Below, piece after piece: positions 1-64,000 of a stretch of DNA of 64,000 bases. The translations under genes were made by a program, and so were the position numbers. The notes below the pieces were generated by a model. The model was not told where the DNA came from. It ran no database searches and was given only the letters and a program-made list of their open reading frames with translations. Each line of letters starts with the position of its first letter. Position 1 is the stretch's first letter. This stretch comes from Erythrobacter sp. (GTDB lineage: Bacteria > Pseudomonadota > Alphaproteobacteria > Sphingomonadales > Sphingomonadaceae). Location of the stretch: NCBI GenBank assembly GCA_009993605.1, contig JAACTB010000013.1, positions 1 to 64,000 on the forward strand, given 5' to 3'.

Positions 1-13
1 ACCGGAGTTTACG

Positions 14-1114
14 ATGGGTTTCCGCTGCGGGATCGTCGGCCTGCCGAATGTCGGCAAGTCCACCCTTTTCAATGCCCTTACCGAAACGCAGGCCGCGCAG
101 GCCGCGAACTATCCCTTCTGCACGATCGAGCCGAATGTCGGCCAGGTCGCCGTGCCGGACGAACGGCTGGACAAGATCGCGGGGATTGCGAAATCGGCCA
201 AGATCGTGCCGACCCAGCTCGCCTTCGTCGATATTGCGGGGCTGGTGAAGGGCGCGAGCAAGGGGGAAGGCCTGGGCAACCAGTTCCTCGGCAACATCCG
301 CGAAGTCGACGCGATCGTCCATGTCCTGCGCTGTTTCGAGGATGACGACATCCAGCATGTCGCCAACAAGGTCGATCCCCTCGCCGATGCCGAGGTGGTG
401 GAGACCGAGCTGCTGCTTTCCGACATGGAAAGCCTCGAAAAGCGCGTCCCCAACGCGGAAAAGCGCGCGACGGCGGGTGACAAGGAAGCCAAGCTAATCG
501 CAAGCGTGCTGGGCCAGGCGCTTGCGCTGCTGCGCGAAGGCAAGCCCGCCCGGCTCGTCGAACCGAACGACGAGGAGGAAGCGCGCGTCTTCGCCCAGGC
601 GCAGTTGTTGACCGCGAAGCCTGTCCTCTACGTCTGCAACGTGGCGGAAGAAGATGCGGCGACCGGCAATGCCATGTCCGCCGAAGTCTTCGCCAAGGCG
701 GAGCGCGAAGGTGCGCAGGCCGTGGTCGTCTCCGCCGCGATCGAGGCCGAACTGGTCGCGATGGATGCCGAGGAGCGGCGCGAATATCTGTCCGAGCTGG
801 GCCTTGAGGAAAGCGGCCTGTCGCGCATCATCCGCGCGGGCTACACGCTGCTGGGCCTTCAGACCTTTTTCACCGCAGGTCCCAAGGAAGCGCGCGCATG
901 GACTTTCCCGGCGGGCGCCAAGGCTCCGCAGGCTGCGGGCGAGATCCATACCGATTTCGAACGCGGTTTCATCCGCGCAGAAACTATCGCCTATGACGAC
1001 TACGTCACGCTCGGCGGGGAAAGCCCGGCGCGCGAGGCGGGCAAGCTGCGCCAGGAGGGCAAGGAATATTTGGTGCAGGATGGGGACGTGATGCTGTTCA
1101 AGTTCAACGTCTAG
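14..1114 (+). CDS. ychF: Redox-regulated ATPase YchF (Obg-related P-loop protein)
   Basis: A 366-residue cytoplasmic P-loop NTPase of the YchF/OLA1 family, which binds ribosomes and prefers ATP over GTP. The Walker A motif GLPNVGKST lies near residues 9-17. DIAGLVKGASKGEGLGNQFL (about 73-92) is the family's switch II region. The C-terminal third is the TGS domain, ending in the typical FKFNV tail, so the protein is full length. The ATG at 14 has GGAG about 7 nt upstream. The next gene starts 85 bp downstream on the same strand. Identification is secure; the physiological role of the family is only partly known. Confidence 0.97.
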   Translation: MGFRCGIVGLPNVGKSTLFNALTETQAAQAANYPFCTIEPNVGQVAVPDERLDKIAGIAKSAKIVPTQLAFVDIAGLVKGASKGEGLGNQFLGNIREVDAIVHVLRCFEDDDIQHVANKVDPLADAEVVETELLLSDMESLEKRVPNAEKRATAGDKEAKLIASVLGQALALLREGKPARLVEPNDEEEARVFAQAQLLTAKPVLYVCNVAEEDAATGNAMSAEVFAKAEREGAQAVVVSAAIEAELVAMDAEERREYLSELGLEESGLSRIIRAGYTLLGLQTFFTAGPKEARAWTFPAGAKAPQAAGEIHTDFERGFIRAETIAYDDYVTLGGESPAREAGKLRQEGKEYLVQDGDVMLFKFNV

Positions 1115-1199
1115 GGTCGGCGAACTCCGATCCGGCTCCCCGGCACCATTCCGGCGCTCAACCGTTGGCGCGCCATGGACTTTAAACGGGGAGATAATA

Positions 1200-2018
1200 A
1201 TGGTCGATAAATCCGAAAAATTCAGTTGGTTGGTTCGCGTAGGCTATTTCAGCCGCGCAATCCTCTATTCCGTTCTCGGGCTCATCGCGCTGACCAGCGC
1301 CAGCCGCATCGCGGAGGGCACTAACGGGATTTTTCTGGCGATCGAAGATTACCCGGCGGGCAATGCGATCCTCTGGCTGATGGTCATCGGCCTCACCGCC
1401 TATGCCCTGTTCCGCTTCGCGTCGACCTTCTTCGATATCGAGAACAACGGATCGGACGCGAAAGGCTGGGGTAAACGTCTCGGACATGCGGGTAGCGGTA
1501 TCGGCCACCTCGCGCTCGCCTTTTCCGCCTTCAAATTCGCCAGCGACGACAGCACCGGCGGAAGCAGCGGGGGCGAAAGCGGCGGCGGCGCGCAGGAGGC
1601 CGCGTCCGGCATCCTGTCGATGGATTTCGGCGGCATCGTGCTCGGCCTGCTCGGCCTCGCCTTCTTCGTCACGGCCATCTTCCAGGCGAAGAAGGGCATC
1701 ACCGGCGAATTCATGCACCGCATTGCTGGCAATGCTCCGGACGCGACGCGCTGGATCGGCGGCGCGGGCTATCTCGCGCGCGGCGTGGTCTATGCCGTGA
1801 TCGGATGGTCGCTGTTCAAGGCCGGATTCATGAATGCCGGCACCGGCCAGATCAAGACGCTGGGCGATGCCGTCGCGTCCCTCGCCGGACAGGGTTTCGT
1901 CTTCACGCTGGTGGCGATCGGACTGTTGCTGTTCGGGCTCTTCAGCTTGGTTCTGGCCCGGTATCGGATCATTCCCGAACTCGATTCGAGCAAGGGTATC
2001 CCGAAATTCAGAGTGTAG
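1200..2018 (+). CDS. DUF1206 family integral membrane protein
   Basis: A 272-residue inner-membrane protein with about six hydrophobic segments arranged as three two-helix units. The repeated opening motif (WLVRVGYFSRAILYSVLG near the N-terminus, then WIGGAGYLARGVVYAVIG around residue 185) is characteristic of DUF1206. A Gly/Ser-rich linker lies near residues 118-130. The ATG follows GGGGAG at good spacing. The last 11 bp overlap the convergent gene at 2008. No biochemical function is established for the family, and none is proposed here. Confidence 0.85.
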   Translation: MVDKSEKFSWLVRVGYFSRAILYSVLGLIALTSASRIAEGTNGIFLAIEDYPAGNAILWLMVIGLTAYALFRFASTFFDIENNGSDAKGWGKRLGHAGSGIGHLALAFSAFKFASDDSTGGSSGGESGGGAQEAASGILSMDFGGIVLGLLGLAFFVTAIFQAKKGITGEFMHRIAGNAPDATRWIGGAGYLARGVVYAVIGWSLFKAGFMNAGTGQIKTLGDAVASLAGQGFVFTLVAIGLLLFGLFSLVLARYRIIPELDSSKGIPKFRV

Positions 2019-2346
2019 GCGGACCATCCTTTGCCGCGATCTTGCGGCGCGTATCTCGCACCGTCGAGTACGCGCCGTAGATCACCAGGGCGGCGAGGAA
2101 AATCCATACCCAGATGGGAATGTTGCGTCCCGCGATCGCCAGATAGAGATAGGCGGAGACGAAGAAGAACCCGGCGAGCAGCGTCGGCACCACGGTCGAC
2201 CGCCCCGCCCGCGCCCGCTTCACCAGCCAGGCGATCGAAGCGAGGAAGAACGGGATCGCTCCCACATAGATCGCCCCGAAAATATAGGGGTTCACCCCAT
2301 ACTCGGCGCCGAGCGCAAGAAACCATTGATTGATGTCGGTGAGCAT
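2008..2346 (-). CDS. Hypothetical membrane protein, three TM segments
   Basis: A 112-residue protein with about three membrane helices: residues 18-40, 52-74 and 77-95. A short basic loop (KRARAGR) separates the first two, and the C-terminus is basic and cytoplasmic-looking. No enzymatic motif is visible and I do not recognise the family. The ATG at 2346 has no strong Shine-Dalgarno sequence, so the start is less certain. It converges with the DUF1206 gene and overlaps its end by 11 bp. Confidence 0.65.
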   Translation of the reverse strand: MLTDINQWFLALGAEYGVNPYIFGAIYVGAIPFFLASIAWLVKRARAGRSTVVPTLLAGFFFVSAYLYLAIAGRNIPIWVWIFLAALVIYGAYSTVRDTRRKIAAKDGPPTL

Positions 2347-2393
2347 GGGCGCGGCTTACGCCGCCACGATGCACCACACAATCGCCAAGCGGG

Positions 2394-2873
2394 TCAAAGC
2401 AGCTTTTCGATATCCGCCGCGATGCTCTCGGGCCGGTCGGTCGGAGCGTAGCGTTTCACCACATGCCCCTCGCGGTCGATCAGGAACTTGGTGAAATTCC
2501 ACTTGATCGCCTTCGAGCCGAGCAGGCCTTTCGCCTCGCCCTTCATCCAGTCGAACACCGGGCTCGCATCCGGCCCGTTGACGTCCACCTTTGCCATCAA
2601 CGGAAAGGTGACTCCGAAATTGACCTTGCAGAACTGGGCGATCTCGTCCGCATCGCCCGGCTCCTGCGCGCCGAACTGGTTGCAGGGAAAGCCGAGCACC
2701 TCGAACCCGCGATCGGCGAAGCGCTGATGCAGCGCCTCGAGACCCTCATATTGCGGCGTGAAACCGCATTTGCTCGCCGTGTTGACGACGAGCAAAACCG
2801 TGCCGAGCTTTTCGGAAAGATCGAGCGGTTCGCCGCGATTGGTGGTGACCTGGAAATCGGCGATCGTGGTCAT
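2394..2873 (-). CDS. Glutathione peroxidase (BtuE/BsaA type)
   Basis: A 159-residue thioredoxin-fold peroxidase that reduces H2O2 and organic hydroperoxides. Family signatures are NTASKCGFTPQY, with the peroxidatic Cys in place of selenocysteine, then GFPCNQFGAQEPG carrying the catalytic Gln, and WNFTKFLID carrying the catalytic Trp and Asn. The start is taken as ATG 2873 (MTTIADF), because the upstream extension of the frame reads through the neighbouring gene and is not conserved-looking. It lies 7 bp downstream of the small gene at 2881-3162 and is probably co-transcribed with it. The real electron donor may be thioredoxin rather than glutathione, as in many bacterial homologues. Confidence 0.93.
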   Translation of the reverse strand: MTTIADFQVTTNRGEPLDLSEKLGTVLLVVNTASKCGFTPQYEGLEALHQRFADRGFEVLGFPCNQFGAQEPGDADEIAQFCKVNFGVTFPLMAKVDVNGPDASPVFDWMKGEAKGLLGSKAIKWNFTKFLIDREGHVVKRYAPTDRPESIAADIEKLL

Positions 2874-2880
2874 GGAGCGA

Positions 2881-3162
2881 TCAGCTCTTGTGGGGATAAT
2901 CGTCGAGCTCGGCCAGCGCGGCGACTTCGGATGCGTGGAACTTCCGGTCACCCGCCTTGTCGATGTAATATTTGCTCCGCTCTTCGGTCGGCAGCAGCAT
3001 CATGTGGCGCACCAGATCGGCGAACGTCCCGTCGCGCAGGCCCTTGCTCTTGTCGAGCAGGCCGCCGCCATCGTCCACCCGGTGCAGCGAGGCACGGTCG
3101 TCCCACTGGATGCCGGGGCGATAGGTATCCTCGGCGTTGAAGGTGCTGGGGTGATCGGTCAT
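2881..3162 (-). CDS. Conserved-looking hypothetical protein, 93 aa
   Basis: A small soluble, charged protein of 93 residues with no signal peptide or membrane segment. The start at ATG 3162 is chosen because GGGAG sits about 9 nt upstream; an earlier in-frame start would add ten residues without a ribosome site. Trp30, a Gly-Gly-Gly turn at 42-44 and a charged C-terminal half are visible. It lies between lolD and the glutathione peroxidase on the same strand, so an operon is plausible. I do not recognise the family. Confidence 0.6.
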   Translation of the reverse strand: MTDHPSTFNAEDTYRPGIQWDDRASLHRVDDGGGLLDKSKGLRDGTFADLVRHMMLLPTEERSKYYIDKAGDRKFHASEVAALAELDDYPHKS

Positions 3163-3216
3163 GTCTGCAAAACTCCCTCGTTTCGTCATCAACGAGCGGA
3201 CGGCGATCCGGGTCCG

Positions 3217-3891
3217 CTAATCCAGTTTTCCGTCATGCAGACGAACCACCCGGTCCATGCGCGCCGCCAGCCGCTCGTTATGCGTGGCGACGAGCGCCGC
3301 GCTGCCTTCGCCGCGCACGAGTTCGAGAAACTGTTCGAGGACCTTGTCGCTGGTCGCCTCGTCGAGATTGCCGGTCGGCTCGTCTGCCAGCACGAGCTTC
3401 GGCCGATTGGCGAGCCCGCGTGCGACCGCGACGCGCTGCTGTTCGCCGCCCGAAAGCTGGCTCGGCCGATGCTCCAGACGATGGCCGAGGCCAAGCGCCG
3501 TCAGCAGCTCTTCGGCGCGCGCCTCCGCCGCCTCGCGCGGAACGTCGGCCACCAATTGCGGCAGCACGACATTCTCGCGCGCGTTGAAATCGGGCAGGAG
3601 GTGATGGAACTGATAGACGAAGCCGAGATGGTCGCGGCGCAGCAGCGTGCGGGCATGGGCGTCGCTCTTCTGCGCGGCGTTGCCCGCAATCGCGATTTCG
3701 CCGCCGAAGCCCCCTTCGAGCAGCCCGACCGCCTGGAGCAGCGTGGATTTGCCCGAGCCCGACGGGCCGAGCAGGGCCACAATCTCGCCGGGCATCACAG
3801 CGAGGTCGACGCCGCGCAGCACGTCGATCCGCACGCCGCCCTGTTCGAAGCTGCGGGTCAGGCCGCGCAGATGGAGGACGGGCTCATTCAT
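3217..3891 (-). CDS. lolD: Lipoprotein-releasing ABC transporter ATPase LolD
   Basis: A 224-residue ABC ATPase of the LolCDE/MacB type, which powers release of outer-membrane lipoproteins from the inner membrane to LolA. It has Walker [10 protein letters not shown] (about 43-51), Q-loop [19 protein letters not shown] signature LSGGEQQR, Walker [13 protein letters not shown] and H-loop ATHN. The Q-loop sequence with LLPDF.A.ENV is typical of LolD. The start overlaps the end of the permease gene by 8 nt, which indicates translational coupling and a two-gene operon. Confidence 0.93.
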
Positions 3892-5125
3892 AGCGCAACA
3901 CCTGGACCGGGTCGGTGCTCGACGCCTTCAAGGCCGGATAGAGCGTCGCGAGGAAGCTGAGCGCAAGCGCCAGAAGCACGATCATCGCGATCTCCACCGG
4001 ATCGGCCCGCGCAGGCAGCGTCGACAGGAAGCGCACCTGCGGGTCCCACAGATCCTGCCCGGTCACCGCACCGATGAATTCGACGATCGGCTGGCGGAAG
4101 AACAGGACCACCGCGCCGAGAATGAGCCCCGCGACAGTCCCGATCGCGCCGACCGTGAAACCGGTGGTGACGAAGATCTTGAGCAGGCTCTTCCGCGTCG
4201 CCCCCATAGTGCGCATGATGGCGATGTCGCGCGTCTTGGCGCGCACCAGCATGACCAGGCTCGAAAGGATATTGAACGCCGCGACGAGCACCATGAAGCT
4301 CAACGCGAAGGCCATCGCCACGCGCTCCACCTGCAAGGCTTCGAAGAGCGAGGCGTTGATCGTCTTCCAGTCCGAAACGATCGCCCTGCCCGCCAGGCTT
4401 TCCTGGACCGGGGCGAGGATGGTCTCGACCTCGTCGGGATCGGTCACGGTCACCTCGATCATACCGACCGTGTCGCCGATCAACAGCAAAGTTTGCGCAT
4501 CCGCCATCGGCATGACGACGAAAGAACCGTCGTAATCATAGATCCCGACCTCGAAGATCGCGCCGATCGTATAGCCGACCTGGCGCGGCACCGTTCCGAA
4601 TGGAGTCGAACGCCCCTGGGGATTGATGATCGTGATCGTATCGCCCACCGTGGCGCCGATATTCTGCGCCAGCCGCGATCCGATCGCGACCGTGCTGGTC
4701 CCGGCCTGAAGCCGCGCGATGTCGCCCGCCACGACCTTGCTGCCCAGTTCGGCGATATCCTGATCGGTGTTGCCGCGCACCAGCACGGCCTCCACCCGGC
4801 CGTTGAAGCTGGTGAGCAGCGGCTGTTCGATCAAGGGCGAGGCATCGACGACACCCGGCGTCGCGCGCACCTCTTCAAGCACGTTCTCCCAATCGTCCAG
4901 CCGGCCGCCATAGGCCTGGACGATGGCATGGCCGTTCAGGCCCACGATCTTGTCGAGCAGTTCGGCGCGAAAGCCGTTCATGACGCTCATCACGATCACC
5001 AGCATGGCGACCGACAGCATCACGACGCCAATCGAGATGCTCGCGACCAGCGCGATGAAAGCCTCGCCCTTGCCCGGAAGCAGGTAACGCTTGGCGATAG
5101 TCCATTCGAAAGGAGAAAGTAGCAA
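3884..5125 (-). CDS. lolC: Lipoprotein-releasing system permease (LolC/LolE family)
   Basis: A 413-residue inner-membrane permease with one N-terminal TM helix (about 22-47), a large periplasmic domain (about 50-270) and three C-terminal helices. The N-terminus ([18 protein letters not shown], then [16 protein letters not shown]) is diagnostic of the LolC/LolE family. Alphaproteobacteria often carry a single LolC/E hybrid working as a homodimer with LolD, which fits the lone permease gene here. The start codon is TTG at 5125; no upstream ATG or GTG is available in frame. It is divergent from purF across about 195 bp. Confidence 0.92.
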
Positions 5126-5319
5126 GGCGGCTCTGGTCTTGGCTGGTCAGGTGAATGGCCTCTAGGCGGCGAAAGCTGGCGAGGCAATGAATAGCGTTGG
5201 CGCGAGGCCGGGCGGCAGCACATCGGCGCGCGCGCCCTTGTAATCCCCCCGCAACATCGCCATTGGCAGCGGCGAGCGGCACCCCCTTATCGGCCTGACT
5301 ACGGGCCTGCGAGGCATCC

Positions 5320-6792
5320 ATGAACATCACCCATCCCTTCCATGACGCGGACGGCGATCACTTGCGCGAAGAATGCGGTGTGTTCGGCGCCGTCAACGCG
5401 ACCGACGCCTCCGCCGCGACCGCGCTGGGTCTCCACGCGCTCCAGCATCGCGGACAGGAAGCGGCGGGCATTTGCAGCTTCGACGGGCAGGAATTCTATT
5501 CGCGCCGGGGCCTCGGCCACGTTGCGGAGAATTTTTCCGGCTCCGACGCGATTGCCGAACTGCCGGGTTTCATGGCGGCGGGCCATGTCCGCTATTCCAC
5601 CACCGGCGGATCGGGCCTGCGCAATATCCAGCCGCTCTACGCCGATCTCGCCGCGGGCGGATTTGCCGTGGCGCATAACGGCAATATTTCGAACGCGATG
5701 ACCCTGCGCGCCGATCTGGTGCAGCGCGGCGCGATCTTCCAGTCGACCTCCGATACCGAAGTCATCATCCATCTCGTCGCCACCAGCCGCTACCCCACCA
5801 TGGTGGACAAATTGATCGACGCGTTGCGCCTGCTCGAAGGGGCATACGCGCTGATCGTGATGACGCCCGAGGGGATGATCGCCTGCCGCGACCCGCTCGG
5901 CATCAGGCCCCTCGTGATGGGCAAGATCGGCGATGCGATCCTCTTCGCCAGCGAAAGCGTCGCCTTCGACGTGGTCGGCGCGGAGATGGTCCGCGAGGTC
6001 GAACCTGGCGAACTGATCAGAGTGGATTTCGACGGCAATGTCGATTCGCTCCATCCCTTTGGCAATCACCGCCCGCGCCCGTGCATTTTCGAGCACGTCT
6101 ATTTCAGCCGTCCCGACAGCTTCTTCGCCGGTCGCAGCGTTTACGAGGCGCGCAAGGCCATCGGTGCGGAACTCGCCAAGGAAAGGCCGGTCGAGGCCGA
6201 TCTGGTCGTGCCGGTGCCCGACAGCGGCGTGCCCGCAGCGATCGGCTACGCGCAAGCCTCGGGCATCCCCTTCGAACTCGGAATCATCCGCTCGCACTAT
6301 GTCGGGCGCACCTTCATCCAGCCGAGCGACGGCGCGCGCCATGCGGGCGTCAAGCGCAAGCACAACGCCAATCGCGAACTCGTGCGCGGCAAGCGCATCG
6401 TCCTCATCGACGATTCGATCGTGCGCGGCACGACCAGCCTCTCCATCGTCGAGATGATGCGCGATGCCGGCGCGACCGAAGTCCATTTCCGCGTCGCCAG
6501 CCCGCCTACCGCGCATAGCTGCTTCTACGGCGTGGACACGCCCGAACGCTCCAAATTGCTCGCCGCGCGCATGGAACTCGAACCCATGCGCCAGTTCATC
6601 AAGGCGGACAGCCTCGCCTTCGTTTCCATCGACGGGCTCTATCGCGCAGTCGGCGAAGGGCCGCGCAAGACCGCCTGTCCGCAATTCTGCGATGCGTGCT
6701 TCACCGGCGAATACCCCACTTCGCTGACCGATCTGCGCAAGCGCGAGGACGATCAGCGCCAGCTCTCGCTCCCTGTCGGAAAGGTCGCCTGA
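5320..6792 (+). CDS. purF: Amidophosphoribosyltransferase PurF
   Basis: A 490-residue enzyme for the first committed step of de novo purine synthesis, PRPP + Gln to 5-phosphoribosylamine. Cys19, after a short propeptide ending REE, would become the N-terminal nucleophile of the class II glutaminase domain. The PRPP loop VLIDDSIVRGTTS lies about 365-377. Cysteines in the C-terminal part, including CPQFCDACFTG, match the Fe-S cluster ligands of the Bacillus-type enzyme. Its stop overlaps the next ATG by one base (TGATG), coupling it to the SDR gene. The divergent region 5126-5319 should hold its promoter; I see no clear operator there. Confidence 0.97.
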   Translation: MNITHPFHDADGDHLREECGVFGAVNATDASAATALGLHALQHRGQEAAGICSFDGQEFYSRRGLGHVAENFSGSDAIAELPGFMAAGHVRYSTTGGSGLRNIQPLYADLAAGGFAVAHNGNISNAMTLRADLVQRGAIFQSTSDTEVIIHLVATSRYPTMVDKLIDALRLLEGAYALIVMTPEGMIACRDPLGIRPLVMGKIGDAILFASESVAFDVVGAEMVREVEPGELIRVDFDGNVDSLHPFGNHRPRPCIFEHVYFSRPDSFFAGRSVYEARKAIGAELAKERPVEADLVVPVPDSGVPAAIGYAQASGIPFELGIIRSHYVGRTFIQPSDGARHAGVKRKHNANRELVRGKRIVLIDDSIVRGTTSLSIVEMMRDAGATEVHFRVASPPTAHSCFYGVDTPERSKLLAARMELEPMRQFIKADSLAFVSIDGLYRAVGEGPRKTACPQFCDACFTGEYPTSLTDLRKREDDQRQLSLPVGKVA

Positions 6793-7511
6793 TGGCCGAT
6801 AAAGCCCTGGAGGGCCGCACCGTCCTCGTCACCGGATCGAGCAAGGGGATCGGCGCCGCAACGGCGAAGGCCCTCGCCGCGCAGGGCGCGCATGTGATTT
6901 TGACGGGCCGCGACGTGCGCGCGCTGGAAGCGGTCGAGGATGCGATCCACGAGGCGGGCGGCGCTTCCACCATCGCACCCGTCGACCTGACCGAGACGGA
7001 CGGGATCGCCCGCCTCGCCAGTGCGATCGCAGGGCGCTGGGACACGCTGGACGGGCTGGTGATCGCCGCGGCCTATCTGCCCACACTGACTCCCGTCACC
7101 CAGATCGACGCCAAGCAGTTCGGCCAGGCGATCACGACCAATATTCTCGCCACACAGGCGTTGCTGGCGGCGTTCGACCCGCTGCTGAAGCGCGCCGAAG
7201 CGGCGAAAGTCATCGGCCTCACCAGCAGCGTCGGCGAGACCCCGCGCGCCTACTGGTCCGCCTATGCCTCCACCAAGGCGGCGTTCGACAATCTGCTCGA
7301 AAGTTATGCGCAGGAGGTCGAAAAGGTCAGCAAGGTCCGCGTCGCGATCCTCGATCCCGGCGCCACGCGCACATCGATGCGGGCCAAGGCCTATCCGGGC
7401 GAGGACCCCAAGACGGTCAAGGAACCGGACGTCGTGGCCGACCGGATCGTGGAGCTGATGGTTAACGGCTTCGACAGCGCCCATCGAGAGCGGGTGTCCG
7501 AACCGGGTTAA
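6792..7511 (+). CDS. SDR family NAD(P)-dependent oxidoreductase
   Basis: A 239-residue classical short-chain dehydrogenase. The Rossmann motif VTGSSKGIGAATAKAL is near residues 12-27. The catalytic Ser is in the LTSSVGE segment, with YxxxK in WSAYASTKAAF. The start ATG 6792 overlaps the purF stop, which settles the start over longer open frames. The substrate cannot be predicted from sequence. Its position behind purF is common in this lineage but does not imply a purine role. Confidence 0.9.
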   Translation: MADKALEGRTVLVTGSSKGIGAATAKALAAQGAHVILTGRDVRALEAVEDAIHEAGGASTIAPVDLTETDGIARLASAIAGRWDTLDGLVIAAAYLPTLTPVTQIDAKQFGQAITTNILATQALLAAFDPLLKRAEAAKVIGLTSSVGETPRAYWSAYASTKAAFDNLLESYAQEVEKVSKVRVAILDPGATRTSMRAKAYPGEDPKTVKEPDVVADRIVELMVNGFDSAHRERVSEPG

Positions 7512-7589
7512 CCCAATTCATTGCACCGGAATTAGCCTGGCTGCGCGATTTTCATCCCCCGCGTCAAGCCAAGCAGAAAGTTCCGGTCC

Positions 7590-7922
7590 GTGACTCTGAT
7601 CTCTTCCGATCGCTACACCATCGCCGCCCAGGAAGATCGCAGCGCCCCGCGCACGCGACTGACCATTCCCGTGCGGCTGCGTGTTTCAGGCGCGGGCGCG
7701 TTCGAAACGGTCGTGCAGGATTTGTCGATCGGGGGCTTTTCCGCCGCGACGATCAGCCGGATGTATGAGGGCCAGATCTGCTGGCTGACCCTGCCGGGGC
7801 TCGAATCGCGGCAGGCGCAGGTCGTGTGGTGGAACGCCTGCACGGTCGGATGCGCCTTCGATCAAATGCTCAGCCCGATCGTCCATGAAGCGATCCTCGC
7901 CCGCTACGCACGCGAGGAGTGA
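7590..7922 (+). CDS. PilZ domain protein (c-di-GMP binding candidate)
   Basis: A single PilZ domain of 110 residues. The N-terminal arginine motif (RSAPRTRLTIPVRL, about 17-30) and the DLSIGGFSA motif (about 44-52) together form the c-di-GMP binding signature [R/K]xxxR ... D/NxSxxG. The C-terminus includes GCAFDQML. The start codon is GTG. It is monocistronic between the SDR gene and the convergent hydrolase. A partner cannot be inferred. Another PilZ domain occurs in the multidomain protein at 47.3 kb. Confidence 0.85.
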   Translation: MTLISSDRYTIAAQEDRSAPRTRLTIPVRLRVSGAGAFETVVQDLSIGGFSAATISRMYEGQICWLTLPGLESRQAQVVWWNACTVGCAFDQMLSPIVHEAILARYAREE

Positions 7923-7923
7923 G

Positions 7924-7941
7924 CGGACCCAGGACGGTCCG
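7924..7941. repeat. Short inverted repeat between convergent genes
   Basis: A perfect 6-bp stem (CGGACC / GGTCCG) with a 6-base loop fills the 27-bp space between the PilZ gene and the convergent NylB-like gene. It has no T-run on either side, so a terminator role is only a possibility. Confidence 0.35.
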
Positions 7942-7949
7942 GCGCGGCG

Positions 7950-9128
7950 CTATTCCGCCGCGATCCGACCTACGAGATCTCTGAAGGCGTTGCGATTGGC
8001 GCTGCTGGTGGCGGTGGGCCAATTGCTGACCGTGGCCACCACGAGATTCTTTTCCGGTACCACGGTGATCGCTTGGCCGAAGATCCCCTGCGCACCGAAC
8101 GCGCCGGGATAAGTCCACCACTGGTATCCATAGCCGAAACCGGGCGCGTTTTCGAACGGGACGGACGGGGCCGTGGCGCGCGCGAACCAGTCCTGCGGCA
8201 CGACACCGTCGCCCCCTTCCAGCACGAACTGGCCGAAGCGCGCATAATCGGACAGGCGCAGCGAGATGCAGCACCCCGCGATATTGCCGCCCGTCAGATC
8301 CTGCATCCAGAACAGCTTGCCCGCGAAACCCGCCGGACGCGCGATCTTCTCGCCCGCGTAATCGGCCAAGCTGCGGCCCGTCGCCTCTTCCACGATCACG
8401 CCGAGCAGATTGGTCTCCAGCGTCTTGTAGACCCATTTCTCGCCAGCCGGGGCCTCGCGCGTCAGCGTGCGGGCATAGGTGATCGCCTGCGATTCGCCCG
8501 GCACCGGAGTGACGGCGAGCATCTTCGCAACATCGCTGTTCGGGTCGGTATAGTCCTCGTTCCATCGGACCCCAGACGTCATCGTCGCGATCTGGCCCAC
8601 GGTGACGCCGTCATACGCCGTGCCCGCCAGCGCCGGGATGATGTCCGTCACCAGCTGGTCGACGCCCTCGATCGCGCCATCCGCGATGGCCGCGCCGAGC
8701 AGAGTCGAGGTGAAACTTTTTGCGACCGAGAAACTGGTCCAGCGCTCGTCGGGGCGGAAGCCGAGCGCATAGTCCTCGAACACGACCTTGCCGTCGCGCA
8801 GCACCATCAGCCCCGCCGCATCGGTCTGCGCCATGAAAGCGCGCGCCGCTTGCTGCGTCTCGGCGCTTAGCGCAGGTCCTCGCGGCAATTCTCGAACCGG
8901 ACCGGTCTGCGCCGCTTCCATTCCGGGAAAGAGGCCTTCCATGTCGCGGAACGCGGCGGAGCGGCGCTCTGCGCTCCAGAACAGGATCGAATCCGCCGGG
9001 TCGAGGCTGGCCATCGTTTCGGGCACCGACTGGGTGACGATCGCGGCGGGCTCTGCCGTATGGGTTCCCACCGTGCTGCACCCAGCCACCGCGAACGCCG
9101 CAACCCCTGTAAGAAACGCGCGCATCAT
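7950..9128 (-). CDS. Serine hydrolase lipoprotein, beta-lactamase/NylB-like family
   Basis: A 392-residue penicillin-binding-fold hydrolase. The N-terminus MMRAFLTGVAAFAVAGCS is a lipoprotein signal with the lipobox Cys at 17, so it should be membrane-anchored outside the cytoplasm. The catalytic SxxK is SVAK in FSVAKSFTSTLLG. The segment MTSGVRWNEDY and the later TLETNLLGVI region match the 6-aminohexanoate-dimer hydrolase/esterase EstB branch better than true AmpC. The start ATG overlaps the cfa stop (ATGA) and is preceded by GGGGAG. Probable substrates are esters, amides or peptides; resistance to beta-lactams should not be assumed. Confidence 0.85.
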   Translation of the reverse strand: MMRAFLTGVAAFAVAGCSTVGTHTAEPAAIVTQSVPETMASLDPADSILFWSAERRSAAFRDMEGLFPGMEAAQTGPVRELPRGPALSAETQQAARAFMAQTDAAGLMVLRDGKVVFEDYALGFRPDERWTSFSVAKSFTSTLLGAAIADGAIEGVDQLVTDIIPALAGTAYDGVTVGQIATMTSGVRWNEDYTDPNSDVAKMLAVTPVPGESQAITYARTLTREAPAGEKWVYKTLETNLLGVIVEEATGRSLADYAGEKIARPAGFAGKLFWMQDLTGGNIAGCCISLRLSDYARFGQFVLEGGDGVVPQDWFARATAPSVPFENAPGFGYGYQWWTYPGAFGAQGIFGQAITVVPEKNLVVATVSNWPTATSSANRNAFRDLVGRIAAE

Positions 9129-10381
9129 TCTCTCCCCTCTTTCACCAGCGTGACCTGATGGACATCGATCCCGCCGCCGCGGAAACCGCCTTCGCAATAC
9201 ATCAGGTAATAGCGCCACAGATCGCAGAACGCGCGGTCGAATCCGGATGGCAGGCGCCCCTCGCGCTCGGCACGGTCGAAATTCTCGCGCCATTCGCGCA
9301 GCGTTTCGGCATAATCGATTCCGAAATCGAGCTGATCGCGCCAGGCCAGCCCGCGCGCTTCGGCGAGAGCGCGGAATTCGCTGGTGCGGATCAACAGGCC
9401 GCCGGGAAAGATATAGGCCTGGATGAAATCCGCACTCTGCGCATAGGCGTCGAACAGATCGTCGCGCATCGAAATATACTGGATCGCCGCGCGCCCACCC
9501 GGTTTGAGGTTATGCGCGATGCAGTCCATGAAGGTGGGCCAGTATTCGCGCCCCAAAGCCTCGACCATCTCGACGCTGACGATGGCGTCGAATTGCCCGG
9601 TGACATCGCGGTAATCCTGTTTGCGGAATTTCGGCCCCGCATGGCGTTCGCGCGCCCAGGCAAGTTGCTCGTCGGAAAGGCTGATCGCAGTTACATCGCT
9701 GCCCCGCCCCGCAAGATAGCCCGCAAGCGCGCCCCAGCCGCAGCCGATCTCGAGGACGCTCTGCGCCTCCCCAATCCGGTCCGACAGCGCGGCCCATTTG
9801 CGCTTCTGCGCCGCTTCCAGCGAGTCCTTTGCGACGTTCAGCCCGGAGGAATAGCTCATCGTCGGATCGAGCCACGCGGCGTAGAAATCATTGCCGAGAT
9901 CGTAATGGGCGGAGATGTTGCGCCGGGCGCCCCGATGCGTGTTGCGGTTCCAGAAATGGGCGAGTTTCAGAGCGTGGCGGAACGGACCCTTGGCGCGCGC
10001 GGTATCGCCCAGCCGTGCCGCGTGCTGCATGAACAGGGCGAATAGGGGCACCGGATCGGGGCTTGCCCATTCGCCTGCTTCCCACGCCTGATACCAGCCG
10101 ACGGACCCATTGCTGGAGAGCCTCACCAGAGCATTCCAGCTTCTGAGATCGACATCGCATTCGAAGCCCGGCGCCCGCCCGCCCAGAATGCGCCGTGTCC
10201 CATCAGGGAGAGTCGCGCGCAGCGCACCGGAAACCAGCGCCGCATCGATCCGGTCGATCACCTTCGCGAAACCCGGCGCCACCAGCCGCGCCACGAGGCC
10301 GGGCCTGCGCGCGAAGCGCTGCGCCCCGCTCGTCAGACGCTCCCCCCGCTGTTGTCCAGCCCGGCTGGTCGGCATATCCAT
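9125..10381 (-). CDS. cfa: Cyclopropane-fatty-acyl-phospholipid synthase
   Basis: A 418-residue SAM-dependent enzyme that adds a methylene group across cis double bonds of membrane phospholipid acyl chains. After an N-terminal domain (about 1-130), the core holds the SAM motif VLEIGCGWGALAGYLA. FSAHYDLGNDFY-type residues (ISAHYDLGNDFYAAWLD) and MYCEGGF near the end are family hallmarks. The start is set at ATG 10381 (MDMPTSR); a second ATG lies six bases on. It lies between the photolyase and the lipoprotein hydrolase genes on one strand, with a 4-nt overlap into the latter. Cfa-photolyase pairing recurs in Proteobacteria. Confidence 0.93.
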   Translation of the reverse strand: MDMPTSRAGQQRGERLTSGAQRFARRPGLVARLVAPGFAKVIDRIDAALVSGALRATLPDGTRRILGGRAPGFECDVDLRSWNALVRLSSNGSVGWYQAWEAGEWASPDPVPLFALFMQHAARLGDTARAKGPFRHALKLAHFWNRNTHRGARRNISAHYDLGNDFYAAWLDPTMSYSSGLNVAKDSLEAAQKRKWAALSDRIGEAQSVLEIGCGWGALAGYLAGRGSDVTAISLSDEQLAWARERHAGPKFRKQDYRDVTGQFDAIVSVEMVEALGREYWPTFMDCIAHNLKPGGRAAIQYISMRDDLFDAYAQSADFIQAYIFPGGLLIRTSEFRALAEARGLAWRDQLDFGIDYAETLREWRENFDRAEREGRLPSGFDRAFCDLWRYYLMYCEGGFRGGGIDVHQVTLVKEGRE

Positions 10382-10422
10382 CGCAGCGCCTATGACGCGC
10401 GATGGGGCCTGCGACAAGGGAC

Positions 10423-11817
10423 CTAGTCCTTGCTGGCCCGATAGGCCTCCAGCGCCCGTTCCCGCGCTTCCTTGTGCGCGATCATCTTGACCGGATAATC
10501 GCCACGCTTGTCGTCGGGCGGATCGTGGATGCAATCATCGTCCATATCGGCGAGTTCGGGCACGTATTCGCGGATATAGTCGCCCGCGTCGAACTTCTCG
10601 CTCTGCGTCAGCGGGGCCATGATCCGGCTGAACATATTGCTGTCCACGCCCGTGCCCGAAATCCACTGCCAGTTGACGCCGTTATTCCCGTAATCGGCAT
10701 CGACGAGGCAATCCCAGTACCACCGCTCGCCGTAGCGCCAGTCGATCAGCAGATGTTTGACGAGGAAGCTGGCGCAGATCATGCGGACCCGGTTGTGCAT
10801 CCAGCCGGTCTTCCATAGCTGGCGCATCCCGGCATCGACCACGGGATAGCCCGTCATCCCCTTTTGCCAGCATTCGAGATCCTCGCGGATCAGGTGCCCT
10901 GCTGCGGGATTGCGCCACAAGGTCCGCTCGTCGTAATCGCGATAGCTCTCGCGCGGGTAGTCGGGAAACTGGTCGATCACGTTCTGCGTGTAATCGCGCC
11001 AGATCACTTCCTTGGCGAAGGTCTTCCACCCGTCCGACCTCTTGTCCTTAAGCCGGTGCCACACGGTTGCAGGGCTGATCTCACCCCAATGCAGATGCGG
11101 CGAAAGGCGGCTGGTGCGATCGACCGAGGGGAGATTGCGCCCATCGTCGTATTTCGCGACCTCGTCCGCCCACCACTCGAGCCGGTCGTGGGCGGCATCC
11201 TCGCCGACCTCCCAGAAATCGCGAATGCCCCCGGCCCAGTCGGGCTTGGTGGGCAGCAGCGTCCAATCCGAAAGATCGTCGCCGTCAGGCCAGTCGTCCG
11301 GCGAATGGATCGTCTCGGGCTCCGGCAGGGGATCGCGCGGCGGCATCTCGTCGAGCATCGCCTTCGAGAACGGCGTGTAGATCTTGTAGGGATCGCCCGA
11401 ATTGGTCGTGACGGTGCCGGGCGGAAGCAGGTAATTGCCGTCATAGAGGCAGAGATCGCATTCATCGCCGAGCGCATCGCGCAGCTCGTCCTCGGCTTCT
11501 TTCCACCAGGGTTCGTAATGGCGCATCGCATGGATCGAGGCCGCCCCGGTCTGCTCCGCGATGCTTGCGAGCACTTGCGGCGCATCGCCCTTTCGCAGCA
11601 CGAGTTGCGAGCGGCGCTTGCCGAGCGAGGTCGCGAAGCTTTCGAGCGAGTGGTGCAGCCACCATTTGGACGCACCACCATAGGCATGGTCGCCGCCCCG
11701 CTCCTCGTCATAGACGAAGACCGGGATCACCGGCCCCGCCTGCGCCGCGGCGTGGAGCGCGGGCTGATCCTTCATGCGCAGATCGCGGCGCAACCAGACT
11801 ATCTGTGGCTGTGAAAT
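10423..11817 (-). CDS. phrB: Deoxyribodipyrimidine photolyase (probable ATT start)
   Basis: A flavoprotein DNA repair enzyme splitting UV-induced pyrimidine dimers. The frame has the N-terminal photolyase motif QIVWLRRDLRMKDQPAL, an antenna-binding domain, and a C-terminal FAD domain with GMTGYPVVDAGMRQLWKTGW, MHNRVRM and NGVNWQWISG. The motif begins upstream of any ATG, GTG or TTG that would keep it whole. Between the in-frame stop at 11845-11847 and TTG 11793, only ATT (11815-11817) fits, and GGGGAGGGG lies just upstream at about 8 nt. I therefore place the start at 11817, giving 464 residues; the alternative TTG at 11793 would remove the first beta-strand. Confidence 0.9.
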   Translation of the reverse strand: MSQPQIVWLRRDLRMKDQPALHAAAQAGPVIPVFVYDEERGGDHAYGGASKWWLHHSLESFATSLGKRRSQLVLRKGDAPQVLASIAEQTGAASIHAMRHYEPWWKEAEDELRDALGDECDLCLYDGNYLLPPGTVTTNSGDPYKIYTPFSKAMLDEMPPRDPLPEPETIHSPDDWPDGDDLSDWTLLPTKPDWAGGIRDFWEVGEDAAHDRLEWWADEVAKYDDGRNLPSVDRTSRLSPHLHWGEISPATVWHRLKDKRSDGWKTFAKEVIWRDYTQNVIDQFPDYPRESYRDYDERTLWRNPAAGHLIREDLECWQKGMTGYPVVDAGMRQLWKTGWMHNRVRMICASFLVKHLLIDWRYGERWYWDCLVDADYGNNGVNWQWISGTGVDSNMFSRIMAPLTQSEKFDAGDYIREYVPELADMDDDCIHDPPDDKRGDYPVKMIAHKEARERALEAYRASKD

Positions 11818-11861
11818 GGCGACCCCCTCCCCTTCGTAAACGGCTCAGGGTCAGAACCGCG

Positions 11862-12782
11862 CTAGCCGGGCACAGGTTCCTCGCAAACGCCACTCCCGAG
11901 CTTGACCGAGAAGCGCCCGCGACTGCGCGGATCGTAGAAGCGCGCATCGTGGAGCGTGTAGGACCCATCCTCTTCGGGCACCACGAAGGGCGTGCGCGAC
12001 CAGAACAGGAAGGCCTCGACCTGCGGATCGCGCGCCCGCGCCGCCGCTAGATCGCACCGATCGAGCGGGATCCCGGGCAAAGCCTCGCCGTCGACTGCAT
12101 ACAGCCCATTGCCTCCGGTGATCATCTCCCGATCCCAGGATTTCAGCGGTGGCGGGCTGGCGATGACGGTGGCGTTTCCGGTCGGACCCTCCGATGCGCC
12201 ATTTTCCGCGGAATAGGTGATCGCGCCGTTCAGCCCGATATAGGCGAGCCCGACCGAGAGCGCGATCCTCGCGGGCCGGCGCCAGTCTTTCCCGCGCTTT
12301 TCCCGCCGCAGCGAGAACCAGGTCGCAAATCCGAACAGCAGCCACAGGAACGGGTCGATGATGAACAGCGTGTCGCCATAAAACCAGCGGCTCGAAAACG
12401 GTTCGAGCAGGCGGATGCCATATACGTTCAGCCAATCGAGCGCGGGATGCGTCAGGCATCCGGCGAGCGAGAGCAGATAGAGCCATTTGAAGCTGACCGG
12501 CAGCCGCCCTTCCGGCCGCTTGCCGCGTTTGCTCTGCCAGCGATCGAATCCCCACAGAATCGCGGCCAAGACCAGCGGGAGCAGCACCCAGGCGGGAGGG
12601 CCATGCGTAATCCCGCGCCGAAATCCCAGATGCTCGACTCCGTCGAGCCACAGGAAACACGCCGCATCCACATCGGGCAGGTTCGCGCCGATGATCAGCG
12701 CGGGCATGGCGAGCCCGGTCTTCCTTTTCAGCCCCGCCTGCCCGATCAGCGCGCCGACAAGCGAATGGGTGAGATTGTCCAG
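11862..12782 (-). CDS. DUF457/YdjM-type metal-dependent membrane hydrolase (possible CTG start)
   Basis: An inner-membrane protein of about 306 residues whose N-terminus DNLTHSLVGALIGQAGLK is the signature of the DUF457 (LexA-binding, inner-membrane-associated) hydrolase family. ITHGPPAWVLLPL is the conserved His-containing membrane segment. About five hydrophobic segments are seen, then a soluble C-terminal domain. The family usually begins MDNLTHS; here the Met position is CTG (12780-12782), preceded by GGGAGAAGG. The only ATG upstream (12821) would add 13 residues and has no ribosome site. It is divergent from the PAP2 gene and 44 bp upstream of the photolyase. Function is not established. 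Confidence 0.8.
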   Translation of the reverse strand: MDNLTHSLVGALIGQAGLKRKTGLAMPALIIGANLPDVDAACFLWLDGVEHLGFRRGITHGPPAWVLLPLVLAAILWGFDRWQSKRGKRPEGRLPVSFKWLYLLSLAGCLTHPALDWLNVYGIRLLEPFSSRWFYGDTLFIIDPFLWLLFGFATWFSLRREKRGKDWRRPARIALSVGLAYIGLNGAITYSAENGASEGPTGNATVIASPPPLKSWDREMITGGNGLYAVDGEALPGIPLDRCDLAAARARDPQVEAFLFWSRTPFVVPEEDGSYTLHDARFYDPRSRGRFSVKLGSGVCEEPVPG

Positions 12783-12850
12783 CGTCCTTCTCCCTGATGG
12801 CTCGACCGACACTTCGTGCATCGCCGCGCGCGATCGCTATAGCTGCGCAA

Positions 12851-13570
12851 ATGCGGCTTTCCACTCTCAAGACCACCCTTCACCGCGAACAGCGCCTGCT
12901 GATCGGTCTCGGCATCGGCGGCGCGCTCGCCGCGCTCTTCATCAAGCTTGCGGGCGAGATGAGCGAGGGTGAGACCGCGGCGTTCGACATCGCCATCCTC
13001 AAGGCCCTTAGGATGCCGTGCGACCTTTCGACCCCGATCGGGCCGGCATGGCTCCTCGCTTCGATGCGCGACCTGACCGCGCTGGGCGGGGTGACCGTCC
13101 TGACATTGGTCACTTTGCTGGCGATCGCGTTCATGCTGCTGCGCGGGCGCTGGCATCATGCGCTATATACGGCAGTGGCGATCGGCGGCGGAGCGGTCAT
13201 GGGCCGTGTCCTGAAAGCCCTGTTCGCGCGCGAGCGGCCCGAAATCGTGCCCCATCTGGTCGAGGTGCATTCGCTCAGCTTTCCGAGCGGCCATTCGATG
13301 AACAGCGCCATCGTCTATCTGACGCTCGCCGTGTTGATTGCGCGCGGTTATGAGGAGCGCCGCACGCGCAGTTTCGTAATCGGGGCCGCCGCCTTTCTGG
13401 TGTTCGTGATCGGCGTCACCCGGATCTATCTCGGCGTCCATTATCCCAGCGACGTGCTGGGCGGCTGGACGGTGGGAGCCGCATGGGCTCTCCTCACAGG
13501 CCTGATCGCGACTAACCTTCAACAGCGTCATCGCATCGAAGGACCGGGCGAAGATACCGAAACCGTCTGA
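12851..13570 (+). CDS. PAP2-superfamily membrane phosphatase
   Basis: A 239-residue inner-membrane lipid phosphatase of the undecaprenyl-pyrophosphatase / phosphatidic-acid phosphatase type. The three phosphatase motifs are intact: K122-x6-R129-P130, PSGH at 145-148, and R191-x5-H197-x3-D201 in RIYLGVHYPSDVLGG. About five or six membrane helices surround them. The start is taken as ATG 12851 (MRLSTLK), as earlier in-frame codons would overlap the promoter of the divergent DUF457 gene. The substrate (C55-PP, PgpB-type lipid or other) cannot be decided from sequence. Confidence 0.9.
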   Translation: MRLSTLKTTLHREQRLLIGLGIGGALAALFIKLAGEMSEGETAAFDIAILKALRMPCDLSTPIGPAWLLASMRDLTALGGVTVLTLVTLLAIAFMLLRGRWHHALYTAVAIGGGAVMGRVLKALFARERPEIVPHLVEVHSLSFPSGHSMNSAIVYLTLAVLIARGYEERRTRSFVIGAAAFLVFVIGVTRIYLGVHYPSDVLGGWTVGAAWALLTGLIATNLQQRHRIEGPGEDTETV

Positions 13571-13579
13571 TCGCCAAAG

Positions 13580-13613
13580 AAAAAGGGCACCGGATCGCTC
13601 CGATGCCCTTTTT
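13580..13613. terminator. Bidirectional Rho-independent terminator
   Basis: A perfect 10-bp stem, AAAAAGGGCA / TGCCCTTTTT, encloses a 14-base loop that itself pairs CGGA with TCCG. The A-run and T-run make it work in both directions, between the PAP2 gene and the convergent EF-hand gene. Confidence 0.9.
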
Positions 13614-13634
13614 GAATCGTATCGCGCTGTGCGC

Positions 13635-14303
13635 TTACATGGTCGAACCACCCGGGGTGCGTGCGCTGTTGCGCGCGGCCGTAAATTCGGCATTGCTGAG
13701 ATAGCTGTCACCGTCCTCGTCGAAATAGAAGAACGTCTGGCCCGCCTCGTTGATCTGGTCGGTCGAGATGTAGGGCTTGGTCTGATCGTTCGCGACCGGC
13801 GTGTTCGGATTGGCGCGCACCGCCCAGATGGCATATTCCGCGACCGAGAGTTGGCCGTCGGAATTGCGGTCGAGATAGGCGAAATCCATCTGCGAACGCG
13901 CAGGCAAGGCGGCGACGTTCGAATTGCCGGAATTGTCCTCCATTGCATTCTCCGAATTCGAAGTGCCGGAGCTGGACGTGGAATTCGCGCCGGACGAACC
14001 CGACATGCTGTCGCTGTTCGATGCCGTGCCAGCCGAAGTGCCGGAAGCGGATGCGCTTTCGGCTATCATCGTATCGCGATTGGTGTCGTACTCGTCGCTC
14101 ACCGCCTGACGATCCATGGCATCGTAGGATGCCTGCTGCGTCTCGTTCAGATCGCCGCCCACCGGCATGGCGTCGTCGGCCAGAACCTCTGCATCCATAT
14201 CGGGCGCGGCTTCCTGGGTGATCGGGGTTTCGTTCGGATCGTCCGAACAAGCCGTCAGCGCGAGGGCGGCTGTCGAGACGGCAAGAATTGCGAGCTTTTT
14301 CAA
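13635..14303 (-). CDS. EF-hand lipoprotein with Ser/Asn-rich linker
   Basis: A secreted calcium-binding candidate of 222 residues. The N-terminus reads LKKLAILAVSTAALALTACS, a lipoprotein signal with the lipobox LTAC. The start is TTG 14303, because AGGAGG sits 7 nt upstream; the more distant in-frame start at 14330 has no such site. A low-complexity Ser/Gly/Asn/Thr region (about 85-130) precedes two EF-hand loops, DRNSDGQLSVAEY and DEDGDSYLSNAEF, both with acidic residues at positions 1, 3 or 5 and 12. In the second loop position 6 is Ser instead of the usual Gly. No enzymatic domain is present. Its role is unknown. Confidence 0.82.
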   Translation of the reverse strand: MKKLAILAVSTAALALTACSDDPNETPITQEAAPDMDAEVLADDAMPVGGDLNETQQASYDAMDRQAVSDEYDTNRDTMIAESASASGTSAGTASNSDSMSGSSGANSTSSSGTSNSENAMEDNSGNSNVAALPARSQMDFAYLDRNSDGQLSVAEYAIWAVRANPNTPVANDQTKPYISTDQINEAGQTFFYFDEDGDSYLSNAEFTAARNSARTPGGSTM

Positions 14304-14412
14304 GGAATGTCCTCCTGTTGATACGCGCACCGCAACTCGCGGCGCGCTTGTCCCCCTTACGAAAGAGACGCCCGATGGTTCATTTGCGAGACAGGATTTT
14401 CCGCGCTCCGTA

Positions 14413-15447
14413 TCAGATCGGATCCTGCGCCGTGCCCGATACCGTCCAGGTCTGCCCCTTGGCGAGCAGCTTGGCGAGGTTGGCTTCCTTGCCCGCGCTG
14501 GCCTGCTCGCGCTCGGCGATCACGGCGCTTTCGAATGTCGGGCGCGGATCGTCGTAGAGCACGCCGAGCGCCATCGGGAACGGCCCGAACGGCATATCGA
14601 CCAGCATATGCGCGACCTGGCGCTTGGTGACATCGTGAACCAGCACGCCCGCCGCTTCCCAGTCACCGTCCGCGACATCGACGACCTTCAGCTCCAGCGC
14701 GTCGCGATCGAGCGCGATGCCCTTCGTCTCGCCCGCGAACAACATCGGCTTGCCGTCCTCAAGCCATAGCTGGCGATCTTCGGCACCTTTCGGCGCGGCA
14801 AAATCGTCAAACACGTCCTTGTTGTAGACGATGCAGTTCTGGAAAATTTCGATGAAGGCAGCGCCCTGATGGGCGTGTGCGGCCTTGAGCACGTCGGGCA
14901 AGTGCTTCGACACGTCGAACCCGCGTCCGACGAAGCGCGCGCCTGCGCCCAGCGCGAAAGCGGCCGGCTTGGCCGGGTGATCCACGCTGCCGAGCGGGCT
15001 GGACGGCGAACGAGTGCCCTCGCGGCTGGTGGGCGAGGCCTGCCCCTTGGTGAGGCCGTAGATCTCGTTGTTGAACAGCATGATCTGCATGTTCACGTTG
15101 CGGCGCAGGACATGCATCAGGTGATTGCCCCCGATGCTCAGGCCGTCGCCATCGCCGGTCACGAGCCAGATATCGAGCTCGGGATTGGCGAGCTTGACAC
15201 CCGTCGCCACCGCGGGCGCACGGCCGTGAATCGTGTGGAAGCCGTAGCTTTCCATGTAATAGGGGAAACGGCTGGAACATCCGATGCCGGAGATGAACAC
15301 CGTCTTCGCCGGGTCCGCGCCCAATTGCGGGAGCGTGCGCTGCACGGCTTTCAGGATCGCATAATCCCCGCAGCCGGGACACCAGCGGACCTCTTGATCT
15401 GTTTCCCAGTCCTTGAGCGTGGTTTCGATCTTTACGGGTGCGTTCAT
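14413..15447 (-). CDS. korB: 2-oxoacid:ferredoxin oxidoreductase, beta subunit
   Basis: A 344-residue thiamine-diphosphate subunit of the 2-oxoglutarate (or related 2-oxoacid):ferredoxin oxidoreductase. WCPGCGDYAIL and GIGCSSRFPYYM are family hallmarks. GDGDGLSIGGNHLMH binds TPP and Mg. The start ATG 15447 is supported by GGGAG 7 nt upstream and by the exact ATGA overlap with the small gene before it. It works with korA to make acyl-CoA and reduced ferredoxin. The ferredoxin-NADP reductase at 49.7 kb may consume that ferredoxin. Substrate preference is inferred from family only. Confidence 0.93.
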   Translation of the reverse strand: MNAPVKIETTLKDWETDQEVRWCPGCGDYAILKAVQRTLPQLGADPAKTVFISGIGCSSRFPYYMESYGFHTIHGRAPAVATGVKLANPELDIWLVTGDGDGLSIGGNHLMHVLRRNVNMQIMLFNNEIYGLTKGQASPTSREGTRSPSSPLGSVDHPAKPAAFALGAGARFVGRGFDVSKHLPDVLKAAHAHQGAAFIEIFQNCIVYNKDVFDDFAAPKGAEDRQLWLEDGKPMLFAGETKGIALDRDALELKVVDVADGDWEAAGVLVHDVTKRQVAHMLVDMPFGPFPMALGVLYDDPRPTFESAVIAEREQASAGKEANLAKLLAKGQTWTVSGTAQDPI

Positions 15448-15661
15448 TTCGAAACTCCCATGTACCAAATCTCGGGATCGGCCAAAGGCCCACTCAATTC
15501 AGGCTTTTCCAATTCAAAAGCGAAAAATTTGTTTTTGATTATACCGCCGACGTGCATCAAGGCGCGCTTTGCTTCTTCACCTGCATCGGTATACTCGGCG
15601 AACAATTCATTAAGCTCGAAAAGCATGTCCTGAAGAGCATTCTCATAGGTTGATAAGTCAG

Positions 15662-15665
<4 letters not shown>
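15444..15665 (-). CDS. Small AT-rich gene between korA and korB, unrecognised
   Basis: A 73-residue acidic, mostly helical protein (MTDLSTYENALQDMLFELNE at the start) with no Cys and no signal peptide. It fits exactly between the two Kor genes: its ATG overlaps the korA stop (ATGA) and its TGA overlaps the korB ATG (ATGA). Its base composition is visibly richer in A+T than either neighbour, with runs such as AAAAATTTG. Being co-translated with both subunits suggests either an accessory factor for the complex or a recently inserted in-frame gene. I do not recognise the family. Confidence 0.65.
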
Positions 15666-17638
<1,973 letters not shown>

Positions 17639-17841
17639 CCGGTGCATCCTTGCTTCATACGCGCCATCTTGCGGCGCCGTGTCTCTCGACGCCCAACAGG
17701 GCGCCCTCTCTTAAGGTGGCGACCTAGGTGGCGCCCCACCCTCCCGCAATCAATATTCTCTGCTAGCCAACAAATGGCGGCTGGAAAAGCGGGCCTCCTG
17801 CGCTAAGTCCCTCCGAAAGCGATTTACCGGAGAGCAAAGCC

Positions 17842-18795
17842 ATGGCCGATACCGAACATTTCGTGCGCGAAGATGTGCGCGGGTTTCTCGACATGCTCGA
17901 ACAGATCGGTGGTCAGGGCGTCGAAGAGGTCGGCGCAGAGATCGGCAGACAGCAGATGCGCGCCATGGGCAGCCTCGCCGAAGCGCCCGCGCGCGCCATG
18001 GCGGTCAAGCGCGATCTCGCCTGCCCCGGCTCCGCGGGCGACATTCCGCTGCGCTTCTACGACACGAAGGAAACGCGCGAGGCGGGGCCTTGCGTCGTCT
18101 TCTTCCATGGCGGGGGGTTCGTGATCGGCGATCTCGAAGTCTACGATTCGCTCTGCACCGAAATCGCGCACCAGCTCGACCTGCCGGTCATCTCGGTCGA
18201 TTACCGGCTCGCGCCCGAACATCCCTTCCCCGCCGCGCCCGACGATTGCGAAGCGGCGGCACGCTGGATCGCGTCCTCGCCTGAGGAACTGGATCGCACA
18301 TTCACCGGGCTCGTGCTGACGGGCGACAGCGCGGGCGGAAATCTGACCATCGTTACGACCAATGCGCTGGTGAACGATCCTGCGGACGTCCCCGTGCTCG
18401 TCCAAGCCCCGATCTATCCGGTGGCGAGCGACATTTCGGAGCATGAAAGCCTCAAGCAGTTTTCCGACGGCTATCTCCTGACGGGCCCGACCATGGCCTG
18501 GTTCACCAAGCAATATGGCGGCGATCCGAGCGATCCGCGCACCACGCCCATGATCGGCGATTGCGCGAACACCCCGCCCACCGTCATCTGCACCGCAGGG
18601 TTGGACCCCTTGCGCGATTCAGGCCGCGAATATGCCGCGCACCTCATCCAGCAGGGGACTGAGGTCGCCTATTTCGAATTTCCCGGCATCATCCATGGCT
18701 TCACGACCCTGCGGAAGGCGATCCCAAGCGGACAGAAGGATGTCGATGCCTTTCTCGGCGCGATCCGCATCAAGCTGGATCGGATCGCGGCATGA
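17842..18795 (+). CDS. Alpha/beta hydrolase, hormone-sensitive-lipase family esterase
   Basis: A 317-residue cytoplasmic esterase/lipase. The oxyanion motif HGGG is at 89-92 and the nucleophile elbow GDSAGG at 161-166 (Ser163). The catalytic Asp lies in GLDPLRD and the His in IIHGF near residue 290. YRLAPEHPFPAAPDD is also typical of the HSL group. The start ATG has GGAGAG upstream. It overlaps rppH by 4 nt (ATGA), so the two are translationally coupled. The acyl substrate is unknown. Confidence 0.92.
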   Translation: MADTEHFVREDVRGFLDMLEQIGGQGVEEVGAEIGRQQMRAMGSLAEAPARAMAVKRDLACPGSAGDIPLRFYDTKETREAGPCVVFFHGGGFVIGDLEVYDSLCTEIAHQLDLPVISVDYRLAPEHPFPAAPDDCEAAARWIASSPEELDRTFTGLVLTGDSAGGNLTIVTTNALVNDPADVPVLVQAPIYPVASDISEHESLKQFSDGYLLTGPTMAWFTKQYGGDPSDPRTTPMIGDCANTPPTVICTAGLDPLRDSGREYAAHLIQQGTEVAYFEFPGIIHGFTTLRKAIPSGQKDVDAFLGAIRIKLDRIAA

Positions 18796-19274
18796 ACGGG
18801 ACGAGCGAACCGGGCTATCGCCCCTGCGTCGGTGTGATGCTGGTCAATGCCAAAGGCCAGGCCTTCGTCGGACGCCGGATCGACACCAAGGAAGGCGATT
18901 GGTGGCAGATGCCCCAGGGCGGGGTCGACGAGGGCGAGGATCTGCGCGATGCGGCCTTGCGCGAACTGCACGAAGAAACCGGCGTGACGAGCGACAAGGT
19001 CACGATCCTCAAATCGACCGAGGAACCGATCCGCTACGACCTCCCCGAAGAGCTGATCGGCAAATTGTGGGGCGGGAAATATCGCGGGCAGGAGCAGGTC
19101 TGGTACCTCGCCCGCTTCACCGGCAGCGACGAGGACGTGAACCTCAACGCCCATGATCCAGCCGAATTCTGCGACTGGAAATGGGTCGAGGTGGACGAGC
19201 TTCCCGAGATGATCATCCCGTTCAAGAAGCGGGTCTATCGCACCGTGGTCGAAGCGTTTCGCGAACTGGTCTGA
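18792..19274 (+). CDS. rppH: RNA pyrophosphohydrolase RppH (Nudix)
   Basis: A 160-residue Nudix hydrolase that removes pyrophosphate from 5' triphosphorylated RNA and so starts RNase E-dependent decay. The Nudix box spans about residues 43-66, with the REx2EE core as RELHEETG. The N-terminal YRPCVGVMLVN and the later WGGKYRGQEQVWYLARF are typical of RppH rather than other Nudix enzymes. The ATGA overlap with the esterase gene sets the start. Confidence 0.95.
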   Translation: MNGTSEPGYRPCVGVMLVNAKGQAFVGRRIDTKEGDWWQMPQGGVDEGEDLRDAALRELHEETGVTSDKVTILKSTEEPIRYDLPEELIGKLWGGKYRGQEQVWYLARFTGSDEDVNLNAHDPAEFCDWKWVEVDELPEMIIPFKKRVYRTVVEAFRELV

Positions 19275-19292
19275 GCCGACGGCCCTGCGCGC

Positions 19293-19814
19293 TTACAGCG
19301 TCCAGTCGAACTGTGCGCCATAGCCCGACCAGGGCTGGCTCTCGATAAGCCGCAGCGAGCTCGGCCGATTTATCTGGTAGCCCACCAGAAACAGGTGCAG
19401 CGTCTTCACGCCCGGGCAGGGGGACGGTGTTTCCTGAGTGCCCTCTTCGCTGACTGCGACAAGGGCGCGATCACCGATTCCGGCGATCCGTTGTAGCAGC
19501 TTGATGGTATTCGGATCGGTGAACATCTCCGCGAACAGCCGCGCCGGTTCGCGATCCTCCGCTGCGGCGATATAGCGGCGCATGATGTCGTCCGTGACGG
19601 AGAGACCGTTGGAGTTGCGCGGGCCGTAGAACGTGCCGAGAAACGCGAGATCATCCCGCTCGAACCACGCGCGGAACAGGCGAACAAGATCGGGGAGGCG
19701 ACGGGCCTGCTCTTCGGGCGATCCGACCACTATCGAACAGGCCTCGGCCCGATTTGCCGCGAGACCGGCGATCGGCAAAGTGGCCGCAAGCCCCAGCGCT
19801 GCGCGACGGTTCAT
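19293..19814 (-). CDS. Exported hypothetical protein with Tat-like signal
   Basis: A protein of about 173 residues with an N-terminal NRRAALGLAATLPIAGLAANRAEA signal containing twin arginines, so export by Tat (or Sec) is likely. After the signal, one Cys (SC-I-V) and a helical domain are followed by a C-terminal PCPGVKTLHLFLVGYQINRP stretch. The start is put at ATG 19814; GTG 19820 is possible. It lies 16 bp behind the TPR gene on the same strand. I do not recognise the domain. Confidence 0.65.
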   Translation of the reverse strand: MNRRAALGLAATLPIAGLAANRAEACSIVVGSPEEQARRLPDLVRLFRAWFERDDLAFLGTFYGPRNSNGLSVTDDIMRRYIAAAEDREPARLFAEMFTDPNTIKLLQRIAGIGDRALVAVSEEGTQETPSPCPGVKTLHLFLVGYQINRPSSLRLIESQPWSGYGAQFDWTL

Positions 19815-19830
19815 CGTCACCGGCTTTGCG

Positions 19831-20337
19831 TCAATTGTCCTGCGTGACCTGCGCGTCCGGCATCACCGCCTCGGCCGTCAGCACGCGCTCTTTCGGACCG
19901 GCTTCGATCGCGGCGGCCAGTTCGCCGGTTTCCGCGCATCCGCCCCCGCACAGCGATTCCAGCTTGGCGAGGTTGAGCCGCGCCTTTTCCAGCGCACCCT
20001 TTTCGACCAGCGCCTCGCCCTCGCCCGCGATCGCGGCGACATTACGCGGATCGCGGACCAGCGCCTCGCGATAATAGCGGATCGCCTTGCCCTGCAATTG
20101 CTCCTGCCGCGCCGCTTCGGCGAGGTGGATGAGGAGCGGCGTGTAGGCGGGATCGACCGTCAGTGCAGCTTCGTAAGCGTCGATCGCGGCCTGGGTATCG
20201 CCCGCCTTCATCGAGGCATCGCCCTGCGCGATCAACACGGCGGCGCGCGGCGCCGGCTCACGCTGCGCTCCCCAACTCACGCTCGCAGTCAGAGCGAGGG
20301 CCAGCGAAAGGGCGGCGGCAGCGGGGGCAAAACGCAT
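19831..20337 (-). CDS. Exported TPR-repeat protein
   Basis: A 168-residue periplasmic or surface protein. MRFAPAAAALSLALALTASVSWGA is a clear Sec signal peptide. About three tetratricopeptide repeats follow (residues 40-140, with AAIDAYEAALTVDPAY and KAIRYYREALVRDPRNVAA). CGGGC near residue 135 could form a disulfide or bind metal. The start ATG 20337 has GGAGA 7 nt upstream; the longer frame has none. It is downstream of rsmB and probably part of the same transcript. It is likely a protein-interaction scaffold; no specific role can be named. Confidence 0.8.
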   Translation of the reverse strand: MRFAPAAAALSLALALTASVSWGAQREPAPRAAVLIAQGDASMKAGDTQAAIDAYEAALTVDPAYTPLLIHLAEAARQEQLQGKAIRYYREALVRDPRNVAAIAGEGEALVEKGALEKARLNLAKLESLCGGGCAETGELAAAIEAGPKERVLTAEAVMPDAQVTQDN

Positions 20338-20413
20338 GATCGTCTCCAGAACGTCGTGACGGGCCGTAGGGGAATGAACCTGGGATGGCATCACGATCGC
20401 CGATCTACCACGC

Positions 20414-21586
20414 TCAACCTGCACAGGCGATGAAAAACCCGTCGGTCTTGTCCCGATAGGGCGAAAGCCGCCACCCTTTCCCGCGCGCGGCGCCGAGCGG
20501 CAGGGCGAGCGGTTGCGCCGTCAGGGTCTGATGGCGCTGAAGGAAGGCGTCGAACCGCTCCGCTCCCTCCTCGTCCAAAAGCGAGCAGGTGACGAAGACG
20601 ATCCGTCCGCCCGGCCGCACCAGTCCGGCCGCGATGTCGAGCACATGGTCCTGCGCCGCGCGCAGCCGCGCCAGCTCCGCCTCGTCCAGCCGCCAGCGCG
20701 CTTCGGGATTGCGCCGCCATGTGCCGGTGCCGGAGCACGGCGCGTCGACCAGGACCGCATCGGCCCGTCCGGTAAGATCGGACAGCGCCTCCATCTCACG
20801 CTTGGGATCGAGCAGGATCGTCTCGATCATCGCAGCCCCGGCGCGTTCGGCGCGCGGGCTCAGACGAGAGAGACGCCCGCGATCAGTGTCGCTGGCGATC
20901 AACCTTCCCAGACCGTCCATCGCCGCGGCAAGCGCCAGCGTCTTGCCCCCGCCCCCGGCGCACAGATCGACGATGGTCTCTCCCGGCTGCGCGCCGACGG
21001 CCAAACACGCGAGCTGCGATCCGGTGTCCTGCACCTCGACTTTGCCATCGCGATACTCGGCCCATTGTTCGACCTGCGTACCGATCGGAAGCCTCAGACC
21101 GTTGGGCGCGGCGGTCGGTTCGGTCTCGACCGGCAAGGCCAGCGTCGCGCGTTCGGCCTTCAGCGTGTTGACGCGAACATCCAGCGGTGCGCGATCGAGC
21201 AGGGCCATGGCCTCCTCTCCTTCGACGCCCGAGGCCGCGAGCCGTTCGACCAGCCAGTCCGGCGCTACGCCGCCTTCGGCAGAGACCTCCTTTGCCCCGA
21301 TCGGAGCCGGACCGTAATTCGATCCGTCGAACAGCGGGAGGATGGAAGGATCGCCCTGCCCCAACCGCAGCATGGCCGCGCGCCCGTGTTTGGGCACGGG
21401 CCCGCAGGCGCGGATGGCGGCATAGACCAGCTCGCGAATGGCGCGGCGGTCCTTCGATCCGGCGAAGCGGTTCTGCTTGAACCAGTCGCCGAGAATGCGA
21501 TCGGCGGGCGCGCCTTTGGTGCGCGCGCTGGCGATGATCGTATCGAGCAGTTCGATCGCGGTCTGGACGCGGGCAGCGGGAGTCAT
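20414..21586 (-). CDS. rsmB: 16S rRNA m5C methyltransferase, RsmB/NOP2/Sun family
   Basis: A 390-residue SAM-dependent RNA cytosine-C5 methyltransferase. The SAM site includes VVDLCAGGGGKTLALAA-type residues (TIVDLCAGGGGKTLALAAAM). The two catalytic cysteines lie in VDAPCSGTGTWRRNPE and FVTCSLLDEEG. The shortened N-terminal NusB-like region suggests an RsmB-like rather than canonical RsmB enzyme, so the exact target cytosine is inferred. The ATG is 3 bp after the guaB stop, which implies tight coupling. Confidence 0.9.
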   Translation of the reverse strand: MTPAARVQTAIELLDTIIASARTKGAPADRILGDWFKQNRFAGSKDRRAIRELVYAAIRACGPVPKHGRAAMLRLGQGDPSILPLFDGSNYGPAPIGAKEVSAEGGVAPDWLVERLAASGVEGEEAMALLDRAPLDVRVNTLKAERATLALPVETEPTAAPNGLRLPIGTQVEQWAEYRDGKVEVQDTGSQLACLAVGAQPGETIVDLCAGGGGKTLALAAAMDGLGRLIASDTDRGRLSRLSPRAERAGAAMIETILLDPKREMEALSDLTGRADAVLVDAPCSGTGTWRRNPEARWRLDEAELARLRAAQDHVLDIAAGLVRPGGRIVFVTCSLLDEEGAERFDAFLQRHQTLTAQPLALPLGAARGKGWRLSPYRDKTDGFFIACAG

Positions 21587-21589
21587 GCC

Positions 21590-23143
<1,554 letters not shown>

Positions 23144-23911
23144 TTACTCCGCCGTCCAGCCCCCATCCACGCTCCAGTTCGCGCCGTTGACGTTGCGGCC
23201 CGCGTCCGAACACAGGAACACGGCCAGCGCGCCGATCTCTTCGGGCTGGACGAATTGCTTGGTCGGCTGCTTGGCGAGCAGGACGTCGTTCATCACCTGC
23301 TCGCGCGTCATGTTGCGCGCCTTCATCGTGTCGGGAATCTGGTTTTCGACCAGCGGGGTCCAGACATAGCCGGGACTGATGCAGTTCGCGGTCACTCCGT
23401 CCTGCGCCAGTTCCAGCGCGAGGGTCTTGGTGAGGCCCGCGATCCCATGCTTCGCCGCGACATAGGCGCTCTTGTAAGGGCTGGCAGTCAGCGAATGGGC
23501 GCTCGCGGTGGTGATGATCCGGCCCCACCCGTTCTTCTTCATATGCGGCACCGCGAGCCGCGAAGTATGGAAGGCGGCGCTCAGATTGAGAGCGATGATC
23601 TGGTCCCATTTCGCGACCGGAAATTCCTCGACCGGGCTGACGAACTGCATCCCGGCATTGTTGACGAGGATGTCGATCCCGCCCGCGTCCTGCATCATCT
23701 CTTCGATTTCCGACACATTCGTCAGGTCGGCGCCCGAATGGGCGGCGCCGAGTTCGTCGCACAGTTTCGCGATCTCGTACTGATCGCCGAAGCCGTTGAG
23801 AACCACCTCGGCCCCCTCGGCGTGAAGGGCCCGCGCGACAGCAAGACCGATGCCGCTGGTCGATCCGGTCACGAGAGCGCGCTTGCCTTTGAGGAAATCG
23901 GGTTGAAACAT
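23144..23911 (-). CDS. bdhA: 3-hydroxybutyrate dehydrogenase (SDR)
   Basis: A 255-residue SDR. The Rossmann motif VTGSTSGIGLAVARAL is followed by NNAGMQFVSPVEEFP, catalytic Ser in TTASAHSLTASPYKSAY, and YxxxK in YVAAKHG. The segment QFVSPVEEFP and the C-terminal NVNGANWSVDGGWTAE match the 3-hydroxybutyrate dehydrogenase branch, which interconverts 3-hydroxybutyrate and acetoacetate with NAD. This fits the PHA synthase and depolymerase genes at 51-53.6 kb, though it is not linked to them. It precedes guaB by about 90 bp. Confidence 0.88.
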   Translation of the reverse strand: MFQPDFLKGKRALVTGSTSGIGLAVARALHAEGAEVVLNGFGDQYEIAKLCDELGAAHSGADLTNVSEIEEMMQDAGGIDILVNNAGMQFVSPVEEFPVAKWDQIIALNLSAAFHTSRLAVPHMKKNGWGRIITTASAHSLTASPYKSAYVAAKHGIAGLTKTLALELAQDGVTANCISPGYVWTPLVENQIPDTMKARNMTREQVMNDVLLAKQPTKQFVQPEEIGALAVFLCSDAGRNVNGANWSVDGGWTAE

Positions 23912-23988
23912 TTCAGGCTCCGGGAGTTATGTTTGCAATCACGGCCATCGCCCAGCAGGATGGCGCGGTCAATCATGGGGGATACAGG

Positions 23989-24843
23989 ATGCGGCTCAAT
24001 CCGTTCGATACGAGCAAAATCGATGTCGGCACGACGAGTGGCGGATTGCCTGGCGGAAAGGCCGGGGGTCTTGGCTGCGGCACCATCATTCTCGCAGCCA
24101 TCGGCTATTTCGTCTTCGGGCTCGATCCGATGCAGACCGCGGCTACCGTCGAAGGCATGCAGCAGAGCGCCCCGCAACAGGCCCCCGGCAGCGAGGACGA
24201 GCAGGCGGTCTGCTCCAGCAACGATTATGCGACCGAAACCTGCAACGCGCTGACATCGCTCAACGAAACCTGGTCGCAGACCTTTGCCAATCAGGGATAC
24301 GGGGATCGCTTCCAGGAACCGGGCCTGCGTTTCGCAACGACCCGGAGCTTTCGGACCGCGTGCGGCAACGCTTCTGTCGGGATGGGCCCATTCTACTGCC
24401 CCGGCGATCAGCGCATCTATATCGACACGAATTTCTACGATCAGCTTGCGCAGATGTCAGGCGATCGCGGAGATTTCGCGCGCTATTATGTGGTGGCGCA
24501 CGAATACGGGCACCATGTCCAGAACATAACCGGCATTCTCGGATCGATGGACAGCGCCAAGCGCCAGAACCCGCGCGCGGCGAACCAGTTGCAGGTCCTC
24601 ACCGAATTGCAGGCCGATTGCTATGCCGGCGTCTGGGCGGGCAAGAACCGCAATCTGATCGAGCCCGGCGATATCGAGGAGGGCATGCAGGCAGCTGCGG
24701 CCATCGGGGACGATCGCCTGACCGGTGGCCGCGTGTCGAGCGAGAACTTCACCCACGGCACCAGCCAGCAGCGCAGCGATGCGCTGAGGCTGGGCTTGCG
24801 GGGCGACGACAGGGCCTGCGACGCGATAACCAATATCGGGTAG
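23989..24843 (+). CDS. Neutral zinc metallopeptidase, YpfJ family
   Basis: A 284-residue membrane-anchored protein with an N-terminal cytoplasmic stub (MRLNPFDTSKIDVGTTSGG), one TM helix (about 29-46) and a periplasmic domain holding H171-E172-Y-G-H175-H, a zinc-protease HExxH motif. FYCPGDQRIYID and QADCYAGVWA are family marks of the YpfJ/neutral zinc metallopeptidase group. The start is taken at ATG 23989, preceded by GGGGGA; an ATG 60 bp earlier lacks these features. It converges with the M56 gene. The substrate is unknown. Confidence 0.9.
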   Translation: MRLNPFDTSKIDVGTTSGGLPGGKAGGLGCGTIILAAIGYFVFGLDPMQTAATVEGMQQSAPQQAPGSEDEQAVCSSNDYATETCNALTSLNETWSQTFANQGYGDRFQEPGLRFATTRSFRTACGNASVGMGPFYCPGDQRIYIDTNFYDQLAQMSGDRGDFARYYVVAHEYGHHVQNITGILGSMDSAKRQNPRAANQLQVLTELQADCYAGVWAGKNRNLIEPGDIEEGMQAAAAIGDDRLTGGRVSSENFTHGTSQQRSDALRLGLRGDDRACDAITNIG

Positions 24844-24853
24844 GAGCAGCGGC

Positions 24854-26485
24854 TCAGGCGCCGCCAGCTTCCTTGCGCGACGCTTCGACCTCGGCGAGCG
24901 CCTCGTCCATCGAACGCAGGGCTTCGGTGCGAGATTTTTCGGAAAGCTGGGGATCGCGAGCGATTGCGCTTCGCGCCTGCAAAATGCTACTGCGCGCCGC
25001 CGAAAAGGCGTTCGAACGGCAAAGCACGGTCAGCTCGCGCCCGTTTCCATCGACGGTTTTCGCAAGAGCCTCACGCAAACCCTCGGGGCACTCAAGCTCG
25101 AAACCGGTCTTGGAAGACATGGAGCTTTCGACTTGTGCCCTGATCCTTTCCGCATCAACATTCATTGCGCTGCCCTCGGTCCGGAATTTCTCAAGCGCCT
25201 TCTCTAATTTCGCGCGATCGGCAGGCTCGATCTCGAGATCGCCGAAGCGGACAATCCGCTGAACCCGCTGCTGTTCCGCGCCCGGCTTACCGCTGCGGCG
25301 GATGCGGATCACCTGGCGCTGGCCATCCTTCACGATCTCGCGTTCCACTTCCGCGACCTCGTCCTGCATTTCGTCGAGCTCCTGTTCCATCTCCGCGATT
25401 TCCTCACGGGTCTCGTCGTCGAACTCGCCCGGTTGGGGCGGCGTCGGCGGGAGCGGTGCATCGGGGGCAGCCGGCGGAGTTGGGGGAGCGGGCGGCGTCG
25501 GGACTTCGATCTCCTGCCCGATCGTCTCTGCATAGGTGATCGATGCGGTCAGCGGCAGCGCAAGTGCGCCGCCCACCAATAGCGCGCGGCTGGCCATCCG
25601 GCGGCGCGGTGATATCTCGGTCATGGTCAGGCTCCTCAAACGGTGGATGATCGATTTGTCGCCGAGCACCGGGCAGGCCATCGGGGCGGCGAGCGCCGGG
25701 CGGCCGCCGGTTCCTGCACGGGTAGCGAAGCTGGCGATGACGGCGGCGTAGGTCGCCCGCTCCTCGGCGTCACTGCGCGCCACGACGCGGGCATCGCAGG
25801 CCGCTTCCTGATCGCGCCGCATCGCCGTCCAGCCCATCCAGCCCAGCGGATTGAACCAGTGCAGCGCGAAGAGCGGCTGGACGAGCATGTTGACGAGCAG
25901 ATCGCGACCACGATGATGCGCAAGCTCATGCGCGATCACGAGGTCGCGCGCCCTGCGATCGCGGCTGTTCATGAGGCCAGTGGGAAGCGCGATAACCCGG
26001 TCGATCACTCCGAAGGCGAGCGGGCCGTCCACCGCATCGGTTTCGACCAGCCGCACAGTGCCGACCTCCCCGACCGGACGCGCCCCATTGAGCAATTCCG
26101 CCCGTATCCGGTGATAGAGAGCGAACCGACGCACGAAGAAAATCGCCGCGCCGAGCAGCCAGAGCGCCAACAGGACCGCGGCGACGTCGAAGCTGACGGC
26201 AGGTTCGACCGGCGCGATCTCGCCAAGCTCGTTCCCCGCCAGCGGCAAAGCGCCCGCCGAGGAAGTCATCGCCAGGGGCTCAACGGAATAGGGCACCGGT
26301 TCGGCATCGGGCGCCAGCCAAGCGGGCAGCAGCAGCGGCGGCATCACGAGCCGCGCGGCGGGCAGGAACCACAGGGCATAGGCGGCCCCGGCGCCGAACT
26401 GGCGCGCGACCGGACGGCGCAGGACGAGGACCAAAGCGATCAGCGCACCGGTCCATACCAGAGTCTCGATCAGGAAATCGCTCAT
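24854..26485 (-). CDS. BlaR1/MecR1-type M56 membrane peptidase with atypical C-terminus
   Basis: A 543-residue sensor protease. About three membrane helices (about 5-22, 33-55, 100-117) precede the cytoplasmic zinc-protease domain with HELAHH (H186, E187, H190) and EAACDARV (Glu227). Another helix lies near 300-318. The extracytoplasmic C-terminus is not the penicillin-binding domain of BlaR1: there is a Pro-rich stretch (329-352) and an acidic coiled-coil-like region (355-385), then a charged domain with two Cys. No SxxK-YxN-KTG set is present. It overlaps the BlaI gene by 4 nt (ATGA). It presumably cleaves that repressor on sensing an unknown signal. Confidence 0.88.
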   Translation of the reverse strand: MSDFLIETLVWTGALIALVLVLRRPVARQFGAGAAYALWFLPAARLVMPPLLLPAWLAPDAEPVPYSVEPLAMTSSAGALPLAGNELGEIAPVEPAVSFDVAAVLLALWLLGAAIFFVRRFALYHRIRAELLNGARPVGEVGTVRLVETDAVDGPLAFGVIDRVIALPTGLMNSRDRRARDLVIAHELAHHRGRDLLVNMLVQPLFALHWFNPLGWMGWTAMRRDQEAACDARVVARSDAEERATYAAVIASFATRAGTGGRPALAAPMACPVLGDKSIIHRLRSLTMTEISPRRRMASRALLVGGALALPLTASITYAETIGQEIEVPTPPAPPTPPAAPDAPLPPTPPQPGEFDDETREEIAEMEQELDEMQDEVAEVEREIVKDGQRQVIRIRRSGKPGAEQQRVQRIVRFGDLEIEPADRAKLEKALEKFRTEGSAMNVDAERIRAQVESSMSSKTGFELECPEGLREALAKTVDGNGRELTVLCRSNAFSAARSSILQARSAIARDPQLSEKSRTEALRSMDEALAEVEASRKEAGGA

Positions 26486-26871
26486 TTGCGCAGCTCCTTC
26501 AGCAGAGTCTCGATCTCGCTGAGATCCTGTTCCGTGAGCGCTTCGTTTTCGGCGAGATGCGCAAACAGCGGCGCCGCACGCCCGCCGAACAGGCGATCGA
26601 CCAGCCGCCGCGATTCCCCACCGACGTAATCCGCACGTTCCAGCACGGGGCTGTAGAGGAACTTGCGACCCTCCGGCTCGGTCGCGACCGCACCCTTCGC
26701 GACAAGACGCGAAAGAAGCGTCTTCACCGTCGGCATCGACCAGCCCCGCGCCTCGCAAACTGCATCGCACACGTCGGCAGCACTGCGCGGGCTCACGTCC
26801 CAAAGGGCCTCCATCACGGCATGTTCCGCCTCGCTGATGCGTTCGGAGGATTGAGCCTGATCCTGAGCCAT
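26482..26871 (-). CDS. blaI: BlaI/MecI/CopY family transcriptional repressor
   Basis: A 129-residue winged-helix repressor. The N-terminal HTH (ISEAEHAVMEALWDVSP, then WSMPTVKTLLSRLVAKGAV) is the BlaI/MecI type. The C-terminal helices (LFAHLAENEALTEQDLSEIE) form the dimerisation and cleavage region. The start ATG 26871 is chosen for GAGGGA upstream. It is co-transcribed with the M56 protease by a 4-nt overlap. The inverted-repeat operator at 26886-26932 lies directly upstream, so autoregulation is very likely. Confidence 0.93.
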   Translation of the reverse strand: MAQDQAQSSERISEAEHAVMEALWDVSPRSAADVCDAVCEARGWSMPTVKTLLSRLVAKGAVATEPEGRKFLYSPVLERADYVGGESRRLVDRLFGGRAAPLFAHLAENEALTEQDLSEIETLLKELRK

Positions 26872-26885
26872 CGATTCCCTCGTGC

Positions 26886-26932
26886 GTTTACATCTGTAGC
26901 CGTGCCTACGCGATTCGACTACGGTTGTAAAC
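26886..26932. promoter_or_regulatory. Probable BlaI operator, two half-sites in a 47-bp inverted repeat
   Basis: Two 14-bp arms, GTTTACATCTGTAG (26886-26899) and CTACGGTTGTAAAC (26919-26932), are inverted copies with 12 of 14 positions matching. Each arm is itself a BlaI-like dyad: TACA-N2-TGTA at 26889-26898 and TAC-N4-GTA at 26920-26929. Their centres are 31 bp apart, about three helical turns, which would let two repressor dimers bind on one face. The site is between the blaI ATG and the divergent ClpP-like gene. Confidence 0.75.
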
Positions 26933-27003
26933 ATCCGCGTTTCGCAGGGAACGCCCCGCCTCGCCGCGCGCTCTGTCAGGGAATACACGAAAGGGCTTTG
27001 AAT

Positions 27004-27567
27004 TTGACCGATACGATCGACCGCGACGCCGTTCTGGCCGCGCCGCAAATGCGGCTAGTGGGGAGCGTTGACGAAGCGATGTACAATGAATTCCGCGACC
27101 AGCTCGCCGCCGCGCCCGATGAAGGACCCTTGGTGCTCGCGCTGACGACGCTCGGGGGCAACCCCGAAATCGCACGCGCCATGGGTGACGATGTGCGCCT
27201 GCTGCGCGAAACGGGGCGCGAGATCATCTTTCTCGGCAAGGCGGCGGTCTATTCGGCCGGCGCCACTTTCATGGCGAGCTTTCCCGTCCACGCCCGCTTC
27301 CTGACCAAGGGGACGACACTAATGGTGCACGAGCGCCAGATCACCCGCACCATCAACCTCTCGGGCCCGCTCAGAAGCTGCATAGCCCAATTGAAGGCGG
27401 CGCTCAACGAGATCGAACAATCGATCAAGATCGAGGAAAACGGCTTCTCGGACTTCGTCGACGGGTCGGACGTGGCGTTCGATGAATTGCGCGATCGCGC
27501 ACCCAACAATTGGTACATCCCCTGCGACGAGGCGAAGGAACGGGGCCTGATCGCCGAAATCATCTGA
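27004..27567 (+). CDS. ClpP-like (peptidase S14 fold) protein
   Basis: A 187-residue crotonase/ClpP-fold protein. Ser84 in AVYSAGATFMAS and His109 in TLMVHERQI align with the ClpP nucleophile and His. At the expected Asp position I see Asn169 (APNNWYIP before CDEAKERGLI), so the triad may be incomplete. It lacks the ClpP N-terminal gate region. The start is TTG 27004 with AAAGGG 8 nt upstream; an earlier ATG would run through the operator and the blaI gene. It is divergent from blaI and may share its operator. Function is unknown; proteolysis is not assured. Confidence 0.8.
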   Translation: MTDTIDRDAVLAAPQMRLVGSVDEAMYNEFRDQLAAAPDEGPLVLALTTLGGNPEIARAMGDDVRLLRETGREIIFLGKAAVYSAGATFMASFPVHARFLTKGTTLMVHERQITRTINLSGPLRSCIAQLKAALNEIEQSIKIEENGFSDFVDGSDVAFDELRDRAPNNWYIPCDEAKERGLIAEII

Positions 27568-27610
27568 TGTTGCGCCGTCGAATCAGCGCAATCCGATGGT
27601 CGGGCCTGTG

Positions 27611-27637
27611 ACGGGGCGCTCAATCCGAGCGCCCCGT
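27611..27637. terminator. Hairpin terminator between the ClpP-like gene and sdhA
   Basis: A perfect 10-bp GC-rich stem (ACGGGGCGCT / AGCGCCCCGT) with a 7-base loop sits between two convergent genes. Neither side has a long T-run, but position and stem strength suggest a bidirectional terminator. Confidence 0.7.
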
Positions 27638-27650
27638 CCTATTCAATCTA

Positions 27651-29564
27651 TCAATAGACCCGCTTCTTGGGCTCGATATATTTCACGTCGTCGGTCAGCG
27701 TGTATTCGTGGACCGGACGGTAATCGATGCGGACACCGCCGCCCCTTCCGCCCCATCCGTCGAACCAGGCGATGGTGTGCTTCATCCAATTGGCATCGTC
27801 GCGATCGGGGAAGTCCTCGTGCGCGTGGGCACCGCGGCTTTCCTTGCGGTTCTCCGCGCTCGCCATGGTGACATTCGCCTGCGCCATCAGATTGTCGAGT
27901 TCCAGCGTCTCGATCAGATCGCTGTTCCAGATCATCGAGCGGTCGGACACGTTTACGTCCTCGAGCCGCTTGTTCACCGCCTTCAGCACGTCGACACCTT
28001 CGGACAGCAGCTTGCTGTCGCGGAACACAGCGGCGTGGCGCTGCATCCCCTTCTGCATTTCCGCGCGGATTTCGGCCGTCGGCGAACCGCCGCTGGCGTG
28101 GCGGAAATGGTCGAGGCGAGTAAGCGCGAGATCGGCGCTGTCCTTCGGCAATTCCTCGTGGCTCGAATGCGGCGTGATCAGATCGCGCAGGCGATGGCCG
28201 GTCGCGCGGCCGAACACCACGAGATCGATCAGCGAGTTCGAGCCCAGGCGGTTCGCGCCGTGCACCGAAACGCAAGCCGCCTCGCCCACCGCAAACAGAC
28301 CGGGGACGATCTTTTCCGGATCGGTCTTGTCGCCCGCGATGACTTCGCCGTGATAGTTACACGGGATGCCGCCCATATTGTAATGGACCGTCGGAGTGAC
28401 GGGCAGCGGCTGCTTTGTCAGGTCGACGCCCGCGAAGATCTTGCCGCTTTCGGTAATGCCCGGCAGGCGCTCTGCCAGAATGGCGGGATCGATGTGGTCG
28501 AGGTGGAGGAAGATGTGGTCTCCATCCGGGCCCACGCCGCGCCCTTCGCGCATTTCGAGCGCCATGGAGCGGCTGACGACATCGCGGCTCGCGAGGTCCT
28601 TCGCGCTGGGCGCATACCGCTCCATGAAGCGCTCGCCCTCGCTATTCGTGAGATATCCGCCCTCGCCGCGCGCGCCTTCGGTGATGAGCACGCCCGCCCC
28701 GTAGATCCCAGTCGGGTGGAACTGGACGAATTCCATGTCCTGCAAGGGCAGGCCTGCGCGCAGGACCATGCCGCCGCCATCGCCGGTGCAGGTGTGCGCG
28801 CTGGTCGCGGTGTAATAGCAGCGGCCATAGCCGCCGGTCGCCAGCACCACGGCATGGGCGCGGAAGCGGTGAATGGTGCCATCGTCCAAGCACATCGCGA
28901 TCACGCCCACGCACTTGTCGCCGTTCATGATCAGGTCGAGCGCGAAATATTCGATGAAGAAATCCGCGTCGTATTTCAGGCTCTGCTGATAGAGCGCGTG
29001 CAGCATCGCGTGGCCGGTGCGGTCGGCGGCGGCGCAGGTGCGCTGCACCGGCGGGCCTTCGCCCATGTTCTGCATGTGCCCGCCGAAGGGGCGCTGATAG
29101 ATGGTCCCGTTCTCGTTGCGGCTGAAGGGCACGCCGGCGTGCTCCAGCTCGTAGACCGCGGCAGGCGCTTCGCGCACCATGTATTCGATCGCGTCCTGGT
29201 CGCCGAGCCAGTCGGAGCCCTTGACGGTGTCGTACATATGCCACGACCAGTGGTCGGGCGTGTTGTTGCCGAGGCTGGCGGCGATGCCGCCCTGCGCGGC
29301 GACGGTGTGCGAGCGGGTCGGGAACACCTTGGAGATATTCGCCGTCTTCAATCCGGCTTCGGCAGCGCCCATCGTGGCGCGCAGGCCCGATCCGCCTGCG
29401 CCTACGACGACCACGTCATAAGTGTGGTCGATGATCTCGTAGCCCTTGATCCGTTCCTGGTTCGGACCGGTGCCGCGATCCTTGGTTTCTTCGGGCGGCG
29501 CCTCGGGCGGCGCGACGTCACGGTCATTGGGGTCGATATCGGTGGGGGGCGGTGTCGAAACCAT
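27651..29564 (-). CDS. sdhA: Succinate dehydrogenase flavoprotein subunit
   Basis: A 637-residue catalytic subunit of complex II, oxidising succinate to fumarate in the TCA cycle. It has the FAD-binding [21 protein letters not shown] near residue 51, the covalent-FAD histidine in [12 protein letters not shown], the active-site segment [21 protein letters not shown], and [19 protein letters not shown]. An N-terminal Pro/Asp-rich extension of about 45 residues precedes the usual start of homologues. It overlaps sdhD by one base (TGATG). Downstream there is a hairpin and a convergent gene, so no sdhB follows here. Confidence 0.96.
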
Positions 29565-29977
29565 CAGGCGGCTCCTGAAAAGACGAGGCGGGCGACGGCG
29601 AACAGGCCGAAGGCGGCCCCGCCGATCGTCGCGAGATTGAGCAGCGCGATCGCCGCGAACTTGTTACCCGGGGTGTGCACGTAATCCTCGACGAGGACCT
29701 GCATTCCCATCCGGGCATGCCAGAACACGCTCACGATCATCAGCGCCAGCGCGGTGGCGGGAATGACGCCCGACGCCCATTCGCGCATGGTCGCGTAATC
29801 GTAGCCCGGCAGCAGAGCGAGGCTGATCGCGAGGAACAGCACGGTCACCAGATTGCCGATGGCGGTGAAGCGCTGCTGCAGCCAATGGTGCGCGCCTTCA
29901 TGCGAGGAACCGAGCCCGCGCACCTGGCCGATGGCCGTGCCCTTGGAACCGTAGCGGTTGAGAGTGGATCTGCTCAT
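29564..29977 (-). CDS. sdhD: Succinate dehydrogenase membrane anchor subunit SdhD
   Basis: A 137-residue membrane anchor with three helices (about 40-57, 66-88, 107-130). The haem-ligand region [18 protein letters not shown] is typical of SdhD. It helps bind haem b and ubiquinone in complex II. The start is ATG 29977 ([13 protein letters not shown]); the open frame extends further upstream only as an overlap of sdhC. It lies 8 bp behind sdhC and overlaps sdhA by one base. Confidence 0.92.
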
Positions 29978-29985
29978 GTTCAGTC

Positions 29986-30366
29986 CTAGACGAGAAGAAC
30001 CATGGCCCAGAAGACCACGGTGAGAACGATGCCGGATGCGACCGATACGATGGAGAAGGTCTTGTTGACCTCCAATTCGTAGCCCGCGCCGATATCCAGC
30101 ACGAAGTGGCGGATACCGCTCGACAGGTGATTGAAGAACGCCCAGCTCAGGCCGACCAGCACGATCAGTCCGATCGGCGATCCCATCACGGATGCGAAGG
30201 TATCGTAGGCTTCCGGCCCGGATGCCAGTGCACCGAGCCACCACAGGAACACGGCCAGGCCGACCGTCGCCATCCCGTCACCGCTGACGCGGTGCAGGAT
30301 CGAGACCAGCATGTGCGGCCCCCATTTCCAGATGGAGAGATGCGGGGAAAGCGGGCGTTCGGCCAT
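29986..30366 (-). CDS. sdhC: Succinate dehydrogenase cytochrome b556 subunit SdhC
   Basis: A 126-residue membrane subunit. MAERPLSPHLSIWKWGPHM and SILHRVSGDGM near the start are the SdhC signature (RP.SPHL.IY, S.LHR.TG). The haem His is in HLSSGIRHFVLD. Three membrane helices are seen. The start ATG 30366 gives the expected N-terminus. It is the first gene of the sdhCDA operon. The 113 bp to the divergent SDR gene should hold both promoters. Confidence 0.93.
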   Translation of the reverse strand: MAERPLSPHLSIWKWGPHMLVSILHRVSGDGMATVGLAVFLWWLGALASGPEAYDTFASVMGSPIGLIVLVGLSWAFFNHLSSGIRHFVLDIGAGYELEVNKTFSIVSVASGIVLTVVFWAMVLLV

Positions 30367-30479
30367 GGCGGGAAATTTCCGTTGCGTATCGATACTCGGG
30401 CACTCCCTTAGCGAACCATGCGCGCGAGGCAAGGCGGCTGCCCTCGACAAGGCGCGCAAATTTGCGAATAGGGTGTTGC

Positions 30480-31190
30480 ATGACATGCATTCTCCTCACC
30501 GGCTCGTCGCGCGGGATCGGCGCCGCGGCGAAATCGGCGCTCGAAGCGCGCGGCGCGAAAGTGATCGGCCAGGCGACGACCAGCGACCGGACCGACACCG
30601 TGCCCGCCGATTTTTCCGAACCCTTCGCCGCGCGCGAATTGTGGGATGCCGCGCTGGCCCGCGCCGGCGGCACGATCGACGTTCTGGTCAACAATGCCGG
30701 ACGCTTCGCGGCCAGCCCTCTCGATGCGTCGGACATGCAATGGCTCGATGCCTGGGAGGATACGCTCAGGATCAATCTTACCGCCGCTGCGCAGTTGAGC
30801 CGGTTCGCGGTGCAGCACTGGCAGCAGCGCGGGGTCCCGGGGCGGATCGTCCATGTCGCCAGCCGCGCCGGCCATCGCGGGGATTCGCCCGCGCACTGGC
30901 ATTACGCCGCCAGCAAGGGCGGAATGCTGGCGATGCACAAATCGATCGCCCGCGCCTATGCGAGCGAAAATATCCTGAGCTTCGCGATCACGCCCGGCTT
31001 TACCGACACGGCGATGGCGGGCGATTATCTCGACAGCCGGGGCGGACCGGGTCTTCTGGCCGATATCCCCCTGGGCCGCGTGGCCGAACCGGAGGAAATC
31101 GCGAAGCTGATCGAATTCTGCGCGCTCGATGCGCCGCCCAGCATGACCGGCGCCACGCTGGACGCGAACGGAGCGAGCTATGTCCGCTAG
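30480..31190 (+). CDS. SDR family oxidoreductase
   Basis: A 236-residue short-chain dehydrogenase. It has LTGSSRGIGAAAKSALE near residue 6, VNNAGRFAASPLD, catalytic Ser in VASRAGHRG, and YxxxK in HYAASKGGMLA. The C-terminus GATLDANGASYVR is usual for the family. The start ATG 30480 has AGGG 7 nt upstream. The last 11 bp overlap prmA, making an SDR-prmA-DUF2459 operon. The substrate is unknown. Confidence 0.9.
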   Translation: MTCILLTGSSRGIGAAAKSALEARGAKVIGQATTSDRTDTVPADFSEPFAARELWDAALARAGGTIDVLVNNAGRFAASPLDASDMQWLDAWEDTLRINLTAAAQLSRFAVQHWQQRGVPGRIVHVASRAGHRGDSPAHWHYAASKGGMLAMHKSIARAYASENILSFAITPGFTDTAMAGDYLDSRGGPGLLADIPLGRVAEPEEIAKLIEFCALDAPPSMTGATLDANGASYVR

Positions 31191-32085
31191 CTGGAAGCTG
31201 CGTGCCGAAGTCGCGAAGCCGGTCGCCGAGGCCGCGCTGGCAGCGCAGGAACTGGCGCCCGACTGGGACCCCGATATCGTCCTCACCGCCTGCGAGATCG
31301 ACGAGCAGCATCCCGACGACTGGCTGTTCGAAGCGTGGCTTCCTGACAAGCCGACCTCCGCAGATCGCGAGGCCGTTGCGGCGCTCTTCGCTGGCGATAC
31401 GCCTGACCTTGTCGCCGAAGAAGTTCCCGAGACCGACTGGGTGACCGAAAGCCAGCAGCGCGTCACGCCGATCCGTGCGGGCCGCTTCCATGTCCATACG
31501 CCCGATCACCCGGCGGACCCCGATGCGGTCGATCTGGTCATTCCTGCCAGCCAGGCCTTCGGGACCGGCCAGCACGCCACGACCGCGGGCTGCCTCGCCA
31601 TGCTCGACCTGATGAAGCGCGAGGGGGTGTCGGTGCGCCATCACGCCGATATCGGGACGGGCACCGGGTTGCTCGCCTTTGCCGCGATGCGGCTGTGGCC
31701 GAACGCGCTGGCCACCGCTTCGGATATCGATCCGGTCTGCGCCGGTGTGCTGGCGGACAATGCGGAAAGCAACGGCGTAGCTCTGGGCGGAGCGCGCGGC
31801 GAACTCCTGTTCACCGTGGCGAACGGGATGAAAGATCCTCTGTTGCAGGCCCGCGCGCCCTTCGATCTCCTGATCGCCAATATCCTTGCCGGGCCGCTCG
31901 CCGAGATGGCGGAGGATCTCTGCGCTGCCGTCACTCCCGGCGGCAGCATCGTGCTGGCCGGATTGCTGGAGACCCAGGAGGCGCGCGTTCGTGCTGCCTA
32001 TCGCCGTCAGGGCGCGCGGCTCGCTAGGCGGCTCGTCAAGGGCGACTGGTCGATCCTGTGGCTGCGCACATCCCGCATCCGCTGA
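31180..32085 (+). CDS. prmA: Ribosomal protein L11 methyltransferase PrmA
   Basis: A 301-residue SAM-dependent methyltransferase that trimethylates ribosomal protein L11. It has an N-terminal substrate-recognition domain (about 1-110), PASQAFGTGQHATT, SAM motif DIGTGTGLLAFAAMRLW, and LLIANILAGPLAEM with the catalytic-loop Asn. The N-terminal domain is somewhat divergent, as in other sphingomonads. It overlaps the genes before (11 nt) and after (28 nt). Confidence 0.92.
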   Translation: MSASWKLRAEVAKPVAEAALAAQELAPDWDPDIVLTACEIDEQHPDDWLFEAWLPDKPTSADREAVAALFAGDTPDLVAEEVPETDWVTESQQRVTPIRAGRFHVHTPDHPADPDAVDLVIPASQAFGTGQHATTAGCLAMLDLMKREGVSVRHHADIGTGTGLLAFAAMRLWPNALATASDIDPVCAGVLADNAESNGVALGGARGELLFTVANGMKDPLLQARAPFDLLIANILAGPLAEMAEDLCAAVTPGGSIVLAGLLETQEARVRAAYRRQGARLARRLVKGDWSILWLRTSRIR

Positions 32086-32774
32086 AGCGCTGGCGAATCT
32101 GGCTGGGCGGTCTGCTGGCAGCGCCCGTTCTGGTGCTGGCGCTGTTCCTGATCGCCGCCTGGATCGGCTCCTCCCTCCCGCGCAATTCCGAATGGAGCGA
32201 ACCGACCGACGGGATCACCATCATGGTCGAGACGAACGGCATCCATACCGGCATCGTCATGCCCGTGACGACGCGGATAAAGGACGGGCGCGAAACCTTT
32301 CCGACCGCCGGGCTCCCGCGTGAGGACGGACAATTCCCCACGCATATCGCAATCGGATGGGGCGAAAAGGAGGTGTTCCTCAACACGCCGACCTGGAGCG
32401 ATCTTTCCCCCTCGACCGCGCTGAGAATCGTCTTTCACGGCGGCAGCGGCCTGCTGCGCGTTGCCCATTACGTCCGTCCCGCGCCATCGCCCAACCATCG
32501 CCCGCTCCGCCTCCGCGAAGAGGAATATGCCCGCCTCGTCGCGCGGATCGAACAGGCACTGCCGCCCGAACCGCGCGGGGCGGTTCGCACCGTCTATACG
32601 AGTTACGAGCCGAACGCGGTCCATTACGACGCGACCGGGCGCTACACGCTTGGCAACACCTGCAATCAATGGGTCGGCGACACGCTGGCCTTTGCCGGGA
32701 TCACAATGGGCCGCTGGACGCCGCTGGCGGGCGGGGTGATGAAATGGATACCCGAACCCAACCCGCAGGATTGA
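32058..32774 (+). CDS. DUF2459 / TIGR02117 family membrane-anchored protein
   Basis: A 238-residue protein with one N-terminal TM helix (about 14-38) and an exported domain. TNGIHTGIVMP and GNTCNQWVGDTLAFAG, with conserved His and Cys that could form a papain-like site, are the marks of the TIGR02117 family. The start is GTG 32058, inside prmA by 28 nt. It ends directly against the stop of the convergent beta-lactamase gene with no gap. The family has been linked to PHA-producing organisms, but its function is unproven. Confidence 0.8.
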   Translation: MAAHIPHPLKRWRIWLGGLLAAPVLVLALFLIAAWIGSSLPRNSEWSEPTDGITIMVETNGIHTGIVMPVTTRIKDGRETFPTAGLPREDGQFPTHIAIGWGEKEVFLNTPTWSDLSPSTALRIVFHGGSGLLRVAHYVRPAPSPNHRPLRLREEEYARLVARIEQALPPEPRGAVRTVYTSYEPNAVHYDATGRYTLGNTCNQWVGDTLAFAGITMGRWTPLAGGVMKWIPEPNPQD

Positions 32775-33887
32775 TCACCCTGCCGGTTGCGGCACCACCT
32801 CCGGTGGCTCGGGCGATCCGTTTTCGAGATCGAAACGCGCGGTCGCCACCGTCACCGCCTGCATCATCCGCATCCGCTCCAGCGTCGGCTCGCGCGTGCG
32901 TCCGATCAGGACGGCCAACGCATACCGATGCCCATCGGGCGATGTCAGAATGCCGATATCGTTATAGCCCGACTGCTCCCCATCGAAGAACTGCCCCGTC
33001 CCGGTCTTGTGACCGATCGACCAGCCGGGCGGCACCCCGCCCTTCAATCTCTGCGGTCCGCTGCGCGTCTGCTGCAGGGTCGCGAGGATCAGCGCGGTGG
33101 AAGCGGGCGACAGCAGTTCGCCGCGCGCCAGCCGAGCCAAAGCCTTTGTGATGCCCACCGGAGTCGCCCCGTCGAGCGGATCGGCGAGATAGCCTTCGAA
33201 CGCCGCTCGCCGCGCCGCATCGGGCACCCGGTCGCGCGCGTCGAAGAAGGCGTTGCCCTGCGAAAAGGCCTGATCCCAACGCAAGCCCGCGATGGCGCTC
33301 TGCTTGGTGCGCTCGTCCGCGCCGAAGCGCACGCCCTTGATATTCTTCGCGGCGAGGAAATCCTCGACCGCTTCGACCCCGCCCACCCGGCGCAGGATGC
33401 GATCGTTGGCGGTGTTGTCGCTGCCGGTGAGCGCGCGCTGCATCAGATCGGCATAATCGGTCCGAAAGCTGCCGCGCGCCCGCACCAGATCGCGGATCGG
33501 CTGATGAAACAGCGTAAGATCCTTCGGCCCGATCGCGACGCCTTCGTCCAGTTCCAGCCGCCCCTGGTCCACCTCGTCCAGCGCCGTCAGCGCGACCCAT
33601 AATTTGCTGACGCTCTGCTGCGGAAACCAGTCGTCGCCCCGAATGGCATAGCTCCGCCCGGTTTCCACATCGGTGACGGCAATGCCGACCGTCCCTTCGA
33701 GCGAGGCCGCGATTTCCTCCAGTTCCTGCTCGAAGGCGCGCTCGGCCTCGGTCGGGATATAGACGAGGTCCGGGGTCGGCTGCACTTCCGGTTCGGGCGC
33801 GGAGGCCTTGCGCGGCAGCGATACGACGATCACGGCCAAGGCCAGGACGGGGAGCAGGATGAAAAGAAAGCGATAGGGTGCGGCCAC
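32775..33887 (-). CDS. Class A beta-lactamase family serine hydrolase
   Basis: A 370-residue exported enzyme. A hydrophobic N-terminal segment (6-23) acts as signal or anchor. The class A motifs are S92-V-S-K95, S156-D-N158 and K294-T-G296. Glu192 lies 36 residues after the SDN Ser, exactly the Ambler 130-to-166 distance, so the deacylating Glu appears present; the residue at the Asn170 position is Gln196. The gene is not next to the blaI/M56 pair at 25-27 kb. A true beta-lactamase is likely, but a DD-peptidase-like role cannot be excluded. Confidence 0.87.
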   Translation of the reverse strand: MAAPYRFLFILLPVLALAVIVVSLPRKASAPEPEVQPTPDLVYIPTEAERAFEQELEEIAASLEGTVGIAVTDVETGRSYAIRGDDWFPQQSVSKLWVALTALDEVDQGRLELDEGVAIGPKDLTLFHQPIRDLVRARGSFRTDYADLMQRALTGSDNTANDRILRRVGGVEAVEDFLAAKNIKGVRFGADERTKQSAIAGLRWDQAFSQGNAFFDARDRVPDAARRAAFEGYLADPLDGATPVGITKALARLARGELLSPASTALILATLQQTRSGPQRLKGGVPPGWSIGHKTGTGQFFDGEQSGYNDIGILTSPDGHRYALAVLIGRTREPTLERMRMMQAVTVATARFDLENGSPEPPEVVPQPAG

Positions 33888-33941
33888 GCCCGTCCAACGG
33901 AGCGCGCGGCGCTTGTTTCCGAAAAGGCGTAGGGGAATTGG

Positions 33942-37669
<3,728 letters not shown>

Positions 37670-37755
37670 CGCACAGACCGTCTAGCGCAGGCTTTGGCCC
37701 GTGTCAGCGTATCCGATGCAATATTCGCCGCGCTTATTTCGAGACAGCGTTCCGC

Positions 37756-38574
37756 TCAGCTCGCCGCGGCGAGACCGGGCGCCTTGTCCTGCACCAGTTC
37801 GTAGGCCCGCTCGTACCACTCATTGCCCGGATAATTCGCCCCGAGAACGGCGGCGTATTTCTTCGCTTCGGATGGAATGCCGAGCGCGAGGCTGCTTTCG
37901 ACAAGGCGATACAGGGCTTCGGGCGTGTGACTAGTGGTCTGGAAATTGTCGACCACGTTCTGGAACCGGATCTGCGCCGCGATCCATTTGCCGCTGTTCT
38001 GGTAATAGCGGCCGATCTCCATCTCCTTACCGGCTAGATGATCCTCGACAAGATCGAGCTTCAGGCGCGCATCGGTCGCATATTCGGTGGCGGGGAAGCG
38101 GCGGTTCACCTCACGAAGCGCGGTGCGCGCCTGTTCGGTGATCTTCTGGTCGCGCTGCACGTCGCTGATCTGCTCGTAATAGCTGAGCGCGATCAGATAA
38201 TAGGCGTAGGGCGCGTCCTTGTTGCCCGGATGGATCGACAGAAACCGCTGCGCGCTCTGGATCGCCTTGTTGTAATCGGCGGCGACGTAATAGCTGAACG
38301 CGCTCATCAGCTGGGCGCGGCGAGCCCAGGGCGAATAAGGATGCTGGCGCTCCACCTCGTCGAACAGGGCGGCGGCCACGGGCGCATTGCCGCGGCTGAG
38401 GCGATCGCGCGCCTCCGTATAGAGCGTTTCGACGTCGCGGGCGACATAGGCGGTATCCGCCGGTTCCCCACCGTTTCCTGCGCAGCCGGACAGGACGAGC
38501 GAGGATGCGATCGCCGCGCCGAGAAGGATCGAGCGGCTATTCCGGCGGACAGGCTGCTTGGGGAAACTGGTCAT
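37756..38574 (-). CDS. bamD: Outer membrane protein assembly factor BamD
   Basis: A 272-residue lipoprotein of the BAM complex that inserts beta-barrel proteins. The lipobox is VLSGC, with the lipidated Cys at 31. TPR-like repeats follow, including YVAADYNKAIQSAQRFLSIHPGN and YYLIALSYYEQISDVQRDQ, the latter diagnostic of BamD. It begins the bamD-recN-ligA cluster. Confidence 0.95.
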   Translation of the reverse strand: MTSFPKQPVRRNSRSILLGAAIASSLVLSGCAGNGGEPADTAYVARDVETLYTEARDRLSRGNAPVAAALFDEVERQHPYSPWARRAQLMSAFSYYVAADYNKAIQSAQRFLSIHPGNKDAPYAYYLIALSYYEQISDVQRDQKITEQARTALREVNRRFPATEYATDARLKLDLVEDHLAGKEMEIGRYYQNSGKWIAAQIRFQNVVDNFQTTSHTPEALYRLVESSLALGIPSEAKKYAAVLGANYPGNEWYERAYELVQDKAPGLAAAS

Positions 38575-38684
38575 GGGGCAGGCCTATAGCCAGCGCAGCC
38601 GTGAACGCCAAGTGAAGGATCGGGTCGCGCAGCGGGAAAACGCCGCCGCCGCGCGCCCATTGCTAAGAACGCGACCTCGAACCC

Positions 38685-39905
38685 TTACGCCGCCGAAGCC
38701 TCGGAAGGTCTCGGGGCGTCCCACAACAGGTGGCGGCCTTCGAGCAGCACGAGGTTCTTGGCGCGGATCACTTCGCCCTTGGTGCGATAGCCGAGCAATT
38801 GTTCGGCATCGAGATGCGGGTTCACCGCCAAAACGCGCAATTCCTCTGACGTGAAGTCGCACAGCCCGCGCGCCCGCTCGGTGCCGTTCTCGTCATAGAT
38901 ATGCAATACGTCGCCGCGCTGGAAATCGCCGTCGATCGAGCGGATGTCTTCGCGCCGGATCGGGCGCTCGCCCGCTTGAAGACTGTCGGCCAATTCGTCG
39001 GAAATGCCCAGGCTGCCTGCCATCTGGAGCCGGTTGGCGATCCAGCGCTCCCAGCCCGAAGTGCGCGCCTCGTGCGGAGGGAAATGGGTGCAGGTGCGCT
39101 CGCCATCGATCACGCTCGAAAGCGGACGCTCGGCCTCGCCATGCGCGATATAGGTACAGCATCCCGCTTCCTGCGCCATGTTGGCGGCCATCAGCTTGGT
39201 GGTCATGCCGCCCGTGCCGAGAGTGCTCTTCCCCGTGGTTGCCTCCATATATTCGGAGACGTCCTCGACCTCCTCGATCAAGCGCGCGCCCTCTTCGTCG
39301 GGATGGCGATCGTAAAGGCCGTCGACTTCGGTAAGGATGATGAAATCCTTCGCATCCACCATCTGCGCGACCTTGGCGGCCAGGCGATCGTTGTCGCCGA
39401 CGCGAATTTCCTCGGTCGTGATCGAATCGTTTTCGTTGATGATTGGGATCACGTCCGCTTCGAGCAGGCGGAAGACGGTGTTGCGGGTGTTCAAGAAGCG
39501 GCGATGATCCTCGAAATCGCCCAGCGTCAACAGGACCTGCGCGATATCCATCCCGTATTCGTGGCCCAGCTGTTTGTAGATGTTGAGCAGCATGGGCATG
39601 CCGCAGGCGGCGGCCGCCTGCTTGTCGCTCACTCCGGCGTTTTCCGGCGTTTCGCCGACCATCTTCAGGCCGAGCGCGACGGCACCCGAACTGCACAGGA
39701 TGACCTTGTGGCCGCGCTGGCGCAGGCGATAGATGTCTTCCATCAGGCGCTGGAGGAAGCCGAAGCGTGGGGTGAGGAGGTCGGAATTGGCGATCAGAGT
39801 GGAGCCGATCTTGACGACGACGGTGCTGCGCTCCGCGCCATCGGACGTGCCGTTCGCATCGGTGTCGGCGATAGTGTCGAACTGGGGTGCCAGGGAGTCT
39901 GTCAC
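38685..39905 (-). CDS. proB: Glutamate 5-kinase ProB
   Basis: A 406-residue first enzyme of proline synthesis, phosphorylating Glu. The kinase domain starts VVVKIGSTLI and includes CSSGAVALG, NENDSI and GTGGMTTKLMAA. A C-terminal PUA domain covers about residues 300-385. The start is placed at GTG 39905 because GAGAG lies 8 nt upstream; TTG 39911 immediately follows that site and is unlikely. It is divergent from proC across an AT-rich 191-bp region with palindromes, so the two proline genes may be co-regulated. Confidence 0.95.
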   Translation of the reverse strand: MTDSLAPQFDTIADTDANGTSDGAERSTVVVKIGSTLIANSDLLTPRFGFLQRLMEDIYRLRQRGHKVILCSSGAVALGLKMVGETPENAGVSDKQAAAACGMPMLLNIYKQLGHEYGMDIAQVLLTLGDFEDHRRFLNTRNTVFRLLEADVIPIINENDSITTEEIRVGDNDRLAAKVAQMVDAKDFIILTEVDGLYDRHPDEEGARLIEEVEDVSEYMEATTGKSTLGTGGMTTKLMAANMAQEAGCCTYIAHGEAERPLSSVIDGERTCTHFPPHEARTSGWERWIANRLQMAGSLGISDELADSLQAGERPIRREDIRSIDGDFQRGDVLHIYDENGTERARGLCDFTSEELRVLAVNPHLDAEQLLGYRTKGEVIRAKNLVLLEGRHLLWDAPRPSEASAA

Positions 39906-39967
39906 GGGCAATCTCTCGTATCGTTGCTATATCATTTGAAATATCGTGGAAGATACCTAGGTTGGGA

Positions 39968-39982
39968 TTGTGCAGTGCACAA
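39968..39982. promoter_or_regulatory. Perfect palindrome in the proB-proC control region
   Basis: TTGTGCA-G-TGCACAA is a perfect 7-bp inverted repeat about a single central base. It lies about 63 bp upstream of the proB start in AT-rich divergent sequence. The form suggests a dimeric regulator site; the protein is not identifiable from this window. Confidence 0.5.
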
Positions 39983-40038
39983 CCGGGGCGCCGGATTATT
40001 TTTTTGGCCAGCCTAACCGATTGGTGCCGGCTTTCAAA

Positions 40039-40055
40039 TGAGATTTCTGATCTCA
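40039..40055. promoter_or_regulatory. Second dyad in the proB-proC control region
   Basis: TGAGAT-N5-ATCTCA is a perfect 6-bp inverted repeat about 42 bp upstream of the proposed proC start. It overlaps the likely proC promoter area (AT-rich, with GATATACA just downstream). Confidence 0.4.
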
Positions 40056-40096
40056 ATAGATATACAAAACTTTAAATCTTACGGGGAGATTTTGTC

Positions 40097-40882
40097 ATCT
40101 CTAGGAACATATTACTTATCGGCTGCGGAAAAATGGGTGGAGCTTTGCTCGATCATTGGATGAGCGGCGGAGAAAACTTCACCATTGTCGATCCGATGCT
40201 CGATCAAGCCCCCGATGGCGTCAGGCTCATCAAGGATCGTTCGGCCATTGCCGACGATCGGTTCGATACGATCATCGTCGCGATCAAGCCGCAGATGATC
40301 GACGATGTCCTTCCCGCTTACGCCGCCAATTTGGCCGAAAATGGCTACGTGCTTTCGATCGCTGCCGGGGCGAGTGCGGCGCGCCTGAAGAAGGCGATGG
40401 GCGGAGCGCCGGTCGTTAGAGTCATGCCGAACCTTCCCGCTGCCGTGGGCAAGGGAACAAGCGGCGTCCTGGCGGGCCCCGACGTGTCCGAAGCGCAGGC
40501 CTCCCATGCGATGGAAATGATGCAGCGCACCGGCACCGCGATCGCGGTCGAGAGCGAGGACATGCTGGACCGCGCCACGGCGGTTGCGGGATCGGGTCCG
40601 GGCTACGTCTTCGAAATCGCGCGCGCCTACGTGGCTGCGGCTGAACAGCTCGGCTTCGCTCCCGATCAGGCGCGCGCGCTGGTGCTCGGCACGATGGAAG
40701 GTACCATCGCGATGGCGCTCGCCAACCCCGACACAGCGCTCGAAGAATTGCGCAATTCGGTCACGAGCAAGGGCGGCACCACCGCCGCCGGGCTGGATTC
40801 GCTGAACGGGGATGGCGGCCTTTCCGACACGCTGACCGCGACGCTCAAATCCGCCTACGACCGCGCCGTGGAGCTGCGCTAA
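40097..40882 (+). CDS. proC: Pyrroline-5-carboxylate reductase ProC (probable ATC start)
   Basis: Last enzyme of proline synthesis, reducing P5C with NAD(P)H. The first ATG in frame (40133) falls inside the Rossmann motif and would delete it. The upstream frame reads [17 protein letters not shown], the expected GxGxMGGA N-terminus. It contains no ATG, GTG or TTG before the Shine-Dalgarno-like GGGGAG at 40083-40088. ATC at 40097-40099, 8 nt after that site, is the best start and gives 261 residues. [24 protein letters not shown] and the C-terminal [15 protein letters not shown] confirm ProC. It is followed by proA. Confidence 0.88.
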
Positions 40883-40944
40883 TCCGTATCTCGGAACATG
40901 CGCGCCCGCGAGGCGTCGACACCACAGATATTCAAGAGGCATTT

Positions 40945-42210
40945 ATGAACGACCAGACTTTCGACCCGCAGATCCACGTCCACGAACTCGGCCGCAAGGC
41001 GCGCGCCGCCGCCAAGGGCCTGCTCGCCGCCTCTACCGAGGCGAAAAACACCGCTCTGCGTGAGGCGGCCAAGGCCTTGCGCGGCGCGACCGACGATCTG
41101 ATCGCCGCGAACGACAAGGATGTCGAAAGCGTCGCCGGCAAGAAGCCCGACAGCTTCGTTGATCGTCTTCGCCTGAACGAAGAACGTATCGAAGGCATGG
41201 CCAGCGCGCTCGAACAGATCGCGGAGCTGCCCGACCCGGTCAATCGCAAGCTCGCGACGGTCGATCGTCCCAACGGCCTCAAGATCGAGCGCGTCGCGGT
41301 TCCCATCGGCGTAATCGGCATGATCTACGAATCGCGCCCCAATGTCGGCGCGGATGCCAGCGCGCTCTGCCTCAAGAGCGGCAATGCGGTGATCCTTCGC
41401 GGCGGGAGCGAAAGCCGCCATTCGACCAAGGTCATCGTGAATTGCATGCGCCAGGGTCTGGCCGCAGCGGGCCTTCCCGAAGACGCTGTCCAGACGGTCG
41501 GCACGACCGACCGCGCCGCCGTCGCTGCGCTGCTCAAGGCGGATGAGTTCGTCGATCTCGTGATCCCGCGCGGCGGGCGTGGCCTCGTCGAACTGGTGCG
41601 CGACCAGGCGAGCGTCCCCACCCTCCTCCACCTCGACGGCAATTGCCACAGCTACGTCCACGAGGCCGCCGATCTCGACAAGGCGGCCGAGGTCATCCGC
41701 AACGCCAAGCTGCGCCGCACCGGCGTGTGCGGAGCGACCGAGAGCATCGTGGTCGATCGTGCGGTGGCGAAGGACTTCGTGCCCCGCCTCACCGCTATCA
41801 TGGGCTCCGATTGCGAGCTGCGCGGTGACCAGGAAGCGGTCGCGATCGATAGCTCGATCAAGCCTGCCGAAGACGCGGACTGGAACACCGAATATCTCGA
41901 CACCATCGCGAGCGTGAAGATAGTCGACGGCCTCGACGAAGCGATCGCCTGGGTGGACGAGCATTCCAGCCACCATACCGACGCGATCATGACCGAGGAC
42001 GATGACGCCGCCCGCCGCTTCATGACCGCCATCGACAGCGCGATCGTGATGCGCAACGCCAGCACCCAGTTCGCCGATGGCGGCGAATTCGGCATGGGCG
42101 CGGAAATCGGCATCGCCACCGGCAAGATGCACGCGCGTGGCCCGGTCGGGCTCGAACAGCTGTGCAGCTTCAAATACCTCGTCCACGGCGACGGTCAGAC
42201 CAGACCCTAA
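40945..42210 (+). CDS. proA: Glutamate-5-semialdehyde dehydrogenase ProA
   Basis: A 421-residue gamma-glutamyl phosphate reductase, second step of proline synthesis. [24 protein letters not shown] and [12 protein letters not shown] are family motifs. The catalytic Cys lies in [13 protein letters not shown], with the cofactor region [16 protein letters not shown] upstream. The length is normal. It lies 62 bp after proC and is probably co-transcribed. All three proline genes are therefore present here. Confidence 0.96.
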
Positions 42211-42249
42211 CCAAAACCCATTTTCCTACTCGGCGGTTTTTTGCTCCAC

Positions 42250-42288
42250 CCTGTCCGGTTCGCCCCTTTCCCGGGCGGACCCGACAGG
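42250..42288. promoter_or_regulatory. 16-bp hairpin overlapping a Shine-Dalgarno sequence
   Basis: Positions 42250-42265 (CCTGTCCGGTTCGCCC) pair with 42273-42288 (GGGCGGACCCGACAGG) at 14 of 16 positions around a 7-base loop. The 3' arm runs into the AGGAGAG ribosome site (42286-42292) of the gene starting at 42298. It could block initiation, or act as a proA terminator. Confidence 0.6.
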
Positions 42289-42297
42289 AGAGCTTTC

Positions 42298-43098
42298 ATG
42301 ACCCGCCGCAAGGACCCCACCGAAATCCGCATCCCCGTCGCGCCGGAGAACCTTCCCGCGTTCGAACCCGTGCCGCGCAAACCCCGCCACGATGGCTGGA
42401 CGCCCGAGCGCCAGCGCGCCTTCATCGGAGCGCTGGCCGATACCGGCAGCGTCAGCCGCGCCGCGCGTTACGTCAATATGAGTCCCGAAGGCGCCTATTA
42501 TCTGCGCCGCCAGCCCGGCTCGGAAGGGTTTCGCCGCGCGTGGGAGGCCGCGCTCGACCTCGGCGTGCAGCGGCTGAAGGACGTGGCGTATGAGCGCGCG
42601 ATCGACGGCCAGCTCGTCCCCGTCTTCGTCGCGGGCAAGCTCAAGGGGTTTCGCCGCGTGCGCAACGACCGGCTGCTGATGTTCTGCCTCAGGATGAATA
42701 TGCGCGGGGAGGACGGCAAGCGCCTCGCCGCCAGCTATTTCGACCCGAACGCGGCGAGACTGTCGGGCAGCGCCATCCCCGCAAGCATCACCACCCCCGC
42801 CCTCTCCCGCGCGGAGAAGGACGACATGAACGCCGCGATCGTGGAGCAGTTCGACCCCGTTGACATGACCCTGTCCGAAATCGAGGCGATGCAGACGATG
42901 CTCGCCGAGACCGCCCGCCGCAAACGCGCCGAGGAAGACGGCCCGCCCGACCACGACACCGACCCCGCCTTCGTCCAGCTCACCAGCAGCGACTGGAAGG
43001 AAGCGGGCACCCTCGAAGGGCTGGAACAGGTGGAAGACGAACTCGAACAGTGGAACGAGGACGAGGATCACTGGAGGGATTTGGGCGAAGGCGACTAG
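42298..43098 (+). CDS. Hypothetical protein with N-terminal helix-turn-helix-like segment
   Basis: A 266-residue soluble protein. Residues about 35-90 (PERQRAFIGALADTGSVSRA, then YVNMSPEGAYYLRR) resemble an HTH as in phage-terminase-like or resolvase HTH domains common in sphingomonad hypothetical proteins. The C-terminal third is strongly acidic. The start ATG 42298 is supported by AGGAGAG 7 nt upstream, within the arm of a strong hairpin. The stop lies inside the first copy of the inverted repeat bounding the accessory island. DNA binding is plausible but unproven. Confidence 0.7.
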   Translation: MTRRKDPTEIRIPVAPENLPAFEPVPRKPRHDGWTPERQRAFIGALADTGSVSRAARYVNMSPEGAYYLRRQPGSEGFRRAWEAALDLGVQRLKDVAYERAIDGQLVPVFVAGKLKGFRRVRNDRLLMFCLRMNMRGEDGKRLAASYFDPNAARLSGSAIPASITTPALSRAEKDDMNAAIVEQFDPVDMTLSEIEAMQTMLAETARRKRAEEDGPPDHDTDPAFVQLTSSDWKEAGTLEGLEQVEDELEQWNEDEDHWRDLGEGD

Positions 43099-43252
43099 CG
43101 CCAGAGCTTGCCAAGCAAGCGACAAGCTGGGAGCCGGTGCGCGCCAGCGCATCGCCCAGCCCGGCCGACGGGTCCGCGCAAAACGCGCGGACCCCGTTCG
43201 ACGTCACGCGACGCATGGAGCGATTGCGCCAGCAACCGCGGAACGGCGCGTG
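43086..43252 (+). repeat. Inverted repeat, left copy
   Basis: This sequence matches the reverse complement of 45224-45386 over its whole length at about 80%, starting with GCGAAGGCG and ending GGAACGGCGCGTG. It includes the last codons and stop of the 42298 gene. It holds a perfect 10-bp hairpin, GGGTCCGCGC / GCGCGGACCC (43170-43194), that could terminate transcription. Confidence 0.8.
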
Positions 43253-43264
43253 ACGGCGTAGGCG

Positions 43265-44161
43265 CTATCCTGCGAAGGCGTGGTGCTCCCGATGCCAGGC
43301 GAGAAATTGCGGGTGCGGCCTGTCGCTCTCACGCATCGGCGGAATAAGCTTCCCCGATGGATTGATTATCGCCTCGACACCCTCGCGGTCATTGACCTTG
43401 CGGTGCACGATGATTGCGAGATCGTCCCTGAATCCAATCAGTCCGCGGTCAAACATCCAATGCGCGGTGCCGGAAAGCGCAAGGCCATTGCGCACGCTGT
43501 CAGGCCCGCCATGCTCGACCGGTCGGATATGCGCGGCCTGCGCTTCCAAACGGCCACCGCCATTGACGAGCTTCCAGCCTGTCACCGCACAGCGACCATC
43601 ATAGGCGTGCATCACGGCGCGCCGGAAAGCCCGGTCGCGGAATGGCTTGGAGACAAGTGACTGGACGATGGGCCGCTCGATCTCGAACGGTGTCTGATGC
43701 TCACGGACGCGGTTGTCATCGACCACTTCGTCATCGCTGCGCGGTAGGAAGTTCTCATCCGGTAGGCCGAGGGAGATAATTCGGGCGAAGTCGGCAGACG
43801 ATAATGGGCGGACGGCGGCTTGGGCCCGACCCGAAACTTTGCCTTCCTCATTGAGGACGCCGCGCTCAACCTGCTCGCCATTGACTATATGCGGCACAGT
43901 CGGCTCGAAAGGCAGATAGCTTCCTTCCTGGATGATCGCACGATAGCGGTCAGGTTCGGTCGGGTCACAAATGATTCCCTCGACCTTTGCCACCGCGAAG
44001 AAGCCCTTGGAGTTCCTAATTTTGACCGGCTCGCGATAGACAATCCAATCGCCGACCATCTGCTGTGCGCGGTTCAGATAGCTTTTCGGAAACTGGTAAT
44101 GCATCTCAGGAATGTCGTCGTAGATCGACCCGTCTTTGTGCATGAAAACGCCGAAGGTCAT
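43265..44161 (-). CDS. HNH endonuclease with EVE/PUA-like N-terminal domain
   Basis: A 298-residue predicted nuclease. The C-terminal HNH (beta-beta-alpha metal) domain shows C191AVTG, H211 in AAHIRPVEHGG, N225 in VRNGLALS and H234 in GTAHWMFDRG, all intact. This is the COG3440-like restriction-endonuclease group. The N-terminal part (about 1-95: MVGDWIVYREP, KGFFAVAKVEGI, then DRYRAIIQEGSYLPF) resembles an EVE/PUA-type fold, as in nucleases that cut modified DNA. That assignment is inferred by pattern only. The gene starts the minus arm of the island and has lower GC than core genes. No methyltransferase is adjacent, consistent with a type IV-like enzyme. Confidence 0.85.
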   Translation of the reverse strand: MTFGVFMHKDGSIYDDIPEMHYQFPKSYLNRAQQMVGDWIVYREPVKIRNSKGFFAVAKVEGIICDPTEPDRYRAIIQEGSYLPFEPTVPHIVNGEQVERGVLNEEGKVSGRAQAAVRPLSSADFARIISLGLPDENFLPRSDDEVVDDNRVREHQTPFEIERPIVQSLVSKPFRDRAFRRAVMHAYDGRCAVTGWKLVNGGGRLEAQAAHIRPVEHGGPDSVRNGLALSGTAHWMFDRGLIGFRDDLAIIVHRKVNDREGVEAIINPSGKLIPPMRESDRPHPQFLAWHREHHAFAG

Positions 44162-44225
44162 TCTGTAGATCCCATAGATAATCTAGAACTTGATCGCATC
44201 AACTGGCGAGCACAAGGTCCATGTT

Positions 44226-44465
44226 ATGTCTGATGCACTGGAAAACGCGCGCAAATCCCTAGAAAACCTTCAACGGTTCGAGCTATCTACACTGTTAAGT
44301 GCATGCTCGGTCGGTATTGCCAGCGTGCCCGACGACGAACTTTGGATTGAATTGGAAAGCGAAAAGGCGATCGTATCAGCACCTTCGCCGATCGCTGAAG
44401 CACTAAGAACGCTGCCACCTTACGATCGCAAACGCATTGGGGAAGCGATCGCAAAGGGGGTATAA
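44226..44465 (+). CDS. Island gene, N-terminal fragment before +1 shift
   Basis: A 79-residue frame starting MSDALENARKSLENLQRFEL at ATG 44226, preceded by AAGG at about 9 nt. It ends ...RKRIGEAIAKGV then TAA at 44463-44465. Immediately before the stop is AAAGGGGG (G5 at 44456-44460). Omitting one G joins it to the frame ending at 45216: KRIGEAIAKG-YNRAGAFDDI. The joined product would be 329 residues. It is divergent from the HNH gene across 64 bp. The family is not recognised. The break could be a mutation, a homopolymer sequencing error or a programmed shift. Confidence 0.6.
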   Translation: MSDALENARKSLENLQRFELSTLLSACSVGIASVPDDELWIELESEKAIVSAPSPIAEALRTLPPYDRKRIGEAIAKGV

Positions 44466-45216
44466 TCGCGCAGGGGCATTCGACGACATTCAAGTCAACG
44501 ACGTTTTGCACAACGTCGAAGGCTCGGTTGGACTTTTGGCAGACTTGCTAATTCACCGCGCGATGATGGTGTCCGTAGCGACGGGCGGCGACCTCATACA
44601 ACAAGTCAACGATTACTACCGGGCGCGTGAAGCCCACATTCTCGAGCGCATGCCGCCGGACGTTCATTACGAAAATCCCCACGAAGATTTGTGGGCCTGG
44701 TATCATTATTGGAAAGAAAATTTTGGGACGTGGGCCGAGCGTCGCCAATACGCTAACAAACTTTTTGGCCCCGCGATTGAAGCCTTGGCAAAACGGTCTT
44801 CGGTCCCGATGCCCGAACGGGAAGCCTCAGGATGGGAACGCGTTGATCGGGCTCTCTCGAAAGCGCGGGCACAACTCGGCTTAGCTTCAGCCGAAGAAGA
44901 CTTTCAACAGATCGGCCTTTTGTGCAGAGAAGTGCTTATATCGCTAGGACAAGCGGTCTATGACCCACTTCTCCATTCATCACCGGATGGCGTCGAACCG
45001 AGCGAAACTGACGCTAATCGGATGATTGCCTCCTTCATCGCATTTGCTTTTGGCGGTTCCAGCAATGAAGAAGTTCGCGCCCATGCGAAAGCATCGCTTC
45101 GGCTGGCGCTCGCGCTGCAGCATAGACGCACCGCAAGCGGCAAACTTGCCGCTCTTTGCCTCGAAGCAACTTCATCTACTGTTGCCGTTATCTCAATTAT
45201 TGCTCGACCAGCATAG
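44437..45216 (+). CDS. Island gene, C-terminal fragment after +1 shift
   Basis: The open frame to 45216 (up to 259 residues) has only a TTG at 44437 inside the preceding frame and no convincing ribosome site, so it is most likely the continuation of the 44226 gene. It is helical, with DDIQVNDVLHNVEGSVGLLA, a Trp/Tyr-rich segment (EDLWAWYHYWKENFGTWAER) and a C-terminal region IGLLCREVLISLGQAVYDP ... AKASLRLALALQHRR. The last part faintly recalls DUF4145/HEPN-like C-terminal helices of abortive-infection proteins, which is speculation. It ends 8 bp before the right inverted repeat. Confidence 0.6.
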   Translation: MGKRSQRGYNRAGAFDDIQVNDVLHNVEGSVGLLADLLIHRAMMVSVATGGDLIQQVNDYYRAREAHILERMPPDVHYENPHEDLWAWYHYWKENFGTWAERRQYANKLFGPAIEALAKRSSVPMPEREASGWERVDRALSKARAQLGLASAEEDFQQIGLLCREVLISLGQAVYDPLLHSSPDGVEPSETDANRMIASFIAFAFGGSSNEEVRAHAKASLRLALALQHRRTASGKLAALCLEATSSTVAVISIIARPA

Positions 45217-45223
45217 TCACAGC

Positions 45224-45386
45224 CACGCGCCGTTCCGCGTTTGCTGGCGCAAACGCTCCATGCGTCACGTGACGTCAAACGGGTTCCGCTGCGCAAACCC
45301 GCTGGCCGAGGCTCGCGATGCGCTGACGCGCACCGGCTTCTAACTTGTCGCTTGGCTAGCCAAGCTCCGGCGTTAGGCGCCTTCGC
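45224..45386 (-). repeat. Inverted repeat, right copy
   Basis: Reverse-complement partner of 43086-43252. It lies between the end of the island gene and the stop of lepA (45390). The 10-bp hairpin of the left copy is degenerate here. A perfect 16-bp palindrome, GCTTGGCTAGCCAAGC (45350-45365), is found instead near the outer end. Confidence 0.8.
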
Positions 45387-45389
45387 TCG

Positions 45390-47225
45390 CTATTCCTCCC
45401 CCATACGGAGCGCAGCGATGAAAGCTTCCTGAGGGATCGAGACGTTGCCGTACTCTCTCATCCGCGCCTTGCCCTTCTTCTGCTTTTCCAGCAGCTTCTT
45501 CTTGCGGCTGATGTCGCCGCCGTAGCATTTGGCGGTCACGTCCTTGCGCAGGGCGGCGATGGTTTCGCGGGCGATCACCTTGCCGCCGATCGCGGCCTGG
45601 ATCGGGATTTTGAACAGGTGGCGCGGGATGAGGTCCTTCAGGCGCTCGCACATGCCGCGCCCGCGTTCTTCCGCCACGTTGCGGTGAACGATCAGGGAGA
45701 GGGCGTCGACCGGCTCGTTGTTGACGAGGATGTTCATCTTCACGAGGTCGCCTTCGCGTAGGCCGATCTGTTCGTAATCGAAGCTGGCATAGCCGCGGCT
45801 GATCGATTTCAACCGGTCGTAGAAATCGAACACCACCTCGTTCAGCGGCAATTCGTACGTCACCTGCGCGCGCCCGCCGACATAGGTCAGATTGGTCTGG
45901 ATACCGCGCCGGTCCTGGCAGAGCTTCAGGATGGGGCCGAGATACTCGTCGGGCGTGTAGATCACCGCCTTGATCCACGGCTCCTCGATCATGTCGATGC
46001 GGCTGGGATCGGGATAGTCGGCCGGGTTGTGCAGCTCGATCACCTTCGCATCCTCGTTCTTCGTATGGCCGAGATGGATGCGATAGACGACCGAGGGCGC
46101 CGTGGTGATGAGGTCGAGATCGTATTCGCGGCTGAGGCGCTCCTGAATGATCTCGAGGTGCAGGAGGCCGAGGAAGCCCGCGCGGAAGCCGAAGCCCAGC
46201 GCGGCGGAGCTTTCCATCTCGTAGGTGAAGCTCGCATCGTTCAGGCGCAATTTGCCGATGCTGTCGCGCAGCTTCTCGAAATCGGCGGCGTCGACGGGGA
46301 AGAGCCCGCAAAAGACCACCGGCTGTGGCTCGCGATAGCCGGGCAGCGCCTCGCTCGCCCCGCCCTTCACGGTGGTGATGGTGTCGCCGACGCGGGCCTG
46401 CTCCACCTCCTTGATCTGGGCGGTGATAAAGCCGATCTCGCCCGGCCCGATCTCGTCGAGGTCGGTGCGCTTGGGGCGGAAACAGCCAACCCGATCGACC
46501 AGATGCTGGGTGCCGCCCTGCATGAAGCGGACGTTGAGGCCCTTGTGCAGGAAGCCGTCGATCACGCGCACGAGGATGACGACGCCGAGATAGGGGTCGT
46601 ACCAGCTGTCGACGAGGCTGGCTTTGAGGGGCGCGGTGCGGTCGCCCGTGGGCGGGGGGATGCGCTTGACCAGCGCTTCCAGCACGTCCTCGATCCCGAT
46701 GCCGGATTTGGCGCTGGAGAGGACGGCGCCGCCTTCCTCCCACGGGCCGGTGGCCTGGATGCCGACGATCTCCTCGATCTCTTCGGCGACCTTTTCGGGT
46801 TCGGCGGCGGGCAGGTCGATCTTGTTGATGACGGGGACGATCTCGTGGTCGTGCTCGATCGACTGGTAGACATTGGCGAGCGTCTGCGCCTCTACCCCCT
46901 GCGCCGCGTCCACCACCAACAGCGCACCCTCGCACGCGGCGAGGGAGCGGCTGACTTCGTAGGCGAAGTCGACATGGCCGGGCGTGTCCATGAGGTTGAG
47001 CTCGTAGGTCTCGCCATCCTTCGCGGTGTAGGACAGGCGCACGGTCTGCGCCTTGATGGTGATCCCGCGCTCCTTTTCGATGTCCATGTTGTCGAGCACC
47101 TGCTCGGACATCTCGCGGTCGGTCAGCCCGCCGCAGTGCTGGATCAGCCGATCAGCAAGCGTGGACTTGCCATGGTCGATGTGGGCAATGATGCTGAAAT
47201 TGCGGATCTTGGAAAGGTCGGTCAT
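45390..47225 (-). CDS. lepA: Elongation factor 4 (LepA)
   Basis: A 611-residue ribosome-associated GTPase implicated in back-translocation and initiation. The N-terminus [20 protein letters not shown] holds the G1 motif. DTPGHVDF is G3 and NKIDLPAA is G4. The C-terminal LepA-specific domain includes [20 protein letters not shown] near 575-594. The length is typical. The stop is only a few bases outside the right inverted repeat of the accessory island, so the island inserted without damaging it. Confidence 0.97.
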
Positions 47226-47309
47226 CGTGCGCCGCCCTTAGCCGCGCGGCCCCGCCGTGTCAGCAGGCAAACGCCGCTCTGCTGCCGCAAGCTCGCAATC
47301 ATGCGCCGA

Positions 47310-49508
47310 TCACTGCGGCGCGCGCGTTTCCACTTCCTTGAAACGTCGCGTCGCTTCCGTGTTCTCGCTCTGGGGGAACAGGATCGGAAGCGCATCGTCG
47401 GGCAAGACGCTCAGATTGCGGCCAGTGGCTTCGAGTTCGTAAGGCGAGATGCGGTGGCGCGTGCATAGCCCGTCCGCTCCGTCGCTGATCAGCGGGCTTT
47501 CGAATTCGATCCCCTGGATCGCCCCGCGCGAGCGGCGCACGGTCGCCACGGTCAGCTGGCCCCCGCCCATGTCGACCACGAGTTGCGTGCCGACGGGTAC
47601 GTCCTCCAACCCTTCGATCATGGCCCCCGTCTTGGACAGGTTGCGCACGAAGGCGCGATAGCGCTGGTCTTCGTGGATCACGCCGATCCGGCGGAACATC
47701 GTGCGCCGGTCCGCACGGTAGCGGGCGGGCCCGCGCGCCTCGAAGACGAGCGGGCCTTTCTCCACGCGTTCGAGGATGTTGTCCTGTGTGATGGCGGGCG
47801 AATAGATGTAGCCCTGGATATGCGTCGCGCCACGACCGACGACCAGTTCGAGCTCGTCCTTGGTCTCGACCCCCTCGGCGACCGTCGCCATCTTGAGAGC
47901 GTCCGCCAGATTGACGATCGCGCTCATGATGGCGGGATTGTTGTTGCCCGGTTCGGTGCAGCCACGAACGAAGCTCTGGTCGATCTTGATCTTGTCGAAG
48001 GGCGCGGTGCGCAGGTAGCTGAGCGAGGAATAGCCGGTCCCGAAATCGTCGAGTGCCAGTTTCACGCCGATCTTTTTCAGTTCCTCGAACTTGCGCTGGG
48101 TGCGGTTGGACCCGCCGAGGAAGACCGATTCCGTGATTTCGAGAACGAGGCGCGACGGCGCAAGCCCGGTTTCCGACAGGACCGCTCGAACCACGCTGGG
48201 AAAATCGTCGCATTCGAATTGAAGCGCCGAGATATTGACCGCCACGCCGATATCGTCGGGCCAAAGCGTCGCATCGCGGCACGCGCGTTCGAGCGCCCAT
48301 TCGCCGAGCGGTTTGATCATGTCGATATCTTCGGCGACCGGGATGAATTCGGCCGGAGAAATCTTGCCGCGCTCGGGGTGGTGCCAGCGGATCAGCGATT
48401 CGAAACAGGCGACCATCTGAGTCTGCGCGTCCACGATCGGCTGATAATGCATGGCCAGCTGATCGGTATCGAGGACGCTGCGCAATTCCTCTTCGATCTG
48501 GCGGCGCCGTTTCGCGCCTTCTTTCATTTCACCCGAATAGAAACGGTACTGGGCCCTGCCCCCACCTTTTGCGGCATAGAGAGCCAAGTCGGCCGCCTTG
48601 ACCAGGTCTTCGGCTTCCAGCCCGTCATAAGGTGCAACGGCCATGCCGATCGACACGCCGATCACCAGCCGCGATCCATTGATGGGATAGGGTTGGGAGA
48701 TCATCTGGATCAGGCGCTGCGCCAGGTCGCCCAGCTGTCCGCGATCGTCCATGTCCGACAGGATGACCTGGAATTCGTCGCCCCCGAACCGGCCGACCTC
48801 GCCCTTGCTGCCGACGATCTTCTGAATGCGCGCAGCGACCTGCTTGAGCAGCTCGTCCCCGACGGGATGCCCGTAAGTGTCGTTGACCGGCTTGAAGCGA
48901 TCGAGATCGAGCATCATCAGCGCGCAGGACCGCTTGGAATTGCGATAGCTGGCAAGCGTGTTGGCCAGCGTCATGTCCATCCGCCGCCGATTGGCAAGGC
49001 CGGTCAGATCGTCGAATTGCGCCATCCGGTCGCTATCGCGCAGGCGATCGCGGCTTTCCGTGACGTCGCGCGCGCTGCCGCGATAGCCGAGGAAATTCCC
49101 TTCCTCGTCGAAGGCGGCCTTGCCCGACAGTTCGAGCAGCAGACTGCCTCCGCCTACCATATTGACGGGGAGCGAATTGAGCGTGTTGCGGGCGCCTACA
49201 AGAAAGGCGAGCGGACGGTCGGGCCGCACATTTTCCTCGTCCGCGGCGATGGAGAACAGATCGGTCAGCGAGCGACCGAGCAGTTTGTCCTTCGCCCAGC
49301 CGTAGCGATCGAAAACCGTCTCGGTCAGATAGGTCAGTCGATTCTCGCTGTCGGTGGCCCAGAACCAGCCGAGCCCCGCAGCCTCGAATGTGTCGAGCAG
49401 CGCGATGCGATCGACCGGAGGGGGACCATGATCCACCAATTCGTCCTCGGCCCGGACGTCATCGTTCTGCGGTCGCGACGATCGCACGAACAGTTTGCCC
49501 AACGGCAT
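47310..49508 (-). CDS. PAS-GGDEF-EAL-PilZ cyclic-di-GMP signalling protein
   Basis: A 732-residue soluble protein with four domains. PAS (about 35-155, WFWATDSENRLTYLTE) is followed by GGDEF (about 170-325; G242-G-D-E-F246 intact, no RxxD I-site at the expected place). EAL comes next (about 345-595; ESL instead of EAL at 370-372, but VLEITES, DDFGTGYSS, KIDQSF and AEGVET kept). A C-terminal PilZ-like domain (about 605-690, DRRTMFRRIGVI, RNLSKTGAMIEG) closes it. Both synthesis and hydrolysis of c-di-GMP are chemically possible. The start is ATG 49508, with AAGGAG 9 nt upstream rather than directly at GTG 49517. Confidence 0.92.
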   Translation of the reverse strand: MPLGKLFVRSSRPQNDDVRAEDELVDHGPPPVDRIALLDTFEAAGLGWFWATDSENRLTYLTETVFDRYGWAKDKLLGRSLTDLFSIAADEENVRPDRPLAFLVGARNTLNSLPVNMVGGGSLLLELSGKAAFDEEGNFLGYRGSARDVTESRDRLRDSDRMAQFDDLTGLANRRRMDMTLANTLASYRNSKRSCALMMLDLDRFKPVNDTYGHPVGDELLKQVAARIQKIVGSKGEVGRFGGDEFQVILSDMDDRGQLGDLAQRLIQMISQPYPINGSRLVIGVSIGMAVAPYDGLEAEDLVKAADLALYAAKGGGRAQYRFYSGEMKEGAKRRRQIEEELRSVLDTDQLAMHYQPIVDAQTQMVACFESLIRWHHPERGKISPAEFIPVAEDIDMIKPLGEWALERACRDATLWPDDIGVAVNISALQFECDDFPSVVRAVLSETGLAPSRLVLEITESVFLGGSNRTQRKFEELKKIGVKLALDDFGTGYSSLSYLRTAPFDKIKIDQSFVRGCTEPGNNNPAIMSAIVNLADALKMATVAEGVETKDELELVVGRGATHIQGYIYSPAITQDNILERVEKGPLVFEARGPARYRADRRTMFRRIGVIHEDQRYRAFVRNLSKTGAMIEGLEDVPVGTQLVVDMGGGQLTVATVRRSRGAIQGIEFESPLISDGADGLCTRHRISPYELEATGRNLSVLPDDALPILFPQSENTEATRRFKEVETRAPQ

Positions 49509-49678
49509 GCGGACCACTCCTTCGTTATCACATAGCCTCGGACGAAATCCCGGCTCAATCCTGGGAAGGCTGGTAACCGCGAAACTTCACTCAATGGTTA
49601 AGTCGCGCCGACAGCGCGCGAAACCGCGGCTTGCCAGCGGTGCGGGACCGCGCCATGTTCGCTCGCGGAGAGACAGAC

Positions 49679-51001
49679 ATGCGCCACATCGCCATCGTCG
49701 GATCGGGGCCTGCCGGCTATTATACCGCGGAAGCGGCGCAAAAGCTGTGGCAGGACGATGTGCGCGTCGACGTCTTCGATGCGATGCCCGTCCCGTTCGG
49801 GCTGATCCGCACGGGCGTGGCGCCAGATCACCAGTCGATCAAAGGCGTCTCGCGCCGCTACGAAAAAGTGGCGACGAGCGACAATGTGCGCTTCGTGGGC
49901 AATGTCACCATCGGAAGCGATGTGACGATCGCCGAATTGCGCGACTTGTACGATGCGGTCGTGCTCGCCACCGGCGCGCCCAACGACCGGCCCCTTGCGG
50001 TCGATGGTGCGGAGCTCGGCAATGTCTTCGGCAGCGCCGAATTCGTCGGCTGGTATAACGGGCACCCGAAGTTCGCATCGCTCGATCCCGATCTGTCGGG
50101 CCGCCACGCGGTGGTCGTCGGCATGGGCAATGTCGCTCTCGACGTGGCACGCATTCTCGCCAAGACCGAGGCGGAATTTGCGGGGTCCGATATCGTCGCC
50201 CATGCGCTCGATGCCCTGCGGGCCAGCAAGCTCGAACGGATCACCCTGCTCGGCAGGCGCGGTCCGCACCAGATCATGATGACGCCCAAGGAATTGGGGG
50301 AGTTGCTGCATCTCGAACGGGCGCGCCCCTCGGTCGATGCAGCCGATCTGCCGCCGGAAGGGGACGATGCCGTTCTTGAGCCAGGCTTGCGCAAATCGGT
50401 GACGCTGCTGCGCGATTTCGCCGCACAAGCGGAGGAACCAGACAAAGCGATAACGATCGACTTCGCTTTCTTCACCAGTCCCGCTGCCTTGCTGGGCGAG
50501 AACGGGCATGTCCGCGCCGTGCGGGTCGAACGCACGGTGGTGGAGAAAGGCCGCGCGGTCGGCACGGGCGAATTTGACGAGCTACCCGCCGATCTCGTCG
50601 TCAGTTGCATCGGCTATCGCACCTCGCCGATCGAGGGAGTTCCCTTCGACGAGCGCGCGGGTCGCTTCGCCAATGACGAAGGGCGCATCCTTCCGGGCCT
50701 CTATTGTGTCGGTTGGGCGAGGCGCGGTCCGTCCGGGACGATCGGCACCAACCGACCCGACGGCTATGCGATCGTGGACAGGATCGCCGAAGATATCGGC
50801 CACGGCTCGCGTAAAAAGGGTCGCGAGGGATTCGATGCCCTTGCCGAGAAGCGCGGCATCGACATCGTGACGTTCCGCGACTGGCAGCGGATCGAGGAGG
50901 CGGAAATCGCCGCCGCGCGCGACGGGTCTCCGCGCGAAAAGTTCATCGATGTCGCCAGCATGATCGCTGCCAGCGGGCCACGGAGTTCCGACGAAGGGTA
51001 G
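49679..51001 (+). CDS. fprA: Ferredoxin-NADP reductase, FprA/adrenodoxin-reductase type
   Basis: A 440-residue two-dinucleotide-domain flavoprotein. HIAIVGSGPAGYYTAEAA binds FAD at the N-terminus. VPFGLIRTGVAPDHQSIKGV is typical of the adrenodoxin reductase group. VVVGMGNVALDVARIL is the NADP motif, and GWARRGPSGTIGTNRPDGYA closes the FAD site. It transfers electrons between NADPH and ferredoxin. The ferredoxin generated by KorAB (14-17.6 kb) is a possible partner. The start at ATG 49679 is preceded by GGAG. Confidence 0.93.
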   Translation: MRHIAIVGSGPAGYYTAEAAQKLWQDDVRVDVFDAMPVPFGLIRTGVAPDHQSIKGVSRRYEKVATSDNVRFVGNVTIGSDVTIAELRDLYDAVVLATGAPNDRPLAVDGAELGNVFGSAEFVGWYNGHPKFASLDPDLSGRHAVVVGMGNVALDVARILAKTEAEFAGSDIVAHALDALRASKLERITLLGRRGPHQIMMTPKELGELLHLERARPSVDAADLPPEGDDAVLEPGLRKSVTLLRDFAAQAEEPDKAITIDFAFFTSPAALLGENGHVRAVRVERTVVEKGRAVGTGEFDELPADLVVSCIGYRTSPIEGVPFDERAGRFANDEGRILPGLYCVGWARRGPSGTIGTNRPDGYAIVDRIAEDIGHGSRKKGREGFDALAEKRGIDIVTFRDWQRIEEAEIAAARDGSPREKFIDVASMIAASGPRSSDEG

Positions 51002-51065
51002 CGCGGAACGGCTCGATCCGGTTCGGCGTTTCGATACGATAAATCATAAGGAGGATGCGAAAATC

Positions 51066-52760
51066 ATGGCGAGACTGGAAGACGAAGCCGCTCAGCACAC
51101 CAGCGCCCTGGGCCCCCTGGTCGGCCTGACGCGCGAGGATATCTTCGGCGCGGTGGCGGTCCTGCTGCGCGAGACGGCTTCCGATCCCCAACGGCTGATG
51201 AAGCATTCGCAGGCCATGGGCGGCGACATGATCAAGATCATGACCGGCAAATCCGATCTCGCCCCCGATCCCAAGGACAAAAGATTCATGGATCCGGCGT
51301 GGCAATACAACCCCTTCATGCGCGCCGGGATGCAATATTACCTCGCCGTTCAGAAGGGCATGGCCGGTTGGCTGGACGATCTCGAACTGGACGAGTTGGA
51401 AAAGGATCGGGCGCGTTTCGTATCGACGATCATTATCGACAGCCTTTCGCCCACCAATACGCTGATCGGCAATCCCAGCGCGCAGAAGATGGCGATCACC
51501 AGCGGCGGCCTCAGCCTGATCAAAGGCTTGAAGAACGCCTATGACGACCTCGTCAACAACAAGGGCATGGTCAGCCAGGTCGACAAGAAACCCTTCAAGC
51601 TGGGCGAGAATGTCGCGACATCGAAAGGTGCGGTCGTGCTGCGCACCGAGATGATGGAACTGATCCATTACGCGCCGACCACGGACGAGGTGCACAAGGT
51701 CCCCCAGCTGACCATCCCGCCCCAGATCAACAAGATGTATATCAACGACCTCAGCCCCGAAAAATCGGTGGTGAAGTTTCAGGTCGACAACGGCATTCAG
51801 ACCTTTGTGATCAGTTGGAAGAATCCCAGCAAGGATCAGGGCCATTGGGATATGGCCGATTACGTCAATTCCTGTCGCGAGGCGATGGAAGCGGTCGCCG
51901 CAATCACGAAGAGCGACAAGGTCAACGTCTCCGCCGGATGTTCGGGCGGGCAGACGGCGGCGATGCTGGCGAGCAAGCTGGCGACGGATGCCAAGGGTGG
52001 CAAGAGCCTGCTCGGCACGCTGACGCTGATGGTGTGCGTGCTGCATCCCAAGCAGAACGATATTGAAGCGGGTTCGCTCATCAGCGACAACGGCCTCGCT
52101 TTGGCGCGTCGCCGCGCGGACAAGGCGGGCGTGATCAAAGGCGACGATCTGGCGCGCGGTTTCGCCTGGCTAAGGCCCAACGACCTCATCTGGAACTACG
52201 TCATCAACAATTACCTGCTCGGCCAGGACCCGCCCGCGTTCGATGTCCTCTTCTGGAACGCCGACGCCACCAACCTCTCCGCCAGCCTGATGGGCGATTT
52301 CCTGACCATTTTCGAAACCCTCGCCTTCACCAAGAAGGGCGAAGTCGAGATGGTGGATCACAAGATCGACCTGTCCAAGGTCAACAGCGACCTCTTCATT
52401 CTCGGTGGAGTAACCGATCATATCACGCCGTGGAAGGCGACGTATCGCTCGACCCAATTGTTCGGATCGAAGGACATGACCTACGTGCTCTCGCACTCGG
52501 GCCATATGCAGGCGATCCTGAACCCACCCAGCAATCCGAAGGCGCGCTATTACGTGCAGAAGGACGATGGCCCCCTGCCCGCCACGGCGGACCAATGGCT
52601 CAAGGGGACCGAGGAGGTCGCGGGCAGCTGGTGGCCGTTCTGGATGGAATGGCTCCAGACCCGGTCGGGCGAAAAGGTGAAGGCGCCCGGCAAACTGGGG
52701 AACGCCAAATACAAACCGCTGGACCCTGCCCCCGGTCTCTACGTTATGGAACCATGCTGA
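51066..52760 (+). CDS. phaC: Poly(3-hydroxyalkanoate) synthase, class II-like
   Basis: A 564-residue alpha/beta-fold PHA synthase polymerising hydroxyacyl-CoA. The lipase-like box has Cys as nucleophile, SAGCSGGQTAA (Cys292). The catalytic Asp is in GGVTDHITPWKA and the His in SHSGHMQAILNPP. PSNPKARYY and WLQTRSGEKVKAPG near the end are PhaC-like. The start has AAGGAGG upstream. It leads a probable operon with the depolymerase-like gene. The family split between class I and II is judged on length and motif context only. Confidence 0.9.
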   Translation: MARLEDEAAQHTSALGPLVGLTREDIFGAVAVLLRETASDPQRLMKHSQAMGGDMIKIMTGKSDLAPDPKDKRFMDPAWQYNPFMRAGMQYYLAVQKGMAGWLDDLELDELEKDRARFVSTIIIDSLSPTNTLIGNPSAQKMAITSGGLSLIKGLKNAYDDLVNNKGMVSQVDKKPFKLGENVATSKGAVVLRTEMMELIHYAPTTDEVHKVPQLTIPPQINKMYINDLSPEKSVVKFQVDNGIQTFVISWKNPSKDQGHWDMADYVNSCREAMEAVAAITKSDKVNVSAGCSGGQTAAMLASKLATDAKGGKSLLGTLTLMVCVLHPKQNDIEAGSLISDNGLALARRRADKAGVIKGDDLARGFAWLRPNDLIWNYVINNYLLGQDPPAFDVLFWNADATNLSASLMGDFLTIFETLAFTKKGEVEMVDHKIDLSKVNSDLFILGGVTDHITPWKATYRSTQLFGSKDMTYVLSHSGHMQAILNPPSNPKARYYVQKDDGPLPATADQWLKGTEEVAGSWWPFWMEWLQTRSGEKVKAPGKLGNAKYKPLDPAPGLYVMEPC

Positions 52761-52779
52761 TATCGAGAAGGATCGTCGT

Positions 52780-53640
52780 TTGACCGCAAATGCCCAAGAC
52801 AAATCCACCGCCATCTACGAGATGATCGAAGCGGGGGGCCGCAGCCTGCGCGTCGCCCACTGGCGGCTCGACGAAGCATCGGAGTATCCGCCGATCCTGT
52901 TCTTCAACGGGATCGGCGCCAATATCGAAGCGGTCGCTCCCCTGGCGGAAAAGCTGACGGAGCGGGCATTCGTGATGTTCGACATGCCCGGCGTGGGTGA
53001 AAGCCCCGAACCGAGTATGCCCTATAACCCCTTCACCATGTGCTGGACGGCGGCGCAGGTGCTCGACCGTTTGGGGCTCGATGTCGTCGATGTGATGGGC
53101 GTCAGCTGGGGCGGCGCCATGGCGCAGCATTTCGCGCTTCAGCATCCCAAGCGGACGCGCCGCGTCGTCCTCGCCGCGACCACGGCGGGTATGCTTATGG
53201 TGCCGGGCAAGCCCGCTGCGCTGACCAAGATGATCGACCCGCGCCGCTACGTCGATCCCGAGTTCATGAACGAGCATTTCATGACGCTCTATGGCGGAAT
53301 GACCAAGCGCCCCGGCAGCAAGGCGCAGCATATCGGGCGGCTCAAGCCACCCAGCCCGCGCGGATATCTCTATCAGCTGATCGCCATGCTCGGCTGGACC
53401 AGTCTGCCCGCCCTGCCCTTCCTCGATAAGGAAGTGCTGATCATGATGGGCGAGGAAGACAGCATCGTGCCCCCGATCAACGGCAAGATTCTCGCTGCGG
53501 CGATCCGCAATTCGCGGCTGGAGACGTTCGACGATGGGGGGCACCTGTTCCTGCTGACCCATGCCGAGGAGAGTGTGGCGTTGTTGCGAGACTTCCTCGA
53601 TGCCCCCGATACGGCAGCCGAACTGAAACGCGCCGCTTGA
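52780..53640 (+). CDS. phaZ: Intracellular PHA depolymerase-like alpha/beta hydrolase
   Basis: A 286-residue alpha/beta hydrolase. The nucleophile elbow is GVSWGGAMAQ. FFNGIGANIEAVAPLAEKL, FDMPGVGESP and the MGEEDSIVPP / DDGGHLFLLTH segments provide oxyanion, Asp and His. These match PhaZ-type depolymerases of medium-chain PHA. The start is TTG 52780 with GAAGGA about 7 nt upstream, 19 bp after phaC, so the polymer-making and -degrading genes are co-transcribed. Confidence 0.87.
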   Translation: MTANAQDKSTAIYEMIEAGGRSLRVAHWRLDEASEYPPILFFNGIGANIEAVAPLAEKLTERAFVMFDMPGVGESPEPSMPYNPFTMCWTAAQVLDRLGLDVVDVMGVSWGGAMAQHFALQHPKRTRRVVLAATTAGMLMVPGKPAALTKMIDPRRYVDPEFMNEHFMTLYGGMTKRPGSKAQHIGRLKPPSPRGYLYQLIAMLGWTSLPALPFLDKEVLIMMGEEDSIVPPINGKILAAAIRNSRLETFDDGGHLFLLTHAEESVALLRDFLDAPDTAAELKRAA

Positions 53641-53682
53641 GCGCCCGCGCGCCCAGCCCCGACCCAAATACCGGAGTTTCCG

Positions 53683-54693
53683 ATGAAAGCCATTCGCACG
53701 GGCGCAAAGCCCTCCACTCTCGATACCCTTCAATGGATCGATATCGAGGACGCGCCCGCCCCGGGACCGAGCGAGGTCACCGTTGCGCTGAAGGCGAGTT
53801 CGCTGAACTTTCACGACTATGCCGTCGTGAAGGGCATGATCAAGGCGGACGAGGGACGCATTCCGATGTCGGATGGCGCCGGCGAGGTCGTCGCGGTGGG
53901 GAGCGAGGTCGAGGACTTCGCGGTCGGTGACGCTGTCGTCAGCACCTTCTTTCCCTACTGGCACGATGGCTCGACCCCTCCCGGTGCCTTTACCTGCGTG
54001 CCCGGTGACGGGATCGACGGCTATGCCCGCGAGGTGGTGACGATGCCTGCCCACGCCTTTACCCGTCAGCCGAAGGGCCTGAGCCATCTCCAGGCCGCAA
54101 CCCTCACCTGCGCGGGCGTGACCGCATGGCGCGCGCTGTTCGTCGATGACGACATCAAACCAGGCGACACCGTGCTGGTTCAGGGCACGGGCGGGGTTTC
54201 GATCTTCGCTCTGCAACTCGCCAAGGCAGCGGGCGCGCGCGTGATTGCGACCAGCTCCTCCGACGAGAAGCTTGAACGGGTGCGCGCACTGGGCGCGGAC
54301 GAAACGATCAATTACAAATCATGCGAGGAATGGGGCAAGCGCGTCCTCGAGCTGACGGACGGTAGAGGCGTCGATTGCACGGTCGAGATCGGCGGACCCG
54401 GCACGCTCAATCGCTCGATCCAGGCGACACGCGTCGGCGGGCACATCGCATTGATCGGCGTCCTGACCGGCCGCGCGGGCGAGGTGCAGACCGCAATGCT
54501 GATGGGTAAGAACCAGAGGCTCCAGGGCCTGACCGTCGGGAGTCGGCAGCATCAGCTCGATCTCGTCAAAGCAATCGAGGCGAATGGGATCGTGCCCGAA
54601 ATCAGCGATATTTTCGCGCTTGAGAACCTCGCAGATGCGTTCCGCCATCAGGAGAGCGGCGATCATTTCGGCAAGATCGCGATCGAGATTTGA
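53683..54693 (+). CDS. Zinc-independent MDR/quinone-oxidoreductase-like dehydrogenase
   Basis: A 336-residue medium-chain reductase. ASSLNFHDYAVVKG and SDGAGEVVAVGSEVEDF are of the quinone-oxidoreductase type, where the zinc-binding Cys and His are lacking. VLVQGTGGVSIFALQLAKAAGARVIAT is the NADPH site. It is 42 bp downstream of phaZ and likely in its operon. A role in PHA metabolism is an inference from position only. Confidence 0.85.
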   Translation: MKAIRTGAKPSTLDTLQWIDIEDAPAPGPSEVTVALKASSLNFHDYAVVKGMIKADEGRIPMSDGAGEVVAVGSEVEDFAVGDAVVSTFFPYWHDGSTPPGAFTCVPGDGIDGYAREVVTMPAHAFTRQPKGLSHLQAATLTCAGVTAWRALFVDDDIKPGDTVLVQGTGGVSIFALQLAKAAGARVIATSSSDEKLERVRALGADETINYKSCEEWGKRVLELTDGRGVDCTVEIGGPGTLNRSIQATRVGGHIALIGVLTGRAGEVQTAMLMGKNQRLQGLTVGSRQHQLDLVKAIEANGIVPEISDIFALENLADAFRHQESGDHFGKIAIEI

Positions 54694-54794
54694 TGAACTC
54701 GAACGCCCGGTCGATGCGCGCCGATGAACGGTTTCTACCATGATTAGGTAAACCGAAAGGGTTTTTCACGATTATCCGGTGCGGGAGGTATCGG

Positions 54795-56129
54795 ATGTTC
54801 GTCGACAGCGAGATCACAGACGGCGCTCCAACGAGTGAGCGGCTGGCGCGGTTCGCCATCCTCGACGAGCATCAGAGCGCCTTTGCCCGCATCAGCGAGA
54901 TCCTTCGCGAATCCGCTGAAAAGCTCGCGGGCATCTACATCGACCATTTTCTCGAAGCCGCCAATTTTCGGCTGGATGACAAAGCCAAGGCAGCGCTGAT
55001 CGCGCGGACAGCGCACTACAGCCGTAGCAAATTCAGCCCGCCGATCGATGCCGCATGGATCGCACGCATCGAAGAGGCGGGCGAACTGCAATTCAAGACG
55101 GGGGCATCGACACACGCTCTGCTCTCGGCATTGAGTTGGTCGCATCGCAGCGCGGCCGAGATCATCAGCCGCAGCGTCGAGGACCCTGAGGAACGCCGTT
55201 ACCTCGTCGGGCAGTTCATGCGGATAAGCGCGCTGGAGGTCGAAATCCTCGTTTCGACCTTGAGCCGTCTTGAAAAGCGTCGCTACCGCCGCACACTCGC
55301 CGCCAATGCCAAGGCCTTCGACGAATCCATCGCCGACATCATCCAGTCCTCGAACCGATTGAGCGCGGAAGCGCGCGTCAAGGCTTCGGCATCGGTGGAT
55401 GCCGCCCGCGCCTTGCTCGATCTTTCCTGCGACGTCAGTTCGGCATCCGCGCAATCGAGCGACGCAATGGCCGAAGTGGCCGAAAAAACCGGCGGCCTCC
55501 AGAATGCGATCGAGGCGATCGATGGCGATCTGGGCTTCACGCTAGAGCGTCTGGAGGAGTTTTCGGAAACCGCGAGGCGGGCCGAACAGAGCGCCCTTAC
55601 GCTTGCCGACGATACCCATACCATCGAGGCGCTTTTGAAACTGATCCGGTCGATTGCGGATCAGGCCAAGATCCTCTCACTCAACGCCCTGGTCGAAGCG
55701 GCTTCCGCCGGAGAGGCGGGCCTGGGATTTCGCGTCGTCGCCAACGAGATGAAGGATCTGGCCGAACGGACCGAACAGGCGACCGCGCAGATCGGATCGC
55801 AGGTGGCCCATATCCGGCAGACCTCGGACGTCTCGCGCACCGCCCATGCCACCATGCGTGAGCAATTCGACGGGCTGAAGGCCACGACGGACCGAATGCG
55901 CACGACGCTCAACACGCAGGCGCAAAGCGTGAAGGAGATTGCGCGCTGCGTCGAGGATACGGCGTTGGGGGCGAAAGCATCCGGCCGGGCGATCGACCAG
56001 ATGGAAGCGGGGATCCAAAACCTGTCGAGCGCGATCGGCGCGGTCAGCGCCGAAGTTTCGGCGCTCGACACCAGCCTGGTAAGCCTGCGGACGACCGCAG
56101 ACGCGTTCACTGCGAAGCTGCGCGCCTAG
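54795..56129 (+). CDS. Soluble globin-coupled chemoreceptor-like protein
   Basis: A 444-residue cytosolic signalling protein with no membrane helix. Residues about 15-170 look like a sensor globin (YIDHFLEAANF, then GASTHALLSALSW with His107 at the proximal haem position). The C-terminal half is a methyl-accepting signalling domain with the hairpin tip QAKILSLNALVEAASAGEAG and GFRVVANEMKDLAERT. This architecture is that of HemAT-type aerotaxis sensors. Haem binding is inferred, not shown. It overlaps convergent dnaN by 4 bp. No che genes are in the window. Confidence 0.82.
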   Translation: MFVDSEITDGAPTSERLARFAILDEHQSAFARISEILRESAEKLAGIYIDHFLEAANFRLDDKAKAALIARTAHYSRSKFSPPIDAAWIARIEEAGELQFKTGASTHALLSALSWSHRSAAEIISRSVEDPEERRYLVGQFMRISALEVEILVSTLSRLEKRRYRRTLAANAKAFDESIADIIQSSNRLSAEARVKASASVDAARALLDLSCDVSSASAQSSDAMAEVAEKTGGLQNAIEAIDGDLGFTLERLEEFSETARRAEQSALTLADDTHTIEALLKLIRSIADQAKILSLNALVEAASAGEAGLGFRVVANEMKDLAERTEQATAQIGSQVAHIRQTSDVSRTAHATMREQFDGLKATTDRMRTTLNTQAQSVKEIARCVEDTALGAKASGRAIDQMEAGIQNLSSAIGAVSAEVSALDTSLVSLRTTADAFTAKLRA

Positions 56130-57253
56130 ACCCGCATCGGCATCAGGACATAGAGCGCCGGGCTCTTGTCGTCCTTGCGGATCAGCGTCGGCGCACCCGC
56201 ATCGGCCAAATGCAGCTCGACCGTGTCGCTGTCGATCTGGCCGAGGATGTCCTTAAGATAGCTGGCGTTGAAGCCGATCTCGAACCCGTCGGCGCTGTAT
56301 TCCGCGGGCAGTTCCTCCGCCGCTGTGCCGTTGTCCGGGCTCGTCACGGTGAGCGTCACGCGATCCTTGTCGAGCCCCATCTTCACCGCGCGGGTCTTCT
56401 CGGTCGCGATGGTCGCCACGCGGTCGACCCCTTCGAAAAAGCTGCGCGGATCGAGCTTCAAGAGCTTGTCGTTCGCCGTGGGGATTACGCGGCTGTAATC
56501 CGGGAAAGTCCCGTCGATCAGCTTGCTGGTCAGCACGACGCCGCCTTCCCCGCCGAGCGTGAAGCGGATCTTGCTGGCCGACAGGTCGATCTGAACCGCG
56601 CCTTCGCCCTTTTCTTCCAAGAGCTTGCGCAATTCGCCCACGGCCTTGCGGGGCACGATCACGTCGGGCATTCCTTCCGCGCCATCCGGCCTCGGCAGAG
56701 TGAAACGGGCGAGGCGGTGCCCATCGGTCGCCGCCGCCTTCAGGACCGGACGGTCTTCGTCCGAGACGTGCAGGAAGATGCCGTTCAGGTAATAGCGCGT
56801 CTCTTCGGTCGAGATCGCGAAGCGCGTGCGATCGATCAGTTCGGCGAGCGTCTTCGATGGCAGTTCGAAGCTGGTCGGCAAATCGCCTTCGACGATGACC
56901 GGGAAATCGTCCCGCGGGAGCGTCGGGAGCTTGAAGCGGCTGCGGCCAGCCTTCACGTCCATGCGATTTTCGGCCGTTTCCAGGCTCACCTGGCTGCCGT
57001 CGGGCAGTTTACGGGCGATATCGAACAAAAGATGCGCCGAGACGGTGACCGCGCCCGCGCTTTCCACGCTGGCCGCGCTCATGTTCTCGACCACCTGAAG
57101 ATCGAGATCGGTGGCGGTGACCTTGACCGTGCCGCCCTCGCCCGCCTCGATCAGGACGTTGGAGAGGATCGGGATCGTGTTGCGCCGTTCCACCACGGAT
57201 TGGACGTGGGAAAGACAGCGCAGCAGCGTCGCGCGTTCGATGGTGGCCTTCAT
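56126..57253 (-). CDS. dnaN: DNA polymerase III sliding clamp (beta subunit)
   Basis: A 375-residue processivity clamp. The N-terminus MKATIERATLLRCLSHVQSV and the C-terminus ending YVLMPMRV are typical. Three clamp domains of about 125 residues each are expected, and the length fits exactly. It is not next to dnaA or recF here but between a chemoreceptor-like gene and fabG. It ends in a 4-bp overlap with the convergent chemoreceptor gene. Confidence 0.97.
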   Translation of the reverse strand: MKATIERATLLRCLSHVQSVVERRNTIPILSNVLIEAGEGGTVKVTATDLDLQVVENMSAASVESAGAVTVSAHLLFDIARKLPDGSQVSLETAENRMDVKAGRSRFKLPTLPRDDFPVIVEGDLPTSFELPSKTLAELIDRTRFAISTEETRYYLNGIFLHVSDEDRPVLKAAATDGHRLARFTLPRPDGAEGMPDVIVPRKAVGELRKLLEEKGEGAVQIDLSASKIRFTLGGEGGVVLTSKLIDGTFPDYSRVIPTANDKLLKLDPRSFFEGVDRVATIATEKTRAVKMGLDKDRVTLTVTSPDNGTAAEELPAEYSADGFEIGFNASYLKDILGQIDSDTVELHLADAGAPTLIRKDDKSPALYVLMPMRV

Positions 57254-57432
57254 GGTCCTACTTTCATCCCGCTCTGGTCAAAGTCTGCGCGGCAGGCCGG
57301 AATCGCCCTGTCAGCGCCGGAATACGGATGGAGACCTTAGCGGGGCCTCCTTGCGGAGCAAGCGCCCAGCCGCGCCTGGCCGGATTCCCTTGGGGATAAA
57401 CGACGCTCCGGCGCGCCCCGCGAGGATCGCCG

Positions 57433-58188
57433 TCACCCCATCATCGCCATCCCGCCATTCACATGGAGCGTCTGGCCGGTCACGTAAGCGGCCTCGTCGC
57501 TGGCGAGATAGGCGACGGCGGCGGCCACTTCCTCGCCCTCGCCCATGCGCGCCATCGGGATGCGAGAGTTGATCGCATCCTTCTGCTTGTCGTCGAGGGC
57601 ATCGGTCATCGCGGTGCGGATGAAGCCGGGCGCGACGCAATTCACGGTGATGTTTCTGCTAGCGAGCTCCTGCGCCAGGCTCTTGGTCATGCCCGTCAGA
57701 CCGGCCTTCGCCGCGACGTAGTTCATCTGGCCGGGATTGCCAGTGTGACCCACGACGCTGGTGATCGAGACGATCCGGCCCCCGCGTGCCTTCATCATCG
57801 GGCGGGCGGCGGCGCGCATCAGGCGGAAGCTGGCTTCGAGATTGATGCGGATCACCTGATCCCATTCCTCGTCCTTCATCCGCATGGCGAGATTGTCGCG
57901 CGTGATCCCGGCATTGTTGACGAGGATGTCCATTGTGCCGAGCGTGTCGATCGTGGCGGGGATCAGTTCCTCGACCTGGGTCGAGTTGGAAAGATCGCAG
58001 GTGATCTCGACATGATCGCCGCCGACTTCCTCGATCAATTGCTCGCGAAAGGCGCGCAGTTTGTCGCCATTCGACCCCGACAAAGCCAACCGCGCCCCCT
58101 GCCTCGCCAGCGCATAGGCGATCGAGGACCCGATCCCGCCGCTGGCGCCGGTTACCAGGGCGGTTTTCCCTTCGAGACTGAACATCAT
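57433..58188 (-). CDS. fabG: 3-oxoacyl-[ACP] reductase FabG
   Basis: A 251-residue SDR of fatty-acid synthesis, reducing beta-ketoacyl-ACP with NADPH. It has VTGASGGIGSSIAYALARQG, NNAGITRDNLAMRMKDEEWD, Ser in SITSVVGHTGNPGQ, and YxxxK in NYVAAKAG. NITVNCVAPGFIRTAMTDAL and TLHVNGGMAM at the end are diagnostic. The ATG 58188 overlaps the fabD stop (ATGA) and has GAAGGAGA upstream. Confidence 0.95.
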   Translation of the reverse strand: MMFSLEGKTALVTGASGGIGSSIAYALARQGARLALSGSNGDKLRAFREQLIEEVGGDHVEITCDLSNSTQVEELIPATIDTLGTMDILVNNAGITRDNLAMRMKDEEWDQVIRINLEASFRLMRAAARPMMKARGGRIVSITSVVGHTGNPGQMNYVAAKAGLTGMTKSLAQELASRNITVNCVAPGFIRTAMTDALDDKQKDAINSRIPMARMGEGEEVAAAVAYLASDEAAYVTGQTLHVNGGMAMMG

Positions 58189-59123
58189 GCATTCTCCTTC
58201 GCGAAGGCTTCGATATCCTCCATCGCAATCAGGCTGACCGTCTCGGCATCCTTGTCGGTGCGGGTCACCATCGGGGACAGCACCTTCCCACCGATCTCGA
58301 CGAACTGTTCCACGCCGTCCGCGCGCATGGCCAGGACGCTTTCGCGCCAGCGCACGCGGCCGGTGATCTGGTCGACCAGAAGCGCCTGTTCCTCGGCCGG
58401 ATCGGTGACCTTGGCGGCGGTGACATTGGCGAAGAGCGGCACGGCGAGATCGCCCGGAGGCGTGCGCTCGAGCGCGATCTTCATGCGGTTCGCGGCGGGC
58501 TGCATCAGCGAGCAGTGGAACGGCGCCGAAACCGGCAGACGCACCCCGCGCTTGATGCCGTGATCCTTCGCCATCTCGATCGCGCGCTCGATCGCCTCGG
58601 CATGGCCGGAAAGGACCACCTGGCCGGGATCGTTATCGTTGGCGACTTCGCAGACCAGGCCCTGTGCCGCCGCTTCGGCCAGCGCCGTCGCCTTGTCGAT
58701 ATCGGCCCCGAGCAGCGCGGCCATCGCGCCTTCGCCGATCGGCACCGCGTCCTGCATCGCGATGCCGCGCAAGCGCAAAAGCTTCGCCGTGTCCGTCAGC
58801 GAGAACGCGCCTGCCGCGCACAGGGCGGTGTATTCGCCCAGCGAATGGCCCGCGACGCAGGCGGCGTGGCTCGCCAGTTCGATACCGAACTCCTTAGCCA
58901 GCACGCGCTGCGTTGCGATGGCGTTGGCCATGATTGCGGGCTGGGCATTGGCGGTCAGCGTCAATTCGCTTTCCGGCCCTTCGCGCATCAGCACACTGAG
59001 TTTCTGCGACAGCGCCTCGTCGACTTCTTCGAACACTTCGCGCGCAATGGCGCTGGCATCGGCGAGATCGGCGCCCATGCCGATCTTCTGGCTCCCCTGG
59101 CCGGGGAAGATAAAGGCTTTCAT
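58185..59123 (-). CDS. fabD: Malonyl-CoA:ACP transacylase FabD
   Basis: A 312-residue acyltransferase loading malonate on ACP. The N-terminus MKAFIFPGQGSQKIGMG and the nucleophile motif GHSLGEYTALCAAG (Ser) are diagnostic. His lies in PVSAPFHCSLM. The start ATG 59123 has AGAGGAGA 8 nt upstream; the frame open further upstream is antisense to the carboxypeptidase gene region. It is coupled to fabG by an ATGA overlap. Confidence 0.96.
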   Translation of the reverse strand: MKAFIFPGQGSQKIGMGADLADASAIAREVFEEVDEALSQKLSVLMREGPESELTLTANAQPAIMANAIATQRVLAKEFGIELASHAACVAGHSLGEYTALCAAGAFSLTDTAKLLRLRGIAMQDAVPIGEGAMAALLGADIDKATALAEAAAQGLVCEVANDNDPGQVVLSGHAEAIERAIEMAKDHGIKRGVRLPVSAPFHCSLMQPAANRMKIALERTPPGDLAVPLFANVTAAKVTDPAEEQALLVDQITGRVRWRESVLAMRADGVEQFVEIGGKVLSPMVTRTDKDAETVSLIAMEDIEAFAKENA

Positions 59124-59151
59124 CGCGTGTCTCCTCTTCAACCGAGGGCGC

Positions 59152-60021
59152 TTATGCGGGCGGCACCGGTTCCACAACCCCCGCCTCCACAGGTCCGAAG
59201 GGGACGATGCGGTTGGTGCTGGTGTGACCGATTTCGGCGCGACCGAGATAGGCGATGCCCGAACGGGCGCACCAATCGCGCACGGTGGTCTCGGCGTCGG
59301 CCCCGAAGGGACGGTCGTTTTCGGGCACATGAGTCACCGCGCCCAAGCGGATGCCCTTTATCCCATGCCCGCCTGCAAGATGCTGGGTGACGTGGAACAT
59401 CAGCCGGTCGATCGCATAGAGATGCTCGGCCACCTCCTCGATCATCACGACATGGCCGGACAGGTCGGGCATGAATTCCGTGCCCACCAGCATGGCGAGC
59501 GTCATGAGATTGAACGCGACGACGGGCGCGTCATCGCTGCCGACACTGTGCTCGATCCCCGATCGGTCTCCAGCCAGCCAGGCGAGCGAGCGGCGCACCG
59601 CGTCCGCGCCCCCATCGCGCTTGATATCGATCGGCATCGGCGCATGAACCGGCCGGCCGATCCCGGCGCGGTAGAGTGCGCCCAACACCGTTCCACAGTC
59701 GGAATAGCCGAGATAGTTCTTCCTAGCCGCCGCTTCGCCCATTCCATCGATCGCCGCGCGGGCGATCCGGTTGGAGCCGTAGCCCCCCTTGGCGAACCAC
59801 ACCGCATCCCTATCGGGATCGTTGGCGCATTCGAGAAAGGCGGCGAGCCGCACGCCGTCCGACCCGGCGAAATGTCCGTCCTCCAAGAAACACTGGTCGT
59901 GGAAGAAAAGATCGAGCTGCGGAAACTCGGCCCTCGCCAGTGCTTCCACCCGCGCCGCGAGGTCGCGCGACAGCGGGGCTGCCGGGGCGCAGATCGCAAT
60001 CCGTATGGGATCCTGCTTCAT
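59152..60021 (-). CDS. ldcA: LD-carboxypeptidase (peptidase S66 family)
   Basis: A 289-residue cytoplasmic serine peptidase that would trim D-Ala from tetrapeptide muropeptides during cell-wall recycling. AKGGYGSNRI is conserved. Ser107 in GYSD, Glu195/196 in MIEEVAEHLYAIDR and His266 in GHTSTNRIVPFG match the S66 Ser-Glu-His triad. It is divergent from the Mur ligase-like gene across 55 bp, which supports a recycling role. It lies 28 bp upstream of fabD on the same strand. Confidence 0.88.
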   Translation of the reverse strand: MKQDPIRIAICAPAAPLSRDLAARVEALARAEFPQLDLFFHDQCFLEDGHFAGSDGVRLAAFLECANDPDRDAVWFAKGGYGSNRIARAAIDGMGEAAARKNYLGYSDCGTVLGALYRAGIGRPVHAPMPIDIKRDGGADAVRRSLAWLAGDRSGIEHSVGSDDAPVVAFNLMTLAMLVGTEFMPDLSGHVVMIEEVAEHLYAIDRLMFHVTQHLAGGHGIKGIRLGAVTHVPENDRPFGADAETTVRDWCARSGIAYLGRAEIGHTSTNRIVPFGPVEAGVVEPVPPA

Positions 60022-60076
60022 GCCGTTCCCCTAGCGTGCTTGTAATGCCGGGCACAACGCCATAGCGCGGACACCC

Positions 60077-61501
60077 ATGAGCGAATTTCCCTCCCCCGAA
60101 GATCTCCTCGCCCGTCCCTTCTTCTTCGTCGGCGTCGGCGGATCGGGCATGTTGCCGCTGGCCCAGATATTGCGCGGACGCGGCGCGCGCGTCGCCGGAT
60201 CGGACCGTAGTTACGACCAGGGTCGCACGCCGGAAAAGTTCGCCGCATTGGAACGGCAGGGCGTCACCCTCCATCCACAGGACGGCAGCGGCATCGTTGC
60301 GAAAGACCAGATCGTCGTCGCATCCGCCGCCGTCGAGTCCAGCGTTCCCGACATCGCACGCGCCGAGGCTCTGGGCTGCCTGCGCCTTACCCGTGCGGAG
60401 CTCAATTCGATCCTGTTCAACACCAGCGGCGCGGGGCTGGCCGTGGCGGGGACCAGCGGCAAGTCGACCGTCACCGGAATGCTCGGCTGGATCCTGCACC
60501 ATGCGGGCCGCGAGCCGACGATCATGAACGGCGCGGTGATGACCAATTTCGCTAGCAAAGAACGCCCCTTCGCCAGCGCGGTCGCGGGCGGGCAGACGCT
60601 TTATGTCAGCGAGGTGGACGAAAGCGACGGGTCGATCGCGCTCTATCGTCCGGCGGTGGGCGTGCTGCTGAATGTCAGCCTAGACCACAAGAGCATGGAA
60701 GAATTGCGCCAGCTGTTCGGGGATTATCTGTCGCGCAGCCGCATCGCGGTGGTGAACGCCGACGATCCCGAAGCGCTCGCCCTGCTTCCTCGTGCGGGCG
60801 AGGCTATCACCTTCGGCGTGGACCAGCCGCAGGCCCAGATCGGGATCGTGCCGGGCAGTATCGCCGAAGGACCCATGCGGCAGGCGGCGCTGGTGATCGA
60901 CCGGCACGACGCAAGCGAGCACGCGCTGCGCCTGAACCTGCCGGGTCGCCACAACCTCTCCAACGCCCTTGCCGCGATCGCTGCAGCGGCTGCGGCGGGC
61001 ATTCCGGTTGCAACCGCGGTCGACGCGCTGGCGGGCTTCGACGGGCTTTCCCGCCGGTTCGAACTGATCGGCATCTCGGCCAGCGGGATCACAGTGATCG
61101 ACGATTTCGGCCACAATCCTGAGAAATGCGCCGCGACCCTGCGCACCCTGCGCGCGCATGAAGGGCGCATCCTCGCCTTCTTCCAGCCGCATGGATACGG
61201 CCCGCTGCGCCAGATGGGTGCCGAACTGGCGCAGGTCTTCGCCGACGAACTGGCCGACGGAGACCGCGTGATCCTGTGCGATCCGGTCTATTTCGGCGGC
61301 ACCACCGACCGCAGCGAAGGAAGCGAGCGGATCGTCCGCCTGATCGAGCATGCCGGCGGCCATGCCGAATATATCCCCAATCGCAAGGCGGTCGGCGACC
61401 GGTTGACCAGCGTGGCGCGGCCCGGTGACCGGATCGTCATCATGGGGGCGCGCGACGACACGCTGTCCCAGTTCGCAAGGGATCTGTTCCAGCGGTTCTG
61501 A
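60077..61501 (+). CDS. Mur ligase family protein, Mpl/MurC-like
   Basis: A 474-residue three-domain Mur ligase. VGVGGSGMLPLAQILRGRG opens a MurC-type N-terminal domain. The P-loop is GTSGKST (125-131), where MurC and Mpl usually have GTHGKT. The central EVDESDGS and NVSLDHKSMEEL match. The C-terminal DDFGHNPEKCAATL replaces the usual DDYGHHP. Divergent placement next to ldcA suggests a muropeptide ligase of recycling (Mpl-like: tripeptide to UDP-MurNAc). MurC itself is usually in the dcw cluster, so this looks like the paralogue. Confidence 0.82.
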   Translation: MSEFPSPEDLLARPFFFVGVGGSGMLPLAQILRGRGARVAGSDRSYDQGRTPEKFAALERQGVTLHPQDGSGIVAKDQIVVASAAVESSVPDIARAEALGCLRLTRAELNSILFNTSGAGLAVAGTSGKSTVTGMLGWILHHAGREPTIMNGAVMTNFASKERPFASAVAGGQTLYVSEVDESDGSIALYRPAVGVLLNVSLDHKSMEELRQLFGDYLSRSRIAVVNADDPEALALLPRAGEAITFGVDQPQAQIGIVPGSIAEGPMRQAALVIDRHDASEHALRLNLPGRHNLSNALAAIAAAAAAGIPVATAVDALAGFDGLSRRFELIGISASGITVIDDFGHNPEKCAATLRTLRAHEGRILAFFQPHGYGPLRQMGAELAQVFADELADGDRVILCDPVYFGGTTDRSEGSERIVRLIEHAGGHAEYIPNRKAVGDRLTSVARPGDRIVIMGARDDTLSQFARDLFQRF

Positions 61502-61535
61502 CGGCTGCGCCTGCCTTTGGTCCGTTGAAACGCGC

Positions 61536-62483
61536 TCAGTGCGCCGCGCGCCCGCTCTTCGTCGGGATTCGGTGCACGATCTGCGCGATCACGAAGCCGA
61601 CCACCAATCCGACCAGCGCCGAGATCGCCGCATAGGTCGCCCATCCCAGCAGGCCGCCCATCCCCCCGGTCGCGACCTCCACCGCGTGTTCGATGGAATG
61701 GGCCGTATCCGACGGACCGTACACGCCCAGTTCGTGCAGGCCGTGCAGGATGATCCCGCCGCCGACCCACAGCATCGCGATCGTCCCGACGAAAGACAGG
61801 ATCTTCAGGAGCCACGGCATCGCCTTCAGCAGGAATCGCCCGGTGGCCTGTGCCGCCGCGCTGCTCTTTTCCGCGAGATACAAGCCGACGTCGTCCATCT
61901 TCACGATCAGCGCCACCGCCCCGTAAACGACGATGGTGATGGCGATCCCGACCACGGCCAATACGACCGCGCGCGTCAGCAGCGTTTCCGCCGCCACCTC
62001 GTTCAGCGTGATCGCCATGATTTCGGCGGACAGAATCAGGTCGGTGCGGATCGCCCCGCTGGTGCGCGCCTTTTCGAACGCCACCGGATCGGCGATCTCG
62101 TCCTCCAGCGTCTTGCCGTGCTTTTCGCCGCCGAGCTTCTCCATCACCTTTTCGGCACCTTCGAAGGCGAGGTAACAGCCGCCCGCCATCAGGACGAAGA
62201 TGATCGCGGCTGGCAATAGCCAGCTCAGCAAAAGCGCACCGGGCAACAGAATCAGCAGCTTGTTCTTCAAACTGCCCTTGGTGATGTTCCAGATGATCGG
62301 CAATTCGCGCGCCGGCTTCAGCCCGGTGACATAGCCCGGCGTCACCGCCGCATCGTCGATCACCACGCCCGCCGCCTTCGATCCGGCGCGGCTGGCCGCG
62401 ATACCGATATCATCCACCGATGCCGCCGCCGTGCGCGCGATCACTGAGATATCGTCGAGAAGGGCAACCAGGCCGCCGGGCAT
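61536..62483 (-). CDS. DUF808 family inner-membrane protein (YedI-like)
   Basis: A 315-residue membrane protein. The N-terminus MPGGLVALLDDISVIARTAA and the segment DDAAVTPGYVTGL are hallmarks of DUF808/YedI. About six to eight hydrophobic segments follow, including LLILLPGALLLSWLLPAAI. The start ATG 62483 has GGAG 9 nt upstream. It converges with the Mur ligase gene. Function is unknown. Confidence 0.9.
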   Translation of the reverse strand: MPGGLVALLDDISVIARTAAASVDDIGIAASRAGSKAAGVVIDDAAVTPGYVTGLKPARELPIIWNITKGSLKNKLLILLPGALLLSWLLPAAIIFVLMAGGCYLAFEGAEKVMEKLGGEKHGKTLEDEIADPVAFEKARTSGAIRTDLILSAEIMAITLNEVAAETLLTRAVVLAVVGIAITIVVYGAVALIVKMDDVGLYLAEKSSAAAQATGRFLLKAMPWLLKILSFVGTIAMLWVGGGIILHGLHELGVYGPSDTAHSIEHAVEVATGGMGGLLGWATYAAISALVGLVVGFVIAQIVHRIPTKSGRAAH

Positions 62484-62688
62484 ATCCGTACTCCGAGATG
62501 AACAGGCCACCGCCCTGCCCGCACGGCCCGCGCGCGACAAGTCCGATCTTGTGTTGCAAAACGCACGGATCGCGCTATGTGCCCCGCTTCCCGGATGGCG
62601 AGAGCCGACGGGAAACGAAGAAGGCCGGAGGGGCCCCGTCATCCGGACGGACCAGCCAGCGATCGGCATGAACTGAAAGGACCAAGGC

Positions 62689-63060
62689 ATGGCTCTGTAC
62701 GAGCATGTATTCTTGGCGCGCCAGGATCTGAGCCAGTCTCAGGTCGATCAATTGGCCGCCACCGCCACCGAGATCGTCGAAAACAACGAAGGCAAGGTCA
62801 CCAAGACGGAGACCTGGGGCCTCAAGAACCTCGCCTACAAGATCGACCGCAACCGCAAGGCGCATTTCGTGCTGCTCAACATCGAAGGCCCGGGCTCCGT
62901 GGTCGCCGAGCTCGAGCGCCAGACGCGCATCAACGAAGACGTCATCCGTTACATGACGATCCGCGTCGACCAGCACGAGGAAGGCCCGTCCGCCATGATG
63001 CGCAAGAACGAGCGCGACAGCAAGAAGCGCCGCGAGCGCTCCGACCGGGGAGACAATTGA
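62689..63060 (+). CDS. rpsF: Ribosomal protein S6
   Basis: A 123-residue 30S subunit protein. [20 protein letters not shown] at the N-terminus and [20 protein letters not shown] are typical. The C-terminus is a charged tail with many Lys, Arg and Asp, common in Alphaproteobacteria. It is first in rpsF-rpsR-rplI; its stop overlaps the rpsR ATG by one base. Confidence 0.97.
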
Positions 63061-63284
63061 TGGCCCGCCCGTTTTTCCGCCGCCGCAAGACCTGCCCGTT
63101 CTCGGGCAAGAACGCCCCCGCGATCGACTACAAGGACGTGCGCCTGCTCCAGGGCTTCATGTCCGAGCGTGGCAAGATCGTTCCGAGCCGCATCACCGCC
63201 GTGAGCGCGAAGAAGCAGCGCGAACTCGCCAAGGCGATCAAGCGCGCCCGCCATATCGGCCTTTTGCCGTACATCGTGCGCTGA
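63060..63284 (+). CDS. rpsR: Ribosomal protein S18
   Basis: A 74-residue 30S subunit protein. [20 protein letters not shown] with the two-basic-patch N-terminus and [20 protein letters not shown] identify it. The ATG overlaps the rpsF stop (TGATG), coupling S6 and S18, which bind each other in the ribosome. Confidence 0.97.
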
Positions 63285-63297
63285 GGAGACTGACACC

Positions 63298-63939
63298 ATG
63301 GATATCATCCTCCTCGAACGCATCGGCAATCTCGGCAATATCGGTGACGTCGTCACCGTGAAGGACGGGTACGCCCGCAACTTCCTGCTGCCGCAGAAAA
63401 AGGCCCTGCGCGCCAACGATTCGAACAAGAAGGTGTTCGAAGCCAATCGCGATCGCCTTGAAAAGGAAAACGCGGAACGCCGCGGCGAAGCCGAAACGCA
63501 GGGCAAGAACGTCGACGGGACCGAAATCGTCCTGATCCGCGCCTCGTCCAACGCCGGCCAGCTTTACGGTTCGGTCAACGTTCGCGACATCGTTGCGGGC
63601 CTTGCCGAAAAGGGCCACGAGATCGACAAGAAGCAGATCATCATGGGCAGCCCGATCAAGTCGATCGGCATGCATGACGTGACCGTCGCTCTGCACCCCG
63701 AAGTGCACGTCACGGTGAAGGCCAATGTCGCCCGTTCGGACGACGAAGCCGAATTGCAGAGCCAAGGCGTCGACGTCCTCGCGCAGATGTTCGAAGACGA
63801 ACAGCGCGAGATCGAGGAAATGGCCGATGCCAACCGCATCGACCCCAACCTCGAGCCGGGCGAAATCCCCGCCGACATGCTCGACGAGCCGACCCCGGTC
63901 GATATGGACGGCAACCCGATCGAGCAGGACGGCGAGTAA
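63298..63939 (+). CDS. rplI: Ribosomal protein L9
   Basis: A 213-residue 50S subunit protein. [20 protein letters not shown] and [16 protein letters not shown] form the N-terminal rRNA-binding domain. A central helix and a second globular domain follow. An acidic C-terminal tail of about 60 residues (from near 150, [19 protein letters not shown]) is longer than in the E. coli protein of 149 residues. The operon order S6-S18-L9 is conserved. Confidence 0.96.
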
Positions 63940-63948
63940 TCCCGAACC

Positions 63949-63965
63949 TGCCGCTTCGGCGGAGC
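63949..63965. terminator. Weak hairpin after rplI
   Basis: GCCGC-TTCG-GCGGA makes a short stem with a stable TTCG tetraloop a few bases past the rplI stop, followed by a few T residues. It may end the ribosomal operon. The support is limited to this shape. Confidence 0.35.
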
Positions 63966-64000
63966 TTTGAAAGGGGCGCGGCGGCTTTTGCTGACCGCGC

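Follow-up and report, generated by a model that had tools for sequence, protein, structure and literature searches.

The window, a stretch of 64,000 nucleotides from Erythrobacter sp. (contig JAACTB010000013.1), carries between two core genes a small region bounded by inverted sequences. Farthest to the left is the core gene proA (40945..42210, forward strand in the open reading frame list). It is followed by a gene for a 266-aa HTH protein resembling phage small terminases (terS-like; 42298..43098, forward strand), which forms the left flank. The right flank is lepA (45390..47225, reverse strand). Both flanking genes have full open frames, as the initial annotation held. Two structured border elements separate them from the cargo. 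IRL (43085..43252, forward strand) overlaps the final codons and the stop of the HTH gene, and IRR (45224..45386, reverse strand) begins next to the lepA stop; each reads away from the stop codon of its gene. The two imperfect inverted copies of about 165 bp first noticed by eye were confirmed, with 84% identity over query positions 5–172 (E = 1.8e-43), far beyond chance. The inverted arms comprise 66 nt at 92%, 65 nt at 80%, and 32 nt at 84% identity.

Between the elements lie an HNH nuclease gene (298 aa; 43265..44161, reverse strand), whose end is separated from the inner edge of IRL by 12 bp, and two forward ORFs in different frames: ORFA (79 aa; 44226..44465) and ORFB (259 aa; 44437..45216), the latter ending 7 bp ahead of IRR. 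ORFA matches residues 1–83 of a 335-aa homologue at 53%, and ORFB residues 83–334 of the same protein at 70%. As they match successive parts of one protein of about 335 aa that is intact in other genomes, they represent the N- and C-terminal pieces of a partner gene that is frame-disrupted here or in the assembly. A structure model of the partner (pLDDT 60) was not used. The earlier picture of two divergent genes, each ending at a repeat, thus holds to within 12 and 7 bp, but the partner is split. The proposed low-GC island is real chiefly between roughly 43.75 and 45.2 kb (0.50–0.55), whereas most of the HNH gene, at 0.61–0.62, is near its surroundings, which is fitting for a long residence. 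In agreement with the initial annotation, the ORF list and a Pfam scan revealed no recombinase gene between the repeats. The window ORFs between the HTH gene and lepA include no integrase gene, and no tRNA or tmRNA gene lies between the flanks.

The HNH protein harbors a C-terminal HNH_2 domain (Pfam, 1.4e-10). It matches NCBIfam NF045808 at 94.9 bits, under the cut-off of 180, over residues 171–292 only, and PDB 6ghs over residues 158–251 (E = 3.1e-6). Residues H211, N225, and H234 are conserved in the four aligned homologues (4/4, alignment A5), and we read them as the putative HNH triad. Residues 1–170 have no match in Pfam, NCBIfam, or PDB sequences; the same searches detected no SRA, SBD, or EVE reader domain in the N-terminal part. 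The structure model is poor (pLDDT 40), and a fold search with it gave no significant match. Judging from its HNH domain family, the most probable role of the protein is that of a modification-dependent (type IV-like) restriction enzyme; as the N-terminal part lacks a domain or fold match, this assignment draws on the HNH half. Like TagI and other SRA-HNH or SBD-HNH modification-dependent endonucleases, it has the same kind of C-terminal HNH and an N-terminal part of similar length. It differs from these enzymes in its N-terminal part, for which our searches gave no match to any of their reader domains.

A lepA orthologue was identified in 57 of 60 genus genomes (E ≤ 1e-150). One of them, in which lepA is cut by a contig end (G039), was left out, leaving 56 loci. 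Interval counts also omit three short contigs (G020, G036, G038) and two genomes with neither the HTH gene nor proA nearby (G029, G040). Orthologues of proA are present in relatives, and in G021 proA directly adjoins lepA with a gap of 61 bp. In all 45 loci with both the HTH gene and lepA, the interval measures 1855–6124 bp (median 3146), 44 being no larger than 4.6 kb, and its GC is below that of the lepA 3′ end in 44/45. The cargo is mostly low in GC and usually differs from species to species. Even near relatives (lepA 99–100%) differ: G000 carries the HNH gene and the broken gene, G034 a TPR-S/effector-like protein, and G021 no HTH gene.

We compared 128 interval ORFs of at least 120 aa from 47 genomes, 71 of them singletons, with PADLOC, Pfam, and NCBIfam. 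This set (A1) excludes G000, G028, and G029, and four of its ORFs come from the HTH-less G050, G058, and G059. Among the matches listed are HNH (14), C5 methylase (5), D12 methylase (5), Vsr (4), Eco57I (4), St85-type retron reverse transcriptase (3), and anti-phage dGTPase (3) families. Conserved flanks with variable cargo identify the site as a core hotspot. Its cargo is rich in defence genes (restriction-modification, retron, dGTPase) as judged from the families listed, since no background rate was computed. IS1595 transposases account for 2/128 ORFs among 25 of 70 matched Pfam families listed, so that rare integrases might have escaped notice. We found no earlier report of an HTH–lepA core hotspot.

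A full-length HNH gene occupies the site in 15 other genus genomes, none of which carries ORFB. The initial annotation had proposed a two-gene defence cassette: a small defence-type cassette stands, but a two-gene system does not, as the HNH gene occurs without ORFB and the partner is broken here. The comparison of this junction across relatives, as suggested at the outset, revealed other, mostly defence-like, cargo at the same site. An inversion between the repeats was rejected, the full-length HNH gene having the same orientation in 16/16 genomes.

Two observations bear on how the cargo moves. In the 16 genomes, HNH identity is uncorrelated with the identity of lepA (rho −0.01, p 0.48) and with that of proA (rho 0.10, p 0.26); in 83 of the 120 genome pairs it is higher than that of proA. 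In addition, in four of five genomes the lepA fragments adjacent to lepA resemble the gene of other species more than the resident copy: 95.7 versus 89.4% in G005, 90.3 versus 84.9% in G020, 86.7 versus 78.0% in G001, and 95.0 versus 83.6% in G038. In G048 the fragments match the resident lepA best along their whole length. Foreign lepA fragments and HNH genes that do not follow the core genes together point to exchange by recombination in common flanks. We therefore assign a probability of roughly 0.78 to the reading that the region occupies a core defence hotspot present across the family, whose cargo would be exchanged by flank recombination. Different anti-virus gene sets would replace each other between the terS-like HTH gene and lepA, the set here comprising the HNH nuclease and a gene apparently broken by frame disruption. 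After DNA uptake or transduction, cargo would pass between species via homologous recombination in lepA, the HTH gene, and the borders where present. Homologous recombination in conserved flanks would make a dedicated recombinase unnecessary. In short, we regard the region as a defence cassette in a core hotspot with unusual borders.

The initial annotation had assumed entry between dispersed repeats. This finds no support, the repeat being confined to the HTH–lepA locus. A search at E ≤ 0.001 found no further full copy in this genome, the sole other match being 45 bp at 80% within long open frames. With a covariance model, all 24 matches of at least 80 bits, from the genus and eight other genera, lie between the HTH gene and lepA; the 60 genomes of the genus and 298 of the family contain none outside this interval. 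Some other genera yielded recurrent weak matches of 56 bits at most (for example, seven in G329 and five in G254), so a distant dispersed relative of the element may exist. It had been foreseen that the repeats might prove to be only lepA-linked. This proves partly so: they are tied to the HTH gene and lepA, yet they bracket changing cargo. Some species have the element at the 3′ terminus of one flanking gene, lepA or the HTH gene, or of each of them as an inverted pair. The pair is kept in seven loci, that is, six bracketed loci in addition to this one, each with different cargo. Elements are also found in G002 and G028, where no HTH gene was found, and 32 of the 45 HTH-anchored loci hold cargo without any detectable element. 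In a tree of 28 copies, no left and right copies of the same genome are sisters, leading us to reject the idea that the two repeats evolve in concert. Left and right copies are mixed in one subtype, with support 100, whereas support is weak at several other nodes.

The element has a fold of about 165 bp whose hairpins carry compensatory changes, and ten independent copies show the same. The alignment (A2) was built from 14 of the 17 copies extracted from the genus; G033_L, G041_L, and G054_R, being short or diverged, were left out. The element ends unevenly towards the cargo, where seven copies are cut short, against three on the gene side. Among pairs predicted on both strands, G-U versus A-C counts are 2 versus 5 and 7 versus 4; this lack of a G-U excess does not favour RNA and makes a DNA structure possible. 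Such a structure, the compensatory changes, and the seven inverted pairs around different cargo would suit recombination sites or transposon ends of a cassette moved by a recombinase encoded elsewhere. We consider this unlikely given the single location of all strong copies, the 32 element-free loci, the ragged cargo-side end, the lack of a recombinase gene in the window cassette, and the full-length HNH gene that is never inverted.

Several known repeat types were rejected. A transposon with terminal inverted repeats does not fit two full copies at one locus and no strong copies at other sites. The core boxes of integron attC sites have invariant AAC/GTT; here, the second A of CTAAC pairs A-U in six and G-C in six of 14 copies (columns 21/51). 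REP/BIME repeats are palindromic hairpin units at gene 3′ ends, and the border element likewise consists of palindromic hairpins at gene 3′ ends. Unlike them, it is not dispersed in the genus; REP/BIME requires dispersed copies, and this genome has two at one locus.

The position of the element directs attention to the flanking genes. Of the 24 strong copies, 22 lie directly at a stop codon, and all share the orientation of the gene concerned. The right copy keeps its place at the end of lepA both where the adjoining cargo gene is convergent (G000, G013, G015) and where it is in tandem (G010, G034, G042, G046, G054). The consensus folds better on the sense than on the antisense strand (−34.65 versus −27.18 and −45.13 versus −32.75 kcal/mol). 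All this argues for 3′-UTR or terminator structures that belong to lepA and the HTH gene and are unconnected with cargo exchange. We give this possibility slightly less than an even chance, because a general terminator would be expected at other genes, where no strong copy occurs. Moreover, no terminator-like site was called at IRL or IRR, an Rfam search with the repeat gave no match, pairs common to both strands show no G-U excess, and IRR folded as DNA does not exceed its shuffled versions in stability (z 0.42 over its first 137 nt and −1.37 over its inner 60 nt). Within the preferred scheme of flank recombination, the borders most likely represent gene-end structures, either terminators or boundary DNA, that would outlast cargo turnover, rather than recombinase sites.

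The HTH protein matches phrog_4044, terminase small subunit (E = 6.1e-14), and is 35% identical over 98 aa to a protein of Rhodobacter phage RcSimone-Hastad annotated as terminase small subunit (E = 1e-4); a viral_contigs search yielded no relative. By sequence it resembles a phage small terminase, a kind of protein that binds the packaging site and acts together with a large terminase. A paralogue of its gene marks a second hotspot, upstream of rpsL-rpsG, where inverted element pairs were found in 0/36 cases. The family is multicopy, and 28 of 60 paralogue regions, chosen by hand down a match list and not randomly, have no low-GC neighbour. None of the 45 HTH-bearing loci is empty, and five HTH-less intervals are short (61–2084 bp), G028 being the exception. 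An orphan terS-like gene at this site and the second hotspot, never-empty loci, and a cargo as small as that of P2/P4 hotspots, which average 3.2 and 2.6 kb (PMC9122126), prompt two conjectures. In the first, which seems improbable, orphan terS-like genes would be working components of a system that swaps small defence cassettes: they would mark slots (at least lepA and rpsL-rpsG) and limit cargo to about 2–4 kb, and phage packaging would move defence sets between species, at lepA with an inverted DNA element. In the second, slightly less probable again, the terS-like protein would bind the border element and help package the cassette via a phage, as a minimal satellite-like unit. The second hotspot without inverted pairs, the elements in G002 and G028, and the paralogues without low-GC neighbours speak against it, as does the absence of a gene transfer agent (GTA) marker. 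GTA transfer itself, suggested by the cargo of about 3 kb, was rejected, as GTA_TIM (PF13547) was found in 0/60 genomes with a positive Caulobacter control.

The locus can be compared with known hotspots. The core defence hotspots cDHS1 and cDHS2 of Pseudomonas aeruginosa similarly combine conserved core flanks with many different defence systems per site, and homologous recombination through the flanks is proposed there too (PMC10250203). They lack a single type of mobile element; here, IS1595 (2/128 ORFs) is the only one among the 25/70 Pfam families listed. In contrast, the cargo is narrow here (median 3.1 kb, maximum 6.1 kb), whereas cDHS1 reaches 224 kb, with a median of 26 kb (PMC10250203). 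In addition, the left flank here is a terS-like orphan gene and structured inverted borders occur; the terms "inverted repeat" and "attachment" are absent from the cDHS paper (PMC10250203). The P2/P4 phage and satellite hotspots share with this locus one small swappable defence set per site, but they lie inside phages or satellites, whereas this locus is chromosomal, between core genes, with the terS-like gene as its sole phage-like trait (PMC9122126).

These results provide a one-locus rule for small defence systems across the family: search the interval from the terS-like gene to lepA and the region upstream of rpsL. Most interval ORFs are not common to different species. As cargo swaps leave readable scars in the form of foreign lepA ends, recombinase-free movement of defence genes between species becomes testable. 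The hotspot also adds a structured element that is bound to one locus.

Within the genus, lepA (45390..47225, − strand, in the window) is present in 57 of 60 genomes. Among the window and the 55 fetched loci that we examined, 45 have on the far side a gene for an HTH protein that resembles small terminases (42298..43098, +). All 45 carry cargo between the two genes, ranging from 1855 to 6124 bp (median 3146), with a median GC content of 0.52 versus 0.62 for the 3' end of lepA. Six loci have proA (40945..42210, +, in the window) and no HTH gene; five of these intervals measure 61, 550, 708, 1453, and 2084 bp, and the sixth, in G028, spans 8.9 kb and includes an HNH gene. The remaining five are anchored by neither gene. 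The cargo is mostly unshared, as 71 of its 128 ORFs that reach 120 aa are singletons by BLAST. Among the 25 commonest families listed per scan, given as raw counts not relative to a background rate, are HNH (14), cytosine C5 methylase and D12 methylase (5 each), Vsr and Eco57I (4 each), St85-type retron reverse transcriptase and anti-phage dGTPase (3 each), SIR2 (2), and IS1595 transposase (matched by 2). The nearest known counterparts are core defence hotspots (PMC10250203), from which the HTH–lepA slot differs in its limited size, terS-like flank, and structured inverted borders. In a literature search of partial coverage, no defence hotspot linked to lepA or terS turned up for this bacterial group.

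In the window, the cargo lies between two inverted repeats that are 84% identical. The left one (43085-43252) overlaps the last codons and the stop of the HTH gene, and the start of the right one (45224-45386) adjoins the lepA stop. The two inverted copies reported in the initial annotation are confirmed at about the same coordinates; they do not belong to a set of dispersed repeats, as then proposed, since a sequence search of the whole 2.99-Mb genome found no third full copy. Of the two genes described between them, the HNH nuclease gene (43265..44161, −) stands. The second corresponds to two overlapping ORFs in different frames (44226..44465 and 44437..45216, both +). Because these match consecutive parts of one protein of about 335 aa, the partner gene is disrupted in this genome, barring an assembly error there. 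Undisrupted versions of the partner protein occur in four further family genomes and in Pseudorhizobium, and it has relatives on Rhizobium plasmids and on a viral contig; four intact relatives matched no Pfam family at its cut-off. One intact relative (L096, in G328) neighbors genes that by eye resemble the relaxase/TraG type, and another (L095, in G205) adjoins one that by eye resembles an N6-methylase gene. The HNH protein has a well-conserved N-terminal half (43712-44161, −) that finds no match in Pfam, NCBIfam, or PDB sequences and is possibly a new modification-reader domain.

At least one border copy is detectable in 13 of the 45 HTH loci, five of which have a pair. With those of G241 and G106, seven inverted pairs were found, and they answer the earlier question of whether other copies bracket different cargo: HNH and the broken gene in the window genome, an EcoRI-type methylase and a type II restriction enzyme in G013, a type ISP/IIG enzyme in G015, a TPR-S/effector-like protein in G034, an aspartyl-protease-like protein without PADLOC match in G054, a CBASS cyclase and Cap15 in G241, and beta/cll/capP-like proteins in G106.

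The alignment of 14 genus copies has 38 consensus pairs, 14 of them with changes on both sides, versus 5.2 in shuffles (0 of 500 reached 14). For ten copies from other genera, aligned separately without the covariance model, the raw counts are 48 pairs and, among these, 19 in which both partners changed. The covariance model matched 17 of the 60 genomes of the genus and 41 of the 298 of the family. Every one of the 24 matches of at least 80 bits, 14 within the genus and 10 in eight further genera, falls between the HTH gene and lepA, and 22 abut a stop codon, the exceptions being 454 bp (G007) and about 140 bp (G267) from lepA. Weaker matches elsewhere, up to 56 bits, recur in some other genera, and distant dispersed relatives are therefore possible. 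Dispersed matches below 60 bits, up to seven per genome, were seen at L137 and L139 (G254 and G329) and others, and possibly form a distant dispersed hairpin family.

Where the border element abuts a gene, its reading direction is always away from that gene, as suits a gene-end structure, and folding of its consensus is better on the sense strand. We lean toward a terminator or boundary structure, at a probability of roughly 0.45. However, such structures would be expected at other loci too, whereas this one is confined to a single locus. Among the pairs predicted on both strands, G-U is not in excess over A-C (2 vs 5 and 7 vs 4), and these pairs hence lend no independent support to an RNA role. 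Folded as single-strand DNA, the right copy was not clearly more stable than shuffles. A recombination site is unlikely: the cargo-side end is often short (seven copies, vs three short on the gene side), and this raggedness speaks against precise recombination there. A binding site for the terS-like protein seems less probable still.

Paralogues of the HTH gene were surveyed in 60 regions picked by hand. The GC content is below 0.57 in the 2 kb upstream of the paralogue in 32 regions and in the 2 kb downstream in none, compared with 1.1% of 940 distal windows of the same regions. Thirty-six represent one common site, recognized by eye as lying upstream of rpsL and rpsG. Low-GC ORFs are present in 31 of the 36 (49 ORFs in total), and the PADLOC and Pfam matches among them include AriA, PifA, KAP NTPase, and TIR. 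A terS-like paralogue flanks this small low-GC defence hotspot at L172-L191 and, in part, L204-L231. None of the 36 sites has an inverted border pair. In the window genome, this second hotspot (G000:C1:647500-663800, L183) holds an ORF for an AriA-like ATPase (E 1.6e-25) and another that we read as encoding its partner.

Five genus genomes harbor a second, partial lepA 3' end beside lepA. In four (G001, G005, G020, and G038; L084, L044, L045, and L081) it is nearer another species' lepA than the resident gene, with 95.7% versus 89.4% in G005; its origin is not clear-cut in the fifth (G048, L046). Partial fragments downstream of intact lepA were also seen in two other genera (G085, L156; G330, L165). 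Full-length copies of the HNH gene occupy the slot in 16 genomes, including that of the window, and the identity among these copies correlates neither with that of lepA (rho −0.01, p 0.48) nor with that of proA (rho 0.10, p 0.26), exceeding the latter in 83 of 120 genome pairs. Comparison of the HTH gene–lepA junction, as suggested initially, revealed three states in three near relatives: HNH and the broken gene in the window genome, the TPR-S/effector-like protein in G034, and an empty slot in G021, where both the HTH gene and cargo are lacking and proA lies 61 bp from lepA. A GTA marker was absent from all 60 genus genomes. Import of cargo across species boundaries, through recombination within the shared flanks and with transformation or transduction as putative vehicle, would explain the foreign lepA ends, the incongruence of the HNH gene, and the differences between near relatives.
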